From Demequina soli (lineage in GTDB: Bacteria > Actinomycetota > Actinomycetes > Actinomycetales > Demequinaceae), in the NCBI RefSeq assembly GCF_000971195.1, contig NZ_BBLZ01000002.1, positions 372,001 through 436,000 of the forward strand: a stretch of 64,000 nt of DNA. Reading direction: 5' to 3'. Position 1 is the first letter of the stretch, and every line of letters begins with the position of its first letter. Of this stretch, positions 1 through 64,000 are shown piece after piece. The notes beneath the pieces were generated by a model. The model was not told where the DNA came from. It did no database searches and worked only from the letters and a program-made list of their open reading frames with translations. Made by a program: the position numbers and the translations under genes.

Positions 1-687
1 GCGTCCGCCGAGGCGGCGCGGCTCGGCCTCGCCTTCGTGCCGGGAATCGAGGTCTCCGCGCGGGACGGCTGGGTGTCGATCCACATGCTCGCGTACTGGC
101 CGCGCCCGGACGATGCGCCGCTCGCCGGGATCCTCGCCCTCACCCGGGACGCGCGGATCGGGCGGGCGCAGGAGATGGTGGAGCGGATCGCCGTCGAGTT
201 CCCGCTCGAGTGGGAGGACGTGGTCGCACAGGCGGGGTCCGCGTCGACCGTCGGGCGCCCGCACATCGCGGACGCGCTGGTCGAGCGCGGCCACTTCGCG
301 ACCCGCACCGAGGTGTTCGACGAGATCCTGCACAACGGCTCCCGCTTCTACGTGCACCATCACGCACCCGAGGTGCACGACGCGGTGCGCGCGATCCGCG
401 CCGCAGGCGGCGTGCCCGTGTTCGCGCATCCGGGGGCGCACGCGCGGGGCCGGGTGGTGCCGGACTCGGTGATCGCGTCGCTGGCGGAGGCCGGCCTGGC
501 GGGCCTCGAGGTGGACCACCGTGACCACGACCCGACCCAGGTGGAGCGGCTCGCCGCGCTCGCGGACCGGTACGGGCTGATCCGCACCGGGTCCTCGGAC
601 TACCACGGCACCGGGAAGCTCAACATGTTGGGGGAGCGGACCACGTCCGTCGAGTCCTACGAGGCGCTGCTGGCTCAGCGGGGGTAG
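1..687 (+). CDS. PHP-domain metal-dependent phosphoesterase (5' end outside window)
   Basis: The frame is open from base 1, so the true start lies upstream. The product resembles the TrpH/RNase AM (YciV) group of PHP phosphoesterases, which hydrolyse phosphate esters or short RNAs with a metal cluster. Visible motifs are GIEVSA early on, IHMLAYW, GRPHIADALVERGH, VFAHPG, and a C-terminal GSSDYHG, the Ser-Asp-x-His metal ligand set typical of PHP domains. The first PHP motif (HxH) must lie upstream. The protein is probably cytosolic. It ends 24 bp before the S4 gene. A decamer copy (GGACGATGCG, 108-117) encodes Asp-Asp-Ala inside it. Family assignment is firm; the substrate is not. Confidence 0.85.
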   Translation, partial: ASAEAARLGLAFVPGIEVSARDGWVSIHMLAYWPRPDDAPLAGILALTRDARIGRAQEMVERIAVEFPLEWEDVVAQAGSASTVGRPHIADALVERGHFATRTEVFDEILHNGSRFYVHHHAPEVHDAVRAIRAAGGVPVFAHPGAHARGRVVPDSVIASLAEAGLAGLEVDHRDHDPTQVERLAALADRYGLIRTGSSDYHGTGKLNMLGERTTSVESYEALLAQRG

Positions 688-699
688 GCGGGGCGACCC

Positions 700-711
700 T
701 ATGATGCCCGG
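700..711 (+). promoter_or_regulatory. -10 box for a leaderless S4-domain mRNA
   Basis: TATGAT at 700-705 is followed by exactly 6 nt and then the GTG start at 712. Transcription would begin at or next to the start codon. There is no Shine-Dalgarno sequence and the -35 region is weak. Confidence 0.6.
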
Positions 712-939
712 GTGAACGCATCCGCCCCCCGCCACGACGTCCCGATCTCGGGTGACGTCATCCGCCTCGGCCAGTTCCTGCAGCTCGCGGGGCTCACGGA
801 CACCGGCGGCGAGGCGAAGGAGGTCATCGCCGACGGCCTCGTCACCGTCAACGGCGAGGTCGACGTGCGTCGCGGTCGCCAGCTCCACGTCGGCGACGTG
901 GTCGAGCTCGACGGCCGCGAGGCGCGCGTCTCCGACTAG
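712..939 (+). CDS. S4-domain RNA-binding protein
   Basis: A 75-residue protein that is almost entirely one S4 RNA-binding fold. It shows the typical sequence IRLGQFLQLAGLTDTGGEAK, then VTVNGEV and a basic RRGRQLHVGD turn. Small S4 proteins of the RlbA/YaaA type bind structured RNA, usually rRNA. The GTG start at 712 is chosen because a TATGAT -10 box ends 6 nt upstream, which fits a leaderless message, and because the alignable fold begins soon after. It follows the PHP gene on the same strand but probably has its own promoter. The exact RNA target cannot be read from sequence. Confidence 0.85.
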   Translation: MNASAPRHDVPISGDVIRLGQFLQLAGLTDTGGEAKEVIADGLVTVNGEVDVRRGRQLHVGDVVELDGREARVSD

Positions 940-976
940 CAACGCCCGTCGGCGGCGGCCCGGCGCATCGTCCTGC

Positions 977-1023
977 GAGGTGCTCAGTGCCCGAAATCCG
1001 GCTGAACGGGCAGTGAGCACCTC
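977..1023. repeat. Long stem-loop between convergent genes
   Basis: Two 16-bp arms (977-992 and 1008-1023) match with one mismatch around a 15-nt loop. A decamer copy (CGCATCGTCC, 964-973) lies 3 nt before it. It sits downstream of the S4 gene and upstream of the DEAD-box terminator. There is no T tract. It may terminate the S4 transcript or be a separate repeat element. Confidence 0.65.
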
Positions 1024-1064
1024 ACAGCGCGTGAGGCCAGCCAAGCCGGCACCGCCGGAGACGC

Positions 1065-1098
1065 CGAAGGGCCGCCACCTTGCGGTGACGGCCCTTCG
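1065..1098 (-). terminator. Terminator of DEAD-box helicase gene
   Basis: A 15-bp stem (1065-1079 with 1084-1098, one mismatch) with a 4-nt loop lies 12 bp beyond the helicase stop. The outer arm CGAAGG is shared by most terminators in the window. There is no U tract, as is common in very G+C-rich actinobacteria. Confidence 0.75.
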
Positions 1099-1110
1099 TC
1101 TCAGATCTGG

Positions 1111-2763
1111 CTACTCGCCGGCCGGCTGCGCCTGCGGCGCCGAGCCCTCGCCCGAGCCCGAGCCGCCCGAGCGGCGGCGACGGCGGTTGCGGCTGCGACG
1201 CGGCGCGGCCTCGCCCTCCGCGGTCGCGGCGGACGTGCCCTCGGCGCGGGGCTCGCGGGGAGCGGACGAGTCCGCACCCGCGCCCGCACCGGAGCCGCCG
1301 CGGCGACGGCGGTTGCGGTTGCGCCCCTCGCCCGAGCCCTCGCCGGAGCCGGAGCCGCCGGAGCGACCGCCGGAGCGCGAGCCGCCCTGACCGCGGCCAC
1401 CGTCACGGCCGCCACGGCCACCGTCACGGGAGCCCGAGCCGCCGGTGTGCTTGCCGGTCTCGCCCAGGTCCTCGAGCGTCTCCGCCTCGAGGCCCTCGCG
1501 GGTGCGCTTGTCGCGCGGCAGGCGGCCCTTGGTGCCCGCCGGGATGTCGAGGTCCTCGAACAGGTGCGGCGAGCTCGAGTACGTCTCCTGGGGCTCGGGG
1601 TAGCCGAGGTCGAGCGCCTTGTCGATGAGCGACCAGCGGGGCACGTCGTCCCAGTCGACGAACGTCACGGCGGTGCCGGTCTTGCCCGCGCGGCCGGTGC
1701 GGCCGATGCGGTGCAGGTACGTCTTCTCGTCCTCGGGGCACTGGTAGTTGACCACGTGCGTGACGTCGGTGACGTCGATGCCTCGCGCCGCGACGTCGGT
1801 CGCGACCAGGATGTCGATCTTGCCCGAGCGGAAGGCGCGCAGCGCCTGCTCGCGGGCGCCCTGGCCCAGGTCGCCGTGGATCGCACCGGCGGCGAAGCCG
1901 CGCTCGCGCAGCTCGTCCGACACCTTCGCGGCGGTGCGCTTGGTGCGTGCGAACACGACGGTGAGGCCGCGGCCGTTGGCCTGGAGCAGGCGCGCGAGCA
2001 CCTCGACCTTGTCGAGCGCGTGGGCGCGGTAGACGACCTGCTTGATGGCCTTGACCGTGGCGCCGTCGTCGTCGGGGTCGGCCGCACGGATGTGCGTGGG
2101 CTGCGTCATGTAGCGGCGCGCGAGCGCGACCACGGCGCCCGGCATCGTCGCGGAGAACAGCATGGTGTGGCGCGACGCGGGGGTCGCGGCGAGCAGCTTC
2201 TCGACGTCGGGCAGGAAGCCGAGGTCGAGCATCTCGTCGGCCTCGTCGAGCACCACGGTCTTGATGTAGCGCAGATCCAGGTGGCCCTGGTTGAGCAGGT
2301 CGATCATGCGGCCCGGGGTGCCGACGATGACGTCCGCGCCCTTCTGCAGCGCCTCGATCTGCGGCTCGTAGGCGCGGCCGCCGTAGATCTGGACGATGCG
2401 CACGGCACGCTTGCGCGACGCCGCCTCGAGGTCGGTGGCGACCTGCACGGCGAGCTCGCGGGTCGGCGCGACGATGAGCGCCTGGGGCTTGCCCTGCGCG
2501 TCGCCGAGGGTCTCGTAGGCGGGCTCGCCCGGGGCGGCGGTGCGCTGGAGCGCGGGGATGCCGAAGCCCAGGGTCTTGCCGGTGCCGGTCTTCGCCTGGC
2601 CGATGATGTCGTGGCCGGCGAGCGCGACCGGGAGGGTCATCGCCTGGATGGGGAACGGGGTGGTGATGCCCTTGTCTGCCAGGGCCTCCACGATGCGCGG
2701 GTCGACCGCGTAGTCGGCGAAGGTCTGGTCGGGCGTCTGCACGCTGGCGTGCGTCTCGGTCAT
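1111..2763 (-). CDS. DEAD-box ATP-dependent RNA helicase with RGG-like tail
   Basis: A 550-residue superfamily 2 RNA helicase. Core motifs are all present in order: Q motif near PFPIQ, AKTGTGKT (Walker A), PTRELA, TPGR, DEADEMLDLGF, SAT, then the second RecA domain with HGDLGQ, ATDVAARGID and HRIGRTGRAG. From about residue 430 it continues as a low-complexity tail rich in Gly, Arg and Ser (RGG/RNRRRR-type), which in this family binds RNA non-specifically and helps cold or stress remodelling of RNA. The ATG is preceded by GGAG. It stands alone, convergent with the S4 gene, with a 218-bp upstream gap that may hold a long 5' leader. Confidence 0.95.
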   Translation of the reverse strand: MTETHASVQTPDQTFADYAVDPRIVEALADKGITTPFPIQAMTLPVALAGHDIIGQAKTGTGKTLGFGIPALQRTAAPGEPAYETLGDAQGKPQALIVAPTRELAVQVATDLEAASRKRAVRIVQIYGGRAYEPQIEALQKGADVIVGTPGRMIDLLNQGHLDLRYIKTVVLDEADEMLDLGFLPDVEKLLAATPASRHTMLFSATMPGAVVALARRYMTQPTHIRAADPDDDGATVKAIKQVVYRAHALDKVEVLARLLQANGRGLTVVFARTKRTAAKVSDELRERGFAAGAIHGDLGQGAREQALRAFRSGKIDILVATDVAARGIDVTDVTHVVNYQCPEDEKTYLHRIGRTGRAGKTGTAVTFVDWDDVPRWSLIDKALDLGYPEPQETYSSSPHLFEDLDIPAGTKGRLPRDKRTREGLEAETLEDLGETGKHTGGSGSRDGGRGGRDGGRGQGGSRSGGRSGGSGSGEGSGEGRNRNRRRRGGSGAGAGADSSAPREPRAEGTSAATAEGEAAPRRSRNRRRRRSGGSGSGEGSAPQAQPAGE

Positions 2764-2981
2764 GGTGCTCCGATGGATTCGGGGGCGCGGTCGCGCCGTT
2801 CAGGCGGGCAGCCGATCGCGAATCATCCTCAGAGCGGCTCGTCGCTGTCTTCAGCGGTACCGCGTTTCACATGACGACCGGTCAGCCCCGGGTCAGGTCA
2901 CAGTGTACCGGGAGGCGCTTCCGCGGCGGTAGGGCCCGAGGTCTCGGGCGCGCCGCGGCGTCCGGAGCCGCGCGGGCGCCG

Positions 2982-3632
2982 TCAGGGCAGGTCGTCGCCC
3001 AGCGGCGAGGGGCGCGGGTCCAGCACCGCGGTGACGATCGCGTCGATCGCGAACCGGCTCGCCGCGGCCAGCTCGACGTTGCCGCGGTCCAGCAGCCACT
3101 GCACCTGGAGGCCGTCCATCACGGCGAGCACGGACGCGGACGCGTTGGCGACGGTGGCGGGCGCGTCGATGCCGCGCTCGGCGCACATCGCCCGCAGCGC
3201 GTCGGCGACCTCGCCGCGCAGCACCGTGTAGCGGTCCTCGAAGTAGGCGCGGCCAGGGTTGCCCTCGGTCACGGACTCCGCGGACAGCACGGCGTACGCC
3301 TGGACGATGCCGGGGCGGGCCTCGTTGGAGAACGCGGTCCGCACAAGGTGGCGGAACAGCTCCGCGCCGCCCGGGATGTGCTGCTCGTCCAGGCCCTCGA
3401 CGTCGGACTCGTCGCGGTAGCGCAGCACCTCGACGAGGAGGCGGTCCTTCGACCCGAAGTGGTGGAGGATCCCCGCGTGCGTCATGTCGACCTGGTCGGC
3501 GATCTCGGCGAGCGGGCCGTTGTTGAAGCCCTTCTGCCCGAAGATCTCGAGCGCCGCCTGCAGGATCTCGCGGCGTCGCGCGAGCGTCTCGGGACGCGGC
3601 CGGGACGGTCGTCGTGTCGCTGTCATCGTCAC
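2982..3632 (-). CDS. TetR/AcrR-family regulator
   Basis: A 216-residue regulator. An N-terminal helix-turn-helix is visible (REILQAALEIFGQKGFNNGP, then IADQVDMTHAGILHHFGSKD, the usual TetR recognition helix ending in a FxSKD motif), followed by a helical ligand-binding half. It is divergent from the GH3 glycosidase gene across a 248-bp gap that contains unusually A+T-rich DNA and a short inverted repeat. That layout suggests, but does not prove, that it controls the glycosidase-importer genes or itself. Start may be GTG at 3632 or ATG at 3626. The ligand is unknown. Confidence 0.9.
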   Translation of the reverse strand: MTMTATRRPSRPRPETLARRREILQAALEIFGQKGFNNGPLAEIADQVDMTHAGILHHFGSKDRLLVEVLRYRDESDVEGLDEQHIPGGAELFRHLVRTAFSNEARPGIVQAYAVLSAESVTEGNPGRAYFEDRYTVLRGEVADALRAMCAERGIDAPATVANASASVLAVMDGLQVQWLLDRGNVELAAASRFAIDAIVTAVLDPRPSPLGDDLP

Positions 3633-3782
3633 CCTCTTCGGCGTCGTCGGCTCGTGTCGGTGCGACCTGCGGTGGTCGCGGGGCTGAGCCGCCGTCGTGG
3701 TCAGCGCCGAGTCTACGCAGGTGCGGACGGGGGTCCCGCCGCCCGTCCTTGATAACGGATCGGCAACACTTCCCGCCGCGGT

Positions 3783-3810
3783 TTGAAATAGTTACTGACT
3801 GCATTGTAAG
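3783..3810 (+). promoter_or_regulatory. Probable promoter/operator upstream of GH3 gene
   Basis: TTGAAA (3783-3788) is a plausible -35 box in an A+T-rich island. It overlaps an inverted repeat TTAC-N10-GTAA (3792-3809) that could be a TetR operator. No convincing -10 box could be fixed. The location between the TetR gene and the glycosidase supports a regulatory role. Confidence 0.4.
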
Positions 3811-3880
3811 TTCTCGGCCAGCAGGAGGGGACGACCCTCCGACCGCACGTTCGACTGCTCGATGACGAGGAGACCCCCAG

Positions 3881-6373
3881 GTGACACTGCCGTCGCTGAC
3901 CGACACCGAGGCCCACGCCTCCGAGGCGCACGCCACGCTCGAGGGCTGCCGCGCCACGGCGCGCTCGCTGCCGCTCGAGACGAAGGTCGCCCTGCTCACC
4001 GGCCGCTCGATGTGGCACCTCCACGCGCTGCCCGAGATCGGCCTGCGCCCCGTGACGTTCTCCGACGGCCCCGTCGGCGTGCGCGGCCTGGGCGAGGTCG
4101 AGGGTGAGACCTCGGTGCTGTTCCCCACGCCGAGCGCGATCGCCGCGACGTGGGACGTCGCGCTCGCGTTCGAGGTGGGCCAGGCGTTCGGCCGCGAGGC
4201 CCGCGACCACGGCGTCGACGTGGTGCTCGCGCCGCAGGTCAACATCCAGCGCACGCCCGTCGGCGGCCGCCACTTCGAGTGCTTCTCCGAGGACCCGTTC
4301 CTCACGTCGCGCATCGGCGTCGGCGTCGCCCGCGGCATCCAGGACCAGGGCGTGGGCGCGTGCATCAAGCACTACATCGTCAACGACTCCGAGACCGAGC
4401 GCACCACGTACGTGTCGACGCTGGGGCCCCAGGCGCTGCGCGAGGTCTACCTCGCGCCGTTCGAGGACGCGGTCCGCGCGGGCGTGTGGTCGCTCATGGC
4501 CGCCTACAACGGCGCGGACGCCGGCACCGGCGCCGCCCCCATGACCGAGCACCGGGCGCTCAACGTCGACGTCCTCAAGGACGAGCTCGGCTTCGACGGC
4601 GTCCTCGTGTCCGACTGGGAGGCAGCCACCGACGCCGAGGCGTCCGCCCACGGCGGCCTCGACCTCGTCATGCCCGGCCCGGGCGGGCCCTGGACCGCGG
4701 GCCTCCTCGCCGCCGTCGAGGCCGGCCGCGTCGACGAGCGCGAGATCGACGACAAGGTCGCCCGCCTCCTGCTGCTCGCCCACCGCGTCGGCGCGCTCGG
4801 CCCCGAGCCGGCGCCCGTCACCCACGCCGCCGACCTGCGCGCGCTCGTGCGCCGCGCCGCCGCCTCGTCCATGGTGGTGCTGCGCCGTTCCGGCGTCGCC
4901 CCGTGGGATCGCCCGGCCCCCGCGACCGTCGCGCTGATCGGCCCCAACGCCGTCCGCCCGCACGTGCTCGGCGGCGGCTCCTCGACCGTGCACCCCGCGC
5001 ACGTCGTCACGCCGCGCGAGGGCCTCGCCGCCCGCTGGCCCCACGCGCGCATCGTCCTCGAGCGGGGCGGCGACCCCCGCGCGTTCGCGCCGCGCCTCGA
5101 CCTCGCCCGCACCTCCGGCGTCGCGGTGGTGCAGAGGGACGATGCGGGCGTCGAGGTCGCGCGCGCCACCCTCGCCGCGTGGGACGGCTGGGTCCGCGTG
5201 AGCGACCCCGCGGCGCGCGAGATCGAGGTGCGCGTGACGGTCCGCCTCGACGAGCCCGGCGTGCACCGCCTGTCGGTGGGCACCGTGGGCGCGCACCGTA
5301 TCGTCGTCGACGGCGTCGAGGCGTCCGCGAGCGACGCGGCCGTGGGCGTCGAGTGCGTGCTCGACTCGTCGGTGAACAACCCCGCGGGCGCCGAGGTGGC
5401 GGTCGAGGTCGACGCCCCGCGCGACGTCGAGGTGATCGCGACCCTCGAGGTGATCGACGCCGGCGGCTACGGCCGCTTCGTGCGTGCCGAGCACCGCCAC
5501 GCGCTTCCCGGACCCACGGCGGACGAGGAGATCGACGCCGCGGTCGCGGCGGCCCGCGCCGCGGACCTCGCCGTCGTGATCGTCGGCACCAACGAGGAGT
5601 CCGAGTCCGAGGGCTGGGACCGGACCACGCTCGCGCTGCCCGGCCGCCAGGACGAGCTGGTCGCGCGCGTCCTCGAGGCGAACCCCGACGCCGTGATCCT
5701 GGTCAACGCCGGCGCGCCCGTGCTGCTGCCGTGGCTCGACCGGGCCCGCACCGTGATCTGGGCGTGGTTCCCCGGCCAGGAGGCCGGCCACGCGATCGCC
5801 GACGTCCTCGCGGGCGAGGTCGAGCCCGCCGGGCGCCTGCCGTGGACGCTGCCCGCCTCCGTGGCGGACGTCCCGGTGCCGCACGCCGTCCCCGACCGCG
5901 GCATCGTCCGCTACGACGAGGGCGTCCACGTCGGCTACCGCGGGTGGGAGCGCTCCGGCGCGGAGCCGGCGGCGCCGTTCGGCCACGGGCTCGGCTGGAC
6001 CGACTGGCGCCTCGACGCCGTCGGCGAGCCGCGCATCGTCCCCGGCGGCGTCGAGGTCGACGTCGAGGCGACCAACACCGGCGGCCGCGAGGGCCGCGAG
6101 GTGATCCAGGTGTACGTCGAGGCCCCGGAGGGTGCGCATGAGCGCCCCGTGCGGTGGCTCGGCGGATTCGTGGCCGTGCACGCGCGGCCCGGCGAGACCG
6201 TCCGTGCGAGCGTCACGCTCGACCGGCGTCGTCTCGAGGTGTGGGACGCGCAGGCGTCGTCGTGGGTGCTCCCCACGGGCGAGTACCGTCTGCGCGTCGG
6301 GCGGTCCGTGCGCGACCTGAGGCTGGACACCGCGGTCCGGCTCGAGGCGCCCGAGTCGAGGAGGGACGGCTAG
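3881..6373 (+). CDS. GH3 beta-glycosidase with PA14 insert
   Basis: An 830-residue glycoside hydrolase family 3 enzyme, probably a beta-glucosidase, although the substrate is not certain. The N-terminal barrel carries SDGPVGVRG and the nucleophile Asp245 in VLVSDWEA. A C-terminal GH3 sandwich starts after about residue 320, a PA14-like insert lies near residues 400-520, and the end (about 730-810) is an Fn3-like domain. No signal peptide is seen, so it should act in the cytosol on imported oligosaccharides. The GTG start has GAGGAGAC upstream. It is first in a run with a five-gene importer, which supports an uptake-then-hydrolysis pathway. Three decamer copies fall inside it (5048, 5137, 6032). 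Confidence 0.93.
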   Translation: MTLPSLTDTEAHASEAHATLEGCRATARSLPLETKVALLTGRSMWHLHALPEIGLRPVTFSDGPVGVRGLGEVEGETSVLFPTPSAIAATWDVALAFEVGQAFGREARDHGVDVVLAPQVNIQRTPVGGRHFECFSEDPFLTSRIGVGVARGIQDQGVGACIKHYIVNDSETERTTYVSTLGPQALREVYLAPFEDAVRAGVWSLMAAYNGADAGTGAAPMTEHRALNVDVLKDELGFDGVLVSDWEAATDAEASAHGGLDLVMPGPGGPWTAGLLAAVEAGRVDEREIDDKVARLLLLAHRVGALGPEPAPVTHAADLRALVRRAAASSMVVLRRSGVAPWDRPAPATVALIGPNAVRPHVLGGGSSTVHPAHVVTPREGLAARWPHARIVLERGGDPRAFAPRLDLARTSGVAVVQRDDAGVEVARATLAAWDGWVRVSDPAAREIEVRVTVRLDEPGVHRLSVGTVGAHRIVVDGVEASASDAAVGVECVLDSSVNNPAGAEVAVEVDAPRDVEVIATLEVIDAGGYGRFVRAEHRHALPGPTADEEIDAAVAAARAADLAVVIVGTNEESESEGWDRTTLALPGRQDELVARVLEANPDAVILVNAGAPVLLPWLDRARTVIWAWFPGQEAGHAIADVLAGEVEPAGRLPWTLPASVADVPVPHAVPDRGIVRYDEGVHVGYRGWERSGAEPAAPFGHGLGWTDWRLDAVGEPRIVPGGVEVDVEATNTGGREGREVIQVYVEAPEGAHERPVRWLGGFVAVHARPGETVRASVTLDRRRLEVWDAQASSWVLPTGEYRLRVGRSVRDLRLDTAVRLEAPESRRDG

Positions 6374-6403
6374 CACGCGGCTCCCCGCCCCGCGAGGGGC
6401 GGA

Positions 6404-6419
6404 TTGACAACGAGGTCAA
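6404..6419 (+). promoter_or_regulatory. Inverted repeat TTGAC-N6-GTCAA before importer genes
   Basis: Perfect 5-bp arms with a 6-nt spacer lie between the GH3 stop and the binding-protein start. The same TTGAC-N6-GTCAA layout recurs at 36198-36213. It may be an operator, or a -35 box (TTGACA) inside an internal promoter. Confidence 0.4.
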
Positions 6420-6468
6420 CGACCGCCGGCGGCAGGCCGGCGTCACATCATTGGAGAAGGAGAAGAGG

Positions 6469-8169
6469 ATGAGGAAGTCCTCGTGGGTGGCCCTGTCCGT
6501 GGCCACGACCCTCGCGCTCGCGGCGTGCGCCGGCGGCGGAGAGGGGACCGACACCCCGACGTCCGGCACCACCGGCGGCACCGGCACCGGCAGCAGCGCG
6601 ACGCAGGGCACCGCGGCCCTGACGATCGCCAAGCCCGACGGCGCCATCACGACCGAGAGCAACAACCCGTGGATCGGCGACTCGTCGGCCCTCAAGCTCG
6701 GCTACATCAACGCGATCCTCGAGCCCCTCGGGATCGTCAACCTCGTCGACCCGTCGCAGGACGTGAAGCCGTGGCTGGCGAGCGAGATCGTGTGGAACGA
6801 CGACTACACGTCGGTCGCCCTGACCGCGCGTGACGGCGTCAAGTGGAGCGACGGCCAGGACTTCACGGCCGACGACATCGCCTTCACCTTCCAGATGTTC
6901 ATCGACCACCCCGAGCTGGACTCGGCGGCGCTCGGCCTGAAGAGCGTCACCACCGACGGCGACACGGTCACCCTCGCGTTCGAGAACCCGATGTACGTCA
7001 AGCAGGACAAGGTGCTGCACAAGCTCATCGTGCCGAAGCACATCTGGGAGGGCGTGGCCGACCCGACCACGGACACCTTCGAGAACCCGGTCGGCACGGG
7101 CCCGTACACGCTCACCTCGTTCTCGTCGCAGAGCGTCCAGCTCGACGCGCGCGACGACTACTGGGGCGGCGAGCTCGCGGTGCCGACGCTGTACTACGTC
7201 TCGTACAACGACAACACGGCCCTGTCGACCGCGCTCGCGAGCGGCGACGCGGACTGGGCGCAGGCGTTCATCCCGAACGTGCAGTCGGCGTACCTCGACA
7301 AGGACCCGGAGCACAACGTGTACTGGGCCCCCGCGGGCCTCGGCATCGACACGATGTACGTCAACACCACCACCAAGCCGTTCGACGACGTCGCGTTCCG
7401 CAAGGCCGTCAACATGGTGGTCGACCGCACGCAGCACCAGGCGATCGCGCGTGAGGGCGGCGTGCCGCTGCTCACGTCGGTCACCGGCCTGCCCACGCCG
7501 GCCGGCGACGCGTTCATCAACGACGAGTACCAGGGCCAGGACTACGCGGTCGACGTCGACGGCGCCAAGTCGGTCCTCGAGGACGCCGGCTACACCTGGA
7601 GCGGCGACCAGCTGGTCGACCCGGACGGCACGAACGTGGAGTTCACGCTCCAGGTGCCGCAGGGCTGGAACGACTACGTGACGGGCATCTCGCTCATCGC
7701 GGACGAGGTGAAGGCGCTCGGCGTCGACGCCAAGGTCCAGACCCCCGACGTCGACACGTGGTGGGCGGCCAAGTCCAACGGCGACTTCCAGGCGATCCTG
7801 CACTGGACCGACACCGGCGCGACCCCGTACGACATCTACTCCAACATCATGGACGGCCGCTGGCTCGCCCCGATCGGGGAGGCCGCGAACAACAACTTCG
7901 GGCGGTACGACAACCCGGAGGCGACGGACGCGCTGAACGCGTACGCCAACGCGACGGACGATGCGACCCGCGCCGACGCGCTCAAGAAGGCCCAGGAGAT
8001 CTTCGTCGAGGACGTCCCGGCCATGCCGATCGGCACGCGCCCGTTCATCAGCGAGTTCAACAGCCGCAACTACGTGGGATGGCCCTCGGACGACGACCCG
8101 TACGTCAACGCCGACCCGACCCAGCCCACGTCCGTGCTGATCCTCACGAGCCTCAAGCCCGCGAGCTGA
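6469..8169 (+). CDS. ABC importer substrate-binding lipoprotein (SBP family 5)
   Basis: A 566-residue lipoprotein. MRKSSWVALSVATTLALAAC is a signal peptide with lipobox LAAC, so the mature protein is lipid-anchored outside the membrane. The ATG at 6469 is favoured by a strong GGAGAAGGAG upstream; the longer open frame ahead of it has no support. A Gly/Thr/Ser-rich linker follows, then a family 5 (DppA/OppA-like) fold with PWLASEI and DGVKWSDGQDFTADDI. This family carries peptides but also plant oligosaccharides such as cellobiose. The adjacent GH3 and GH53 genes favour a sugar ligand here; that is inference. Confidence 0.92.
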   Translation: MRKSSWVALSVATTLALAACAGGGEGTDTPTSGTTGGTGTGSSATQGTAALTIAKPDGAITTESNNPWIGDSSALKLGYINAILEPLGIVNLVDPSQDVKPWLASEIVWNDDYTSVALTARDGVKWSDGQDFTADDIAFTFQMFIDHPELDSAALGLKSVTTDGDTVTLAFENPMYVKQDKVLHKLIVPKHIWEGVADPTTDTFENPVGTGPYTLTSFSSQSVQLDARDDYWGGELAVPTLYYVSYNDNTALSTALASGDADWAQAFIPNVQSAYLDKDPEHNVYWAPAGLGIDTMYVNTTTKPFDDVAFRKAVNMVVDRTQHQAIAREGGVPLLTSVTGLPTPAGDAFINDEYQGQDYAVDVDGAKSVLEDAGYTWSGDQLVDPDGTNVEFTLQVPQGWNDYVTGISLIADEVKALGVDAKVQTPDVDTWWAAKSNGDFQAILHWTDTGATPYDIYSNIMDGRWLAPIGEAANNNFGRYDNPEATDALNAYANATDDATRADALKKAQEIFVEDVPAMPIGTRPFISEFNSRNYVGWPSDDDPYVNADPTQPTSVLILTSLKPAS

Positions 8170-8259
8170 CGCACCGATGGTCCGGCGGGGCTGGGGCTCA
8201 TCCCCCCACCCCGGCCCCGCCGGCACCGTCGCCCGACCTCGATCCCTGAGGAGCCTTCC

Positions 8260-9914
<1,655 letters not shown>

Positions 9915-9915
9915 C

Positions 9916-10899
9916 GTGAGATTCATCCTCCGCCGCCTCGCGTTCTACGCGTTCACCGCGTGGGCCGCGATCACCATCAACTTCTTCCTGCCGCGCATGA
10001 TGAAGGGCGACCCCGTCAGCGCGTACCTCGCGAAGAACCAGGGCAAGGTCAGCCCCGAGGCGATCGACTCGCTGCGCACGCTGTTCGGCGTCGACACCGA
10101 CAAGAGCCTGTTCCAGCAGTACCTGGACTACTGGGGCCTCATGCTCCACGGCGACCTCGGCGTCTCGACGTCGAACGGCCTCGCGCCGGTGTCCGACGTG
10201 ATCGCGACCGCGCTGCCGTGGACGCTCGGGCTCGTCGGCATCGCCACGGTGCTCAGCTTCCTCATCGGCACGTCGCTGGGCTCGGTGATCGGCTGGAGGC
10301 GCGGCTCGCGCGCCGACTGGGCGGTGCCGTTCGCGACGTTCTTCTCCACCGTGCCGTACTTCTGGATGGGCCTGATCGTCATCGCGGTCTTCTCGACCAC
10401 GCTCGGCTGGTTCCCCGCCTCGCACGCCTACGACAAGGGCACGTCCCCGAACTGGTCGTGGGACTTCGTCGGGCAGGTCATCGCGCACGGCACGCTGCCG
10501 GCGCTCACCATCGTGGTCGCATCGCTCGGCGGCTGGGTGCTCGGCATGCGCAACATGATGATCACCGTCCTCGACGAGGACTACGTCACCGTCGCCCAGG
10601 CCAAGGGCCTGCACCAGCGCCGCGTCCTCACCCAGTACGCGTCGCGCAACGCGGTCCTCCCGCAGCTGTCGAGCTTCGCGCTCGCCCTCGGCTTCATCGT
10701 CGGCGGCACGCTCGTCATGGAGCTCGTCTTCTCCTACCCGGGCGTCGGCAAGCTCCTGCTCGACGCCACCGGCGCGAAGGACTACCCGCTCATGCAGGGC
10801 CTGTTCCTCGTCATCACGCTCGCCGTGCTCGTCGCGAACATCCTCGCCGACGTCGCGTACGCGGCGCTCGACCCGCGCACCCGCCAGATGGAGTCCTGA
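9916..10899 (+). CDS. ABC importer permease (DppB type)
   Basis: A 327-residue membrane subunit. It begins MRFILRRLAFYAFTAWAAIT, the usual first membrane helix of DppB permeases, followed by a periplasmic-side domain and about five further helices. The coupling segment around DYVTVAQAKGLHQRRVL is the EAA-type loop that contacts the ATPase. It pairs with the next gene to form the transport path. The GTG start is 1 bp after the previous stop, and the gene belongs to the same operon. Confidence 0.93.
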   Translation: MRFILRRLAFYAFTAWAAITINFFLPRMMKGDPVSAYLAKNQGKVSPEAIDSLRTLFGVDTDKSLFQQYLDYWGLMLHGDLGVSTSNGLAPVSDVIATALPWTLGLVGIATVLSFLIGTSLGSVIGWRRGSRADWAVPFATFFSTVPYFWMGLIVIAVFSTTLGWFPASHAYDKGTSPNWSWDFVGQVIAHGTLPALTIVVASLGGWVLGMRNMMITVLDEDYVTVAQAKGLHQRRVLTQYASRNAVLPQLSSFALALGFIVGGTLVMELVFSYPGVGKLLLDATGAKDYPLMQGLFLVITLAVLVANILADVAYAALDPRTRQMES

Positions 10900-10900
10900 C

Positions 10901-11908
10901 ATGTCGCTCACCACCGCACCCGCCGCATCGTCCACCGACGACGCGCTCGCGAGCGAGCCGCAGCGTCCCCGCCGCGTCCCCGCGATCGGCAAGTCGTTCG
11001 CGATGTTCCGCAACGGCAAGTCGCTCACCGGGCTGGCGATCCTGGGCGTGTTCGTCGTGATCGCGGTGTTCGCGCCGCTCATCGCGCCGTACGACCCGCT
11101 CGAGAAGGACTTCACCGCCCTGCGCCAGGGCCCGTCCGCCGCCCACTGGCTGGGCACCACCCACATGGGCGAGGACGTGTTCAGCCAGGTGGTCTACGGC
11201 ACGCGCGGCGTGCTCGTCGTGGGCTTCCTCGCGGGCATCATCGCGACCTTCGTGGCGGTGCTCGTCGGCGTCGCCGCCGGCTACTGGTCGGGCTGGAAGT
11301 CGGAGTCGCTGTCCGCGCTCACCAACGTGTTCCTGGTGATCCCAGGCCTGCCGCTCATCATCATCGTGGCCTCGCAGTACGAGGACCCGCCGCTCATCCT
11401 GGTCGCGGGCGTCCTCGCGATCACCGGCTGGGCGTGGGGCGCGCGCGTGCTGCGCGCGCAGACGATGTCGCTGCGCAACAGGGACTTCGTGCAGGCCGCC
11501 AAGGCCAACGGCGAGAAGCTATGGCGCATCATCGCGGTCGAGATGCTGCCCAACCTCACGGCGATCATCGCGTCGAGCTTCGTGGGCACCGTGACCGCCG
11601 CGGTGCTGGGCCTCACCACGCTGGCGTTCATCGGCGTCATCCCCATCACCAACCTCAACTGGGGCACCATCCTGTTCTGGGCGCAGCAGAACGGTGCGTT
11701 CCCCGACTACTGGTGGTGGTACGTGCCGGCCGGCCTGTGCATCGCGCTGCTGGGCATGGCGCTGTCGCTCATCAACTTCGGCATCGACGAGTACGTCAAC
11801 CCGCGCCTGCGCTCCGCCGGCGAGCGGGCCCGCGCCATGCGCAAGAAGGGCCTCGCCATGGACGGGGGCGTCACCGAGGTGCGGGTGGGGCAGGGGTCCG
11901 CGCCGTAA
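10901..11908 (+). CDS. ABC importer permease (DppC type)
   Basis: A 335-residue second permease. A cytosolic N-terminal stretch of about 40 residues leads into the first helix (LAILGVFVVIAVFAPLIAPY), the DppC hallmark, and the EAA-type loop includes NRDFVQAAKANGEKLW. It completes a five-part importer (binding protein, two ATPases, two permeases) with the GH3 gene at the head of the run. Its TAA stop (11906-11908) lies inside the first copy of a palindromic repeat, so the repeat has been placed exactly at the gene end. A decamer copy (10924) encodes Ala-Ser-Ser near the N terminus. Confidence 0.93.
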   Translation: MSLTTAPAASSTDDALASEPQRPRRVPAIGKSFAMFRNGKSLTGLAILGVFVVIAVFAPLIAPYDPLEKDFTALRQGPSAAHWLGTTHMGEDVFSQVVYGTRGVLVVGFLAGIIATFVAVLVGVAAGYWSGWKSESLSALTNVFLVIPGLPLIIIVASQYEDPPLILVAGVLAITGWAWGARVLRAQTMSLRNRDFVQAAKANGEKLWRIIAVEMLPNLTAIIASSFVGTVTAAVLGLTTLAFIGVIPITNLNWGTILFWAQQNGAFPDYWWWYVPAGLCIALLGMALSLINFGIDEYVNPRLRSAGERARAMRKKGLAMDGGVTEVRVGQGSAP

Positions 11909-11962
11909 CTTTGTGATTCGCAGCGGATTTGCCGGGGGTCTGCGGGGTGGATGCTCAAAGTT
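11907..11962. repeat. Palindromic element copy 1 (56 bp, AACTTTG...CAAAGTT)
   Basis: Begins AACTTTG and ends CAAAGTT, the terminal inverted heptamer of this family. It contains TCTGC 19 nt from the right end, a position shared with copies 2, 3 and 5. The left end overlaps the stop codon of the permease gene. It is followed by a G/C-rich spacer (GCTCGGCGGCTCGC) that also follows copy 2. Confidence 0.8.
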
Positions 11963-11988
11963 GTGCTCGGCGGCTCGCTCGGCTCCTC

Positions 11989-12044
11989 AACTTTGCGATT
12001 CCCAGCGGATTCGACGCCGGTCTGCACAGCGGGATCGCAAAGTT
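11989..12044. repeat. Palindromic element copy 2 (56 bp)
   Basis: The best-preserved tandem copy. Arms AACTTTGCGAT and ATCGCAAAGTT pair, and the match extends to about 14 bp with one extra base on the left. TCTGC lies 19 nt from the right end. It is separated from copy 1 by 26 bp and followed by a similar GCTCGGTGGCTCGC spacer, so the repeating unit is longer than the palindrome itself. Confidence 0.8.
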
Positions 12045-12101
12045 CTGCTCGGTGGCTCGCGCGGCTCCGGGCCGGCGTGCGGTCGCGTTGCTCGGTCGCG
12101 C

Positions 12102-12158
12102 AACTTTGAGGATCTGACCTGTTCCGCCCGCCCTTCTGCGGGCTGGATGCTCAAAGTA
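12102..12158. repeat. Palindromic element copy 3 (57 bp)
   Basis: Starts AACTTTGAGGATC and ends GATGCTCAAAGTA, with one terminal mismatch. TCTGC is again 19 nt from the right end. It is less well preserved than copy 2. A spacer with GCGAGGCGGCTTGCTCGG follows, related to the spacers after copies 1 and 2. Confidence 0.75.
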
Positions 12159-12283
12159 GTGCGAGGCGGCTTGCTCGGTGAGCGTGGGACCGCATCCGCC
12201 TGACCTCGCGCCCGCAAAGCGGGATTTCCCATCTGCCGTGTCCCGGCGGTTCAGGGTCGCCGTCCGCCCCGCCGGGAACGCGA

Positions 12284-12321
12284 CGATGCGGGAGCCGGGT
12301 GGCCCTCCGGCTCCCGCATCG
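12284..12321 (-). terminator. Terminator of galactanase gene
   Basis: A perfect 15-bp stem (12284-12298 with 12307-12321) and an 8-nt loop lie 8 bp beyond the galactanase stop. There is no U tract. Confidence 0.8.
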
Positions 12322-12328
12322 CGCCCTG

Positions 12329-13939
12329 TCAGTCCGAGCTGTCCTTCGCGAACGTCGCGAAGGAGGCATCGAGCTGGCGGCTGTTGAAGTCGAACATCGC
12401 CTGGTTCTCCCACTCGTTGCCCGACGTCGAGTCGGCGGGGTCCCACCCTGCCCCGGCGACCGCCGTCCACGCGGGCTCCCAGTAGATGACCCCGAGACCG
12501 CGACCGCCGGGGGCGCCAGCGACGACATCCTGGACCGCCCGGACCCACGCCGCCTGCCCGGCGGCGCTCGCCGGGTAGCCCGACACCAGCTCCGCGGACG
12601 TGTCTATCACGTTGGTAGCGGCGGGCGTGTCGTCCGACAGGGTGAACGGGTAGGCCGTCTCGACCACGATGACGTCCTTGTTGTAGGTGGACGACACGCC
12701 GCTGATCACGGTCTGGAGGTTGCCCAGGCCCCCGTGCCAGTAGCCGTAGTACGACAGCCCGATGATGTCGTAGGGCACCGAGCGCGCGGTCATGGCGTCC
12801 AGCCACCAGGTGAGGCCCGAGACGCCGGAGCCGATGTCGGTGAGGTGCAGGACCACCTTGGTGGACGGGAATACCGCCTTCGCGGCGTTGGAACCGGCGG
12901 TGAGGAAGCCCGCGAGGTTGTTCCACTGCGCGCCCGCGACGCCGTCGGTGGTGTCGACGTCGTAGGACTGGCCGTACGGCCAGAGCATGCCCGGGTTGAT
13001 CTCGTTGCCCACCTGGACGTAGTCGACCGTGACGCCGGCGTTCTTCAGCGCGGTCAGAGTCGAGGTTGTATGCGTCGCGAGCGAGCTGGTCATCTGCGCG
13101 ACCGTCTGGCCCGCCCAGGCGCTCGGCACGTACTGCTTCCCGGGGTCGGCCCACGTGTCCGAGTAGTGGAAGTCGACCATGATCTTCATGCCGTACGCCT
13201 GCGCGCGCTTCGCAGCGGTCACGACCTTCGAAGCGGTGTTGTATCCGTCCGCTGGGTTGACCCACACCTTGAATCGCGCCACGTTAGCGCCCGCGTTGCC
13301 GAAGGCCTTGAACGGGTCGATCTGGGCGCCGGACGACGTGTAGTAACGGCCGCCGAACGCCTCGTTCTTGAGGACGGAGCTCAGGTCCGCGCCGCGGATC
13401 GCGCGCGAGACCTTGCCCGTCGACAGGGTGGCCTCGTCCATATGCGCCCACGCGCCGGCCGACCCGCTCGTGTACAGGGAGACATAGCAGGTGGTGCTAG
13501 TCGCGTTGAAGGACACGGCGAGGCGCACCCAGCCGTTGCCGTTGGTGGTGTCGGGGACCGTGCGGTACTCGGTCGTGCCGCAGCCGGTGACCTGAAGGCG
13601 TGAGGTGCCGAGGCCGCCGCCGGAGCGGACCTTCGCGCTGAACGTCCACCAGCCCGTGCCGGTGAGGGTGACTGCCTGGTACGTGGTGACCGAGCCGGAT
13701 GCCGCGAGGTAGTGGTTGAGGCGGTTCGAGCCGGCGGAGCCGCCGGATGCGACAGTCGACGCCGACGTCGTCCCGGACACGCTCCAGCCGGACAGCCCGG
13801 ACTCGAAACCACCGTTGGTGACGGCGCCGGCCGCCGCGGTGGCGGACGATGCGGCGGCGCCGGCGGCGGTCGCGGCAAGCGCGGCTGCGATGAGGGCGGC
13901 GACGATCCGTCGCCTCGTGGGTGCAGGTGACACAGGCAT
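12329..13939 (-). CDS. Secreted GH53 arabinogalactan endo-beta-1,4-galactanase
   Basis: A 536-residue secreted enzyme that cuts beta-1,4-galactan side chains of pectin. A signal peptide covers about residues 1-38 (basic MPVSPAPTRRR, then an alanine-rich core). Residues about 40-175 form a carbohydrate-binding beta-sandwich starting NGGFESGLSGWS. The GH53 barrel begins RGADLSSVLKNEAFGG and carries the acid/base Glu313 in VQVGNEINPGMLWP and the nucleophile Glu427 in VVETAYPF. It is a single-gene unit, convergent with the importer, with a LacI-type operator upstream. Together with GH3 and the importer it suggests galactan or galacto-oligosaccharide use. Confidence 0.94.
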   Translation of the reverse strand: MPVSPAPTRRRIVAALIAAALAATAAGAAASSATAAAGAVTNGGFESGLSGWSVSGTTSASTVASGGSAGSNRLNHYLAASGSVTTYQAVTLTGTGWWTFSAKVRSGGGLGTSRLQVTGCGTTEYRTVPDTTNGNGWVRLAVSFNATSTTCYVSLYTSGSAGAWAHMDEATLSTGKVSRAIRGADLSSVLKNEAFGGRYYTSSGAQIDPFKAFGNAGANVARFKVWVNPADGYNTASKVVTAAKRAQAYGMKIMVDFHYSDTWADPGKQYVPSAWAGQTVAQMTSSLATHTTSTLTALKNAGVTVDYVQVGNEINPGMLWPYGQSYDVDTTDGVAGAQWNNLAGFLTAGSNAAKAVFPSTKVVLHLTDIGSGVSGLTWWLDAMTARSVPYDIIGLSYYGYWHGGLGNLQTVISGVSSTYNKDVIVVETAYPFTLSDDTPAATNVIDTSAELVSGYPASAAGQAAWVRAVQDVVAGAPGGRGLGVIYWEPAWTAVAGAGWDPADSTSGNEWENQAMFDFNSRQLDASFATFAKDSSD

Positions 13940-13976
13940 CCTCCTTGATGCGCGGGTGTAGGCGCACGTCCACGAT

Positions 13977-13996
13977 GACTGTGCGCGCTCACAGTC
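13977..13996 (-). promoter_or_regulatory. LacI-type operator of galactanase gene
   Basis: GACTGTG-N6-CACAGTC is a perfect inverted repeat 38 bp upstream of the galactanase start. Read on the minus strand its core is TGTGAGCGCGCACA, the symmetric TGTGAGCG type bound by LacI/GalR-family repressors. A second half site (GACTGTGAGCG on the minus strand, 14085-14095) lies about 100 bp further upstream. No LacI gene is in the window. Confidence 0.65.
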
Positions 13997-14162
13997 CTAT
14001 CACCTCTCGAGGGGCGGCGCGCGGTGAAAGTGACGGGTCGCCGTGCCCGGATCGACGGTCGGCTCGGATGATCCGTGCTCGGAACGCTCACAGTCTGCTC
14101 CCGGCAGATGCCCCGGGACGACCCGCTCAACGCGCCCCGCACATCGTCCACCCCGGACAGCA

Positions 14163-14196
14163 CGAAGGCCCGGGACCTCACGGTCCCGGGCCTTCG
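14163..14196 (-). terminator. Terminator of DUF3107 gene
   Basis: A perfect 15-bp stem with a TCAC loop lies 23 bp beyond the DUF3107 stop. Just upstream on the plus strand is CACATCGTCC followed by CGGACAGCACGA, a phrase that also precedes the purE terminator at 56444. Confidence 0.85.
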
Positions 14197-14219
14197 CTGC
14201 TCAGATGATGGGGTGAGGC

Positions 14220-14438
14220 CTACGCCTCGAAGCCGACGCGGCGCTTGGTCTCCTCGCCGATGTCGACGTAGCCCACGGACGCGCCCGGCACGACCACGCG
14301 GCGGCCCTTGGCGTCCGTGATGTCGAGCGTGCCGCCCGCCAGCGCGCCGGCGACCGCGGCCGCCACGGCGTCCGCCGTCATGTCGGTGTCGATCGCGATC
14401 TCGCGGGACACGTTCTGCACGCCGATCCTGATCTCCAT
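14220..14438 (-). CDS. DUF3107 small protein
   Basis: A 72-residue protein. MEIRIGVQNVSREI opens it and GASVGYVDIGEE with a basic-acidic end closes it, matching the DUF3107 family found across actinobacteria next to AdnAB and DUF3152 genes. The ATG at 14438 is chosen because GGAGG lies 5 nt upstream; an ATG four codons earlier lacks a site. Its biochemical role is unknown. It diverges from the DUF3152 gene across about 50 bp. Confidence 0.85.
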   Translation of the reverse strand: MEIRIGVQNVSREIAIDTDMTADAVAAAVAGALAGGTLDITDAKGRRVVVPGASVGYVDIGEETKRRVGFEA

Positions 14439-14476
14439 GGCCGCCTCCATTGCTCGTGATGCCCGATGTCTGCCCT

Positions 14477-14488
14477 TATCCTAGGGCG
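14477..14488 (+). promoter_or_regulatory. -10 box for a leaderless DUF3152 mRNA
   Basis: TATCCT (14477-14482), 6 nt, then ATG at 14489. No Shine-Dalgarno sequence is present. Confidence 0.6.
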
Positions 14489-15385
14489 ATGAATCGGCGG
14501 TCCGGAGGCCTGTTCGCGGGCAGGGGAATCGCCCTTCCCGGCGTGCTCGTGACCCTGGCGACGGTCGTGGTGTGCTTCGCGCTCGGCCTCGGCGCGGGGT
14601 GGGTGACCGCGCAGGTCCCCGACTGGTACCGCGCCTGGAGCGCCGATCCGCAGCCCAGCGCCTCCCCGTCGGCGAGCGACACCCCGACGCGCGACGTGAG
14701 CCTGCCCACGCTCGAGCCGATCACGCGTGAGCTGGACGACGCCGACGCCGCGGCCGGCGTCGTGAGCCTCACGGTCCCCGAGCGCGGCGAGGGCACCTTC
14801 ACCGCCGTCACCGGCGCGGAGCCCACGTCGGCGTCGCCGTCGGCCTCCGCCGAGGCGACGACCGTGCCCACCCGCTACGTGCGCATCGACGTCGAGGACG
14901 GCGTCACCGTCGACGAGGACGCGCTCGTCCGCTTCGTCATGGACACGCTCAACGACAACCGCGGCTGGGGCTCCGACGGCCGCATGCGCTTCGTGCTCAC
15001 GGACGGCGCCGCGGACGTGCGCGTCGTGCTCGCGAGCCCGTACACCGTCGCCGCGCGCTGCCCCAAGCCGCACACGGCCGCCACGCTGACGGGCGGCGAC
15101 GGCAGCGGGTCTAGCCCCGCGCCGTCCGCCGACGCCGAGCTGCCGTGCGCGTCCCAGGGCATCGCCCCCATCTCGCTGTACGACTGGACCGCCGGCGTGG
15201 CCCCCTACCGCGACCACCGCACGGCCGCACGCGAGTACCTCGTCAACCACGCGGTCGGCCACGTGCTCGGCGAGGAGGACCAGACGTGCGAGTCCGGACG
15301 GGCCGCCGTCATGGTGAACCAGCCGCGGATGCCGCAGGCCTGCTCCACGAACCCGTGGCCGTACCCCGACGCCTCGACGTCCTAG
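14489..15385 (+). CDS. DUF3152 membrane-anchored protein with altered metallopeptidase motif
   Basis: A 298-residue protein. One N-terminal membrane helix (VLVTLATVVVCFALGLGAGW) is followed by a Ser/Pro/Thr-rich linker to about residue 130 and a DUF3152 domain that should lie outside the cell. In the family the C-terminal part carries a zincin-like NHEVGH motif. Here the stretch reads LVNHAVGHVLGEEDQTC: the expected catalytic Glu is Ala, and Glu stands where a third His is usual. It may be a pseudo-enzyme. The ATG at 14489 has a -10 box 6 nt upstream. It sits next to DUF3107 and upstream of AdnA, as in many actinobacteria. Confidence 0.82.
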   Translation: MNRRSGGLFAGRGIALPGVLVTLATVVVCFALGLGAGWVTAQVPDWYRAWSADPQPSASPSASDTPTRDVSLPTLEPITRELDDADAAAGVVSLTVPERGEGTFTAVTGAEPTSASPSASAEATTVPTRYVRIDVEDGVTVDEDALVRFVMDTLNDNRGWGSDGRMRFVLTDGAADVRVVLASPYTVAARCPKPHTAATLTGGDGSGSSPAPSADAELPCASQGIAPISLYDWTAGVAPYRDHRTAAREYLVNHAVGHVLGEEDQTCESGRAAVMVNQPRMPQACSTNPWPYPDASTS

Positions 15386-15437
15386 GTCCCGGCGAGGGCG
15401 GGACCGCGATGTCGGACCCCTCTGGTGGGATAGGCGC

Positions 15438-18400
15438 ATGACCGCGCTCCGCCTCCTGGCCGCCGCCGCGCCCGCGCCCCTGCCCGCGCCGGACGATGCG
15501 CAGGCGGCGGTGGTCGAGGCCGCCCTCGCCCCCGCGGGGGTCGGGAACGCCGGCCACCTCGTCGTCGTGGGCGGGGCCGGGACCGGCAAGACCGTCCTCG
15601 CGGCCACACTCGTGCTGGAGGCCGTCCGCCGCGGCACCGACCCGTCCCGGCTGCTCGTGCTGTCCGCGACCCGCTCGGCCGCCGCGCGCCTGCGCGACCG
15701 CGTCTCCCTCGCCCTCGACCGGCCCGTGGGCGCGCCCGTGGTCCGCACCGCCGCATCGGCCGCCCACGCGATCCTGGCCGCCCACGCGACCGCGCTCGGC
15801 GAGCCGCCGCCGGTGCTCGTCACGGGCGCCGAGCAGGACCAGATCCTGCGCGAGCTGCTCGACGGCCACCGCCGCGGCGAGGGGCGCGTGCCCGACTGGG
15901 GCGGCGCGGTGCCGCCCGAGGCGACCGTGCTGGCGGGGTTCCGCGCAGAGCTGCGCGACCTCCTCATGCGCGCGAGCGAGGCCGGGCTCGAGCCCGCCGA
16001 CCTGGCGGCGCTCGGCGCGCGCGCCGGCCGTCCCGAGTGGGCGGCCGCCGCGTCCGTGATGGACGAGTACGACGCGATCCTCGGCTGGCGGTCGTTGACC
16101 CAGGATCAGGGCGCGCGCTTCGACCCGGCCGTCGTCGTCGCGCAGGCCGCCCACGTCCTCACGCGCTGGGACGCGCCCGGCGACGCCCCCGCGTGGGACC
16201 TCGTGGTGGTGGACGATGCGCAGGACCTCACCCAGGCGGGCATCCACCTGCTGCGCGCGCTCGCGGGCGGCGGGGCACGGCTCGTGCTGCTGGGCAACGC
16301 CGACGAGGCGGTGCAGGGCTACCGCGGCGCGGTCCCGGCGGTGCTCGCGGCCGCGACCGGGACCGAGGGGCCCGCCGGCCTCGGTGCCGCGCTCATGCGC
16401 CTCGGCCCCGGCCATCGTCAGGCGGGCGCGCTCGCGGCCGTCACCGCCGCCGCGGTGAGCCGCATCGGCACCGTCGGCGCCGGCTCCGCGCGCGTCGCCG
16501 TCCCCGCGCCGGACGGGCCGGAGGGCGTGGAGATCCTGGTCGCCGCGCATCGTCACGCGCACTCGCGCGCCGTCGCGCAGGCGCTGCGCCGCGCGCGGCA
16601 CGGGCTCGACGGGCCCGAGACGCCGTGGGGCGAGATGGTGGTGATCGCGCGCTCGAGCGCCCGGCTGCGGGAGATCCGCGCCGACCTCGCGGCCGCCGAC
16701 ATCCCGTGCGAGACCCTGGGCGACGGCACCGCGCTGCACGCCGAGCCGGCCGTCGCGCCGCTCCTCACCCTCATGCGTCGGGCCGCCGCGCTCGCCCGCG
16801 GAGAGGCGGAGCCGTGGGAGGAGGCCGAGGCGGTCGAGCTGCTCGGCTCACGGATCGTGGGCATCGACCCGGTCGCGCTGAGGCGCCTGCGCCGCGCGCT
16901 GGTCAAGGAGGAGCGCCGCGGCGGGGGAGCGCGCACGTCCGCGGAGCTGCTGGTCGAGGCGGTCGAGGCGCCCGCGCGGTGGGCGTCCCTGGGCACGCCC
17001 GAGGCGCGGCTGGCCGAGCGCGCCTCGCGCGCGCTGCACGCGGGCGCCGCGGCGGCCGGGGGCGGCACGCCCGCCACCGTCGCGTGGGCCGTGTGGGACG
17101 CGCTCGGCGTCGCCGACGACTGGCGCGCTGCCGCGCTCGCCGGCTCCGCCAGGGATGATGCCGACCTCGACGCCGTGATCGCGCTCATGCGAGCCGCGAA
17201 CATCTACGTCGAGCGCATGCCGTCCGCGTCGGTGGAGTCGTTCGTCGAGCACCTCGAGGGCCAGGACTTCGCGCCCGACACGCTCGGCGCGCGGGCGCGG
17301 GTCGAGGACGCCGTCGCGTTCTGCACGCCCGCCTCCGCCGCCGGACGCGAGTGGGACGTCGTCGTGGTGGGCGGGCTCGAGGAGGGTGCGTGGCCCGACA
17401 CGCGGCTGCGCGACGCCGTCCTGGGCGCGCAGCAGCTCGCGGAGATCGTGGCCGGCCGCGCCGAGGCGACGCCGCTCGAGCCGAGGGCGCGCGCCGCGTG
17501 GGCCCGCGCCGCCCGCCGCGCCGTCGTGGACGACGAGACCCGTGCCTTCGCCGTCGCGGTCTCCCGCGCCCGCCGCCGCCTCGTCCTCGCCTGCGTCGAC
17601 GGCGAGGATCAGCGCCCGTCGCGCTACCTCGCGTGGGCCGGCGCCGCGGCCGGCGTCGATTCCGTGCGCGACGACGCCACGCCGCGGGTCACGGATCTGC
17701 GATCGGCCGTCGCGGCCGTGCGGGCCGGCGCGGCCGACCTGGCCGACGCGTCCGCCGACGACCGTGCCCGTCACGTCGAGATCCTCGCCCGCCTCGCCGC
17801 GATGGGCGTCGCCGGAGCGCATCCGGACGAGTGGCACGGCGTCCCGGCGCCGTCGACCGACGCCGCGATGTGGGAGGACGACCAGCCGGTGCGCGTGTCC
17901 CCGTCGCGCCTCGAGGCGCTCGAGACGTGCCCCCTGCGGTGGGCCCTCGAGACCGCAGGCGGCAACGCGGCGGCGTCGGAGAAGCAGAGCCTCGGCACGC
18001 TCGTCCACGAGGTCGCCGCCGCGCTGCCCCAGGGCACGCACGCGGAGCTGGCCGCCGCGCTCGAGGAGCGCTGGCCCGACATCGCCGGCACCGCGACGTG
18101 GCCCGATCGCGTCCTCAAGGACCGCGCCGACGCGATGGTCCGCCGCCTCGCCGGCTACGTCGCGAGCGTCACGGCGGGGGAGGTGCGCGTCGAGCAGCCG
18201 TTCAGCGTGCAGATCGGCCGCGCGGTCGTGGCGGGCAGCGCCGACCGCGTCGAGGTCACGGGGGGCCGCGCGCGCATCGTCGACCTCAAGACGGGTCAGG
18301 CGGTGTCCAAGAAGGACGCCGAGGAGCACGCGCAGCTCGCGATGTACCAGCTGGCCGCCGACCACGGCGGCTTCGGCGGCGTGGAGGAGGCCGACGGCGC

Positions 18401-18614
18401 GGCGCTCGTGTTCGTGGGCGGCTCGACGCAGGGCGCGAGCGAGCGGGCGCAGCCCGCGATCGACGTGGAGAAGGAGAAGGTGCGCCTGACGCAGGCGGTC
18501 GACACGATGGCGCAGGGCACCTTCGCCGCCATCACCAACGACCGCTGCGCCTCGTGCCCCGTGCGACGCTCGTGCCCCGCGTGGCCGAGCGGAAGGCAGG
18601 TGACGGACGGATGA
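15438..18614 (+). CDS. adnA: AdnA-type helicase-nuclease subunit
   Basis: A 1058-residue DNA end-processing subunit. The N-terminal UvrD-like ATPase has Walker A GGAGTGKT near residue 50 and Walker B VVVDDAQD. The C terminus is a RecB/AddB-type nuclease with VDLKTG (about residue 948) and a cysteine set (ETCPLRW far upstream, then CASCPVRRSCPAW at the end) that binds an iron-sulfur cluster in AddB/AdnA proteins. With AdnB it resects double-strand breaks, replacing RecBCD in many actinobacteria. The ATG overlap with adnB (18611-18614) shows coupling. The start is ATG 15438; a TGGGAT 6 nt upstream hints at another leaderless start. Confidence 0.9.
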   Translation: MTALRLLAAAAPAPLPAPDDAQAAVVEAALAPAGVGNAGHLVVVGGAGTGKTVLAATLVLEAVRRGTDPSRLLVLSATRSAAARLRDRVSLALDRPVGAPVVRTAASAAHAILAAHATALGEPPPVLVTGAEQDQILRELLDGHRRGEGRVPDWGGAVPPEATVLAGFRAELRDLLMRASEAGLEPADLAALGARAGRPEWAAAASVMDEYDAILGWRSLTQDQGARFDPAVVVAQAAHVLTRWDAPGDAPAWDLVVVDDAQDLTQAGIHLLRALAGGGARLVLLGNADEAVQGYRGAVPAVLAAATGTEGPAGLGAALMRLGPGHRQAGALAAVTAAAVSRIGTVGAGSARVAVPAPDGPEGVEILVAAHRHAHSRAVAQALRRARHGLDGPETPWGEMVVIARSSARLREIRADLAAADIPCETLGDGTALHAEPAVAPLLTLMRRAAALARGEAEPWEEAEAVELLGSRIVGIDPVALRRLRRALVKEERRGGGARTSAELLVEAVEAPARWASLGTPEARLAERASRALHAGAAAAGGGTPATVAWAVWDALGVADDWRAAALAGSARDDADLDAVIALMRAANIYVERMPSASVESFVEHLEGQDFAPDTLGARARVEDAVAFCTPASAAGREWDVVVVGGLEEGAWPDTRLRDAVLGAQQLAEIVAGRAEATPLEPRARAAWARAARRAVVDDETRAFAVAVSRARRRLVLACVDGEDQRPSRYLAWAGAAAGVDSVRDDATPRVTDLRSAVAAVRAGAADLADASADDRARHVEILARLAAMGVAGAHPDEWHGVPAPSTDAAMWEDDQPVRVSPSRLEALETCPLRWALETAGGNAAASEKQSLGTLVHEVAAALPQGTHAELAAALEERWPDIAGTATWPDRVLKDRADAMVRRLAGYVASVTAGEVRVEQPFSVQIGRAVVAGSADRVEVTGGRARIVDLKTGQAVSKKDAEEHAQLAMYQLAADHGGFGGVEEADGAALVFVGGSTQGASERAQPAIDVEKEKVRLTQAVDTMAQGTFAAITNDRCASCPVRRSCPAWPSGRQVTDG

Positions 18615-21600
18615 CCGAGGCGGACCTCGCCGACGACGGCCTGGTGCGCGGCGCGCGTCGCGGCGCCGACGACCTCGCGGTGCTCGTCACCGGCCGGCCC
18701 CCGACGCCCGAGCAGGCTGCCGTGATCGGCGCCGGGCTCGACCCGATGCTCGTCGTCGCCGGCGCGGGCTCCGGCAAGACCGAGACGCTGTCGCTGCGCA
18801 TCGTCTACCTGCTCGATCACGCCGAGGAGCTGTTCGGCACCGCGATCAGCCCCGACGAGATCCTCTGCCTCACGTTCACGCGCAAGGCGGCCGCCGAGAT
18901 CGCCGAGCGCGCCGAGGAGCGCATCGCGGCCGCGTTCGGCGAGGACCCGTCGCGACCGCCCGCGTCCGTGTCGACCTACAACGCGTACTCGGCGCAGCTG
19001 GTTGCGGAACACGGGCTGCGGCTCGGCATCGACCCCGACGCGACCACGCTCACCGCCGCCGCGCTGTGGCAGCTCGCGTCCGACGTCGTGACCTCGTGGA
19101 CGGGTCCGCTCGACACCGACGCCGCCGTCTCGACCGTCACGGCGTCCATCTCGCGCCTGGCCGGCCAGCTGCGCGACCACGACGTCACCCCCACCGTCCT
19201 GCGGGACTGGGCCCTCGCGGCGCTGGCGACGCTCGAGGCGCTGCCCAAGAACGCCGGCGACCGTGCGCCCGGCCCCCTCACCACCCGCACCGGCACCCCC
19301 AACGACCACGCCAAGCGCGTGGCCAAGCTGCGCACGCTCGCGGCCGTCGCCGAGCTGGTCGAGGAGTTCCAGCGCCGCAAGCGCGACGCCTCGCAGCTCG
19401 ACTTCGCCGACCAGGTCGCCTTTGCCGCCGAGCTATCCCGCCTCGAGGCCGTGCAGGGTGTCGAGCGCGGCCGCTACCGCGCGATCCTGCTCGACGAGTT
19501 CCAGGACACCTCGCCCGGCCAGCTGCGGCTGTTCGCGCGGCTGTTCGGCGCCGACCACCACGTGATGGCGGTTGGCGACCCCAACCAGGCCATCTACGGC
19601 TTCCGCGGCGCCTCCGAGAGCGCGCTGCCGATGTTCGTCGAGGAGTTCGCGCACGGCCGCGAGGTCGCGCAGCGCAGCCTGTCCGTGTCGTGGCGCAACG
19701 AGGGCGCGGTGCTGGACGTCGCCAACGTCGCCGCCGCGCCGCTGCGCGAGGCCTCCCGCGTCGAGGTGAGGCCGCTGCGCTCCCGCGCGACGTACCTCGA
19801 GCAGCCCGAGCCGGCCCGCCGCGCGCCCGGCGTGGAGAGCCTCGTCACCGAGGACCACGTCCAGGAGGCCGATGCGGTGGTCGCCTTCCTCCAGGCCCGC
19901 CGCGCGCAGCTGCGCACCGGCCCGGGGCTGCCCACCGCCGCGATCCTGTGCCGCCGCCGGGCCCAGTTCGCGGCGATGGTCGAGGCGCTCGTGCGCGCGG
20001 GAGTCGACTACGAGGTGGTGGGGCTCGGCGGGCTCGTCGACACGCCTGAGGTGTCCGACCTGGTCGCGCTGCTCGAGGTCGCCCACGACCCGTCCCGCGG
20101 CGACTCCGCCATGCGCCTGCTCACCTCGGAGCGCGTCGCGCTCGGCATCCGCGACCTCGCCGCGCTGCAGGACTGGGCGCGCGAGCTCGCCGGCCCGCGC
20201 GAGGCCCGCGACAGCGAGCCCAGCCTCGTCGACGCCCTCGCGACCCCGCCGCCCGCCGGCTGGACCTCGCGCGAGGGCCGCGCGCTCACCGCGACGGCGC
20301 ACGGGCGCATCGTCCGCCTGCAGCGGGCCGTCGACGCGATCCGCACGCGCACCTATCTGTCGCTGCCCGAGCTCATCCTCGCCGCCGAGCGTTCCTGGGG
20401 GCTCGACATCGAGGCCGCCGTCGCCCGCCCCGACGGCCGCGCCGCGCGCAACGTCGACGCCTTCGTGGACGCCGCGCGCCAGTTCGCGGCCGGGGCCGAG
20501 CGGGCCACGCTGGGCGCGTTCCTCGCGTGGCTCGAGGCCGCTCGCTCCGAGGAGGGCGGCCTCGAGCTGCCCGTCAAGGAGCCCGAGCCGGGCGCCGTCC
20601 AGGTGCTCACCGTGCACGCCGCCAAGGGCCTCGAGTGGGACGTCGTGGCGGTCCCCGGACTGGTCGACGGCCACTTCCCGTCCGTCGGCGAGCCGTCCTC
20701 GCGCCGCTCCTACTATTCCGACGCCGGCTGGCGGGGGCGTGGCGTCGAGCTGCCCTACGAGCTCAGGCTCGACCGCGCCGACCTGCCCCATTGGGACTGG
20801 CGCGCAGCCGCCGACCACGGCACGCTCGCCGACACCATCGAGGACTTCGAGAAGGCGTGCGGCGCGCACCGCGTCGCCGAGGAGCGCCGGCTGTTCTACG
20901 TCGCGGTCACCCGCGCGCGCTCGCACGTGCTCCTGTCGGCGTCGTGGCGCGTCGGGGGAGCGACCGTGCGCACGCCCTCGTGCTACCTGCGCGAGCTGGT
21001 CGAGCAAGGCATGGTCTCGAACGCGTCGTGGGCGGAACGGCCCGATGACGATGCGGTGGTGACGGTTGAGCCCGTGCGCGCCGAGTGGCCCGCGGCGCCG
21101 ACCGCCGCGCAGCTGCAGCGGCGCGCCCTGGCCGCCGACGTGCGCGCCGCGATGGCCGCCGGCGCCGAGGCGGGCGAGGACCCGGCCGACGTCGATTGGC
21201 AGCGGCTGCCGCTCGGCCGCGAGATCGCGGCGATGCTCGAGGAGCGGCGCGAGCGCGAGCGGGGCGTCGGCGACGTCGCGATCCCCGCGCACCTGTCGAC
21301 CTCGGCGCTCGTGTCGCTGCGGCGCGACCGCGAGGCGTTCACCGCGCAGCTGCGCCGCCCGCTGCCTGCGGAGCCGACGACGGCCGCGCGCCGCGGAAGC
21401 CTCATCCACGCGTGGATCGAGGCGCAGTACGGGCACGTGCCGCTGCTGTCGCTCGACGACTTCGGGCCCGGCGAGGACGAGTCCGACCTCGAGGCGCTCA
21501 AGGACGCGTTCGCCCGGTCCGAGTGGTCCGGCCGGGTGCCGAGCCACATCGAGGTCGACGTCGAGGTGCCGATCCGCGGGATCACGATCCGCTCCCGCAT

Positions 21601-21859
21601 CGACGCGGTGTTCCCCGCGGGCGCGGGCCTCGACCGGGTCACGGTGGTCGACTGGAAGTCGGGCTCGGCGCCCCGGGACGCGGACGAGCGGGCCGCGCGC
21701 GAGGTGCAGCTGGCGGTCTACCGGCTCGCGTGGTCGGAGTGGACGGGCGTCCCCCTCGAGCAGGTCGACGCCGCGTTCCACTACGTGCGCGACGACGCGA
21801 CGGTGCGGCCCGAGCGGCTGCTCACGCGCGAGGAGATCGAGGCGCTGCTGGCGCCGTGA
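18611..21859 (+). CDS. adnB: AdnB-type helicase-nuclease subunit
   Basis: A 1082-residue motor-nuclease. The N-terminal UvrD/Rep helicase has Walker A AGAGSGKT, LTFTRKAA, Walker B LLDEFQDTSP, GDPNQAIYGFRGA and VTRARSH. The C-terminal PD-(D/E)XK nuclease shows VVDWKSGS near residue 1012 followed by QLAVYRLAW. In the mycobacterial AdnAB heterodimer AdnB is the lead motor. The start at 18611 overlaps the adnA stop by 4 bp; the frame is open further upstream inside adnA, but that part is a shadow. It is followed 22 bp on by a convergent phosphotransferase gene. Confidence 0.92.
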   Translation: MTEADLADDGLVRGARRGADDLAVLVTGRPPTPEQAAVIGAGLDPMLVVAGAGSGKTETLSLRIVYLLDHAEELFGTAISPDEILCLTFTRKAAAEIAERAEERIAAAFGEDPSRPPASVSTYNAYSAQLVAEHGLRLGIDPDATTLTAAALWQLASDVVTSWTGPLDTDAAVSTVTASISRLAGQLRDHDVTPTVLRDWALAALATLEALPKNAGDRAPGPLTTRTGTPNDHAKRVAKLRTLAAVAELVEEFQRRKRDASQLDFADQVAFAAELSRLEAVQGVERGRYRAILLDEFQDTSPGQLRLFARLFGADHHVMAVGDPNQAIYGFRGASESALPMFVEEFAHGREVAQRSLSVSWRNEGAVLDVANVAAAPLREASRVEVRPLRSRATYLEQPEPARRAPGVESLVTEDHVQEADAVVAFLQARRAQLRTGPGLPTAAILCRRRAQFAAMVEALVRAGVDYEVVGLGGLVDTPEVSDLVALLEVAHDPSRGDSAMRLLTSERVALGIRDLAALQDWARELAGPREARDSEPSLVDALATPPPAGWTSREGRALTATAHGRIVRLQRAVDAIRTRTYLSLPELILAAERSWGLDIEAAVARPDGRAARNVDAFVDAARQFAAGAERATLGAFLAWLEAARSEEGGLELPVKEPEPGAVQVLTVHAAKGLEWDVVAVPGLVDGHFPSVGEPSSRRSYYSDAGWRGRGVELPYELRLDRADLPHWDWRAAADHGTLADTIEDFEKACGAHRVAEERRLFYVAVTRARSHVLLSASWRVGGATVRTPSCYLRELVEQGMVSNASWAERPDDDAVVTVEPVRAEWPAAPTAAQLQRRALAADVRAAMAAGAEAGEDPADVDWQRLPLGREIAAMLEERRERERGVGDVAIPAHLSTSALVSLRRDREAFTAQLRRPLPAEPTTAARRGSLIHAWIEAQYGHVPLLSLDDFGPGEDESDLEALKDAFARSEWSGRVPSHIEVDVEVPIRGITIRSRIDAVFPAGAGLDRVTVVDWKSGSAPRDADERAAREVQLAVYRLAWSEWTGVPLEQVDAAFHYVRDDATVRPERLLTREEIEALLAP

Positions 21860-21880
21860 CGCGCGGCGCGCCGAGGGGGC

Positions 21881-22801
21881 CTACTCCTCGAAGAGCATGG
21901 CCTCGAGGTCGGCGAGCATCCCCTCGCCGTCCGCGACCACGTCGGCGTTGTCGGTGCGCACGCCGTACATGAGCCAGCGCATGAGCGCCATCTCGGAGGC
22001 CAGCCGCGCGCGGTCGAGCAGGTGCGGGTCGCGCATCTCGCGGCGGCGCCCGTGGTACGCCTCGACCACCGAGTCGAGCACGTCGTCGGGGGCGGCGGCG
22101 ACCAGCCAGGCGAGGTCGTCGGCGGGGTCGGCGACGCGCGCGTCCATCCAGTCGACGATCCCGGACACGGTGCCGTCGGCGACGTAGACCTGGTGCTCGC
22201 CCATGTCGCCGTGGACCACGGTCGGCTCGAAGCGCCACCACGAGACGTTCTCGAGCTGGTGCTCCCAGCGGTCCGCGAGGCGCGGCGGGACCTTGCCGGT
22301 CTGGATGCCGGCGTCGAGCTCGGCGAGGCGGCGCTCGCGGTACTCCTCGGCGGAGTAGGCGGGCAGGCCCTGGTCCTCGACCACGGTGATGGGCAGCTCG
22401 TGGATCTCGGCGAGCGCGCGCCCGACGGCGGCCGCGAGGCCGGGGCCGGGCTGCAGCGCGGCGAGCATGAGCGGGGCGCCGGGGACCTCGGTGTAGACGA
22501 TCGCGCGGCCCGTGTCGTCGGACAGCTCGGCCGCGCCGGACGGGTGCGGCACCTCGAACGAGACGAGCCCCGCCTCCTTGGCGCGGCCCATCGCGGTCAG
22601 CAGGCCCTTCTCGGCCTCGAGCGCGGCGCCCGCGGCAGCCCGCTTGGGCGCCCGCACGATCCAGCGCCGGCCCGTCGCGTCCTTGACCACCACGACCTCG
22701 AAGTCGGCGTCGGAGTGGGGGCTGCGCAGCACGTCGTAGACGTCCAGCCCGGGCACGGCGACGGACGCCAGGGCGGCGAGCGCGAGCGGTGAACGTGGCA
22801 C
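21881..22801 (-). CDS. APH-family phosphotransferase
   Basis: A 306-residue aminoglycoside/choline kinase-like protein. The catalytic loop VVHGDMGEHQVYV and the metal-binding GIVDWMDARVADPADDLAWL are typical of the APH fold; the N-terminal lobe has VVVKDATGRRWIVRAPK with the ATP-binding Lys. This family phosphorylates small molecules. Chromosomal actinobacterial members like this are usually housekeeping or macrolide-kinase-like and are not proof of drug resistance. The GTG at 22801 is chosen because TACGGT ends 6 nt upstream (leaderless). It is divergent from nudC. Confidence 0.85.
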   Translation of the reverse strand: MPRSPLALAALASVAVPGLDVYDVLRSPHSDADFEVVVVKDATGRRWIVRAPKRAAAGAALEAEKGLLTAMGRAKEAGLVSFEVPHPSGAAELSDDTGRAIVYTEVPGAPLMLAALQPGPGLAAAVGRALAEIHELPITVVEDQGLPAYSAEEYRERRLAELDAGIQTGKVPPRLADRWEHQLENVSWWRFEPTVVHGDMGEHQVYVADGTVSGIVDWMDARVADPADDLAWLVAAAPDDVLDSVVEAYHGRRREMRDPHLLDRARLASEMALMRWLMYGVRTDNADVVADGEGMLADLEAMLFEE

Positions 22802-22921
22802 AGGCTCACCGTAGAGCCATCGGGTCCCGTGCGCCACGCTCCACGCCGCCGGGCCAGGCATGATGCCCCGCGGGAACGCGGGGGCGGGGCGGCGCCCGGG
22901 CGGGCCGGGTACCGTGACCAC
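22802..22921. promoter_or_regulatory. Divergent leaderless promoters of phosphotransferase and NudC genes
   Basis: On the minus strand TACGGT (22813-22808) ends 6 nt before GTG 22801. On the plus strand TACCGT (22910-22915) ends 6 nt before GTG 22922. Neither start has a Shine-Dalgarno sequence. The two -10 boxes are about 100 bp apart. Confidence 0.6.
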
Positions 22922-23848
22922 GTGAGGAATCCGTGGCCGCTCGACCTTCCCAGCCGGATCGACCGGGCGGCCGAGCGCCGCGCCACCGTCGACCTCGAGA
23001 CCTGCGACGCGATCGTCGTGCGCGATGGGCGGGTGCTCACGGCCGACGGCCGCGTCGTCGAGCTCGCGCCCGGCGCCCAGCCGCCCGCGTCGCTGCGCAT
23101 CTACCTGGGGCGCGACGGCGACCGCGACCTGGTCGCGCTCGTGCCCGAGGACCCGTCGTTCGGCGCGGACCCCGACGGCATCGGCGGCGACCGCATGCGC
23201 GGCCTGCGCGACCTGCTCGCCGGCTGGTGGGACCGCGGCGCCGAGGGCGAGCGCGATCACGAGCTCGCCACCACCGCCGTGGCCCTCGCGAACTGGCACG
23301 CGACCCACCCGCGCTGCGCACTGTGCGGCGAGCCGACCGCGGTGCGGCAGGGAGGCTGGGTGCGCCACTGCGCGCGGGACGAGCGCGAGCACTACCCGCG
23401 CACCGACCCCGCGATCATCGTCGCCATCACCGACCCCGAGGACCGGCTGCTCCTCGCGCACGCCGCGCAGTGGTCGCCGCGCCGCTACTCCCACCTGGCC
23501 GGCTACGTCGAGCCGGGGGAGACGTTCGAGCAGGCCGTCCATCGGGAGGTCGGCGAGGAGGCGGGGCTCACGCTGACCGGGCTCGAGTACCTCGGCTCAC
23601 AGCCGTGGCCGTTCCCCGCGTCGGTGATGGTCGCGTTCCGCGCGACCTGCCCGCGCCCGGATGAGCTCGACCTCGACATGGACGAGATCTCCGAGGCGCG
23701 CTTCGTCACGCGCGAGGAGATCGCCGACCTCATCGCCGCCGGCGAGGTGGTGCTCGCCCCCAAGGGCTCGGTCGCCCGCCGGATGCTCGAGGACTGGTAC
23801 GGCGGCATGATGCCGGAGCCGCGCCCCGACGCGACCATCGACGTCTGA
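22922..23848 (+). CDS. nudC: NudC-type NAD(H) pyrophosphatase/decapping hydrolase
   Basis: A 308-residue Nudix hydrolase that splits NADH or NAD-capped RNA. The Nudix box GYVEPGETFEQAVHREVGEEAG matches GX5EX7REUXEEXGU, and the NADH-specific SQPWPFPAS follows it. The zinc ribbon is partial: CALCG and one later Cys (RHC) are present, but the fourth ligand expected around residue 160 is not a Cys. The GTG start at 22922 follows a -10 box by 6 nt; the open frame further upstream is unsupported. In mycobacteria nudC also lies beside uvrD2. Confidence 0.93.
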   Translation: MRNPWPLDLPSRIDRAAERRATVDLETCDAIVVRDGRVLTADGRVVELAPGAQPPASLRIYLGRDGDRDLVALVPEDPSFGADPDGIGGDRMRGLRDLLAGWWDRGAEGERDHELATTAVALANWHATHPRCALCGEPTAVRQGGWVRHCARDEREHYPRTDPAIIVAITDPEDRLLLAHAAQWSPRRYSHLAGYVEPGETFEQAVHREVGEEAGLTLTGLEYLGSQPWPFPASVMVAFRATCPRPDELDLDMDEISEARFVTREEIADLIAAGEVVLAPKGSVARRMLEDWYGGMMPEPRPDATIDV

Positions 23849-23999
23849 CGCGGCGCCGCCCCGCGTGTCGGGGCGGGCCCCCTCCCGCGAGCCGTCCTCC
23901 GCCGCTACCCTCGCCCCAAGACGAGGGTCCACGATGCCGCGAGCCCCACGTGAGCCGCGGCCGCCCGGCCGGCGGCATCCGCCGCCCCGAGGAGGACCG

Positions 24000-24398
24000 A
24001 TGATCGAGCTCGACTCGTTCTCGCGCACGGTCGCCCTCGTCACCGGCCCGCTGCAGGAGCGCCTCGCGGGCCGCGGCTACCGGGTCGCGGCGGTCGAGAA
24101 CGGCGCGTCGAGTCACATCCTCCACGTGTTCGTCGAGAACGGGTCCCTGGGGTTCTGCGTCACGTGGGACTGGTCGGAGGCACGATGCGCGGCGTACCCC
24201 GCGGCCCGGCGCGCCGAGTGGTGGCGGTGGTCGATCGGGCCGGCCGTGATCGCGCACTGGCGCGGCGAGCCCCGCCCCGCCGACGACGGCTCTCCCGAGG
24301 CCGTCGACCTCCTTCTGAACCGCATCGGCGAGCTCGAGGCGCTCGCGCGCGACCACGGTCGGTGGCAGGACGTGCGCCGCGGCCGCCTGCCGCGGTAG
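24000..24398 (+). CDS. Uncharacterised 132-residue protein
   Basis: I do not recognise this protein. It starts at ATG 24000 behind a good GAGGAGG site. The sequence is soluble, with no signal peptide or membrane helix. It has a Trp-rich middle (VTWDWSEARC, AEWWRWSIGP) and a helical C-terminal part (VDLLLNRIGELEALARDHGRW). Only two Cys are present, so a zinc site is unlikely. It sits between nudC and uvrD2 on the same strand. A decamer copy (24407-24416) begins 9 bp after its stop. Confidence 0.7.
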   Translation: MIELDSFSRTVALVTGPLQERLAGRGYRVAAVENGASSHILHVFVENGSLGFCVTWDWSEARCAAYPAARRAEWWRWSIGPAVIAHWRGEPRPADDGSPEAVDLLLNRIGELEALARDHGRWQDVRRGRLPR

Positions 24399-24461
24399 CC
24401 GCGCCCCGCATCGTCCACAGGCGGCACCCGGCTGTCGGGGGTGCCTGACACAATGGCGGCG

Positions 24462-26444
24462 ATGTCAGCAGACCAGATCCTCGACGCCCTCGACCCCGAG
24501 CAGAGGGAGGTCGCCACCGCGCTCCACGGGCCGGTCGCCGTGCTCGCCGGCGCCGGCACGGGCAAGACCAGGGCGATCACCCACCGCATCGCGTACGGCG
24601 TGCGCGTCAACGCGTACAACCCGCAGTCCGTGCTCGCCGTGACGTTCACCGCGCGCGCCGCGGGCGAGATGCGCACGCGTCTCCGGAGCCTCGGCGTGAC
24701 GGGCGTGCAGGCGCGCACGTTCCATGCTGCGGCGCTGCGCCAGCTCAGCTACTTCTGGCCGGAGGCCGTCGGCGGGCAGATCCCGCAGCTGGTCGAGCAG
24801 AAGGCGCCGCTCGTGGGCCGTGCCGCGCGCGACGTCGGGATCAACGCCGACCGCCTCACGGTGCGCGACCTCGCCGCCGAGATCGAGTGGGCGAAGGTCT
24901 CGCTCATCCCCGCCGACGAGTACGCCGCCAAGATCGCCCGCCTCGGCCGGCCCTCGCCCGCGAACCTGCCCGCGAGCCAGGTCGCCGACGTCATGCGCGC
25001 CTACGAGGACGCCAAGACCAACGCCGTGGTCCTCGACTTCGAGGACATCCTGCTGCTGCTCGCGGACATCATCGGCCGCTTCCCCGAGGTCGGCGACCAG
25101 ATCCGCCGCCAGTACCGGCACTTCGTGGTCGACGAGTACCAGGACGTCTCCCCGCTCCAGCAGTTCCTGCTCGAGCAGTGGCTTGGCGGCCGCCGCGAGC
25201 TGTGCGTCGTGGGCGACCCCGCGCAGACCATCTACTCGTTCGCGGGCGCGAGCCCCGAGCACCTGCTCCAGTTCGCCAGGACCTATCCCGACGCCACCCA
25301 GGTGCGGCTCGTGCGCGACTACCGCTCCACGCCGCAGGTGGTGCGCCTGGCCAACGAGCTGATGCGCCGCCGCGGTGCCGCCGGCGTGGGCGTCGAGCTG
25401 GTCGCCCAGCGGCCCACCGGCCCGGCGGTGGACTACCGCGCGTACGACGACGACGAGTCCGAGGCCCAGGGCGTGGCGGCGCAGATCGAGCGGCTCATCG
25501 CGACCGGCGTCAAGCCGTCCGAGATCGCCGTCCTCTATCGCATCAACAGCCAGTCGGAGGCGATGGAGGAGGCGCTCGCGGAGCGCGGCATCGGCTACCT
25601 GGTGCGCGGCGGCCGGCGCTTCTTCGACCGCGACGAGGTGCGCCGCGGCATCGTGCTGCTGCGCGGCGCCGCCGTCGCCGACGACGACCGCCCGCTGGGC
25701 GAGCGCGTCCGCGACACCCTGAGCGAGCTGGGCTGGGCCGAGGAGCCGCCGGCCGCACGCGGCGCCGTGCGCGAGCGCTGGGACGCCCTGCAGGCGCTCG
25801 TCAACCTCGCCGACGACCTGGTCACGGACACGGGCGGCGCGGCGACGATGCGCGACCTGGTCGAGCACCTCGCCGAGCGCGCGCAGGCGCAGCACGCGCC
25901 GGCCGTCGAGGGCGTCACCCTCACCTCCGCGCACGCGGCCAAGGGTCTCGAGTGGGACGCCGTGTTCATCATCGGCTGCTCCGAGGGGCTCGTGCCGATC
26001 ACTCACGCCGAGACCGACGAGCAGATCGAGGAGGAGCGCCGGCTCCTCTACGTGTCGATCACGCGTGCCCGCGAGCACCTCGCGCTGTCCTTCGCGCGCT
26101 CCCGCAAGGCCGGCGGCAAGGGCACCCGCAAGCGCACACGGTTCCTCGAGCAGCAGTGGCCGGACGCGCGGCCCGCGCGCGTGCAGCGGCAGTCGTCGTC
26201 CGCGAAGGCCGCCGAGCTGGGACCCGAGGGGCTGCGCCTGTTCGAGTCGCTCAAGTCCTGGCGTCTCGCGATCGCGCAGGAGACCTCCAAGCCGGCGTTC
26301 ACCATCCTCGTCGACACGTCGCTCGTCGAGATCGCGCGCGACCGCCCTGGCACGCTGGGCGAGCTCGCGCGCGTCAGCGGGGTGGGCGCATCCAAGCTCG
26401 ACAAGTACGGCGCGCAGATCCTGGAGATCGTCGCCGGGCAGTAG
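24462..26444 (+). CDS. uvrD2: UvrD2-type DNA helicase with HRDC domain
   Basis: A 660-residue superfamily 1 helicase. Walker A LAGAGTGKT, TFTARAAGEM, VDEYQDVSP, GDPAQTIYSFAGA, SAHAAKGLEWD and VSITRAREHL are in order. The C terminus (about 585-655) is an HRDC domain. The mycobacterial UvrD2 has a tetracysteine module between motor and HRDC; here that linker (QQWPDARPARVQRQSSSAKA) has no Cys. A CACAAT box ends 7 nt before ATG 24462, so that start is preferred over ATG 24453. It is convergent with the ThiF-like gene, with only 3 bp between the stops. Confidence 0.9.
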   Translation: MSADQILDALDPEQREVATALHGPVAVLAGAGTGKTRAITHRIAYGVRVNAYNPQSVLAVTFTARAAGEMRTRLRSLGVTGVQARTFHAAALRQLSYFWPEAVGGQIPQLVEQKAPLVGRAARDVGINADRLTVRDLAAEIEWAKVSLIPADEYAAKIARLGRPSPANLPASQVADVMRAYEDAKTNAVVLDFEDILLLLADIIGRFPEVGDQIRRQYRHFVVDEYQDVSPLQQFLLEQWLGGRRELCVVGDPAQTIYSFAGASPEHLLQFARTYPDATQVRLVRDYRSTPQVVRLANELMRRRGAAGVGVELVAQRPTGPAVDYRAYDDDESEAQGVAAQIERLIATGVKPSEIAVLYRINSQSEAMEEALAERGIGYLVRGGRRFFDRDEVRRGIVLLRGAAVADDDRPLGERVRDTLSELGWAEEPPAARGAVRERWDALQALVNLADDLVTDTGGAATMRDLVEHLAERAQAQHAPAVEGVTLTSAHAAKGLEWDAVFIIGCSEGLVPITHAETDEQIEEERRLLYVSITRAREHLALSFARSRKAGGKGTRKRTRFLEQQWPDARPARVQRQSSSAKAAELGPEGLRLFESLKSWRLAIAQETSKPAFTILVDTSLVEIARDRPGTLGELARVSGVGASKLDKYGAQILEIVAGQ

Positions 26445-26447
26445 CCG

Positions 26448-27110
26448 TCACGCCGCCCCGCACCCGCACGCGGGATGGGGGACGATGCGCGGCCTCCGGG
26501 GCAGCCCGCGCTCGACGCGGCACGGGGTCGCCCGGGCGCCGTCGAGCAGCGCTGCGAGCAAGGCGGCGGCGAGCGCGCCCGCGACGGACGCGGACAGGGG
26601 ATCGGTCGCGGCGGGCAGCGCCGCGCACTGCCGCGCCAGCACCGGCCACGCGGGGTCGCGGTCGGTGCGCGCGAGCTCCAGGCACCGCAGGCACGCCGTC
26701 GCGCCGGGTGCGACGGGAAGCACGGTCACGCCGGCCTCGTCCGTGAGCAGCGCCACGTGCGGGCCGTCGAGCAGCAGCCGGTGGTGCAGCGCGGGCGCCA
26801 CGGCGGCGTAGGCGGTGACGATCTCCCCGTCGACCCGCCGCTCCGTGTCGAGGTGCACCCGCAGGCCGGGAGCGAGGCCCGTGAGCATGCGGGCGGCGCG
26901 GCGCGTCGCTCCGGGCGCCGACTCGATCAGGCTCAGCGCGACCGCGCCCGCACGGGCCGCCGCCTCCGCGGCCGCGAGCCCCGCGGCGTCGAGGCCGCGC
27001 ACCCGCACGTGCCGCCCGGCGAGCGTCCGCGGCCGTGGCGGGCGGACGATCCCGGCCTGGTCCGTGCCGTCGCCGCGCCACAGGAGGGGCGGGGCCGGCG
27101 CATCGTCCAT
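26448..27110 (-). CDS. ThiF/E1-like protein with zinc-type cysteines
   Basis: A 220-residue protein resembling the ThiF-like (E1-superfamily, TOMM-type) proteins found beside uvrD2 in other actinobacteria. A Rossmann-like stretch (HVRVRGLDAAGLAAAEAAAR) is degenerate for nucleotide binding. CLRCLELARTDRDPAWP and the terminal CGCGAA supply the paired cysteines that hold zinc in this family. The ATG start at 27110 is followed directly by the decamer (codons GAC GAT GCG). No precursor peptide or cyclodehydratase partner is nearby, so a RiPP role is not supported. Confidence 0.6.
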   Translation of the reverse strand: MDDAPAPPLLWRGDGTDQAGIVRPPRPRTLAGRHVRVRGLDAAGLAAAEAAARAGAVALSLIESAPGATRRAARMLTGLAPGLRVHLDTERRVDGEIVTAYAAVAPALHHRLLLDGPHVALLTDEAGVTVLPVAPGATACLRCLELARTDRDPAWPVLARQCAALPAATDPLSASVAGALAAALLAALLDGARATPCRVERGLPRRPRIVPHPACGCGAA

Positions 27111-27171
27111 GGCACCCACCGTCGCACGGACGCGTGGCCGCGCGGCGGCTGTCCACAGCCCGGACATGCGA

Positions 27172-27204
27172 GAAGGGCCGGTCCCCGTGGGGGCCGGCCC
27201 TTCT
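27172..27204 (-). terminator. Terminator of zinc-ribbon gene
   Basis: Inverted repeat GAAGGGCCGG/CCGGCCCTTC extended by C/G runs, with a 3-nt loop, 17 bp after the DUF5679 stop. No U tract. Confidence 0.8.
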
Positions 27205-27220
27205 GCGAGCTCTGCTGGCT

Positions 27221-27379
27221 TTACGCCTTGCCGAGGATGCGGTTCAGCTTGGTGCCGCACACCGGGCAGACCGCCTTCGCCATGCGACGGCCGTTCTCCG
27301 AGACGACGACGTCGCCCTCGGTCTCGCGCTTCTCCTTGCACTTCACGCAGTAGAACTCGCCCGAGTACTTGTCAGCCAT
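27221..27379 (-). CDS. DUF5679 zinc-ribbon protein
   Basis: A 52-residue protein, too short to stand out among longer overlapping frames. It contains two knuckles, YCVKCKEKRE and AVCPVCGTKLNR, which make a four-cysteine zinc ribbon. It starts at ATG 27379 behind AAGGAGAG and ends LGKA. Tiny proteins of this kind are conserved in actinobacteria near uvrD2 and the DUF2342 gene; the function is unknown, though the ribbon and basic residues suggest nucleic-acid or ribosome contact. Confidence 0.88.
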   Translation of the reverse strand: MADKYSGEFYCVKCKEKRETEGDVVVSENGRRMAKAVCPVCGTKLNRILGKA

Positions 27380-27522
27380 TCGGCTCTCCTTCTCATCAGT
27401 GGCGCGGCGGTACGCGCCGCACGTGTGCAGGCCAACGGGGGCCCTTGGTCCCCCAGCGTAGACGCGCGAGCACGAATTCCTCCCATCGGCGGGCGGGTGT
27501 CGTGCCGCGGTCTCCGAGCACC

Positions 27523-28875
27523 CTACCCGTCGTCGGAGCCGAGCAGGCGCTCCAGCTCGACGTCCATCTCGTCCTTCTCGCCACGCGTGACGTAGGCCTC
27601 GACCCACGCCGTCCAGTCGCCGAGGTCGTCGGAGGTCGGGAGCAGGTCGGGGTGCGACCACACGCCGTCGCGCTCCTCGGCGCCGAGCCGCGCGTGCAGC
27701 GCGGCCCACATGGCCGCGGCGTCGCGCATCCGGCGCGGGCGCAGCTCGAGGTCGAGCAGGTTCGCGAACGCGTCCTCCGCCGGGCCGCCGGCCGCGCGAC
27801 GGCGGCGCATCATCTCGCGCAGCGCGCCCAGGTTCGGCAGGTGGGGGGCGGCGGCGCGCATCGTCACGTCGTCCACCCAACCCTCGATGAGCGCGAGCAG
27901 CGTCTCGATCGACTCGAGCGTGGCCTTCTGCTCGTCCGTGTGCTGCGACGCGAATATGCCCCGGTTGAGCGCCTTCTGCAGGCGTGCCGGGTCGCCCATG
28001 CCGGCCTCGCGGACCGCCTCCTCGAGCGCGTCGAGGTCGATGGTGATGCCCTGCGAGTACCGCTCGACGAGCGCGTGCAGCTGGCCCGGCAGCCACGGGG
28101 CCGCCGCGAACAGGCGCACGTGGGCCGCCTCGCGCAGCGCGAGGAACGAGCGGACCTCGTCCTCGTCGACGTCGAGGCCCTTCGCGAACTCGCTGATGGA
28201 CGAGGGGATGAGCACCACCCGCGGCTCGGCCAGCAGCGGGATGCCCAGGTCGGTGGCGCCGAACGCCTCGCGCGCCATCTCGCCGGCCGCCTGGCCCATG
28301 TGCATGCCGCACACGGTGGGGCTGACGGAGCGCATGAGGCCGCTCGGGTCGAGCCCGCCCGCGTCCCGGTCCTCGTCGAGCTCGCCCGCCAGCAGCCCGC
28401 CGAGCGCGTGGGACACGCTCACCGCGACCGGGCCGGCGAGGACACGCCACGTGGGCAGGGTCGCCTCGACCCACTCGGCGCGGCTCCACACGCGCGGCTC
28501 GAGGCGCGTCGGGTCGAAGTCGGTGACGGCGTCGAGCCACAGCTCGGCGCGCGAGACCGCCTGACGGTGCACGGACGCCTGCGCGGCGTTGACCGACGGG
28601 TCGCCGCCCTGCGCGGCCACGCCGCGCGCCACGTCGTGCGCGAGGGACCAGTTGACGTCCTCGCCCGCGGACTGCGACACGAGGTTCCGGATCTGGCCCA
28701 GCACGTGCTCCATCATCGCGGGGCTCGAGGCGAGCCCCGCCTGCGCCGCGAGCACCTCGGGGTCCATGCCCATCCGCTGGAGCTCCTCCAGCGCGAGCTC
28801 GGCATCGTCCCCGAACAGCTCTCGCAGCAGCCGCATCCACGGCGTCGACTCGTCGCTCACGCTCACTCCGTCCAT
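27523..28875 (-). CDS. DUF2342 putative zinc-dependent peptidase (zincin-like)
   Basis: A 450-residue soluble protein of the DUF2342 family, named a zinc-dependent metalloprotease or F420-associated protein in databases. The recognisable core is LREAAHVRLFAAAPWLPGQL, where Glu and His of a zincin-like helix are kept but the first His of HExxH is Arg, as I recall for this family. An early FGDDAELALEELQRMGMDP segment is also typical. It is divergent from the PDZ-Lon gene, a pairing conserved in mycobacteria. The start could also be GTG 28863. Confidence 0.85.
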   Translation of the reverse strand: MDGVSVSDESTPWMRLLRELFGDDAELALEELQRMGMDPEVLAAQAGLASSPAMMEHVLGQIRNLVSQSAGEDVNWSLAHDVARGVAAQGGDPSVNAAQASVHRQAVSRAELWLDAVTDFDPTRLEPRVWSRAEWVEATLPTWRVLAGPVAVSVSHALGGLLAGELDEDRDAGGLDPSGLMRSVSPTVCGMHMGQAAGEMAREAFGATDLGIPLLAEPRVVLIPSSISEFAKGLDVDEDEVRSFLALREAAHVRLFAAAPWLPGQLHALVERYSQGITIDLDALEEAVREAGMGDPARLQKALNRGIFASQHTDEQKATLESIETLLALIEGWVDDVTMRAAAPHLPNLGALREMMRRRRAAGGPAEDAFANLLDLELRPRRMRDAAAMWAALHARLGAEERDGVWSHPDLLPTSDDLGDWTAWVEAYVTRGEKDEMDVELERLLGSDDG

Positions 28876-28990
28876 GCACGCCGCATGCGTGCCTCCTCAA
28901 CGGTAACGAAGGAGGGTGTGCCCGCGCGTCGGCGTTCACTACCAGCGATGCCGCATCGTGCCGCGTCGCGCATCGGACACAATGGGGCAC

Positions 28991-30094
28991 GTGACGACCA
29001 CCGAGGACCCGAACGCCGCCCCCGAGCCGGACGAGACGGCGGCGCGCCCCGCGTCGAACCGCCGCTCGACGGTCATGTCGATCGCGGGTCTCGCGACGAG
29101 CGTGCTCATCGCGTTCCTCACGGTGATCCCGTCGCCGTACGCGATCGGCGCCCCCGGCCCCACCTTCGACACGCTCGGCGAGGTCGACGGCACGCCGCTC
29201 GTGGAGATCTCGGGCGCCCCGACCTACCCGTCGTCGGGCGAGCTGCGCCTCACGACGGTGTCGGTGTCGCGCGCCGGCTCGGCGCCGTTCACGCTCGGCC
29301 GCGTGCTCGCGGGATGGGCGTCGCCCAAGAGCTACGTGGTGCCGCAGGAGGAGGTCTTCGGCACCGCGGACGAGGAGAAGGCGGCGGAGAAGCAGGCGCA
29401 GCAGGACTGGATCAGCTCGCAGGAGAGCGCGACCGTGTCCGCGCTCGAGGCGCTCGGCCACCCCGTCCCCGCGGTGCTCACCATCCAGGGCACCGTCGAC
29501 GGCTCGCACGCGAAGGGCCTGCTCAAGAAGGGCGACGTGATCGTCAAGGTCGACGGCAAGGCGACCAAGACGTACGCCGAGCTGAGCGACGCGATCGCCG
29601 CGCACCAGCCGGGCGAGGACATCGCGGTCACGGTCAAGCGCGACGGCGCGGAGGTCACCGAGACGTTCGCGACGATGGACGATGGCAGCGGCAACGCCGC
29701 GATCGGCGTGCTCATCGACCCGACGTTCGACCTCCCCATCGACGTGAAGGTCCAGATCGACTCCGTGGGCGGCCCGTCCGCGGGCCTCATGTTCACGCTG
29801 GGCATCATGGACCGCCTCACCCCCGTGGACGAGCTCGACGGCGCCCGGGTCGCCGGCACCGGCACGATGGACGTGAAGGGCGACGTGGGCCCCATCGGCG
29901 GCATCCGGATGAAGCTGTACGGCGCGCAGGAGGCCGGCGCGGACTGGTTCCTCGCGCCCGTCGAGAACTGCGCCGACGTGCGAGGCAACATCCCCGACGG
30001 CCTGCACGTTGTGGCCGTGGACACCCTCGACGACGCGTACCAGGCCATCACCCGCATCGGCGCAGGCGACACCGCGGACCTGCCCGGATGCTGA
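28991..30094 (+). CDS. Membrane-anchored PDZ-Lon (YlbL-type) serine protease
   Basis: A 367-residue protein. One N-terminal helix (IAGLATSVLIAFLTVIPSPY) anchors it with the rest outside. A PDZ domain lies around GLLKKGDVIVKVDGK. The C-terminal Lon (S16) domain has the catalytic Ser in GGPSAGLMF and Lys in RMKLYGAQEAGA. YlbL-type proteases degrade extracytoplasmic proteins. A CACAAT box ends 7 nt before GTG 28991; ATG 28982 is an alternative start. It lies upstream of UPF0182 on the same strand. Confidence 0.9.
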   Translation: MTTTEDPNAAPEPDETAARPASNRRSTVMSIAGLATSVLIAFLTVIPSPYAIGAPGPTFDTLGEVDGTPLVEISGAPTYPSSGELRLTTVSVSRAGSAPFTLGRVLAGWASPKSYVVPQEEVFGTADEEKAAEKQAQQDWISSQESATVSALEALGHPVPAVLTIQGTVDGSHAKGLLKKGDVIVKVDGKATKTYAELSDAIAAHQPGEDIAVTVKRDGAEVTETFATMDDGSGNAAIGVLIDPTFDLPIDVKVQIDSVGGPSAGLMFTLGIMDRLTPVDELDGARVAGTGTMDVKGDVGPIGGIRMKLYGAQEAGADWFLAPVENCADVRGNIPDGLHVVAVDTLDDAYQAITRIGAGDTADLPGC

Positions 30095-30135
30095 GCATGG
30101 CAGGCTAGAGACCACCCGAGCAGAAGGACAGCCAC

Positions 30136-33100
30136 GTGACGTTCGACGACGACCGCTCCGCCCGCCCGGTCCGGCCCGCGCCGGTGCCGCAACGGCGCTC
30201 TCCTCTGGCGATCACCGCGGTCGTGCTGGGCGCGCTGGTGCTCGCCGTGATCGCGGCCGCCAACGTGTGGACCGAGGTCGTCTGGTTCGACCAGCTCGGC
30301 TTCGGCGAGGTGTGGCGCACGCAGTGGCTCGCGCGCATCGTCCTCTTCATCATCGCGGCCGGCGTGTCCGGCCTGATCATCTGGCTCAACCTGTGGATCG
30401 CCAAGCGCGTGCGCCCCGCGCGCACCGGCGGGCGCACCCAGCTCGACCAGGTCCGCGAGCAGATCGAGCCCATCGAGCGCCTCGCGATGATCGTGCTGCC
30501 CGGCGTCGTCGGCCTCGTCGTGGGTCTCGCGGTGTCCTCGCAGTGGGAGACGGTGGTCGCGTGGATCAACCACCAGCCGTTCGGCGAGAAGGACCCGCAG
30601 TTCGGCCTCGACGTCGGCTTCTACGTGTTCACGCTGCCGATGCTCAACCTCGTCGTCACGCTCGTCCTCGCGCTCGCGGTCATCTCGACGCTCATCGCCG
30701 CCTTCGTCCATCTGCTCTACGGCGGCATCGCCGGCACGGGCCGCACGTTCGTCGCCTCGAAGGGCGCGCGCATCCAGCTCGCGGTCCTCGGCGCGGTCGT
30801 GATGCTGGGCGTCGCCGCGAACTACTGGCTCGACCGGTACGGCCTGCTCACCAAGGCGGGCGACAAGTTCTACGGCGCCTCGTACACCGACGTCAACGCG
30901 ATCCTGCCGTCGCGCTCGATCCTCGCGGGCATCGCGGTGCTGGTCGCGCTCGTGTTCCTCGTGGTGATCTGGCGCGGCGACTGGCGCATCCCCGCCGTCG
31001 GCGTGGGCCTCATGCTGCTGTCCGCGATCGTGATCGGCGGCATCTACCCGTCGATCGTGCAGCGCTTCCAGGTGACGCCCAACGAGCAGGAGCTCGAGAC
31101 GCCGTTCATCCAGCGCAACATCGACGCGACGCTGTACGCGTACGGCCTCGACAAAGTCGAGACCACGCCCTACAAGGCCACGACCCAGGCGAAGGCCGAT
31201 GCGCTGCGCCAGGACGCTGACACGACCGCGCAGATCCGCCTGCTCGACCCCAACGTGGTGTCGCCGGCGTTCCAGCAGCTGCAGCAGAACAAGCAGTACT
31301 ACAACTTCGCCGACCTCCTGAACGTGGACCGCTACCAGGTCGACGGCAAGCTCGAGGACACCGTCATCGCGGTGCGGGAGCTCAACCTCGACGGCCTCGG
31401 CTCCGAGAGCCGCAACTGGGTCAACGACCACACGGTCTACACCCACGGTTTCGGCGTCGTCGCCGCGTACGGCAACACCACCACCGCGGACGGGCAGCCC
31501 TCGTTCTTCGAGGGCGGCATCCCGTCCAGCGGCGCGCTCGGCGACTACGAGCCGCGCATCTACTTCGGCCGCACGCTGCCGAACTACTCGATCGTGGGCG
31601 CCCCCGAGGGCACCACCCCGTGGGAGCTCGACTACCCGGACGACAACTCGGCCAACGGGCAGGTCAACACCACCTACACGGGTGACGGCGGACCGTCGAT
31701 CGGCAACGTCTTCGAGAAGGCGATGTTCGCGATCCGCATGGGCGAGGAGCAGATCCTGTTCTCCGACCGCGTGACGAGCGACTCGCAGATCCTGTACTAC
31801 CGCGACCCGCTCGAGCGCGTCGCGAAGGTCGCGCCGTACCTCGAGCTCGACCAGACCACCTACCCGGCCGTCGTCGACGGCCGCGTGGTGTGGGTGGTCG
31901 ATGGCTACACGACCACGGACCAGTACCCCTACTCGGCCCCCGTCGCGGCGGACTCGCTGTTCGCGAAGGACTCGACGGTCACGGGCACCGGCACGGTGCT
32001 CAACTACGTGCGCAACTCCGTCAAGGCGACCGTGGACGCGTACGACGGCCACGTCACCCTCTACGCGTGGGACACCAAGGATCCGATCCTCCAGACGTGG
32101 GAGAAGGTCTTCCCCGCGTCGATCCAGCCGCTGTCCGAGATCAGCGGCAGCCTCATGAGCCACCTGCGCTACCCCGAGGACCTGTTCACCATCCAGCGCT
32201 ACCAGCTCACGCGGTACCACGTGAACGACGCGGCCTCCTTCTACTCGGGCCAGGACTTCTGGCGCAGCCCGGCGGACCCGACGGACGACACGCAGCTCCA
32301 GCCGCCGTACTACCTCACGCTGCAGATGCCCGACCAGGACGCCCCGACGTTCTCGCTCACGAGCAACTACATCCAGGGCGGCGACAACCCGCGCAACATC
32401 CTCACCGGCTATCTCGCCGTCGACTCCGAGACCGGCTCGGAGGCCGGCAAGGTGTCCGCGGACTACGGCAAGCTGCGCCTGCTCGAGCTGCCGCGCGACA
32501 CGACGATCCCCGGCCCCGGCCAGGTGCAGAACAACTTCAACTCGAACTCGGACGCGCAGACCACGCTGAACCTGCTGCGTCAGGGCTCCACGGACGTCAT
32601 CAACGGCAACCTGCTCACGTTGCCCGTGGGCGGCGGCCTGCTCTACGTCCAGCCGGTGTACGTGCAGTCGAAGGAGGGCACGAAGGTGCCGCTCCTGCGG
32701 AAGGTGTTCGTGGCGTTCGGTGACCAGGTCGGCTTCGCGGACACGCTCCCGCAGGCGCTGGACCAGGTGTTCGGCGACGGCGCGGGCGACGGCGCGGCCG
32801 GCAGCACGACGGACCAGGGCACGGGCGGGTCGACGGGCTCGGGGACCGACACGGGCTCCGGGAACGGCTCCGGCACCTCCGGCGAGTCGGTCAACCCGAC
32901 CGCCGAGGCTGACCTCAAGGATGCGCTCGACCGCGCGAACCAGGCGCTCACGGACGGCCAGAAGGCGCTCGCGAACAACGACTTCGCCGCCTACGGCGAG
33001 GCGCAGGACCGCCTGAGCACCGCGATCTCGGACGCGATCACGGCCGAGGCGGAGCTCACCGCGGGCTCCGGGTCGTCGACCTCGGCCAGCCCGTCGCCGA

Positions 33101-33159
33101 GCGCCTCGGCGAGCGCGTCGCCGAGCGTCACGCCGTCGCCGGACGTGACCTCGCCCTGA
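30136..33159 (+). CDS. UPF0182 family membrane protein
   Basis: A 1007-residue protein. The N-terminal third holds seven membrane helices, beginning ITAVVLGALVLAVIAAANVW. A large extracytoplasmic domain follows (about residues 320-860), and the tail from about 860 is rich in Ser, Gly and Thr with a short charged helical stretch. UPF0182 proteins are common in actinobacteria and their role is not established. The GTG start at 30136 has AAGGACAG upstream. It probably shares a transcript with the PDZ-Lon gene 41 bp before it and ends at a strong terminator. Confidence 0.93.
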   Translation: MTFDDDRSARPVRPAPVPQRRSPLAITAVVLGALVLAVIAAANVWTEVVWFDQLGFGEVWRTQWLARIVLFIIAAGVSGLIIWLNLWIAKRVRPARTGGRTQLDQVREQIEPIERLAMIVLPGVVGLVVGLAVSSQWETVVAWINHQPFGEKDPQFGLDVGFYVFTLPMLNLVVTLVLALAVISTLIAAFVHLLYGGIAGTGRTFVASKGARIQLAVLGAVVMLGVAANYWLDRYGLLTKAGDKFYGASYTDVNAILPSRSILAGIAVLVALVFLVVIWRGDWRIPAVGVGLMLLSAIVIGGIYPSIVQRFQVTPNEQELETPFIQRNIDATLYAYGLDKVETTPYKATTQAKADALRQDADTTAQIRLLDPNVVSPAFQQLQQNKQYYNFADLLNVDRYQVDGKLEDTVIAVRELNLDGLGSESRNWVNDHTVYTHGFGVVAAYGNTTTADGQPSFFEGGIPSSGALGDYEPRIYFGRTLPNYSIVGAPEGTTPWELDYPDDNSANGQVNTTYTGDGGPSIGNVFEKAMFAIRMGEEQILFSDRVTSDSQILYYRDPLERVAKVAPYLELDQTTYPAVVDGRVVWVVDGYTTTDQYPYSAPVAADSLFAKDSTVTGTGTVLNYVRNSVKATVDAYDGHVTLYAWDTKDPILQTWEKVFPASIQPLSEISGSLMSHLRYPEDLFTIQRYQLTRYHVNDAASFYSGQDFWRSPADPTDDTQLQPPYYLTLQMPDQDAPTFSLTSNYIQGGDNPRNILTGYLAVDSETGSEAGKVSADYGKLRLLELPRDTTIPGPGQVQNNFNSNSDAQTTLNLLRQGSTDVINGNLLTLPVGGGLLYVQPVYVQSKEGTKVPLLRKVFVAFGDQVGFADTLPQALDQVFGDGAGDGAAGSTTDQGTGGSTGSGTDTGSGNGSGTSGESVNPTAEADLKDALDRANQALTDGQKALANNDFAAYGEAQDRLSTAISDAITAEAELTAGSGSSTSASPSPSASASASPSVTPSPDVTSP

Positions 33160-33173
33160 GCGGCGCCGCACGC

Positions 33174-33212
33174 GACGGAGGGGACCGGTCCAGCGGACCG
33201 GTCCCCTCCGTC
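33174..33212. terminator. Bidirectional terminator between UPF0182 and DUF4328 genes
   Basis: A perfect 18-bp stem (33174-33191 with 33195-33212) with an AGC loop lies 14 bp after each stop codon of two convergent genes. Confidence 0.9.
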
Positions 33213-33225
33213 GTCTGCGCGGGGC

Positions 33226-34032
33226 TCAGGCGTCCGGCTGCAGGTGACGCTCGGTGGCCTGACGGATGAAGGAGCGGAACAGCACCCATGCGATGAGGGT
33301 GATCGCGGCGCTGGCCCACATGAGCGACGGGTAGGCGTCGAGCAGGTCGCCGTTGTTGATGGCGCCCGTGGTGAGGTCCATCGAGAAGGTCAGCGCGAAC
33401 GAGGCGGCGTTCCCGACGCCCTGCGCGAGCGTCCACACGATCCACCAGCCGAGCAGCACGCCGAGGCTCGTGGTGCGCCCCGCGACGCGGCGCGCGCCCA
33501 TGGGGACGAGCACGAGCGAGCCGATCGGCACCAGCCAGCCCCACCACTCCACGGCGGTGAGCCCGGGCCGCGTGCCGAGCGCCTCGCGATTGCGGCGCAT
33601 GCGCGACATCCACATGCCGTAGACCACGAACGACGCGATCATGAGCGGGGTCGACAGCAGGCTGATGAACGTGCCCGCGCCGAAGGCGATCTCGCCCGTG
33701 TCGGCCGCGCGACGCGTGGCGTCGACCTCCCCCTGCGCGAAGACCGCGAGCAGGATCATGACGAGCGTGTACGCCGCCGCGATCCACACGAGCGCATTGC
33801 CGAGCGCCCGGGGCGCCTCGAGCGGCACGCCGTTCCGGTCGAGCGGCACCTGGTGCGTGACGTCGTAGGTGGGCGCCGGCGGGGTCGCGCCGGGGATGAG
33901 CCCGGGAGCGGACGATGCGGGCGGCGGGCCGGGCGTCTGGCCTGGGTTCAGCCCGGATGCGGGGTGGTAGCGGGGCGGCTCCGGCTGCTGCGGTTCGCCG
34001 GGCTGCTGGAGGAACGGATCGTTGTCTGCCAT
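33226..34032 (-). CDS. DUF4328 membrane protein
   Basis: A 268-residue membrane protein. The first 75 residues are Pro/Gly/Gln-rich and cytosolic. About six helices follow, with GMWMSRMRRNREALG and EWWGWLVPIGSLVLVPM matching the DUF4328 family. Function unknown. The ATG at 34032 is preceded by TAGGGT with a 7-nt gap, so it may be leaderless. It diverges from the initiator tRNA gene. Confidence 0.85.
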   Translation of the reverse strand: MADNDPFLQQPGEPQQPEPPRYHPASGLNPGQTPGPPPASSAPGLIPGATPPAPTYDVTHQVPLDRNGVPLEAPRALGNALVWIAAAYTLVMILLAVFAQGEVDATRRAADTGEIAFGAGTFISLLSTPLMIASFVVYGMWMSRMRRNREALGTRPGLTAVEWWGWLVPIGSLVLVPMGARRVAGRTTSLGVLLGWWIVWTLAQGVGNAASFALTFSMDLTTGAINNGDLLDAYPSLMWASAAITLIAWVLFRSFIRQATERHLQPDA

Positions 34033-34061
34033 GCGCTCGACCCTAGCGAGACGGGGCCGAT

Positions 34062-34090
34062 TTGGTTCTGCGGCGCGCGTCCGCTAGAGT
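34062..34090 (+). promoter_or_regulatory. Promoter of the initiator tRNA gene
   Basis: TTGGTT (34062-34067), a 17-bp spacer, then TAGAGT (34085-34090). The tRNA 5' end is 12 nt downstream. Confidence 0.75.
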
Positions 34091-34101
34091 TATCAGGCCG
34101 A

Positions 34102-34175
34102 CGCGGGGTGGAGCAGTTCGGTAGCTCGCCGGGCTCATAACCCGGAGGTCGCAGGTTCAAATCCTGTCCCCGCTA
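34102..34175 (+). tRNA. Initiator tRNA-fMet (CAT anticodon)
   Basis: A 74-nt cloverleaf. The anticodon loop is CTCATAA. Two initiator marks are visible: position 1 (C) does not pair with position 72 (T), while 2-7 pair with 66-71 (GCGGGG/CCCCGC); and three consecutive G-C pairs (GGG/CCC) close the anticodon stem. The T arm GGTTCAAATCC is normal. The 3' CCA is not encoded. A promoter lies upstream and a strong terminator 9 bp downstream. Confidence 0.95.
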
Positions 34176-34183
34176 CGAGAGAA

Positions 34184-34214
34184 CGAAGGCCCGGACCATT
34201 GGTCCGGGCCTTCG
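34184..34214 (+). terminator. Terminator of initiator tRNA
   Basis: A perfect 14-bp stem (34184-34197 with 34201-34214) and a 3-nt loop, followed by TCGTTCC. The outer arm CGAAGGCCCGG is shared with other terminators in the window. Confidence 0.9.
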
Positions 34215-34243
34215 TCGTTCCCCGGGCGTGCCGCCGCCGCGAC

Positions 34244-34300
34244 AACTTTGAGGTTCCGCCCCGGAGAATCGCGCGGTTCCCGGGGCGGAAACGCAAAGTT
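34244..34300. repeat. Palindromic element copy 4 (57 bp)
   Basis: Starts AACTTTGAGG and ends CAAAGTT like the other copies, with the same length. Its stem is longer: about 19 of 21 bases pair around a 15-nt loop (34265-34279), and part of the arm is repeated just outside the element. It lacks TCTGC, so it is the most divergent copy. It lies between the tRNA terminator and the 3' end of the DmpA-type gene. Confidence 0.75.
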
Positions 34301-34316
34301 TCCGCCCCGGAGCCCC

Positions 34317-35450
34317 TCAGACCTGCGAACGCAGCCGTCCGGCCGCCGCCATCCGCTCGCGCACCAGGGCGTGCGGCAGGGCGGGGCTGAAGTGGCCGTC
34401 GCGGCCCGTCGCGTCCTCGTTGGCGACGAGCACGTTCAGCACGGCCTCCTCGGTCGCCTGGACCGTCGCCGTGTACAGCAGGTCCATCCAGGACCACGGC
34501 ACCACGCGCATCGTCGCGAGCTCGGCGTCGGCGGCGGACGTCGCCGGGAAGCCGTTGTCGAGCGCGCCCGCGTTCCCCGTCGAGAACGCCAGGAAGATGT
34601 CGCCGCTGAAGTGGCCGCCCGTGGTGCCGGTGCGGGCCAGGCCGAGCGACACGCGCTTCGCGAGCGCCTCGCACTGCGTGGGGATGAGCGGGGCGTCGGT
34701 CGCGACGATCGCGATGCACGAGCCCGAGCCGCCGGGCACGCGCCGGTCCTCGAGGAACCAGCCGACGTCGCCCATCGGGTAGGGGACGTCGGCGTCGCCG
34801 AACGGCACGCCCTGGATGGTGAGCTCGGCGCGCTCGCCGAAGTTCGCCTGGAGGAACACCGCGACCGTGTAGGTCTCGCCGCCGATCTCGACCAGGCGCG
34901 ACGAGGTGCCGTTGCCGCCCTTGAAGCCGTAGCAGTTCATGCCGGTGCCGCCGCCCTGCGAGCCCTCGGGCACCGGGCCCGACGTGGCGGCGTCGATCGC
35001 GCGACCCGCGTCCTCGAGCGTCACGAACGGCTCGTTGATGCTGTTGAGGTAGCCGTCCCACGTCTCGCCGACCACGGGCAGCAGCCACTCGGCGGCGAGG
35101 TCGGGGCGGTTCCGTGCCGTCCAGTCGACGGTGCCGCGGTGCACCGTGCCCACTGCGTGGGTGTTGGTGAGCATGATGGGGCCGGCGAACGCGCCCGCGT
35201 CGCGGATCCAGTGCGAGCCGGTGAGCTCGCCGTTGCCGTTGAGCGAGTGGACGGCCGCGGGCACCGTGGCGCCCACGCCGTCGCGGCCCAGGGGCAGGAT
35301 CGCGGTGACGCCGGTGCGCGCGGCGACCGCCGCATCGTCCGTGTCGAAGCGGTGGGTCACGGCACCGACGAGCACGCCGGGGACGTCCGTGATGCCGTTG
35401 AGCGGACCGGGCGTGCCCGGCAGGTCGATCCCGAGGTCGCGAGCCCTCAT
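34317..35450 (-). CDS. DmpA-type P1 family aminopeptidase
   Basis: A 377-residue Ntn-hydrolase-like peptidase of the DmpA/BapA family, which cleaves itself before a Ser and then removes N-terminal D- or beta-amino acids from short peptides. NGITDVPGVLVGAVTH near the start and GMNCYGFKGGNGTSS in the middle are family motifs. The likely self-cleavage Gly-Ser is in GGSGSCIAIVATDAPLIPTQ. No signal peptide. It overlaps the upstream TetR gene by 4 bp, and the pair is divergent from an APC permease, suggesting uptake and breakdown of an amino compound. Confidence 0.9.
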   Translation of the reverse strand: MRARDLGIDLPGTPGPLNGITDVPGVLVGAVTHRFDTDDAAVAARTGVTAILPLGRDGVGATVPAAVHSLNGNGELTGSHWIRDAGAFAGPIMLTNTHAVGTVHRGTVDWTARNRPDLAAEWLLPVVGETWDGYLNSINEPFVTLEDAGRAIDAATSGPVPEGSQGGGTGMNCYGFKGGNGTSSRLVEIGGETYTVAVFLQANFGERAELTIQGVPFGDADVPYPMGDVGWFLEDRRVPGGSGSCIAIVATDAPLIPTQCEALAKRVSLGLARTGTTGGHFSGDIFLAFSTGNAGALDNGFPATSAADAELATMRVVPWSWMDLLYTATVQATEEAVLNVLVANEDATGRDGHFSPALPHALVRERMAAAGRLRSQV

Positions 35451-36073
35451 GCGATGTCCTCCTTGAGGTCGGATGCGAGGCCGGGGCAGCGCAGCGCCTC
35501 GGCGAGGTGGACCCGCATCAGGGTGCGGGCGCGGGCGGCCGTGAAGCGGCCGCCGAAGCTGGTGATGTAGATGCCGAACGCGTCCTCGAGCGCGACGGCG
35601 TTGGCGGCGACGTCGGCGGATGCGGCCGCGGGGGAGAAGTGGCCCTGCGCGATGCCGACCTCGATGACGGCGGCGTAGAGCGTCACCTGCTGATCGGTCA
35701 GCGCGCGGCTCATGGTGCGGTGGACCGCGCGGCGCCGGACGAGCGTGTTGAGGTCGTAGAGCGCGTTGACCAGGATGTCCGACGCGTCCTCCGGCACGCC
35801 CGTGTCGATGAGCGCCAGGGCCTTGTCCCGCGCGTCGGGCAGCGCGGCGACCATCTCCTGACGCGCCCCCACGAAGCGGTCGACCGCCTCCTCGTGCACC
35901 GCGACGAGCAGGTCGTCGAGGTCCTTGAAGTGGTAGTGGACCGTGCCCGTGGCGACGCCCGCGGCGTCCGCGATGTCGCGGATCCGCAGGTCGACGATCC
36001 CACGCTCGCTCAGCGCGTGGAGGGCGGCCTCGAGCAGTTGCGCCCGTCGCGCGTCGCCGTCGCTTCGTCTCAT
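35447..36073 (-). CDS. TetR-family regulator of peptidase/permease locus
   Basis: A 208-residue TetR regulator. RRAQLLEAALHALSERG and IADAAGVATGTVHYHFKDLD form the helix-turn-helix. It is co-transcribed with the DmpA-type gene (4-bp overlap) and divergent from the APC permease. Two inverted repeats of the form TTGAC...GTCAA lie in the shared intergenic region and are the obvious candidate sites for it. The start ATG has GGAGG 5 nt upstream. Confidence 0.9.
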   Translation of the reverse strand: MRRSDGDARRAQLLEAALHALSERGIVDLRIRDIADAAGVATGTVHYHFKDLDDLLVAVHEEAVDRFVGARQEMVAALPDARDKALALIDTGVPEDASDILVNALYDLNTLVRRRAVHRTMSRALTDQQVTLYAAVIEVGIAQGHFSPAAASADVAANAVALEDAFGIYITSFGGRFTAARARTLMRVHLAEALRCPGLASDLKEDIA

Positions 36074-36173
36074 CCTGACCTCCGCGTCAAAGTAGGGATT
36101 CCGAATGAGTCTGCACCTCGTGGATATCCGCCTTGTTTCCGAAAGTTACAGGCAAATTTCATGCTCCGAAAGC

Positions 36174-36213
36174 CTTGACAGCAGGGGTCAAGTGATTTTG
36201 ACTCTGGCGTCAA
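36174..36213. promoter_or_regulatory. Tandem operators CTTGAC-N7-GTCAAG and TTGAC-N6-GTCAA
   Basis: Two perfect inverted repeats (36174-36192 and 36198-36213) lie 5 bp apart in A+T-rich DNA between the TetR and permease genes. TTGACA at 36175-36180 could also be the -35 box of the permease promoter, so binding would block transcription. CCGAAAG also occurs twice upstream (36139 and 36167). Confidence 0.65.
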
Positions 36214-36243
36214 CATCACATCGTTCCAGGGAGGGAGCACGCC

Positions 36244-37701
36244 GTGGCCGCAGAGGAGAGGTACCGACAGGAGCTGTCGCGTTCGCTGTCGTTGAAGGAG
36301 AACATCCTCATCACGCTGTCGTCCGTGACGCCGGGCTCGAGCGTGTTCATCATCGTCCCGGCGCTCATCGTGGGCCTCGCCGGCGGCAGCGTCGCCGCGA
36401 TGGCGATCGGCGCCGTGATCGCGCTGTTCGTGGGCTGGTGCTACGCCGAGCTCGCGAGCCGCTTCCCCATCACGGGAGGCGAGTACACGTGGGCCGCGCG
36501 GCTGCTCGGGCGCGGCTACGGCTTCGGCGTGTTCGTGCTGAGCCTGGTCTCGGGCGTGCTCATCATCGCCGTCATCGCGTCGGGCGTGGCGCCGTACCTC
36601 GCGGTGCTGTGGCCCGGCTTCGACAGCATGTGGACCACGGTGCTCGTCGTGGCCGTCACTACCGCGGTGTCCGCGCTCACGATCTCCACCAACGCGTGGG
36701 TCACGGGCGTGTGCCTCGCGCTCGAGGTCATCGCCCTGGTGGTGCTCGCCTGGATGGGCTTCAGCCACGTCAGCCGCGGCCTGGACACGCTCGTGATGCC
36801 GCAGACGCTCGGCGCCGACGGCGGCCTCGACACCGTCACGTGGGGCGTGCTGTTCTCGCTCGTGCCCGTCGCGCTCTTCGCGTTCAACGGCTACGGCGGC
36901 GCCGTGTACTACGCCGAGGAGACCAAGGGCGCCTCGAAGACCATCGGCCGCGCGATCATGGTGTCGCTCGTCATCACGGTGATCGCCGAGATCGTCCCGC
37001 TCGCCGCCGTGATCCTCGGCTCGTCCGACCTCGAGGGCCTGGTGTCGGCCGAGTCGCCCATGAACTGGTTCCTGCTCGACCGGGGCAACGAGACCCTCAA
37101 CGTCGTCATCAGCCTGTCGGTCGCGGTCGCGATCTTCAACGCCGTCATCGCGGTCCAGATCCAGATCGCCCGACTCATCTACGCGTCCGCCCGCGACCGC
37201 TCGTGGCCCGGCGCCGTCGACCGGATCCTCGGCTCAATCAACCCGCGCACCAAGACCCCGATCGTCGCGACCGTCCTCGTGGGCGTGGTGTCCGTCGCCG
37301 CCGGCTTCCTGCCGTTCGACTGGCTGCTCGTCGCGACCGGCGCGAGCGCGATCTTCATGTACGCGACCGTGGCGCTCGCCGCACTGCGGGTGCGTCGCGC
37401 CAGGTCCGGGCGCACGGACGGCTACCGCATGCCGCTGTTCCCGCTGCCGCCGATCATCGTGCTCGCGATCATGGCCTACGTGACGTATCAGACCATCGAG
37501 GCGGACGCGACGTCGCTGCTGATCTCGGTCGCCGCGATCGTGCTGGGCGGGCTCTGGTACGTCGGCTTCATCCACCCGCGCCGCGGCGACCGCTGGACGC
37601 TTCCTGACCCGCAGGACGACGAGGCCGAGGACGATGCGCCGGTTGCCTCCGCGGTCGAGCCCGGCGTGCACGAGGGCGAGTCCGAGCCGGCGGCGCGCTG
37701 A
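36244..37701 (+). CDS. APC-family amino acid/amine permease
   Basis: A 485-residue transporter with about 12 helices. The first helix region LSLKENILITLSSVTPGSSVFIIVPAL carries the small-residue break used for substrate binding in APC proteins, and EETKGASKTIGRAIMVSL is the conserved loop. The C-terminal 40 residues are acidic and cytosolic. The GTG start at 36244 has GGAGGGAG upstream. It is divergent from the TetR-DmpA pair and probably imports the compound that the peptidase acts on or releases. Confidence 0.9.
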   Translation: MAAEERYRQELSRSLSLKENILITLSSVTPGSSVFIIVPALIVGLAGGSVAAMAIGAVIALFVGWCYAELASRFPITGGEYTWAARLLGRGYGFGVFVLSLVSGVLIIAVIASGVAPYLAVLWPGFDSMWTTVLVVAVTTAVSALTISTNAWVTGVCLALEVIALVVLAWMGFSHVSRGLDTLVMPQTLGADGGLDTVTWGVLFSLVPVALFAFNGYGGAVYYAEETKGASKTIGRAIMVSLVITVIAEIVPLAAVILGSSDLEGLVSAESPMNWFLLDRGNETLNVVISLSVAVAIFNAVIAVQIQIARLIYASARDRSWPGAVDRILGSINPRTKTPIVATVLVGVVSVAAGFLPFDWLLVATGASAIFMYATVALAALRVRRARSGRTDGYRMPLFPLPPIIVLAIMAYVTYQTIEADATSLLISVAAIVLGGLWYVGFIHPRRGDRWTLPDPQDDEAEDDAPVASAVEPGVHEGESEPAAR

Positions 37702-37723
37702 CGCGCGCCCCCGACGCCACGAA

Positions 37724-37756
37724 GGCGCGGACCCCCGTCGCTCGGGGGTCCGCGCC
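37724..37756. terminator. Bidirectional terminator between APC permease and sugar kinase
   Basis: A perfect 13-bp stem (37724-37736 with 37744-37756) with a 7-nt loop between convergent genes. Confidence 0.88.
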
Positions 37757-37780
37757 CTCCGCGTGCCTCGCCGGTGCGTC

Positions 37781-39385
37781 CTAGCGGATCGCCTCGGTGG
37801 CGGCCCGCTCGATCGCGAGTCCGTCCTCGTACTGCTCGAGCCACGCGGTGTAGCCGGCGACGTCGGCCGGGTCGGGCTGCGCGACCTCGAGCGATGCGTC
37901 GGCGAACACGGACCCGTTCAGGTAGGCGTCGAGAGCGGTGCCGGTGTCCTTGCGCAGGTACTCCGCGAGCACCGCGATGCCCCATGCGCCGCCCTCGGAG
38001 GCGGTGTCGCCCACGGTGACGGGCGCATCGATCGCGGCGGCCAGGAGGCGCTGCGCCACGCCCGCGGTGCGGAACATGCCGCCGTGCGCGAACATCGAGT
38101 CGAGCTGGACGCCCTCGTCGTGCAGCACGCGCATGCCGAGGCTCAGGGTGCCGAAGGCGCCGTAGAGCTGGGTGCGCATGAAGTTCGCGAGAGTGAGCCG
38201 CGAACCGGGCGTGCGGACGAACAGCGGGCGACCCTCCGCGAGGCCCGTGATGGGCTCGCCGGACAGGTAGTTGTAGGCGAGCAGGCCGCCGCCGTCCGCC
38301 TCGCCCTCGAGCGCCGCCGCGAACAGCGTCGCGAACACCTCGTCCGCGCCGCCCTCGAGGCCCATCGCGGCGGCGAACTCCGTGAAGACCCCCGCCCACG
38401 TGCCGAGTTCGGACGCGCCGTTGTTGCAGTGCACCATCGCGACCAGGTCGCCCGCGGGCGTGGTGACGATGTCGAGCTCCTCGTGGACGCTCTCGAGCGC
38501 CTTCTCGAGCACGACCATCGCGAAGATCGACGTGCCGGCCGAGATGTTGCCGGTGCGAGGGGCGACGGCGTTGGTGGCGATCATGCCGGTGCCGGCGTCG
38601 CCCTCGGGCGGCGCGGCCACGGCGCCCGGCCGCAGCGTGCCGGTCGGGTCGAGCAGCGCCGCGCCCTCCGCGGTCAGCGTGCCGGCCTCCTCGCCTGCGA
38701 CGAGCACCTCGGGCAGCAGCGAGGCGACGTCCAGGCCCGGCTGGCGGGCGGCGACGAGGCCCTGGAAGCGGGCGAGCATGCCCGCGTCGTAGCCGCGCGT
38801 GGCGGGGTCGATCGGGAACATGCCGGACGCGTCGCCGACGCCGAGCACCTTGCGGCCGGTGAGGCGCCAGTGCACGTAGCCGGCGAGCGTCGTGAAGTAC
38901 GCGAGCTGCGGGACGTGCGCCTCCTCGTCGAGGATGGCCTGGTAGAGGTGCGAGGCGGACCAGCGCAGCGGGAAGTTGAAGCCGAGCACCCCGGTGAGCT
39001 CGGCGGCGGCGCGCTCCGTGTTGGTGTTGCGCCAGGTGCGGAAGGGCACGAGCAGCTCGTCGGCGGCGTCGAACGCGAGGTAGCCGTGCATCATCGCGGA
39101 CACGCCGATGGCGCCCAGCGACGTGAGGCGCACGCCGTGCTCGCGCTCCACGGTCGCGAGGAGGTCCGCGACCGCGGCCTGGACGCCGTCCCAGATGGCC
39201 TCGACGGAGTAGGTCCACAGGCGGTCGACGAACTGGTTCTCCCACGCGTGGCTGCCGGTCGCGATGACCTCGTGGTCGGGGCCGATGAGGCACGCCTTGA
39301 TGCGGGTCGATCCGAGCTCGATGCCGAGCGAGGTCTCGCCGGCCTCGAGGGCCGCGATCGCGGCGGCGTTGCTGTGCTGGGCCAT
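37781..39385 (-). CDS. FGGY-family carbohydrate kinase
   Basis: A 534-residue sugar kinase. The N-terminal phosphate loop SLGIELGSTRIKACLIG, the MMHGYLAFD region and the C-terminal ATP-side motifs GNISAGTSIFAMVV and TASEGGAWGIAVLAEYLRK fit the FGGY family (xylulokinase, ribulokinase and relatives). The exact sugar cannot be assigned. The ATG at 39385 is preferred because GGGAG lies 12 nt upstream; the longer frame is unsupported. It is alone on its transcript, with an operator-like GAACGTTC site upstream. Confidence 0.88.
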   Translation of the reverse strand: MAQHSNAAAIAALEAGETSLGIELGSTRIKACLIGPDHEVIATGSHAWENQFVDRLWTYSVEAIWDGVQAAVADLLATVEREHGVRLTSLGAIGVSAMMHGYLAFDAADELLVPFRTWRNTNTERAAAELTGVLGFNFPLRWSASHLYQAILDEEAHVPQLAYFTTLAGYVHWRLTGRKVLGVGDASGMFPIDPATRGYDAGMLARFQGLVAARQPGLDVASLLPEVLVAGEEAGTLTAEGAALLDPTGTLRPGAVAAPPEGDAGTGMIATNAVAPRTGNISAGTSIFAMVVLEKALESVHEELDIVTTPAGDLVAMVHCNNGASELGTWAGVFTEFAAAMGLEGGADEVFATLFAAALEGEADGGGLLAYNYLSGEPITGLAEGRPLFVRTPGSRLTLANFMRTQLYGAFGTLSLGMRVLHDEGVQLDSMFAHGGMFRTAGVAQRLLAAAIDAPVTVGDTASEGGAWGIAVLAEYLRKDTGTALDAYLNGSVFADASLEVAQPDPADVAGYTAWLEQYEDGLAIERAATEAIR

Positions 39386-39435
39386 CGGCTCCAACTCCCT
39401 TGTCATGTGCCCGCGCGCGCGGCGCGGGACTCCGA

Positions 39436-39450
39436 TGTGAACGTTCGACA
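39436..39450 (-). promoter_or_regulatory. Operator-like site upstream of FGGY kinase
   Basis: TGTGAACGTTCGACA has a perfect 8-bp palindromic core (GAACGTTC) with near-symmetric TGT/ACA ends, similar in form to LacI-family sites. A possible -10 box (TATGGT on the minus strand) ends about 7 bp upstream of it, so bound repressor would cover the transcription start. Confidence 0.5.
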
Positions 39451-39527
39451 AAACCATACGGGCAGTTCGAGCCTGCCACGTCACCGGAGGTCCCGCCTGA
39501 GGTCCGGGACATCATGCGCGCGCGGGT

Positions 39528-39539
39528 TAGCCTGAGCCC
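39528..39539 (+). promoter_or_regulatory. -10 box for a leaderless patatin mRNA
   Basis: TAGCCT (39528-39533), 6 nt, then GTG at 39540. Confidence 0.6.
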
Positions 39540-40526
39540 GTGACCGACCCCGCTCCCCGCCGGCCCCGCATCGCGCTCGCGCTCGGCAGCGGCGGCGCGC
39601 GGGGCTACGCCCACATCGGCGTCCTCGACGAGATCGAGGACCGCGGGTGGGACGTGGTCGGCGTCTCGGGGACGTCCATGGGCGCGCTGGTCGGCGGCCT
39701 CCACGCCGCCGGCGGGCTGCCCGCCTACCGCGAGTGGGTCGAGTCGATGACCCGCCGCGACGTCCTGCGGATGATGGACCCCGCGTTCAAGGGCGCCGGC
39801 GCGATGCGTGCCGATCGCATCATGCGCCGCCTCGACGAGATCCTCGACGGGCGCCGCATCGAGGATCTCCCGATCCCGTTCACCGCCGTCGCCACGGACC
39901 TGCTGTCCCAGTCCGAGGTGTGGTTCACCGAGGGCCCGCTGGTCGACGCGATCCGCGCGTCGATCGCCATCCCCACGGTCATCACGCCGGTGCGCCGCGA
40001 CGGCCGCCTGCTCGCCGACGGCGGGCTGCTCAACCCCGTGCCCGTCATCGCGCTCACGCCCGTGCATGCGGACGCGATCATCGCGGTCAACCTCGCGGGC
40101 AACGCGCGCGGCGGCAACGCCGCCGGCCCACCCGTCGAGCCGGGCGTGCCGCTCGTCCGGCTGCCGCGCCTGCGCCTGCCCGCCTTCCACATCGCCGAGC
40201 CCCGCCTCATGGGGATGATCACCCACCGCCTGCGCGCGCGCGGCGAGAGCGAGGACGATGCGCTGGGCGAGCCCGAGATCGTCCCGCCCCTCGAGGGCAG
40301 CGCGCCTCCCGAGGTCAGCACCCTCGACGTCATCGACCGCTCGCTGCAGACCCTGCAGAACACCGTCCAGCGCTACCGTCTCGCCGGGTACCCGCCCGAC
40401 GTCATGGTCGACGTGCCCGCCGACGCGTGCGGCACGCTCGACTTCCACCGTGCCACCGAGATGATCGAGCTCGGCCGCGCGCTCGCGCGCGACGCGTTCG
40501 ACGACTGGGAGGGCGCCCCCGCCTGA
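39540..40526 (+). CDS. Patatin-like phospholipase
   Basis: A 328-residue lipid acyl hydrolase. The oxyanion loop GSGGARGYAHIGVL, the nucleophile Ser in GTSMGALVGG and the catalytic Asp in DGGLLNPVP form the Ser-Asp dyad of bacterial patatins (RssA/YchK group). No signal peptide, so probably cytosolic or membrane-associated. The GTG at 39540 is favoured by TAGCCT 6 nt upstream. It is followed 81 bp later by an APC permease on the same strand with its own ribosome site. The natural lipid is unknown. Confidence 0.9.
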   Translation: MTDPAPRRPRIALALGSGGARGYAHIGVLDEIEDRGWDVVGVSGTSMGALVGGLHAAGGLPAYREWVESMTRRDVLRMMDPAFKGAGAMRADRIMRRLDEILDGRRIEDLPIPFTAVATDLLSQSEVWFTEGPLVDAIRASIAIPTVITPVRRDGRLLADGGLLNPVPVIALTPVHADAIIAVNLAGNARGGNAAGPPVEPGVPLVRLPRLRLPAFHIAEPRLMGMITHRLRARGESEDDALGEPEIVPPLEGSAPPEVSTLDVIDRSLQTLQNTVQRYRLAGYPPDVMVDVPADACGTLDFHRATEMIELGRALARDAFDDWEGAPA

Positions 40527-40607
40527 GACCGGTCCCGCGCGAACGGGTCTAGCATGTCCTGCGGCTCAGGCGCATCCGTGCCGTGCCGTGACCGATGGAG
40601 GGTCCGC

Positions 40608-42050
40608 TTGTCCACCACCGCCGCCCCGCGCGCCCGCTCCGGCTGGCTGCACGGCCGCACCGCCCTGCTGATCGCCTTCGCCTTCTCGGTGATGGCGGAC
40701 CCGGTCTCCTCGGTCGCCTACGCGATCGAGGCCGCGCTGCGCGCGCTCGACGGCAACCTCGAGCTGCTGCTGCCCGCGATGGCGCTCGTGGTCCTGGTGG
40801 TCGGGCTCGTGGTCGCGAGCTACCACCAGCTGGTCGCACGCTTCCCCGAGGGAGGCGGCTCGGCCGCGGCAGCGGGCGGGGCCTTCGGCGAGGGCTTCTC
40901 GTTCATCCCCATGGGCGCGCTCGTCGTCGACTTCGTGCTCACCATCTCCATCTCGGTGTCCGCCGGATCGTCGGCGATCATCAGCTACCTGCCCGGGCTC
41001 GCGGAGTACCGCCTGCCGCTCGCGCTGGGCCTGCTCGTGCTCGTCGCGGGCCTCATGTGGTTCGGCCACCTGGGCCGCGCGGTGTTCGCGCTCCTCACCA
41101 TCGTCTTCATCGGCACGGCCGTCGCGGTCCTGCTGCCGGTGCCCGGCATGGAGGAGGCGACGCTCGCGCCCGTCCACGGCCTCACCCACAGCGCGCCGCT
41201 CGCGGTCGCGCTCGCGTTCCCCGTCGCCATGGCGCTCGCGACCGGCATCGAGGCGCCCTCGTCCGCGATCGCGCAGCTCGCCCAGCTCGACGACGCGGGC
41301 CGCCGCAGCTTCGGCCGCTGGGCGCTGTGGCTGACCCTCGGCATCGTGGGCACCCTCACGCTCGCCATCACGGCCGCGGTCGTGTGGCTCGGTATCGGCA
41401 TCCCCGGCGACGAGTCGACCCTCGTGTCCGAGCTCGCCCGCGCCGCGGACGGCCACGGCCTCTTCGCCGCCTTCCAGGCGGCGACCGCGATGCTCCTGCT
41501 GTCCGCCGCATCGTCCTCCTTCCAGGCCGGACCCGGCCTGCTCAAGGCGCTCGCCCGCTCCGAGGACGGCACGTCGCGCCACGGGGTGCTGCCCGCGATC
41601 CTGGGCCGCACCAACAAGCACCACGTGCCGATGATCGGCGTGGGCGTGTTCCTGGTCGCCTCGGCGCTGGTCGTCATCGCCGCGGGCGCGTACGACCAGC
41701 GGCTCGTGCTCTTCTACGCCGTCGCGGTGTTCGTCAGCTTCCTCATGGGCCTCGTCGCGATGGCCAAGTTCTCGCACCGCGACGGCCGCACCGGCTGGGT
41801 GGTGCTCAACGTCGTCGCGGCGATCGCCGTCGGCTTCACGCTTGTCGCGAACCTCATGCGCCCCGCCGCGATCGGCTCGCTCGCCGCGACCGCGATCGTC
41901 GCGGGCGGCCTGTACTGGGCGTGGGTGCGCGCGGGCCGTCCGCGCGGCGCCGCGCTCGCCGTGGCCGAGGCGGAGGCCGGCGACGAGCTGCCCGCCGCCG
42001 ACGGCCCGCCGGCCGATGCGGCCGCGCCGCAGGGGACCACCGGGGCCTGA
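40608..42050 (+). CDS. APC-superfamily permease
   Basis: A 480-residue transporter with about 12 helices. SVMADPVSSVAYAIEAAL in the first helix and FPEGGGSAAAAGGAFGEGFSF in the next loop are typical of APC proteins near the potassium/amino-acid groups. The TTG start at 40608 is chosen because GGAGGG lies just upstream; no in-frame ATG fits. A TAGCAT about 55 bp upstream may be the -10 box. The C-terminal 35 residues are Ala/Pro/Asp-rich and cytosolic. It is followed 2 bp later by another APC gene, so the two are probably an operon. Confidence 0.85.
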   Translation: MSTTAAPRARSGWLHGRTALLIAFAFSVMADPVSSVAYAIEAALRALDGNLELLLPAMALVVLVVGLVVASYHQLVARFPEGGGSAAAAGGAFGEGFSFIPMGALVVDFVLTISISVSAGSSAIISYLPGLAEYRLPLALGLLVLVAGLMWFGHLGRAVFALLTIVFIGTAVAVLLPVPGMEEATLAPVHGLTHSAPLAVALAFPVAMALATGIEAPSSAIAQLAQLDDAGRRSFGRWALWLTLGIVGTLTLAITAAVVWLGIGIPGDESTLVSELARAADGHGLFAAFQAATAMLLLSAASSSFQAGPGLLKALARSEDGTSRHGVLPAILGRTNKHHVPMIGVGVFLVASALVVIAAGAYDQRLVLFYAVAVFVSFLMGLVAMAKFSHRDGRTGWVVLNVVAAIAVGFTLVANLMRPAAIGSLAATAIVAGGLYWAWVRAGRPRGAALAVAEAEAGDELPAADGPPADAAAPQGTTGA

Positions 42051-42052
42051 CC

Positions 42053-43291
42053 GTGGAGCGCCGCGTCGGGCTCGTCGGGGCCACCGCCATCGGGGTGGGC
42101 TCGATGCTCGGCGCGGGCGTCTTCGTCGTGTGGGGCCCGGCCGCCTCCGCCGCAGGCTCGCGCCTCGTGGCGGCGGTCGTCCTCGCGGCGCTCGTGGCCG
42201 CGCTCAACGCCGGCTCGACGGCGCAGCTCGCGGCCGTGCACCCCGTCGCGGGCGGCGCCTACGCCTACGGCCGTGCCGAGCTGGGCGCGTGGCCGGGCTT
42301 CGCCGCGGGGATCGGGTTCGTGCTCGGCAAGACGGCGTCCGTCGCCGCCATCGGCCTCGCGATCGGCGCCTACCTGTGGCCCGCGCACGCGGCCGCCGTC
42401 GCGACCGCGGCCATCGCGGCGAGCTGGGCCCTCAACTCGCGGGGCGTGACGCGCACGAGCGCCGGCGCCGTGGTGCTCGCCTCGGTCGCCGTCGCGGTCC
42501 TGGTGGCCGCCGTCGCGGCGATGTCCGGCGCGGGGGCGGCCGGCGACGCGACGTTCGGCTGGGAGACCCCGGCCGGGGCGATCGCGGGCGTGACGCAGGC
42601 CGCCGCGCTGCTGTTCTTCGCCTTCGCGGGCTACGCGCGCGTCGCGACGATGGGGGAGGAGGTCGTGGACCCCGCGCGCACCATCCCACGCGCCGTCGGC
42701 GTCGCGCTGGCCGTGGTCGTGGCGCTGTACCTCGCGCTCGCGGTCGCGCTGCCCCGCGCGCTCGGCGCCGCGCTGCCCGACGCGGCGCGCCCCGTGGCCG
42801 ATGCGGCGGCCGGGACCTGGCTGCCCGCACCCGTGGTGACGGTCGCCGCGGTCGCGGCCGCCGCGGGCTCCCTCCTCGCGCTGACCGCCGGACTGGGCCG
42901 GACGGCGATGGCGATGGCGCGCGAGGGCGACCTGCCGCGACCGCTCGCCCGCACCAACGCGCACGGCGTGCCCGCCTGGGCCGAGGGCCTGTGCGCGGCC
43001 GTCGCGGTCGCGCTCGCGTGGGCCGGCGACCTCACGCTCGCGATCGGGGTGTCGTCGTTCGCTGTGCTCCTGTACTACGCCGTCGCCGGTGCGGCGGCGT
43101 TCCGCGCGTCCGGGGCCGGCCGGGTCGCCGGGTGGCGCATGCCGCGCGCGCTCAGCGCGCTCGGCGTGGCGCTGTGCGTCGCGCTCATGGCGTCGCTGCC
43201 GTGGCTCGCGATCGTGGCCGGGCTCGGGGCCCTCGCCGTCGCCGGGCTCGCGCGGGCGGCGGCGCGCGCGAGCGTCAGGCCAGGGCGCTGA
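42053..43291 (+). CDS. APC-family permease, second of a pair
   Basis: A 412-residue transporter with about 12 helices. RVGLVGATAIGVGSMLGAGV is the classic first-helix Gly-rich motif of amino-acid APC permeases, and GEEVVDPARTIPRAVGVAL the conserved loop. The GTG start is 2 bp after the previous stop, implying coupling. Its last 17 bp overlap the end of the convergent crcB gene (43275-43291). Composition is extremely Ala/Val-rich, as expected at this G+C. The substrate is unknown. Confidence 0.87.
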   Translation: MERRVGLVGATAIGVGSMLGAGVFVVWGPAASAAGSRLVAAVVLAALVAALNAGSTAQLAAVHPVAGGAYAYGRAELGAWPGFAAGIGFVLGKTASVAAIGLAIGAYLWPAHAAAVATAAIAASWALNSRGVTRTSAGAVVLASVAVAVLVAAVAAMSGAGAAGDATFGWETPAGAIAGVTQAAALLFFAFAGYARVATMGEEVVDPARTIPRAVGVALAVVVALYLALAVALPRALGAALPDAARPVADAAAGTWLPAPVVTVAAVAAAAGSLLALTAGLGRTAMAMAREGDLPRPLARTNAHGVPAWAEGLCAAVAVALAWAGDLTLAIGVSSFAVLLYYAVAGAAAFRASGAGRVAGWRMPRALSALGVALCVALMASLPWLAIVAGLGALAVAGLARAAARASVRPGR

Positions 43292-43646
43292 CGGCGGCGT
43301 AGCCTGCGCCGGCCGCCGCCAGGCCGAGCACGACGGTCGCCGCCACGTAGCCGGTCGCGGCGCGCAGGCGGCCGTCCTTGGCGAGCACCACCACGTCGAC
43401 CGCGAGCGACGAGAACGTCGACAGGCCGCCCGCGACCCCCGTACCCAGGGCGAACGCGCCCGCGGGCCCGAGCAGCGCATCGTCCCCCGCGGCGACCACG
43501 CCGCCCAGCAGGGCCGCGCCGAGGATGTTCGCGAGGATCGTGGGCCACGGGAAGACCTTGCGCGCGTCGAGCCAGCCGAGCGCGAAGCGCACGCAGGCGC
43601 CCAGGCCGCAGCCGAGCGCCGCGGCGGCGTACGCCCACCCGCTCAC
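43275..43646 (-). CDS. crcB: CrcB/Fluc fluoride channel subunit (second)
   Basis: A 123-residue membrane protein with four helices. GCGLGACVRFALGW, ILANILGAALLG and GGLSTFSSLAVD are the signature segments of Fluc channels that export fluoride; the Phe-box residues follow STFS. The GTG start overlaps the stop of the upstream paralogue by 4 bp (43643-43646). Gram-positive bacteria often encode two Fluc proteins that pair as a heterodimer, which fits this layout. No fluoride riboswitch is seen upstream of the operon. Confidence 0.9.
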   Translation of the reverse strand: MSGWAYAAAALGCGLGACVRFALGWLDARKVFPWPTILANILGAALLGGVVAAGDDALLGPAGAFALGTGVAGGLSTFSSLAVDVVVLAKDGRLRAATGYVAATVVLGLAAAGAGYAAVSALA

Positions 43647-44056
43647 TCGTTCTCCTCGACGAAGACGGCGCGCTCGTCCATCGGCGTGGGCGGCCGGTCG
43701 CCCGCCCACCAGCCCGCGCCGGCCGCGGCGACCGCGATCGCGACCGTGGCGAGCAGGATCGCGACGGCCTCGACCGCCGGCGCCTCGGCCGACCAGCGCA
43801 GCACGGCCATCGACGAGAACGTGGTGAACCCGCCCAGCAGGCCCGGCCCCACGGCGGGGAAGAGCCGCCACGGACCGCGCGCCTGCGTGCGCGCGACCGC
43901 CCACCCCAGCGCGAACGAGCCGACCGCGTTGATGAGCACGAGGTCCCACGGGACCATCCCGGCGGTCTCGGGGAACGCGGCGGCGACCGCCATGCGCAGC
44001 GCGCCGCCCACGGCGCCGCCGACGAGCACGAGGCCGAGCTGCGCGGCCCGGCTCAC
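43643..44056 (-). CDS. crcB: CrcB/Fluc fluoride channel subunit (first)
   Basis: A 137-residue paralogue of the next gene. GGAVGGALRMAVAAAFP, LINAVGSFALGW and GGFTTFSSMAVLRW are the same Fluc signatures in the same order. The last 15 residues are polar (PPTPMDERAVFVEENE). The GTG start at 44056 overlaps the DUF2505 stop by 4 bp, and its own stop overlaps the next start by 4 bp, giving a tightly coupled three-gene unit. Confidence 0.9.
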   Translation of the reverse strand: MSRAAQLGLVLVGGAVGGALRMAVAAAFPETAGMVPWDLVLINAVGSFALGWAVARTQARGPWRLFPAVGPGLLGGFTTFSSMAVLRWSAEAPAVEAVAILLATVAIAVAAAGAGWWAGDRPPTPMDERAVFVEENE

Positions 44057-44553
44057 CGCGTCAGCCAGGCGTCCGCCGCCTCGAGCTGCGCCGCGAGAGC
44101 GCGCTCCACGGCGCTCGCGACGGCGCGCTCCACCATGGACCCGATGAGCGGCACGTGGGCGGTGACGTCGCCCGTCGCCAGGAGGTCGGTGGCCTCGCCG
44201 TCCGCGGTCAGCCCGATCGCGCCCGCCACGTGGCCGGGGGCGCCCGCGATCTCGACCGCGAAGGTGCCCACGCGGTCGGCCTCGGTGGGCGGCTCCCACG
44301 CCTCCGTGTACGTGACCGCGAGGGAGCGGCCCACGAGGGAGCGGATCTCGGGCGGGATCGACGAGGTGGGCACGTCGGCGCGCAGCACGACCACGCGAGA
44401 CCCGTCGGCCGGCTCGTCCACGTCGACCTCCGCGGTCTCGGTGCCCATGGCGACCGCACGCGCGTGCGCGAAGCCGCGGTCGGTCATCATCGCCCAGACG
44501 TCCTCCAACGGCGCGTCGAAGCGGTGCGTGTGCGTGATCCTCACCCGTGTCAC
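44053..44553 (-). CDS. DUF2505 protein (START/SRPBCC-like)
   Basis: A 166-residue soluble protein. ITHTHRFDAPLEDVWAMMTD at the N terminus is the opening strand-helix of an SRPBCC/START-like fold, and GSMVERAVASAVERALAAQL is the C-terminal helix; both fit DUF2505. Such folds bind hydrophobic ligands; no ligand is known. It is first in the unit with the two fluoride channel genes. The start could be GTG 44553 or a GTG three codons later. Confidence 0.82.
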   Translation of the reverse strand: MTRVRITHTHRFDAPLEDVWAMMTDRGFAHARAVAMGTETAEVDVDEPADGSRVVVLRADVPTSSIPPEIRSLVGRSLAVTYTEAWEPPTEADRVGTFAVEIAGAPGHVAGAIGLTADGEATDLLATGDVTAHVPLIGSMVERAVASAVERALAAQLEAADAWLTR

Positions 44554-44590
44554 CCCCTCGGCTCAGGCTAGCGTGCCTCGCAGACGGCCC

Positions 44591-44602
44591 TAGGCTTGTC
44601 CC
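44591..44602 (+). promoter_or_regulatory. -10 box for a leaderless PdtaS-type kinase mRNA
   Basis: TAGGCT (44591-44596), 6 nt, then GTG at 44603. On the minus strand TAGCCT about 20 bp away serves the divergent DUF2505 gene. Confidence 0.6.
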
Positions 44603-46066
44603 GTGGCAACCCTGCGCGAGACCATCGAGGAGCACGGCCCCATCACGGATGCGGAGGCCGACTGGCTCGCGCTGCTCGTGTCCGACTGGCAGATCATCGC
44701 GGACCTGTCCTTCGCGGACCTGGTGCTGTGGCGCGAGGACGGCGAGGGGTTCGTCGCGGTCGCGCAGTGCCGCCCCTCGACCGGACCCACCGTGCATCTG
44801 GACGATGTGGTGGGCACCCAGGCGCCCGGCGGCCGGGTCGCGCACCTGCGGCGCGCGCTCGAGGAGGGCGGCATCGTCGGCTCGCGCGAGCCGCGCTGGG
44901 ACGAGACGTACGCCGTCCGCGAGGACGCGCTGCCCGTGGTGATGAACGGCCGCGCCATCGCGATCCTCACGCGCGAGGTGTCGCAGGCGGTGTCGCGCTC
45001 GTCGAGCCGCCTCGAGCTCAACTACAAGGGCGCGGCGGACGACCTGCTGCGGATGGTCACGCGCGGCGAGTTCCCCATGCACACGTCGATCACGGGCCCG
45101 CGCCGCGGCGCCCCGCGCGTCGGCGACGGCGTGCTGCGCCTCGACGCGGTCGGCCACGTCACCTACGCGTCCCCGAACGCGCTGTCCTGCTTCCACCGCC
45201 TGGGCGTGCACGGCTCGCTCATGAACAAGTCCCTGCCGCGCGTCACGAGCGAGCTGCTCGAGGACCAGGGCGTGGTCGACGAGACCCTGGCCATGGTGGT
45301 CGCGGGCCGCGCCGCGTGGCGCACCGACCTCGAGGCCAACGGCGCCGCGCTGTCGCTGCGCGCCATCCCCGTCACCGAGCACGGCGCGCGCGTCGGCGCG
45401 GTGCTGCTCTGCCGCGACGTGTCCGACCTGCGCCGCCGCGAGCGCGAGCTCGTCACCAAGGACGCCACGATCCGCGAGATCCACCACCGCGTGAAGAACA
45501 ACCTCCAGACCGTGGCGGCGCTGCTGCGGCTGCAGTCGCGCCGCGTCGAGGCGCCCGAGGCGAAGGAGGCGCTCGCGGAGGCGATGCGCCGCGTCGCGAC
45601 CATCGCGCTCGTCCACGAGACCCTGTCCGGCACGCTCGACGAGCTGGTCAACTTCGACGAGCTGGTGTCGCGCTCGATCCGCATGGCCGCCGACGTCGCG
45701 TCGCCGGACACGCAGGTGCGGATCGTCAACACCGGAGAGTTCGGGCTCATCCCCGCGCAGTACGCGTCGTCGCTCGCGCTCGTCATCACCGAGCTCATCA
45801 CCAATGCCGTCGAGCACGGCTTCGAGGGCCGCGCCCAGGGCACCATCACCGTCACCGCGACGCGCGACGGGCGCAAGCTGCACGTGAGCATCGCCGACGA
45901 CGGCGTGGGCATCGAGGGCGACCCGACCGGCTTGGGCTCCCAGATCGTGCGCACGCTGGTCCAGAACGAGCTCTCGGGCACGATCGAGTGGACCAAGGTG
46001 GAGCACGGCTCCGTGGTCGACCTGCACGTGAGCGTCGAGGAGCGCGTGTCCGACCCGCGCCTCTAG
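44603..46066 (+). CDS. pdtaS: PdtaS-type sensor histidine kinase
   Basis: A 487-residue cytosolic kinase: GAF-like region (about 1-140), PAS (about 170-285), HisKA_2 dimerisation helix with phospho-His in REIHHRVKNNLQTVAALLRL, and HATPase with ELITNAVEHGFEG and DDGVGI. The layout and the neighbouring WhiB1 match mycobacterial PdtaS, which signals to the RNA-binding ANTAR regulator PdtaR. No PdtaR gene is in the window. A leaderless GTG start is likely (TAGGCT 6 nt upstream). It is convergent with whiB1. Confidence 0.88.
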   Translation: MATLRETIEEHGPITDAEADWLALLVSDWQIIADLSFADLVLWREDGEGFVAVAQCRPSTGPTVHLDDVVGTQAPGGRVAHLRRALEEGGIVGSREPRWDETYAVREDALPVVMNGRAIAILTREVSQAVSRSSSRLELNYKGAADDLLRMVTRGEFPMHTSITGPRRGAPRVGDGVLRLDAVGHVTYASPNALSCFHRLGVHGSLMNKSLPRVTSELLEDQGVVDETLAMVVAGRAAWRTDLEANGAALSLRAIPVTEHGARVGAVLLCRDVSDLRRRERELVTKDATIREIHHRVKNNLQTVAALLRLQSRRVEAPEAKEALAEAMRRVATIALVHETLSGTLDELVNFDELVSRSIRMAADVASPDTQVRIVNTGEFGLIPAQYASSLALVITELITNAVEHGFEGRAQGTITVTATRDGRKLHVSIADDGVGIEGDPTGLGSQIVRTLVQNELSGTIEWTKVEHGSVVDLHVSVEERVSDPRL

Positions 46067-46108
46067 CGGCGCGGGCGAGGGCGGTGCGGGCGGCACGGCG
46101 GGCGCCGC

Positions 46109-46164
46109 AATTGTGAGGATCGCCTCGGCACGCACCGCCGTCTGCATAGCGCGATCTCAAAGTT
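46109..46164. repeat. Palindromic element copy 5 (56 bp)
   Basis: Left end AATTGTGAGGATCGC pairs with right end GCGATCTCAAAGTT, with TCTGC 19 nt from the right end as in copies 1-3. It lies between convergent genes (kinase and WhiB1), 10 bp before a decamer copy (46175) and 30 bp before the whiB1 terminator. Confidence 0.78.
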
Positions 46165-46194
46165 GAGCCGGCCGCGCATCGTCCCCGCGCAGCA

Positions 46195-46229
46195 CGAAGC
46201 CCCGCCCGGCATGGCCGGACGGGGCTTCG
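46195..46229 (-). terminator. Terminator of whiB1
   Basis: A 16-bp stem (one G-T pair) around an ATG-containing loop, ending 9 bp after the whiB1 stop. The outer arm is CGAAGCCCCG. Confidence 0.85.
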
Positions 46230-46238
46230 ACGCGGGTG

Positions 46239-46493
46239 CTACTTCGCGGCGCGACGCGCGCGGGCGGCGCGGCGCTTGAGGGAGCGGCGCTCGTCCTCGG
46301 ACAGACCGCCCCAGACACCGGAGTCCTGGTTGTGCTCCATCGCCCACTGCAGGCACGTGTCACGCACCTCGCAACGCTGGCACACGGCCTTCGCCTTCTC
46401 GATCTGCGAGAGGGCCGGGCCGGTGTTGCCGACGGGGAAGAAGAGCTCGGGGTCATCGACTTCGAGGCATGCTGCGCTGCTGCGCCAATCCAT
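46239..46493 (-). CDS. whiB1: WhiB1-type iron-sulfur transcription factor
   Basis: An 84-residue WhiB protein. Four Cys (AACLE, then AVCQRCEVRDTC) hold a 4Fe-4S cluster; the turn GVWGG and the basic tail RRSLKRRAARARRA bind DNA. It is close to mycobacterial WhiB1 from MDWR through DPELFFPVGNTGPAL, and has the same kinase neighbour. WhiB1 is essential and nitric-oxide-sensitive in mycobacteria. The ATG at 46493 has AAGGAG 5 nt upstream; the ATG eight codons earlier does not. A CRP-like site lies upstream. Confidence 0.95.
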   Translation of the reverse strand: MDWRSSAACLEVDDPELFFPVGNTGPALSQIEKAKAVCQRCEVRDTCLQWAMEHNQDSGVWGGLSEDERRSLKRRAARARRAAK

Positions 46494-46626
46494 GGGGTCT
46501 CCTTGGGGGGATAGCATGACGCGACGGGGCTTCCCCAGGGGGTGGTTCGGGGATTTCGTCGCGCCGTCGCGTTTCTACTTCGTTAAGATTCGCATAAGTA
46601 ACGATCATGTTTCAAGAGGTGTTTCC

Positions 46627-46642
46627 TGTGGGTTCCCTCACA
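46627..46642. promoter_or_regulatory. CRP/GlxR-type site between whiB1 and a divergent membrane gene
   Basis: TGTGG-N6-TCACA differs from the CRP consensus TGTGA-N6-TCACA at one position. It is about 135 bp upstream of the whiB1 start and 19 bp before the TTG of the divergent gene. The mycobacterial whiB1 promoter is known to be bound by the cAMP receptor protein, so the position is meaningful. Confidence 0.5.
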
Positions 46643-46660
46643 AGCGCGGGAGGCCACGAC

Positions 46661-47068
46661 TTGACGGACGTGCGCAAGCCCCGGAAGTCCCAGGATGACG
46701 GCCCGTTGCGGGCCTGGGGAAGGGCCGCGGGCATCGGCGTCATCGCGGAGGGGATCGCCCTCGCTGTCGCGGGCCTCGCGTACGGCATCCACGCGCTGTC
46801 GCTGCCCGAGCCGGCCTACGCCGTGGGTCTCGGCGCGTTCTGCGTGCTGTCGGGCGCGGGGTTGCTGCTCGTCGGACGCGCGCTCGTGCGCGGCGCCCGC
46901 TGGGGGATCTCGGCCGCGCTCACGTGGCAGGTGCTGCAGACCCTCGCGGGCCTCAACCTCGTGGGCGCACGTGCCGGCTTCGGCATCGCGCTCGCGGCCG
47001 CCGGCGTCGTCGTCGGCGTGCTCGTGGTCGTCGCGGGGCGGCCCGCGCTGCGGCCCGCCGAGGGCTGA
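46661..47068 (+). CDS. Small four-helix membrane protein
   Basis: A 135-residue membrane protein I cannot name. A basic cytosolic start (TDVRKPRKSQDDG) is followed by four helices (GIGVIAEGIALAVAGLAYG, YAVGLGAFCVLSGAGLLLVG, a third around WQVLQTLAGLNLVG, and FGIALAAAGVVVGVLVVVAG). The TTG start at 46661 is chosen for GGGAGG 7 nt upstream; ATG 46607 has no site and would place the CRP-like site inside the gene. It ends 3 bp before the convergent FHA-FtsK gene. Confidence 0.75.
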   Translation: MTDVRKPRKSQDDGPLRAWGRAAGIGVIAEGIALAVAGLAYGIHALSLPEPAYAVGLGAFCVLSGAGLLLVGRALVRGARWGISAALTWQVLQTLAGLNLVGARAGFGIALAAAGVVVGVLVVVAGRPALRPAEG

Positions 47069-47071
47069 CCC

Positions 47072-49951
47072 TCACCGGGGCACCCGCAGCAGCGCCGCCT
47101 CGACCGCGCCCGCGCGCCGGATCACCACCCGGCCCCGCGACGGCGCCGGGTCGGCGATCCCCGGCGCGGCGACGATCCCGAGCTCGCGCAGCCGCGCGGG
47201 CGTCGGGTCGACCACGACCTCGACCGTCGCGCCCGACCCCGGCGGGTCCGCCGGGTGCGCGGCGCAGCCTGCCGACCGCACCGCCGCGAGCGCGGCCTCG
47301 CGCGCGGGACCGGCGGGCCCGACCACCGTGACCCCGTCCGGCGGCAGCACGAGCGGCCGCGCATCGTCGCCCACCACTCCCGCCGCGCCGGCCGGCAGGT
47401 CCCCGTCCCACGCGAGGGGGCGCACGAGCGCGCGCGTCGCGACGGCCTCCGCCCGGACGATGCGGCACTCGCCGGCGACCCGGGCGCCCAGGGCGACGCC
47501 GCGTCCCGGCTCGGGAGGCAGCGTCGCCAGCACGGCGGGCACCCCCCACACCGCCTGCTCGACGCGGTCGAGCCCCGCGAGGACCACGCGCAGCCCGGCG
47601 CGCGCGGCCCACCGCGATCCCCACCCGGGACCGCAGGCGAGGGCGACGGGCACCACGCGCGCGAGGTCCTCGAGCGCCTGGGCGGCGCCGCGCAGGTGCC
47701 CCTCCATGGCGGCGCACGCCCGGTCGGCGTCGTCGACGAGCAGGGCCGAGGGCGCCGCGGCCGCGCACAGGTCGAGGGCGCGGGCCGCCTCCCGCGGGTC
47801 CGCCGGGAGCATCACCACGCCCGGCAGGGACGCCGCGACCGCCGCGAGCACGCCCGTGCGTCCGGACCCGCGCGGCCCCACCACCACGAGCGGTCCCTCG
47901 GCGGGATCCCAGGCGAGCGGCGCGCGGGCGCGCTCCTCGGGCAGGTCGACCCAGCCCAGCGCGCCCGGCGGGGCGCCGATGTCGGGCGGCAGGGGCGGCA
48001 GCCACAGCGGCGCGGGCGGCGGCTCCGGCCAGCGGTCGCGGACGACGAGCGCGAGGGGCCGTCCCGGCGCCTCCGGGCGGCCCACCACCCGCACGGGCGG
48101 GCGCGCGTCGGCGAGCGGCAGCGCCGCCTGGACGGTCACGCGGCCCGAGGGGCGTGCGAGGATCGCCCGGCCCGGCCGCCCCGCGGGCAGCGCGGCCGCC
48201 GCCGCGTCCCCGAGCAGGTCCTGCGACTCGGCGGGCGACGCGGTGCGCAGCGCGACCACGGTGGCGACGTTGGCGCGGATGGCGGGGGTCACGGCGCCTG
48301 CGGGACGCTGCGTCGCGGCCACCAGGTGCATGCCGAGCGAGCGGCCCTGCGCGGCGAGGCGCGCCAGCTCGGGCAGGAGGCCCGGGTCGAGCGCGCCGAG
48401 CTCCTGGAACTCGTCGACCACCACGAGCAGCCGCGCCGGAGCGGCCGCGCCGTCGCGCCGCTCCCACGCCTCCCACGAGGGCAGCCCCGCGTCGGCCAGG
48501 GCACGCTTGCGCCGGCGCAGCTCGTGCGCGACGCCGAGCAGCGCGCGCCGCGCGGACGCCGGGTCCAGGTCCGTCAGCACGCCGCGCACGTGCGGCAGGC
48601 GCGCGCACGCCGCGAGGCCCGCGCCGCCCTTGAGGTCCACGAGCCCCACGCCCAGCGCGTCCGGCGGGTGCGCCCACGCGAGCGCGCACACGAGGGTCTC
48701 GAGCAGCGCCGACTTGCCCGAGCCGGTGGTGCCCGCGACCAGCACGTGCGGCCCGTCGCGGTCGAGGTCCAGCGTCACCGGGCCGTCCTCCCCGACGCCG
48801 ATGGTCGCGACGAGGCGCCGCGGCGCGCCCCCTGCATCCGAGCGCGCGGGCGCGGCCGCGGGCGGCGGCGGGAGGTCCGCCCAGCGCAGCGCGTCCGGCA
48901 GTCCCGCGGGACGATGCGAGGCGGCGGCGCGCGCGAGGCGACCCGCGGTCGCCTCGGTCACGCAGGCGACGCGCCACGGGCGCTCGCGGCCGCCCGCCTC
49001 GATGGTGCCGGCCATGGCGTCGACCAGGGCCGCCGTCTCGCTGGGAGCGGGCGCCCCGGGAGGCACGATCCTGACCGCGTCGTCGGGCAGCGCGTCCGGG
49101 AGCCAGCGTCCCCAGGCCTCGCCCAGCGACGGCGGCGGTCCCGCGCCGCGCGCGAGCGCGACCGCACGCGCGACGCCGCGCGCCGTGGCGTCGTCGCCGC
49201 GGATCGCGACCGGCAGGGGCACGTCGGCGAGCGCCTCGAGCCCCGCGGGCGGCGGCTCGCCCGCGCGGCGGTGCCGGAGCAGCCTCGCGCCGGCGATCGC
49301 GAGGGGCACGGCCGCCGCGGCGAGCGCGACGGACCAGCGTCCCGTGAGCGCCCCGAGCGCGACGGCCCCGGCGAGCGCCCCGCCCGCCCCGAACGCGAGC
49401 GGCGCGGGGCGTGCCGCGGGGCCGGTGCGCGCGTCGGAGGCCCGCCGCGCATCGTCCCCGGGATCCACCCACCGCAGGGCGGTGGCGCCCGCCTCGAGCA
49501 GGTCGTCCGGCCGCAGGCGGCGGCGCGTGCGGCCCAGGCGTCGGCGGTGCGCCCGCCGCACGACGACCGTGCCGTTGCGCGAGCCGACGTCGCGCACACG
49601 GCCCGCGGCGTCGAGGGCGAGGTGACGCCGGCTCAGGCGCGGATCCGCCAGCGGCGGGACGCCGGCGCGGCCGAGGGCCGCCTCGCCTCGCCGCACCTCG
49701 ACGATCGCGCCGGCGTCGGGTCCCACGACCACGCGCAGGTGCGGGCCGTCGGGCGGGAGCGCGCCGGGCCCGGGCACGCTCGCGAGCAGCGCGCCCTCGA
49801 GCAGGGGCGCCAGGCCGGCGCGATGGTCCGGGTCGAGGCGCGCGCCGCCGCACCACACGGCCGCGGGCGCGCGCAGGGCGGCGAGCGCCGTCCCGAGCGT
49901 CGTGCCCGGGTCCACGTCGACGTCGCCGACGCCCTCCACCGTGATCCGCAT
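47072..49951 (-). CDS. FHA-membrane-FtsK/EccC-like ATPase, orphan
   Basis: A 959-residue protein. It starts with a small ubiquitin-like/FHA region: the FHA motif is RLSRRHLALDAAGRVRDVGS then RNGTV at about 100-125. Two short membrane helices lie near 185-230. A first FtsK/SpoIIIE domain has an intact Walker A GTTGSGKS near 405 and Walker B LLVVVDEFQEL near 510. A second domain has Walker A GPRGSGRTG (Lys replaced by Arg) with LLVDDADR, and a third remnant has GPAGPAREA. This is the EccC plan of type VII secretion, but no WXG100 or other Ecc gene is adjacent. Four decamer copies fall in or beside it. Confidence 0.82.
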   Translation of the reverse strand: MRITVEGVGDVDVDPGTTLGTALAALRAPAAVWCGGARLDPDHRAGLAPLLEGALLASVPGPGALPPDGPHLRVVVGPDAGAIVEVRRGEAALGRAGVPPLADPRLSRRHLALDAAGRVRDVGSRNGTVVVRRAHRRRLGRTRRRLRPDDLLEAGATALRWVDPGDDARRASDARTGPAARPAPLAFGAGGALAGAVALGALTGRWSVALAAAAVPLAIAGARLLRHRRAGEPPPAGLEALADVPLPVAIRGDDATARGVARAVALARGAGPPPSLGEAWGRWLPDALPDDAVRIVPPGAPAPSETAALVDAMAGTIEAGGRERPWRVACVTEATAGRLARAAASHRPAGLPDALRWADLPPPPAAAPARSDAGGAPRRLVATIGVGEDGPVTLDLDRDGPHVLVAGTTGSGKSALLETLVCALAWAHPPDALGVGLVDLKGGAGLAACARLPHVRGVLTDLDPASARRALLGVAHELRRRKRALADAGLPSWEAWERRDGAAAPARLLVVVDEFQELGALDPGLLPELARLAAQGRSLGMHLVAATQRPAGAVTPAIRANVATVVALRTASPAESQDLLGDAAAAALPAGRPGRAILARPSGRVTVQAALPLADARPPVRVVGRPEAPGRPLALVVRDRWPEPPPAPLWLPPLPPDIGAPPGALGWVDLPEERARAPLAWDPAEGPLVVVGPRGSGRTGVLAAVAASLPGVVMLPADPREAARALDLCAAAAPSALLVDDADRACAAMEGHLRGAAQALEDLARVVPVALACGPGWGSRWAARAGLRVVLAGLDRVEQAVWGVPAVLATLPPEPGRGVALGARVAGECRIVRAEAVATRALVRPLAWDGDLPAGAAGVVGDDARPLVLPPDGVTVVGPAGPAREAALAAVRSAGCAAHPADPPGSGATVEVVVDPTPARLRELGIVAAPGIADPAPSRGRVVIRRAGAVEAALLRVPR

Positions 49952-50023
49952 GCCCCCAGGGGACCCGGGTCGATGCGCACGGCGCGAGCCCGTGCGCCGC
50001 GGCGGTGGATGGCGGGGTGGGCG

Positions 50024-52159
50024 TCAGGGGCTGGTGACCTCGGTGTCCGCCGGTCCCGCCGCGGCCGCGCCCGGCGCCACGGGGGTGAGGGTGCCGTCAT
50101 CGTTCACGATGCCCGCGTACCACGCGTAGTCGCGGTCGAAGTAGGTGCGCGGGATCGCCTGGAGCTGGTAGCTGGCCTGGCGCACCGTCGAGGTCACGAC
50201 GACCTCGGGGTCGGCGGTCCAGTCGAACCAGTCGGGGCTGCGGGTGAGGACCACGGGCGCCGTGTCCCACGCCGACGCCATGTCCGCCACCTGGGAGGGG
50301 TCGAGCGCCGCCAGCTGCAGCACGGTGGGCTCGTCGCACATCACGCGCAGCGAGCCGAAGTGGGACGACGTGCCCGCGAGGATGATCGGGCGGTCGGGGG
50401 CGACGTCGCACAGCGCCCTGATCTGGTCGTACGCCCCGCCCATCTCGCGCACGAACACCGGCGTCGCGCCGGAGACGGGCAGGTCGGAGGCCGGCTGGAT
50501 CGACACCCAGGTCGTCAGCGGCAGCACGACGAACGCGCCCGCCGCCACGCGGCGGCCCACGAGCCGCCACGAGGGTCGGAGGCGGTCCACGATCCACCAC
50601 GCCGCGACGGCCGCCGCGATCGCGAACCCGGGCAGCGTCACCGGCTCGAAGCGGCGGAACGCCCAGATCTGGTCCGGCACCACCTCGGCGTTCCAGAAGT
50701 ACAGGAGCGACGACGGCATGACCGCGCCGAGCAGCAGCGCCCAGCCCGGGCGGCGGCGGACCATCCACACCGTGATGAGCGCGAAGCCCAGGATCCCGAG
50801 CAGCACGAGCGGCCACGTGAGGTAGTAGCTGAGCCACGCCACCGACTGCTCGTAGTACGTGCGGGTCGGGTCGACGGGCAGGCCCTGCGCGCGCTGGAAC
50901 GACTCGACCACGGAGTTGGTGAACTGGTCCACCGGGTCGGTGGTGCTGCGGCGCGCCACCATCCACAGCGGTCGCGACGCGAGCAGGAGCAGCAGCCCGG
51001 CGACGCCCGCGCCCGCGGCGATCGCGCCGCGCCCGCGCAGCAGGCGCCACGTGCCGGTCGCGAGCCGGTCGCCGCCCGCGAGCCACGTGAGCGCCCACGC
51101 GGCCAGCACGACCGCGAGGAGGCCGTAGCCGGCCATGAGCCGCTGACCCTGGTCGGCGAGCCGGTCCGCGTAGCCCTCGCTCCACCGCCACAGCGCCGCG
51201 TAGCCGGCGTAGAGGACGGCGGCCTGGAGCCCGATCGCAGACAGGGCGTCGCGCGTGCGGCGCCGCCGCGACCCCTCGGTCAGGGCGAGCGCGAGCACGG
51301 TGGCCGCGAGCAGCCCCGCCGCGATGAGCGCGCCGTCGATGCGGATGAACGAGGTCGCGCCCGCGGCGGCCGCGCCCAGCAGCAGCGCCCCGGTGGAGCG
51401 CTCCTCCACGCCCCGCCACAGCCACAGCGCGGCGGCGAGCGCGAGCACGAGCGTGAGCGGCTCGGTGTAGGCGGCGCGCGACAGCCCGATGTGCGACACC
51501 GACAGCGCGACCGCGGCGGCCGGCGCGAGCGCCGCGAGCGGGCCGAGCACGCGGCGGGCGAGCGCGTAGACCGCGAGGATCCCGACCGCGCCCACGACCA
51601 CGTTCGCGACGAGCACGCCGTGGTCGCCACCCAGCCAGCCGCCGACCGCGATGAGCGCCGAGAGCATGCGCGCGCCCTGCGGCTGGACCGCGTCGCCGCG
51701 CAGGTTCCACGCCTGCGACGCGTCGGCGAGGACGCTGCCGTCGACGCCCGCGGCATCGATCGCGCCGAGCGTGGGGATGTCCGAGCTCGGGTGGTGCACC
51801 AGCCACAGCCCCGCGAGCGTGAGGAAGCCCGGGTCGCGCACCACGATGAGGTACTCGGCGTACAGGGCGCCGTTGACCACGGTCCACACGCCCGTGCCCA
51901 CGAGCGCGGCCAGGGCGCCGCGCCGGTCCGCGGCCGTGACGGCGGCGGGGGAGGGGACGATGCGCCACGCCGCCCACGCGCCCAGCGCGGCGGTCGGCAG
52001 CACGGTCCAGGGCTGATGCAGGCCGACCGCGGCCCACCCGCCGGCGGCGAGCGCGAGGATCACCAGGACGAGGACGACGCGCTCGGGCGCGGTCACGAGC
52101 GCCCGCGCGGAGCGGGGCGCGGCCCCGGCGGGGGCCGAGGACGGTGCGGGGTGCGTCAC
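50024..52159 (-). CDS. GT-C-like polytopic membrane glycosyltransferase
   Basis: A 711-residue membrane protein with about 13 helices and a C-terminal extracytoplasmic domain (from about residue 560, near DRPIILAGTSSHFG). The first external loop after helix 1-2 holds acidic residues (SSDIPTLGAIDAAGVDG), a place where GT-C enzymes (PMT, ArnT, arabinosyltransferases) keep their catalytic Asp. I call it GT-C-like with moderate confidence; no exact family can be fixed. GTG 52159 is preferred over GTG 52165 because TACGCT ends 8 nt upstream. It is divergent from the response regulator. Confidence 0.65.
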   Translation of the reverse strand: MTHPAPSSAPAGAAPRSARALVTAPERVVLVLVILALAAGGWAAVGLHQPWTVLPTAALGAWAAWRIVPSPAAVTAADRRGALAALVGTGVWTVVNGALYAEYLIVVRDPGFLTLAGLWLVHHPSSDIPTLGAIDAAGVDGSVLADASQAWNLRGDAVQPQGARMLSALIAVGGWLGGDHGVLVANVVVGAVGILAVYALARRVLGPLAALAPAAAVALSVSHIGLSRAAYTEPLTLVLALAAALWLWRGVEERSTGALLLGAAAAGATSFIRIDGALIAAGLLAATVLALALTEGSRRRRTRDALSAIGLQAAVLYAGYAALWRWSEGYADRLADQGQRLMAGYGLLAVVLAAWALTWLAGGDRLATGTWRLLRGRGAIAAGAGVAGLLLLLASRPLWMVARRSTTDPVDQFTNSVVESFQRAQGLPVDPTRTYYEQSVAWLSYYLTWPLVLLGILGFALITVWMVRRRPGWALLLGAVMPSSLLYFWNAEVVPDQIWAFRRFEPVTLPGFAIAAAVAAWWIVDRLRPSWRLVGRRVAAGAFVVLPLTTWVSIQPASDLPVSGATPVFVREMGGAYDQIRALCDVAPDRPIILAGTSSHFGSLRVMCDEPTVLQLAALDPSQVADMASAWDTAPVVLTRSPDWFDWTADPEVVVTSTVRQASYQLQAIPRTYFDRDYAWYAGIVNDDGTLTPVAPGAAAAGPADTEVTSP

Positions 52160-52218
52160 GGCCACCCAGCGTATCGGCGGGCGCCGCCGCGGCCCGCTGG
52201 CGCGGCCGGAGGGGGTCG

Positions 52219-52252
52219 TTGCAAAGCCCGGACTCCCAGGTACTGTGTCTGC
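52219..52252 (+). promoter_or_regulatory. Promoter of response regulator (leaderless)
   Basis: TTGCAA (52219-52224), 16-bp spacer, TACTGT (52241-52246), 6 nt, then ATG at 52253. This is the most complete leaderless promoter in the window, with both boxes recognisable. Confidence 0.75.
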
Positions 52253-52930
52253 ATGACGCGAATTGTTTTGGTCGAAGATGACCCGACCATTTCAGAACCC
52301 TTGACCCGTGCTTTGGGCAGGGAGGGGTACGACGTCGAGTGGCATGGCACCGGCGCGGGAGGGGTCGGGGCCTCGGATGACGCGGACCTGGTGATCCTTG
52401 ACCTGGGCCTTCCCGACATCGACGGCGTCGATGTCGCGCGCCGCATCCGCGACAAGGGCCTGCAGGTGCCCATCCTCATGCTCACGGCGCGCGCCGACGA
52501 GGTGGACCTCGTGGTGGGCCTCGACGCCGGCGCCGACGACTACGTCACCAAGCCGTTCCGCCTCGCGGAGCTGCTCGCGCGCGTCCGCGCCCTGCTGCGC
52601 CGCCGCACCGGCTCCGACGCGGGCGGCGACATCGAGGCGGGCGCGGTCCGCATCGACATCGCGGGCCACCGCGCGTACCTCGACGGGGACGAGCTCCAGC
52701 TGAGCGGCAAGGAGTTCGACCTGCTGCAGGTGCTGGTCGCCAACGCCGGCTCGGTCGTGTCGCGCGACACGCTCATGCGGGAGGTGTGGTCCGCCGACCC
52801 GGGCGCGCCGTCGAAGACCCTCGACATGCACGTGTCGTGGCTGCGCCGCAAGCTCGGCGACGACGCGTCGCGGCCGCACTTCATCACCACGGTCCGCGGC
52901 ATGGGCTTCCGCTTCGAGAACGGCGCCTGA
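52253..52930 (+). CDS. OmpR/PhoB-family response regulator
   Basis: A 225-residue regulator. The receiver domain has the acidic pocket VEDD, the phospho-Asp in LVILDLGLPDIDG and the Lys in VTKPF. The C-terminal winged helix spans about 130-222 (GKEFDLLQVLVANAGSVVSR, then RRKLGDD and TVRGMGFRFE). Its mRNA is probably leaderless. The sensor kinase follows 8 bp later, making a two-component pair whose signal is unknown. Confidence 0.95.
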   Translation: MTRIVLVEDDPTISEPLTRALGREGYDVEWHGTGAGGVGASDDADLVILDLGLPDIDGVDVARRIRDKGLQVPILMLTARADEVDLVVGLDAGADDYVTKPFRLAELLARVRALLRRRTGSDAGGDIEAGAVRIDIAGHRAYLDGDELQLSGKEFDLLQVLVANAGSVVSRDTLMREVWSADPGAPSKTLDMHVSWLRRKLGDDASRPHFITTVRGMGFRFENGA

Positions 52931-52938
52931 GGGGCCCC

Positions 52939-54246
52939 GTGCGCCGCCGCGTCCTCGCCGCGACGTTCTCCGCGCTCGCCGTCGCGGTCGTCATGCTCGG
53001 CATCCCGCTGGCGGTCGCGGCCGCGCAGATCATGCGCGACGACGCCCTCCAGAACCTCGACACGCGCGCGACCGTCGCCGCGCGCTCGCTCGACGTCCGC
53101 TACCAGTCGGGCGAGTCGATCAGCGAGGAGAACGTCGCGTCGTTCGTGTCGACCACGCCCGGCGCGCCCGAGTACATCTCCGTGGTGCTGCCCGACGGGT
53201 CGATCCTCACGGCGGGCGAGAAGCCGTCGCACGCCTACGCCGAGGGCTACACCACCGAGTCCGGCATCACCGTCAACGCGTACCTGTCCCAGTGGGACGT
53301 GTTCTGGCAGGCCGCCCGCATCGTCGGCCTCGTGCTGGCGAGCGGGATCGTCGCGATCGTCGCGGGCGCCGCGATGGCGATCTGGCAGGCCAACCGCCTG
53401 TCGGCGCCTCTCGTCTACCTCGCGGGCGCGGCCGAGCAGCTCGGCTCGGGCCAGGTGCGGCCGCGGCTCGAGCGGACCGGGATCGAGGAGATCGACCTCG
53501 TCGCCGACGAGCTCGCGCGCTCGTCCGACCGCATGGCGGCGCGCCTGGCCACGGAGCGCCAGTTCGCGGCCGATGCGTCGCACCAGCTGCGCACGCCGCT
53601 CACCGCGCTGTCGATGCGCCTCGAGGAGATCTCCGCGCTCACCGACCAGGACGACGTGCGCGAGGAGGCCGAGCGCTCCCTCGAGCAGGTCGAGCGCCTC
53701 GTGGGCGTGGTCGACGAGCTGCTGGGGCGCTCGCGCCGCGCGCTCGGCTCCGGCACGGAGCTCGTCCAGCTCGACGAGGTCTTCGACCAGCAGCGCGAGG
53801 AGTGGGGTCAGCCGTTCGCGCAGGCGGGCCGCCGGCTCATCATCGCGCCCACCGGGTCGACGGTGTTCGCGACCCCGGGCGGGCTCGCGCAGGTGCTCGC
53901 CACGCTCATCGAGAACTCGCTCAAGCACGGCGGCGGCACCACGCGCGTCGCCGCGCGCGACTCCGGGCAGAACCACGCCGTGGTGATCGAGGTGACGGAC
54001 GAGGGCGCCGGCGTGCCCGAGGAGCTTGCGCCCCGCATCTTCGAGCGCGAGGTGACGTCGGGCCGCGGCACGGGCCTGGGGCTCGCGCTCGCGCGCGACC
54101 TCGTCACCGCGGACGGCGGCCGCCTCGAGCTCGCGCAGCGCGTGCCCGCGACCTTCGCGATCTTCCTCCAGGGCGTGCCGAAGATGGTCGGCATCGACGA
54201 GATCGTGCCGCACGCGCGCGAGGATCGGCGCCGCAGGCGCCGGTAG
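52939..54246 (+). CDS. Sensor histidine kinase (partner of the response regulator)
   Basis: A 435-residue membrane kinase. Two helices (LAATFSALAVAVVMLGIPLA and ARIVGLVLASGIVAIVAGAA) frame a roughly 100-residue external sensor. A HAMP linker follows, then the H-box ASHQLRTPLTALSMRLEEI with phospho-His, N-box IENSLKHGGG, G1 DEGAGVP and G2 GRGTGLGLALARDL. The GTG start at 52939 is 8 bp after the regulator stop. The long open frame further upstream is inside the regulator gene and is not real. It ends in a basic RRRRRR tail. Confidence 0.93.
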   Translation: MRRRVLAATFSALAVAVVMLGIPLAVAAAQIMRDDALQNLDTRATVAARSLDVRYQSGESISEENVASFVSTTPGAPEYISVVLPDGSILTAGEKPSHAYAEGYTTESGITVNAYLSQWDVFWQAARIVGLVLASGIVAIVAGAAMAIWQANRLSAPLVYLAGAAEQLGSGQVRPRLERTGIEEIDLVADELARSSDRMAARLATERQFAADASHQLRTPLTALSMRLEEISALTDQDDVREEAERSLEQVERLVGVVDELLGRSRRALGSGTELVQLDEVFDQQREEWGQPFAQAGRRLIIAPTGSTVFATPGGLAQVLATLIENSLKHGGGTTRVAARDSGQNHAVVIEVTDEGAGVPEELAPRIFEREVTSGRGTGLGLALARDLVTADGGRLELAQRVPATFAIFLQGVPKMVGIDEIVPHAREDRRRRRR

Positions 54247-54254
54247 CGGCCCGC

Positions 54255-54758
54255 CTACGCCGCGGCGTCGCCGTCGTCGGACGATGCGGTGCGCGCCGCA
54301 TCGTCCACCGGCGGGTGGAAGACGAACAAGCCGTAGCCCACGTAGCGCGTGACCGTGCCCAGGCCGATGCCGACCAGGGAGAACAGGTTGTCGTCGAGCA
54401 CCGTGTCGAGCCCCCACCAGTGGTGCGAGACGAACAGCACCCCGGCCTCGACCACGAGCGCGACGCCGTTGATGAGCGCGAACAGGACCGCCTCGCGGGC
54501 GGGGCGGTGACGGCTGCGGCCGCGGTACGTCCACTCCCGGTGCGCGACCCACGCGAACAGGATCGAGGCGAGCGTCGCGATGATCTTCGCGGTGACGACG
54601 CGATCCACGCCGCCCGCGACCTCGGCGTCGGGGCTGAGCGGGCCGAGGCGCAGCAGGTTGAACACGCCGAGGTTGACGAGCACGCCCACGATGCCCACGA
54701 CGCCGAACCGCGTGAGCTCTCCCGCGCGTCCGCGCACCCAGCGCCACACTGCAGTCAC
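54255..54758 (-). CDS. GtrA-family membrane protein
   Basis: A 167-residue protein with four helices. RFGVVGIVGVLVNLGVFNLL, ILFAWVAHREWTYRGRSR and GYGLFVFHPPVD fit the GtrA family, which moves lipid-linked sugars across the membrane or anchors glycosyltransferases. The GTG at 54758 is chosen because TAGGCT ends 8 nt upstream; longer frames lie over purK. It is divergent from purK, as in mycobacteria. Its C-terminal codons contain two decamers in opposite orientation. Confidence 0.88.
   Translation of the reverse strand: MTAVWRWVRGRAGELTRFGVVGIVGVLVNLGVFNLLRLGPLSPDAEVAGGVDRVVTAKIIATLASILFAWVAHREWTYRGRSRHRPAREAVLFALINGVALVVEAGVLFVSHHWWGLDTVLDDNLFSLVGIGLGTVTRYVGYGLFVFHPPVDDAARTASSDDGDAAA
54279..54306. 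repeat. Two decamers in opposite orientation, 8 bp apart
   Basis: GGACGATGCG (54279-54288), 8 nt, CGCATCGTCC (54297-54306). It is the only place in the window where two copies form a hairpin. It lies in the last codons of the GtrA gene, about 25 bp before its stop, so it could also act as that gene's terminator stem or an inverted-pair signal. Confidence 0.75.
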
Positions 54759-54766
54759 GAGGGACG

Positions 54767-54792
54767 AGCCTAGCCCCCGGTAGTTTGTTCCC
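54767..54792. promoter_or_regulatory. Divergent promoters of GtrA and purK
   Basis: Minus strand: TAGGCT (54772-54767), 8 nt to GTG 54758. Plus strand: TAGTTT (54781-54786), 6 nt to ATG 54793. The two -10 boxes are only 8 bp apart, so the promoters overlap. Confidence 0.6.
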
Positions 54793-55935
54793 ATGACCCC
54801 GATCGTCGCCGTCGTCGGCGGTGGCCAGCTCGCCCGGATGATGGCGGCTCCCGCCACCGCCCTGGGCGTCACCCTGCGCGTGCTCGTCGAGTCGCGCGAG
54901 GCCGCCGCCGCCCTGCCCGCCCACGAGACCGTGGTGGGCCTGCCCACCGACCCCGACGCGGTCGCGCGCCTGCTCGCGCACCCGCGTCCCGCCGCCCTCA
55001 CCTGGGAGCACGAGCACATCCCCGCCGAGGTGTTCGACGCCGCGGCCGCCGCGGGCGTGCCCGCGCGCCCGGGCCTGCACGCGCTGCTGTTCGCGCAGGA
55101 CAAGATCGAGATGCGCACACGCATGGACGAGCTCGGCCTGCCCAACCCCGCGTGGGCGCACGTCGAGACCGAGGCCGACGTCGAGGACTTCCTCGCGCGC
55201 CACGGCGGCCACGGCGTCCTCAAGACCGCGCGCGGCGGCTACGACGGCAAGGGCGTGCGCGTCGTCGCCTCGCCCGCCGAGGCGACCGACTGGCTGCGCG
55301 CCGCCGCCGACGGCGGGCCGCGCGTCCTCATCGAGGAGAAGGTGCCGTTCGACCGCGAGCTCGCGGTGCTCATCGCGCGCCGCCCCTCGGGCGCGTCGCT
55401 CGCGTGGCCCACGGTCGAGTCGATCCAGCGGGCCGGCGTGTGCTCCGAGGTGATCGCGCCCGCGCCGTCGCTCCCCGAGCACGTCGCCGAGGAGGCCTCC
55501 CGCATCGCGGCGACGGTCGCCGACGGGCTCGACGTCACGGGCGTGCTCGCGGTCGAGATGTTCCTCGCGGGCGACCGCATCCTGGTCAACGAGCTCGCGA
55601 TGCGCCCGCACAACTCGGGCCACTGGACCATCGACGGCTCCGTGACGAGCCAGTTCGAGCAGCACCTGCGCGCGGTCCTCGACCTGCCGCTCGGCTCGAC
55701 CGAGCCGACCGCCCCGTGGACCGTCATGGCGAACGTGCTGGGCGGCGCCCGCGGCACGCTCACCGACGCGCTCGCGGAGGTGGACGATGCGGGGGCCAAG
55801 ATCCAGCTGTACGGCAAGGGCGTGCGCGCGGGCAGGAAGGTCGGGCACGTCAACGTGTCGGCCGCCACGCGCGACGAGGCGTACCGGCGCGCGGTGACCG
55901 CCGCGGCGATCGTTCGAGATGGAGGAGACGCATGA
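54793..55935 (+). CDS. purK: N5-carboxyaminoimidazole ribonucleotide synthase
   Basis: A 380-residue ATP-grasp enzyme of purine synthesis that carboxylates AIR using bicarbonate and [21 protein letters not shown] is the usual N terminus, [15 protein letters not shown] the ATP-grasp loop, and [17 protein letters not shown] the conserved active-site stretch. The ATG at 54793 has a -10 box 6 nt upstream (leaderless). The purE start overlaps its stop by 4 bp. A decamer (55782) encodes Asp-Asp-Ala. Confidence 0.96.
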
Positions 55936-56432
55936 GCGTGCGCGTGGGGATCGTGATGGGGTCGGACTCCGACTGGCCCACGATGAAGGCCGCGGGGGAG
56001 GCGCTCGACGAGTTCGGGATCTCCTACGAGAAGGACGTGGTGTCCGCGCACCGCATGCCCGAGCAGATGATCGCGTACGGCCGCGAGGCGGAGTCGCGCG
56101 GCCTGTCGGTCATCATCGCGGGCGCCGGCGGCGCCGCGCACCTGCCCGGGATGCTCGCCTCGGTGACGACGCTGCCGGTCATCGGCGTGCCGGTCCCGCT
56201 CAAGCACCTCGACGGCATGGACTCGCTCCTGTCGATCGTGCAGATGCCCGCCGGCGTGCCCGTGGCCACGGTGTCGATCGGCGGCGCGCGCAACGCGGGC
56301 CTGCTCGCCGCGCGGATCCTCGGCGCCGGGGCGGGGGAGGAGGCCGCCGCGCTGCGCGAGCGGATGCGCGCCTTCCAGGACCAGTTGCGCGAGATCGCCT
56401 ACGCGAAGGGCGAGGCGCTCCGCAACGCCTGA
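55932..56432 (+). CDS. purE: N5-carboxyaminoimidazole ribonucleotide mutase
   Basis: A 166-residue enzyme that shifts the carboxyl group made by PurK to give [41 protein letters not shown] and [20 protein letters not shown] are the signature stretches of class I PurE. It normally forms an octamer in the cytosol. ATG 55932 overlaps the purK stop, and GGAGG lies 7 nt upstream. A decamer starts 3 bp after its stop and runs straight into the terminator. Confidence 0.97.
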
Positions 56433-56443
56433 CGCGCATCGTC

Positions 56444-56499
56444 CCCGGACAGCACGACGGCCCGGCCCCCGAGGGGACCGGGCCGTCGTGCTGTCCGGG
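56444..56499. terminator. Bidirectional terminator between purE and LCP gene
   Basis: A perfect 22-bp stem (56444-56465 with 56478-56499), the longest in the window. Its first base pairs overlap the last CC of a decamer copy (56435-56444). It lies 11 bp after purE and 1 bp after the LCP stop. Confidence 0.93.
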
Positions 56500-56500
56500 A

Positions 56501-57754
56501 TCAGCCGACGGTGCAGTCGGCCAGGATCTCCTGCTGGGTCTCGCGCTTCGGGGTCGCGCTGACGCTCGGCGACGACGACGCTGAGGGCGAGGCGGAGGTG
56601 CTCGGCTTGGCGGTCTTGGACGGCTTGGGGGTCGAGGACGTGTCCGGCTCGAGGACCGTCTTCATCGACTTGTCGGCCTTGAGCGCGGCGAACACGTTGT
56701 CCGCATCGGGCTCGGTCCACACGACGTCGCCGCTGCCGTCGCCGGGGTAGTGCCACGGCACGGTCGCGAAGTAGAGGTTGTCGGTGTCGAAGTTGCGCAG
56801 GCTCCACGCGAGGCCGAGCAGGTAGTGCGAGTCGCCCAGCGTCGGGTCCATCGTGAGCGAGTTCGCCAGCGCGGTGATGAACTTGGTGCCCTTGGTCGCG
56901 TCGGTGAGGAGGTTCAGCCCGAGCGCCTTGCGCGTCATGTTGGTGAGCAGCTCCTGCTGCCGCTCGATGCGCATGAGGTCGGTGCCGTCGCCCAGGCCGG
57001 TGCCGGTGCGGGCGCGGGCCCACGCGAGCGCGGTCTTGCCGTCGAGCACGTGGCTGCCGGCGGTGAGCTTGAGGTGCGCCTTCGGCGCGTCGACGTCGTT
57101 GGGGATGCACATCGGGACGCCGTCGAGCGCGTTGACCATGTCGACGAAGCCCGAGAAGTCCACCACGGCGTAGTGGTCGACCAGGATGCCCGTGAGGTCG
57201 TACACGGTGGTCGCGACGCACGCGGCCGCCTCGGCGATGTTGCCGTTGCGCCCGCCGTTGGCGAAGGCGATGTTGAACTTGCCCGTCCAGCCCTTGACGG
57301 TCGACCCGTCGAGCATCTTGCAGTCGGAGATCTGCACGCGCGAGTCGCGCGGGATCGACAGCGCCTCGACGCGGGAGCGATCCGCGGAGATGTGAAGGAT
57401 GATCGTGGTGTCGTTGCGCATGCCGCCCACGGAGTCGCCGCTCAGCTGGCCGTTCTCGTCGAGGCGGGAGTCCGAGCCGAGCAGCAGGATGTTCTGCGCC
57501 TTGCCCTGAGCCTCGTCGACCGGGTCGGCGTCGGCGGACGCGCTGATCGCCGGGGTCTCCGGGAGCAGGGCGCTGATGTCCTGCGTGCTGAACGAGTCGT
57601 TGATCCGGCTCAGGCTGGTCTCGGCGAAGACGACGCCGAAGCCCAGGACCGCGGCAACGATGCCGAGCACGGCGCCCAGGACGCGGTGGGAGGGGACGCG
57701 AGTCGCGTGGCGCAGCCGCCTGCGGCGACGATGGTCCGAGACCTCGACGGTCAT
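56501..57754 (-). CDS. LCP (LytR-CpsA-Psr) cell-wall ligase, first paralogue
   Basis: A 417-residue membrane-anchored enzyme that links glycopolymers to peptidoglycan. One helix (VLGAVLGIVAAVLGFGVVFA) anchors it. The LCP core shows LLLGSDSR, GGMRNDTTIILHISADRS, ALSIPRDSRV (pyrophosphate-binding Arg) and GILVDHYAVVDFSGFVDMVN. A Ser/Thr/Pro/Lys-rich linker leads to a short end TQQEILADCTVG with a terminal-region Cys. ATG has AGGAG upstream. It is a tandem paralogue of the next gene, so the two probably act on related polymers. Confidence 0.95.
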   Translation of the reverse strand: MTVEVSDHRRRRRLRHATRVPSHRVLGAVLGIVAAVLGFGVVFAETSLSRINDSFSTQDISALLPETPAISASADADPVDEAQGKAQNILLLGSDSRLDENGQLSGDSVGGMRNDTTIILHISADRSRVEALSIPRDSRVQISDCKMLDGSTVKGWTGKFNIAFANGGRNGNIAEAAACVATTVYDLTGILVDHYAVVDFSGFVDMVNALDGVPMCIPNDVDAPKAHLKLTAGSHVLDGKTALAWARARTGTGLGDGTDLMRIERQQELLTNMTRKALGLNLLTDATKGTKFITALANSLTMDPTLGDSHYLLGLAWSLRNFDTDNLYFATVPWHYPGDGSGDVVWTEPDADNVFAALKADKSMKTVLEPDTSSTPKPSKTAKPSTSASPSASSSPSVSATPKRETQQEILADCTVG

Positions 57755-57844
57755 TCATGCTCCTGAGTCCGGCGTGCGCGCACGCGATGTCGATACTGCT
57801 GGCGACTCAACGCGCGCTCGCGGCCATGAGTTCCTCCACCCTGG

Positions 57845-59068
57845 TCATCGGCACTGCGAGAGCAGGTCTTCAGTCGTGGTGGTGGCGGAGGTGGGGGCAT
57901 CGCTGGACGTCGCCGAGGACGAGGGAGTCGAGGAGGGCGTGGAGGTGCTCTTCTTCTTGCCGTCATCCCAGGCGGAGCTCGCGTCGCCCGCGGTGGTCAC
58001 GGAGATCGGTCGGTCGTTGCGGATATCGTCCCACATCTGCTCGGCCTCGGGCAGGATGTCGACGTTGAGGCGATCCTCCGTGTACTCCCACGGGACGGTC
58101 TGGAAGTCGATGTCCGCCGGGTCGAGACCGCGCAGGCTGTAGGCCAGCCCGACGAGGTACGAGGTATCGGCCATCTCGGGGTCCATGGTGAGCGACTCGG
58201 CGGCCGCGCGCAGGAACGCGGTGAGCTGGTCGGCGTCGGTGAGCAGGTTCTTCGACAGGACCGTCGCGGCGACCTGCGACAGCAGCTGCTGCTGCCGCGT
58301 GATGCGCTGGAGGTCGGAGCCGGACACGCCGCCCTCCTCCGCGGTCCGCAGCCGCGCGTACGCCAGCGCGGTCTCGCCGTCGAGCACCTGGGGGCCCGCG
58401 TCGAGCTCGAGGTGCGCCTTCTTGGAGACGATGCGCTCGGGGATGCACATCGGCACGCCGCCGAGCGCGTCGACCATCGTGACGAAGCCCTCGAAGTCGG
58501 CGACGACGTAGTGGTCGATGCGGATCCCGGTGAGCTGCTCGACGGTCTTGATCGTGCAGGCGGCCGCCTCGGCCGCGTTGCCCTTGGCGCCGCCGTTCGC
58601 GAACGCGATGTTGAAGTCGCCGTGCGTGGCGGGGACGGTCGAGCCGTCGAGGTAGGTGCACTCGGGGATGTCGACCTGCGCGTCGCGGGGGATCGACACC
58701 GCCTGGACGCGTGCGCGGTCGGCGGAGATGTGCACGAGCATCGTCGTGTCGTTGCGCATGCCCTGGATGGTCGAGCCGCCGTCGAGGCTGCTGTTGTCGC
58801 CCGAGCGCGAGTCGGAGCCCATCACGAGGATGTCGAGGGCGGCTCCCGCGTCGGCGTCCGCGGGCGCCGACGGCCGGTCGGAGCCCACGAGGTCCGTCAC
58901 GTCCTGCGCGCGCGCCCCGAGCGTCGCGTCGAGCTGCCCGATCACGGTCCCTGCATAGGAGACGGTGAAGCCGAGGAGCGCGACGGCCGCGAGCAGCGAG
59001 AGCCGGCCGATGCGGCGGGCGCGGCTGTGATGCGCGTGGCGCGGCCGCGTGTCGGGCGTGTCGGCCAT
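57845..59068 (-). CDS. LCP (LytR-CpsA-Psr) cell-wall ligase, second paralogue
   Basis: A 407-residue paralogue of the previous LCP protein. MADTPDTRPRHAHHSRARRI is the cytosolic start, SLLAAVALLGFTVSYAGTVI the anchor, then LVMGSDSRSGDN, GMRNDTTMLVHISADRA, AVSIPRDAQV and GIRIDHYVVADFEGFVTMVD. It too ends with a Ser/Thr-rich linker and a Cys-containing tail (EDLLSQCR). The ATG at 59068 has GAGAGGAGA upstream; the 13-codon extension upstream is not supported. It is divergent from whiB2. Confidence 0.95.
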   Translation of the reverse strand: MADTPDTRPRHAHHSRARRIGRLSLLAAVALLGFTVSYAGTVIGQLDATLGARAQDVTDLVGSDRPSAPADADAGAALDILVMGSDSRSGDNSSLDGGSTIQGMRNDTTMLVHISADRARVQAVSIPRDAQVDIPECTYLDGSTVPATHGDFNIAFANGGAKGNAAEAAACTIKTVEQLTGIRIDHYVVADFEGFVTMVDALGGVPMCIPERIVSKKAHLELDAGPQVLDGETALAYARLRTAEEGGVSGSDLQRITRQQQLLSQVAATVLSKNLLTDADQLTAFLRAAAESLTMDPEMADTSYLVGLAYSLRGLDPADIDFQTVPWEYTEDRLNVDILPEAEQMWDDIRNDRPISVTTAGDASSAWDDGKKKSTSTPSSTPSSSATSSDAPTSATTTTEDLLSQCR

Positions 59069-59258
59069 GCGTCTCCTCTCGCGGTCCCTGCGGCGCATTG
59101 TAGGCATGGCGCACGGGGGGCTCCGGGGCGCCGCGACGGGGGTGCGAGGGACGATGCGGGGACACGCCCGGACGCGTGCGTGCCGACGCAGGGATGATGC
59201 GGCATGGCGTGCCGTGTGACGGCTGTGTAAATAGTTGGGACAAAGTGCACCTCTGGAC

Positions 59259-59287
59259 TTGACGCGGACTGATTACACGGCTGTAAT
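59259..59287 (+). promoter_or_regulatory. whiB2 promoter with operator over the -10 box
   Basis: TTGACG (59259-59264), 17-bp spacer, TGTAAT (59282-59287). A perfect inverted repeat ATTACA-CGGC-TGTAAT (59272-59287) covers the -10 box, so a bound factor should repress. ACGGCTGT recurs about 60 bp upstream (near 59218). The form is loosely like a BldD box, but with one extra central base. Confidence 0.7.
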
Positions 59288-59339
59288 TTCCTGTGACGGG
59301 GACGGGCAGGATCTCCGTTGTGATCGGAGGTGGGGCCCC

Positions 59340-59660
59340 GTGTGGAATATCTACGACGGATCGGTGCCCTCTGACGCAGGCAAGCCGGCATCGACCCTCG
59401 CGTCGGTGGTGGACATCTTCAGCGCGACCGACGACGACGGTCCGCTGGCATGGCAGGAGCGCGCACTGTGCGCCCAGACCGATCCCGAGGCGTTCTTCCC
59501 CGAGAAGGGTGGCTCCACGCGTGAGGCGAAGAAGGTGTGCGCGTCGTGCGACGTGCGTTCCGAGTGCCTCGACTACGCGTTGGCCAACGACGAGCGGTTC
59601 GGCATCTGGGGTGGGCTGTCGGAGCGTGAGCGCCGCAAGCTCAAGCGGCGCGCTGTCTAG
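59340..59660 (+). CDS. whiB2: WhiB2-type iron-sulfur regulator
   Basis: A 106-residue WhiB protein. RALCAQTDPEAFFPEKGGST and KKVCASCDVRSECLDYALAN supply the four Cys of the 4Fe-4S cluster; RFGIWGGLSERERRKLKRRA is the turn and basic DNA-binding tail. It matches WhiB2/WhmD, needed for septation in mycobacteria. The GTG at 59340 is chosen for GGAGG 9 nt upstream; a longer frame to 59235 runs over the promoter and is rejected. Its position between LCP and GT2-DUF5719 genes is conserved. Confidence 0.93.
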   Translation: MWNIYDGSVPSDAGKPASTLASVVDIFSATDDDGPLAWQERALCAQTDPEAFFPEKGGSTREAKKVCASCDVRSECLDYALANDERFGIWGGLSERERRKLKRRAV

Positions 59661-59684
59661 CTGGAAGGCCTGCGTGGGAGCGCG

Positions 59685-62600
59685 ATGAGTGCTGCGCGCC
59701 TGCTGGTGCGCGCGATCGTGGTCTCCGACGGTCGTTCGCCGCGGCTGCCGGAGGTCCTCGGCGCGATCGCCGACCAGACCCTCCGCCCCGACATCCTCGA
59801 CGTGGTGATCCCCGCGGATGCGGAACGGCCCGCCGTCCCCGAGGGGCTCGCCGTCGAGTTCGTCGAGGGCGGCCGCACCTACGCCCAGGGCATCGCCCGG
59901 GTGCTCGGGGCCGCCCCGGCCCACCCCTACGAGTACCTCTGGCTGCTCCACGACGACACCGCCCCGCTTCCCACCGCGCTCGCGCAGCTCGTCGCGACCG
60001 CGAAGAAGCGCACGGCCGCCGCGGTCGTCGCGCCCGCCCACGTGCGCTGGGACGACGTGACGCGGCTCGTCAACCTCGGCGTCACGACGACCCGTGTCGG
60101 CGCGCGCCGCATCGACCTCGTCGACGAGGACGACATCAACCAGGGCCAGTACGACGAGCGCGACGACGTCCTCGCCGCCTCGCTCGCCGCCGCGCTCGTG
60201 CGCCGCGACGTGTGGGACGAGCTCGGCGGCCTCGAGCCGGCCTACCGCGGCTTCGGCGACAGCCTCCACTTCTGCCGTCTCGCGTGGCGCGCGGGCCACG
60301 ACGTCGTCATCGTGCCCGTCGCGAAGGTGCGTCACGCCCAGGACTCCCTCACGGGCGCGCGGTCCCTGTCGTCGCGCGATCGAGGCGCGTCCCGGCGGCG
60401 CGACTCCTCCTACGGCCAGCGGCGCACCGGAGAGTGGGTCCATGCGCTCGCCTGGGCGCCCGCGCTCGCCGTCCCCTTCCTGGTCCTGTGGTCGTTCGTC
60501 TCCGCCGCGTTCCGTGCCGTGCTGCGCATCGCGCAGAACGAGTCGCGCATGGTCGGCGCCGACCTGGCGGTGCCGTGGCGCGTCCTGGCACGCCTGCCGC
60601 GCGTGCCGGCGATGCGCGCGCGGGTCAGGCGCAGCGCGACCCGCCCCCCGTCGGCCGTCGCGCCGTTCCTCGTCGGCACCCGCACGGTGCTCACCACGAT
60701 CCGCGGGCGCGAGCTGCGCGCTTACGACCGCTGGCGCGCGCAGTCGGCGCCGTCCGACATGGTGCGCGGCGAGCTGGCGGACGCGGCCGTGCGCCGGCGT
60801 CTCGGCCTCGGGGTCGTCACGACGCTCGCGCTCGCCGCGTCGATCGCGCTGCACGGCACCTGGCTCACGGCCCTCGCCTCGGGCCGCATGCTCGCCGGCT
60901 CGGCGCTCGGCGTCACCGACGTCCCGCTGGACGCCCTGTGGGAGCGCACGTGGTCCGGCTGGAGCGCCGACGGCTTCGGCTCGCCCGCGCTCGACGGATC
61001 GTTCGCCGCGCTGCTCGTGCCCGCGGCGGCGCTGCCCGGCGGCACGCGCGTGTGGATCGGGCTGCTGCTCGCCCTCGGGGTCGCGCTCGCGTCCGTGTCC
61101 GCGTGGTTCGCGCTCGGCACCGCGACCCGGTCGGTGTGGGCGCGCGGCCTCGGCGCGCTCGCCTACGGCCTGTGGCCCCTGCACCTCCAGGCGATCTCCG
61201 ACGGGCGCGTGGGTCCCGTCATCGCCCACGTCATGCTGCCGTGGTTCGCCATGGGACTCATGCGGGCCGCTGGCTGGCACCGCGGCGAGGCCGTGGGCGG
61301 GGGCGAGGAGTTCCCCGCGACCCGCACGCCGTCCCCGAGCGCCGCGATGGGCGCCGCGTTCTCGTTCGCCGTCATCGTGGCGGCGTCCCCTGTCCTGCTG
61401 CTGCCGCTGCTCGCCGTGATCGTGGTCGCCGGTGCGTTCGCCGGTCGCGTGCGGTGGCGCGTGTGGTCCGCGGCGCTGCCCGCGCTCGTCGTGTCCGGCC
61501 CGGCCCTGGTCGCGGCCTGGCACGCCGGGCCCCTCACCCGTGACGCGTGGGCGATCCTGGCCCGCGAGAACGGCCCCGCGCTCGCGTCCGGCGTGGTCGA
61601 GCCGTGGCGCATCGTGCTGGGGCTGACGGACTCCTCCGCAGCCGCGGCGGTCCTGCCCGGGCTGCCCGGCACCGTCGTGGTGGGCGCCATCGGGCTCGTC
61701 GTGGTCGCCGCCGCGGTGCTGGCCGTCGCCTCCGGGCGCGCGCCCTGGGCGGTCGCCGCCGGCCTGATCGTCGCCGGCATCGGCGTCGTCACCGCCGCCG
61801 GCGCGCAGGCCGTCGTCGTGGTGAGCCCCGACGGCGCGGGCGCCGCCGCCGCGAACGGCTTCGCGGGACCCGGCTCGTCCCTCGTCGCCGCCGGCCTGAT
61901 CGGCGCCGCCGCCGCCGCATCGTCCCAGGTATGGAACGCGGGCGAGGGCCGCGGCCGCGCCGCGGTGCGCCTCGCCTCGTCGGTCGCCGTCACCCTGGCC
62001 GCGGGCGTGCTCGTGGCGTCCGTGGTCGTCGAGGCGTGGCCCGGCCGTGCCGAGCGCGGCGACGTGCACCCGTCGACGCCCGTGGTGCTGCCGCTCGTCG
62101 CCGAGCTCGAGCAGCGCCTCGCGACCCGCGAGCGCGTGCTCGTGCTGCACGACACCCCCGGCGGGGTCGACTTCACGCTGCTCGAGGACGACGGCACCAC
62201 GACCCTCACGGGCCGCGCGCAGGTCGCCGCCGACGGCAGCCCGCTCGCGCGTCCGGGCGAGTCCCCGGCCACCCCCGCGACGCTGTCCGAGGCCGTCGCG
62301 ACCCTCGCGGGCGCAGGCGAGGGCGCCGACCGGACCCTCGCCGACTGGGGCATCGGCGTGCTCGTCGCGGCGCCCGGCTCCTCGACCATCGCGGGCTCGC
62401 TCGCGCAGATCCCCGAGCTCAGCCTCATCGGCGCGAGCGACGTCGGCACCAGCTACCGCGTGTCGCGGCCGGGCTCCGACCAGCCGATCGCGCGCGCGTG
62501 GATCGCCACCGAGGACGGTGCCGTGACCACCCTCGACTCCGACTCGTGGACCGGCGCCACCGCCTCGGGCGGCGCCGCGGGCACCCTCGTCATCGCGGCA

Positions 62601-62831
62601 CCCGCCGACCCGGGCTGGAGCGCGACCGCCGACGGCTCGCCGCTCGCGGCCGTGGACGATGCGCAGGGCCGCGCGGCCTTCGCCGTCCCCGCCGGCGCGC
62701 AGCACGTCGCGTACCGCTACGAGGACGCCGACTACCGCGTGTGGTGGTGGGCCGCGCTCGTCGCCGTGGCCTGGGCGATGGTGGGCATGATCCCCCTGCA
62801 CGACCGCCGCTACCTGGCGGTGCGCCGATGA
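59685..62831 (+). CDS. GT2 glycosyltransferase fused to a polytopic membrane domain
   Basis: A 1048-residue protein. Residues about 1-230 form a family 2 glycosyltransferase with LLHDDTAPLP (DXD-like metal site) and LEPAYRGFGDSLHFCRLAWR. From about 255 on there are about ten membrane helices, and the C-terminal third (from about 790) is extracytoplasmic. This fusion beside whiB2 and DUF5719 is common in actinobacteria and is presumed to build an envelope glycan; the sugar is unknown. ATG 59685 is 25 bp after whiB2. Its last 4 bp overlap the next gene (ATGA). Confidence 0.88.
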   Translation: MSAARLLVRAIVVSDGRSPRLPEVLGAIADQTLRPDILDVVIPADAERPAVPEGLAVEFVEGGRTYAQGIARVLGAAPAHPYEYLWLLHDDTAPLPTALAQLVATAKKRTAAAVVAPAHVRWDDVTRLVNLGVTTTRVGARRIDLVDEDDINQGQYDERDDVLAASLAAALVRRDVWDELGGLEPAYRGFGDSLHFCRLAWRAGHDVVIVPVAKVRHAQDSLTGARSLSSRDRGASRRRDSSYGQRRTGEWVHALAWAPALAVPFLVLWSFVSAAFRAVLRIAQNESRMVGADLAVPWRVLARLPRVPAMRARVRRSATRPPSAVAPFLVGTRTVLTTIRGRELRAYDRWRAQSAPSDMVRGELADAAVRRRLGLGVVTTLALAASIALHGTWLTALASGRMLAGSALGVTDVPLDALWERTWSGWSADGFGSPALDGSFAALLVPAAALPGGTRVWIGLLLALGVALASVSAWFALGTATRSVWARGLGALAYGLWPLHLQAISDGRVGPVIAHVMLPWFAMGLMRAAGWHRGEAVGGGEEFPATRTPSPSAAMGAAFSFAVIVAASPVLLLPLLAVIVVAGAFAGRVRWRVWSAALPALVVSGPALVAAWHAGPLTRDAWAILARENGPALASGVVEPWRIVLGLTDSSAAAAVLPGLPGTVVVGAIGLVVVAAAVLAVASGRAPWAVAAGLIVAGIGVVTAAGAQAVVVVSPDGAGAAAANGFAGPGSSLVAAGLIGAAAAASSQVWNAGEGRGRAAVRLASSVAVTLAAGVLVASVVVEAWPGRAERGDVHPSTPVVLPLVAELEQRLATRERVLVLHDTPGGVDFTLLEDDGTTTLTGRAQVAADGSPLARPGESPATPATLSEAVATLAGAGEGADRTLADWGIGVLVAAPGSSTIAGSLAQIPELSLIGASDVGTSYRVSRPGSDQPIARAWIATEDGAVTTLDSDSWTGATASGGAAGTLVIAAPADPGWSATADGSPLAAVDDAQGRAAFAVPAGAQHVAYRYEDADYRVWWWAALVAVAWAMVGMIPLHDRRYLAVRR

Positions 62832-64000
62832 TCCGTCGCCTCGTGGTGCTGGGTGCCGCGGCCGCCGCGATCGTCGCGGTGGTCGCGTCGGGCCGCATCC
62901 CCGTCGACCCGCCCGTCGACGCCGCGCCGTACGCGGGCGAGGTGACGCCCGCCGTCCAGCCGCTCGCGTGCCCCGGCCCCGTCGAGGTGCCGGTCGGGGA
63001 GATCGACGCGGGCGACCCGGACCTCGGCTCCGGCTCGAGCGACAAGACCTACCAGGCGCTCGGCGACGGCCGCAGCGACGCCGGCGCGGGCTTCCTCGCG
63101 CGGGCCGACGCCGCGGCCTCGGTCGAGCGGATCGGCTCGGGCGACGTCGCCGGCCTGGCCGCCGCGACATGCCTCGCGCCGGTGCGCGACCAGTGGCTCG
63201 TGGGCGGCTCGACCTCCCTCGGGTCGAGCGCCCGGCTCGTGCTCACCAACCCGACCGACGCGTCGACCGAGGCGACCGTGACCTTCTACGGCGCGCTCGG
63301 ACCGCTCGAGGAGCGGTCGGTGGTGTCGATCGCCCCGGGCGGCCAGCAGGATCTGCTGCTCGAGGGCACGGTCGCCGAGGTGCCCGCGCTCGTGGTGCGG
63401 GTGAGCGCGACCGGCGCGGGCGTGGTCGCCCACCTCCAGGACTCCCGCCTCGACGGCTTCCAACCCGCGGGCACCGACTGGGTGGGCCGGGGCGCCGCGC
63501 CCGCCACGGCGCTCGTCGTGCCGGGCGTGGGCGCCGGCGCGGACGCCACCACCACGCTGAGGCTCATGGCGCCCGAGGGTGCGACCGCCGACCTCACGCT
63601 CGTCGGCGACGACGGCCCCGTCGACTGGGGCGGCGTGTCGAGCCTCCAGCTCGACCCCGGGGTGGTCACCGAGGTCGAGGTGCCGCAGATCGACTCCGGC
63701 GCGATCGAGATCCACGCGGACGCTCCCGTGGTCGCCGCGGCGATGCGCAGCGTGCCGCGACCCGTCACCGACGGCCCCGCCGGCGCGGTCGAACGCGACC
63801 TCGCGTGGATGCCCGCGCAGGCCGTGGACGGCGCCGAGGCGCGCAGCGTCGTGGCGACCGACCACGTCGTGGCCGTCACGGTCCACACCGCGAGCGGGGG
63901 GCGGTTCACCCTGACCGATGCGAGCGGCGCCGTCGTCGCCCAGCAGGCCATGGCGGCGCACACCACCGCGACCCTCCCGGTGGCCGTCGCCGCCGGCACC
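62828..64000 (+). CDS. DUF5719 secreted/anchored protein (3' end outside window)
   Basis: At least 391 residues; the frame is still open at the window end. MIRRLVVLGAAAAAIVAVVA is a signal-anchor, and the rest is a beta-rich extracytoplasmic region with repeating Gly/Ala/Val strands and short conserved turns (RLVLTNPTDAS, VVRVSATGAGVVAHLQDSRL). The order whiB2-GT2-DUF5719 is typical for actinobacteria, so it is probably a partner of the GT2 fusion in envelope assembly; its function is unknown. The start overlaps the GT2 stop by 4 bp, so the two are coupled. Confidence 0.85.
   Translation, partial: MIRRLVVLGAAAAAIVAVVASGRIPVDPPVDAAPYAGEVTPAVQPLACPGPVEVPVGEIDAGDPDLGSGSSDKTYQALGDGRSDAGAGFLARADAAASVERIGSGDVAGLAAATCLAPVRDQWLVGGSTSLGSSARLVLTNPTDASTEATVTFYGALGPLEERSVVSIAPGGQQDLLLEGTVAEVPALVVRVSATGAGVVAHLQDSRLDGFQPAGTDWVGRGAAPATALVVPGVGAGADATTTLRLMAPEGATADLTLVGDDGPVDWGGVSSLQLDPGVVTEVEVPQIDSGAIEIHADAPVVAAAMRSVPRPVTDGPAGAVERDLAWMPAQAVDGAEARSVVATDHVVAVTVHTASGGRFTLTDASGAVVAQQAMAAHTTATLPVAVAAGT

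Follow-up and report, generated by a model that had tools for sequence, protein, structure and literature searches.

The whiB2 gene of Demequina soli is preceded by a promoter whose -10 hexamer forms one arm of a palindrome, which raises the question of what regulator acts there. An earlier note, made from the letters of the window (the whole stretch of 64,000 nucleotides that was analysed), had described ATTACA-CGGC-TGTAAT as a perfect inverted repeat lying exactly over the -10 sequence TGTAAT. This was borne out: the palindrome proper occupies 59272-59287, with ATTACA at 59272-59277, the central CGGC at 59278-59281 and TGTAAT at 59282-59287. The range 59259-59287 of the earlier note corresponds to the whole sigma-70-type promoter (TTGACG-N17-TGTAAT) upstream of whiB2, not to the palindrome alone. 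The features of the promoter and the gene are listed in Table 1. An LCP-family gene (57845-59068, minus strand) bounds the whiB2 intergenic region on its other side. The WhiB protein of the window was assigned no family in the NCBIfam search. A second WhiB-family stretch is present in the window at 46266-46502 on the minus strand, showing 49% identity to whiB2 over residues 33-105.

Table 1. Features of the whiB2 promoter region (positions are those of the window)
Feature	Position	Strand	Basis
Upstream copy of ACGGCTGT, judged a chance repeat	59219-59226	+	At that place in 1/47 family genomes
-35 hexamer TTGACG of the whiB2 promoter	59259-59264	+	Sequence
Proposed McdR/ResR operator GATTACACGGCTGTAATT	59271-59288	.	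1 mismatch to AATnACAnnnnTGTnATT; conservation
-10 hexamer TGTAAT, also the right arm of the proposed operator	59282-59287	+	Sequence; invariant in 46/46 aligned relatives
GGAGG, likely ribosome-binding site	59326-59330	+	Seen in sequence; role inferred
whiB2, WhiB family, 106 aa, GTG start	59340-59660	+	PF02467, 98.2 bits

Upstream regions of whiB2 were gathered from 47 genomes of the Demequina family, all of which carry an ortholog of the gene. The regions of 46 genomes, with ATG or GTG at the equivalent start, could be aligned without gaps (column 0 being the first T of TTGAC); G030, whose upstream stretch is masked, was left out of the column counts and kept in the pattern counts. TnACA-N4-TGTAATT was found upstream of whiB2 in all 47 genomes, GATnACA-N4-TGTAATT in 45 and the perfect ATTACA-N4-TGTAAT in 34, and the spacer between the arms was exactly 4 nt in every one of them. 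Among the 46 aligned sequences, the left-arm positions T14, A16, C17 and A18 were invariant, as was the entire TGTAATT; G12 was kept in 45 and A13 in 44, and columns 5-10 of the promoter spacer were variable. TTGAC stood at the 17-bp spacer in 41 of the 47 genomes and one base further in 4; it was not found in G046 and is masked in G030. In the four genomes with the shifted -35, the operator and the -10 stayed locked together. Footprinting in relatives, the check that had been suggested for a regulator site on the whiB2 -10, found the repeat retained throughout the family, and the palindrome over the -10 is confirmed as real and conserved. The earlier note had also observed a ACGGCTGT repeat about 60 bp upstream. 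The two copies are indeed there, 58 bp apart (the downstream one at 59277-59284); as a conserved element the repeat did not hold up, the upstream copy being confined to this genome (1/47), and it was rejected as a regulatory element.

A strict pattern combining the -35, the left arm, the spacer and the -10 was then sought in 394 genomes of the class. It was present in 65 of them (27 of 138 genera), at one place each, and missing from the remaining 329, and its reversed control gave 0 matches in the same 394 genomes. Thirty of the 65 loci, the window included, were examined, and all 30 lie upstream of whiB2. When 80 whiB2 loci were grouped by record titles, AnnACA-N4-TGTAAT with TTGAC at 17 or 18 bp was found at 4 of 5 Demequina loci, at 30 of 39 loci outside Demequina and Streptomyces/Streptacidiphilus, and at none of the 36 Streptomyces/Streptacidiphilus whiB upstream regions.

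Mycobacterial whiB2 is reported to be repressed by McdR (Rv1830, also named ResR), a MerR-family protein that acts via AATnACAnnnnTGTnATT; altered arms or an altered spacer length abolish the repression, and altered spacer letters do not (PMC9040748). A few mismatches are reportedly tolerated by the protein (PMC10336103). The whiB2 site of the window differs from the mycobacterial sequence by one mismatch, at the first base, where 45 of 46 Demequina-family sites carry G in place of A. Across the family, variation within the left arm is greatest at the n of the McdR motif, and the T after the -10, which belongs to the McdR motif and not to the -10 hexamer, is invariant. A McdR-like MerR-family gene is present in this genome, where it adjoins ftsR (NF050798, above the cut-off) and an FHA gene. 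Such a gene was found in 46 of the 47 family genomes and in all 26 other genomes (61-78% identical), which had been chosen for diversity from the 80 whiB2 loci, and its DNA-binding segment, AGITYRQLDYWART...GSG..RLY, is near-invariant across 56 McdR-like proteins. G046 retains the operator, yet a search of its draft assembly (89% complete) turned up no McdR. The NCBIfam search with McdR returned MerR relatives below the cut-off only, and the structure search no close solved structure. McdR is present in both Streptomyces genomes that were searched, yet the Streptomyces/Streptacidiphilus loci are without the pattern, which may point to rewiring in that lineage.

An ftsR neighbourhood with a nuclease gene between two MerR genes has been described as conserved in actinobacteria (PMC6683498). 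In this genome the nuclease gene is missing. The second MerR gene of the neighbourhood is taken to be the ortholog of Rv1830. The putative McdR orthology of the Demequina gene draws on its neighbourhood and on related genomes. Taken together, we consider it quite likely that an McdR/ResR ortholog uses the whiB2 palindrome as its operator, that the bound repressor would hide the -10, and that WhiB2 would feed back on its own repressor.

Another MerR-type protein or an unrelated factor (such as FtsR, a response regulator resembling BldM, or any of the remaining MerR proteins) could use the palindrome instead, which we regard as unlikely. The genome contains six MerR-type domains, and FtsR, a MerR-type regulator of ftsZ encoded by the neighbouring gene, is likewise a conserved regulator of division. 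The reported FtsR repeat (AACCCTAAAGTAAAGGTTGAGGGTA), however, is 25 bp long and of another sequence (PMC6683498), and the reported BldM site (TCACcCgnncGgGTGA) is unlike the palindrome as well (PMC4125116). FtsR and BldM were set aside on this comparison of letters.

For McdR as a repressor, a dimer of the protein would bind ATnACA-N4-TGTnAT. Because the -10 hexamer itself forms the right arm, binding would mask the -10 from the sigma factor, and whiB2, which encodes a cell-division regulator, would be held down. If, as we infer, the transcription start lies 7 nt downstream of the -10, the operator site in the Demequina whiB2 promoter would span about -23 to -6. Such masking would agree with the repression seen in mycobacteria, although the site there is described around the transcription start, not on the -10 (PMC9040748). 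Activation by McdR or another MerR protein in the classical MerR fashion appears improbable, rather more so than the use of the site by a different factor. MerR-family proteins are classically activators and McdR has been proposed to be bifunctional, but classical MerR sites lie in -35/-10 spacers of 19-20 bp (PMC9040748), and here the spacer is 17 bp with the site over the -10 rather than inside the spacer. With a spacer of this length, the untwisting mechanism of the classical activators would not be needed.

In mycobacteria, WhiB2 is reported to activate mcdR through cGACACGc (PMC9040748). CGACACG is present upstream of mcdR in this genome, with T as the last base versus c in the mycobacterial motif. 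Thirty mcdR loci were examined from the 46 family genomes with a match; CGACACG stands upstream in 26 of them on the plus strand and in 27 on either strand, against a background of 33 in 240 equal-length blocks. The corresponding numbers for the other genomes are 14 (plus strand) or 17 (either strand) of 26 against 20 of 208, all these counts being of sequences related by descent, not of independent trials. Thus, the published McdR-WhiB2 feedback loop seems to be conserved. WhiB2 would activate mcdR via CGACACG, which would close a negative feedback loop and keep WhiB2 near a set level; binding, repression and feedback are carried over here from the mycobacterial work. By eye, GGTTGA or CAACCT repeats, resembling one half of the FtsR motif in the literature, were seen upstream of mcdR in many genomes (e.g. 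at 2948-3040 of locus L141), and FtsR may regulate mcdR. In Humibacillus and Terrabacter, a McdR-like AACGAC...TGTAGTTATC was seen, also by eye, between the likely promoter and mcdR, a possible case of autoregulation.

The candidates that the earlier note had named fared less well. That BldD binds the site with a slightly wider spacer, as at Streptomyces developmental promoters, is very improbable. The palindrome shares the outer letters TNAC...GTNA with the Streptomyces BldD box (PMC4151990), and Streptomyces whiB is reported to be BldD-repressed (PMC4125116). As had been noticed before, however, the window has one base more between the halves, TNAC(N)6GTNA, than the box TNAC(N)5GTNA (PMC4151990). 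A BldD query (its sequence verified against the PDB) that was run on the 47 family genomes had no match in this genome; partial matches of low score (20-24 bits) came up in 4 of the 47, none of which was taken for an ortholog. The exact pattern is, moreover, missing at all 36 loci of BldD's home lineage. BldD is expected to occur in all of those genomes. BldD was rejected on its spacing and on the outcome of this ortholog search. A WhiA or WhiB protein acting via GACAC is also unlikely: GACAC does not occur in the site, and no left-arm column varies more than the one needed to complete it. The third option of the earlier note, some other factor, is the likeliest: the factor is probably not BldD but McdR/ResR, to judge from the near-identity of the site with AATnACAnnnnTGTnATT.

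Palindrome counts were uninformative as a sole argument. The window holds 59 perfect 6-4-6 inverted repeats against a mean of 66.1 in 20 first-order Markov simulations; the whiB2 palindrome is the only one whose arms are at least 5/6 A/T (mean of the simulations, 0.0). ATTACANNNNTGTAAT occurs exactly once in the 3.0-Mb genome, and allowing two mismatches added two further places; this total of three is the same as that of the reversed control (3), so that the loose matches are meaningless. Common as such repeats are, a palindrome arising by chance at an A/T-rich -10 is hardly credible: the left arm is not part of any core promoter element, its four invariant columns are nevertheless kept in 46 of 46 sequences beside a variable promoter spacer, and the pattern was found again across families of the class; it is this conservation that decides the matter.

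Scanning the genome with the McdR motif at up to three mismatches gave 51 places versus 13 for the reversed control; among the 3-mismatch matches listed, a sizeable share comes from a dispersed repeat. One mismatch was found at three places only: the whiB2 site, C12 120014-120031 and C12 120107-120124. A 2-mismatch copy (C12 120060-120077) stands between the latter two, the three sites being 46 and 47 bp apart, and three further 2-mismatch matches occur elsewhere in the genome. The three C12 sites directly follow the stop codon of crgA (PF06781), between this gene and a convergent one, presumably of rhomboid type. A DnaA-box-like sequence of the TTATCCCC type directly adjoins each of them, and two TTGTCCACA boxes, both perfect, are found nearby. 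The genome also carries a dispersed intergenic REP-like element, TCACATCTGTCATTGGGAATCG, at 11 places, often as inverted pairs.

These sites recur in relatives. crgA was found in 46 family genomes, and 30 loci, all of the genus Demequina, were examined: every one has McdR-like sites after crgA, two or three each, and matches with up to two mismatches numbered 73 in 12 kb versus 0 in the other 85 kb. Among the 26 other genomes, 15 have McdR-like sites within 400 bp of crgA (17 matches in 10.4 kb versus 1 in 73 kb), ten have crgA sites with at most one mismatch, and 11, both Streptomyces among them, have none near the gene. Two genomes outside the class share the crgA neighbourhood with McdR-like sites. 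In a sample of the phylum, GATAANNACANNNNTGTNNTT matched in 29 of 396 genomes and its reversed control in at least 6. Thirty GATAANNACANNNNTGTNNTT loci were examined; the crgA profile placed crgA beside four of them, two being those of this genome, and a single-sequence search beside that of this genome only. With crgA beside so few loci, most of the phylum-sample matches are unrelated.

We advance McdR binding after crgA as a hypothesis drawn from these sequences. In its fuller form, which we hold only tentatively and rate somewhat below an even chance, McdR would also reside at a conserved DnaA-box site after crgA, where it would compete or cooperate with DnaA, and a palindrome of M. tuberculosis would be a ResR/McdR operator as well. 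Rv0011c of that species is, as we assume, crgA. The Rv0010c-Rv0011c intergenic region is reported to bind DnaA, and all but one of the convergent mutation loci there fall within a small palindrome, interpreted in that study as a pair of DnaA boxes (PMC7738170). Judged by the Demequina sequences, this palindrome might be an McdR operator with DnaA boxes around it. In M. smegmatis, five DIP-seq peaks are reported for McdR, with whiB2, MSMEG_0833 and MSMEG_5468 identified by name as targets (PMC9040748); crgA goes unmentioned in the main text of this report and in that of PMC10336103, which counts against a second site. Our literature search returned no report joining resR with crgA in tuberculosis; the first resR study might still report binding near crgA, and the idea of a second site may already be known. 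Rv0010c and Rv1830 did appear together in one paper's table of candidates. For their part, resR and the whiB2-fbiA region are reported to be enriched for within-host variants (PMC13308281).

If the whiB2 reading holds, the mycobacterial feedback loop would extend to a much wider set of actinobacteria, which suggests an old wiring of division control with the operator fused with the -10. If McdR also binds after crgA, it would tie division (WhiB2, perhaps CrgA) to the initiation of replication, and resR, the whiB2 promoter and the Rv0010c-Rv0011c region would join in one pathway. The crgA sites would make this McdR-DnaA link directly testable, at a place of convergent mutation in clinical M. 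tuberculosis for which the account in PMC7738170 leaves the reasons open.

The whiB2 site would be a further case of the known type of McdR operator, and the second site after crgA is possibly new. With the mycobacterial whiB2 operator the Demequina site shares the target gene, the half-sites and the 4-nt spacer, and the genome has in addition an McdR-like gene preceded by the WhiB2 motif (PMC9040748, PMC10336103); the site differs in its first base, G not A, and in the fusion of its right arm with the -10, as opposed to a site around the transcription start. For the second group of sites, the closest counterpart is the Rv0010c/Rv0011c region of M. tuberculosis, known here by its description (PMC7738170). 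Its palindrome is read as two DnaA boxes and its next gene is a different one, whereas in Demequina the palindromes match the McdR motif and have DnaA-box-like sequences directly beside them; both regions lie just downstream of crgA, and both combine DnaA-box-like sequences with a palindrome.
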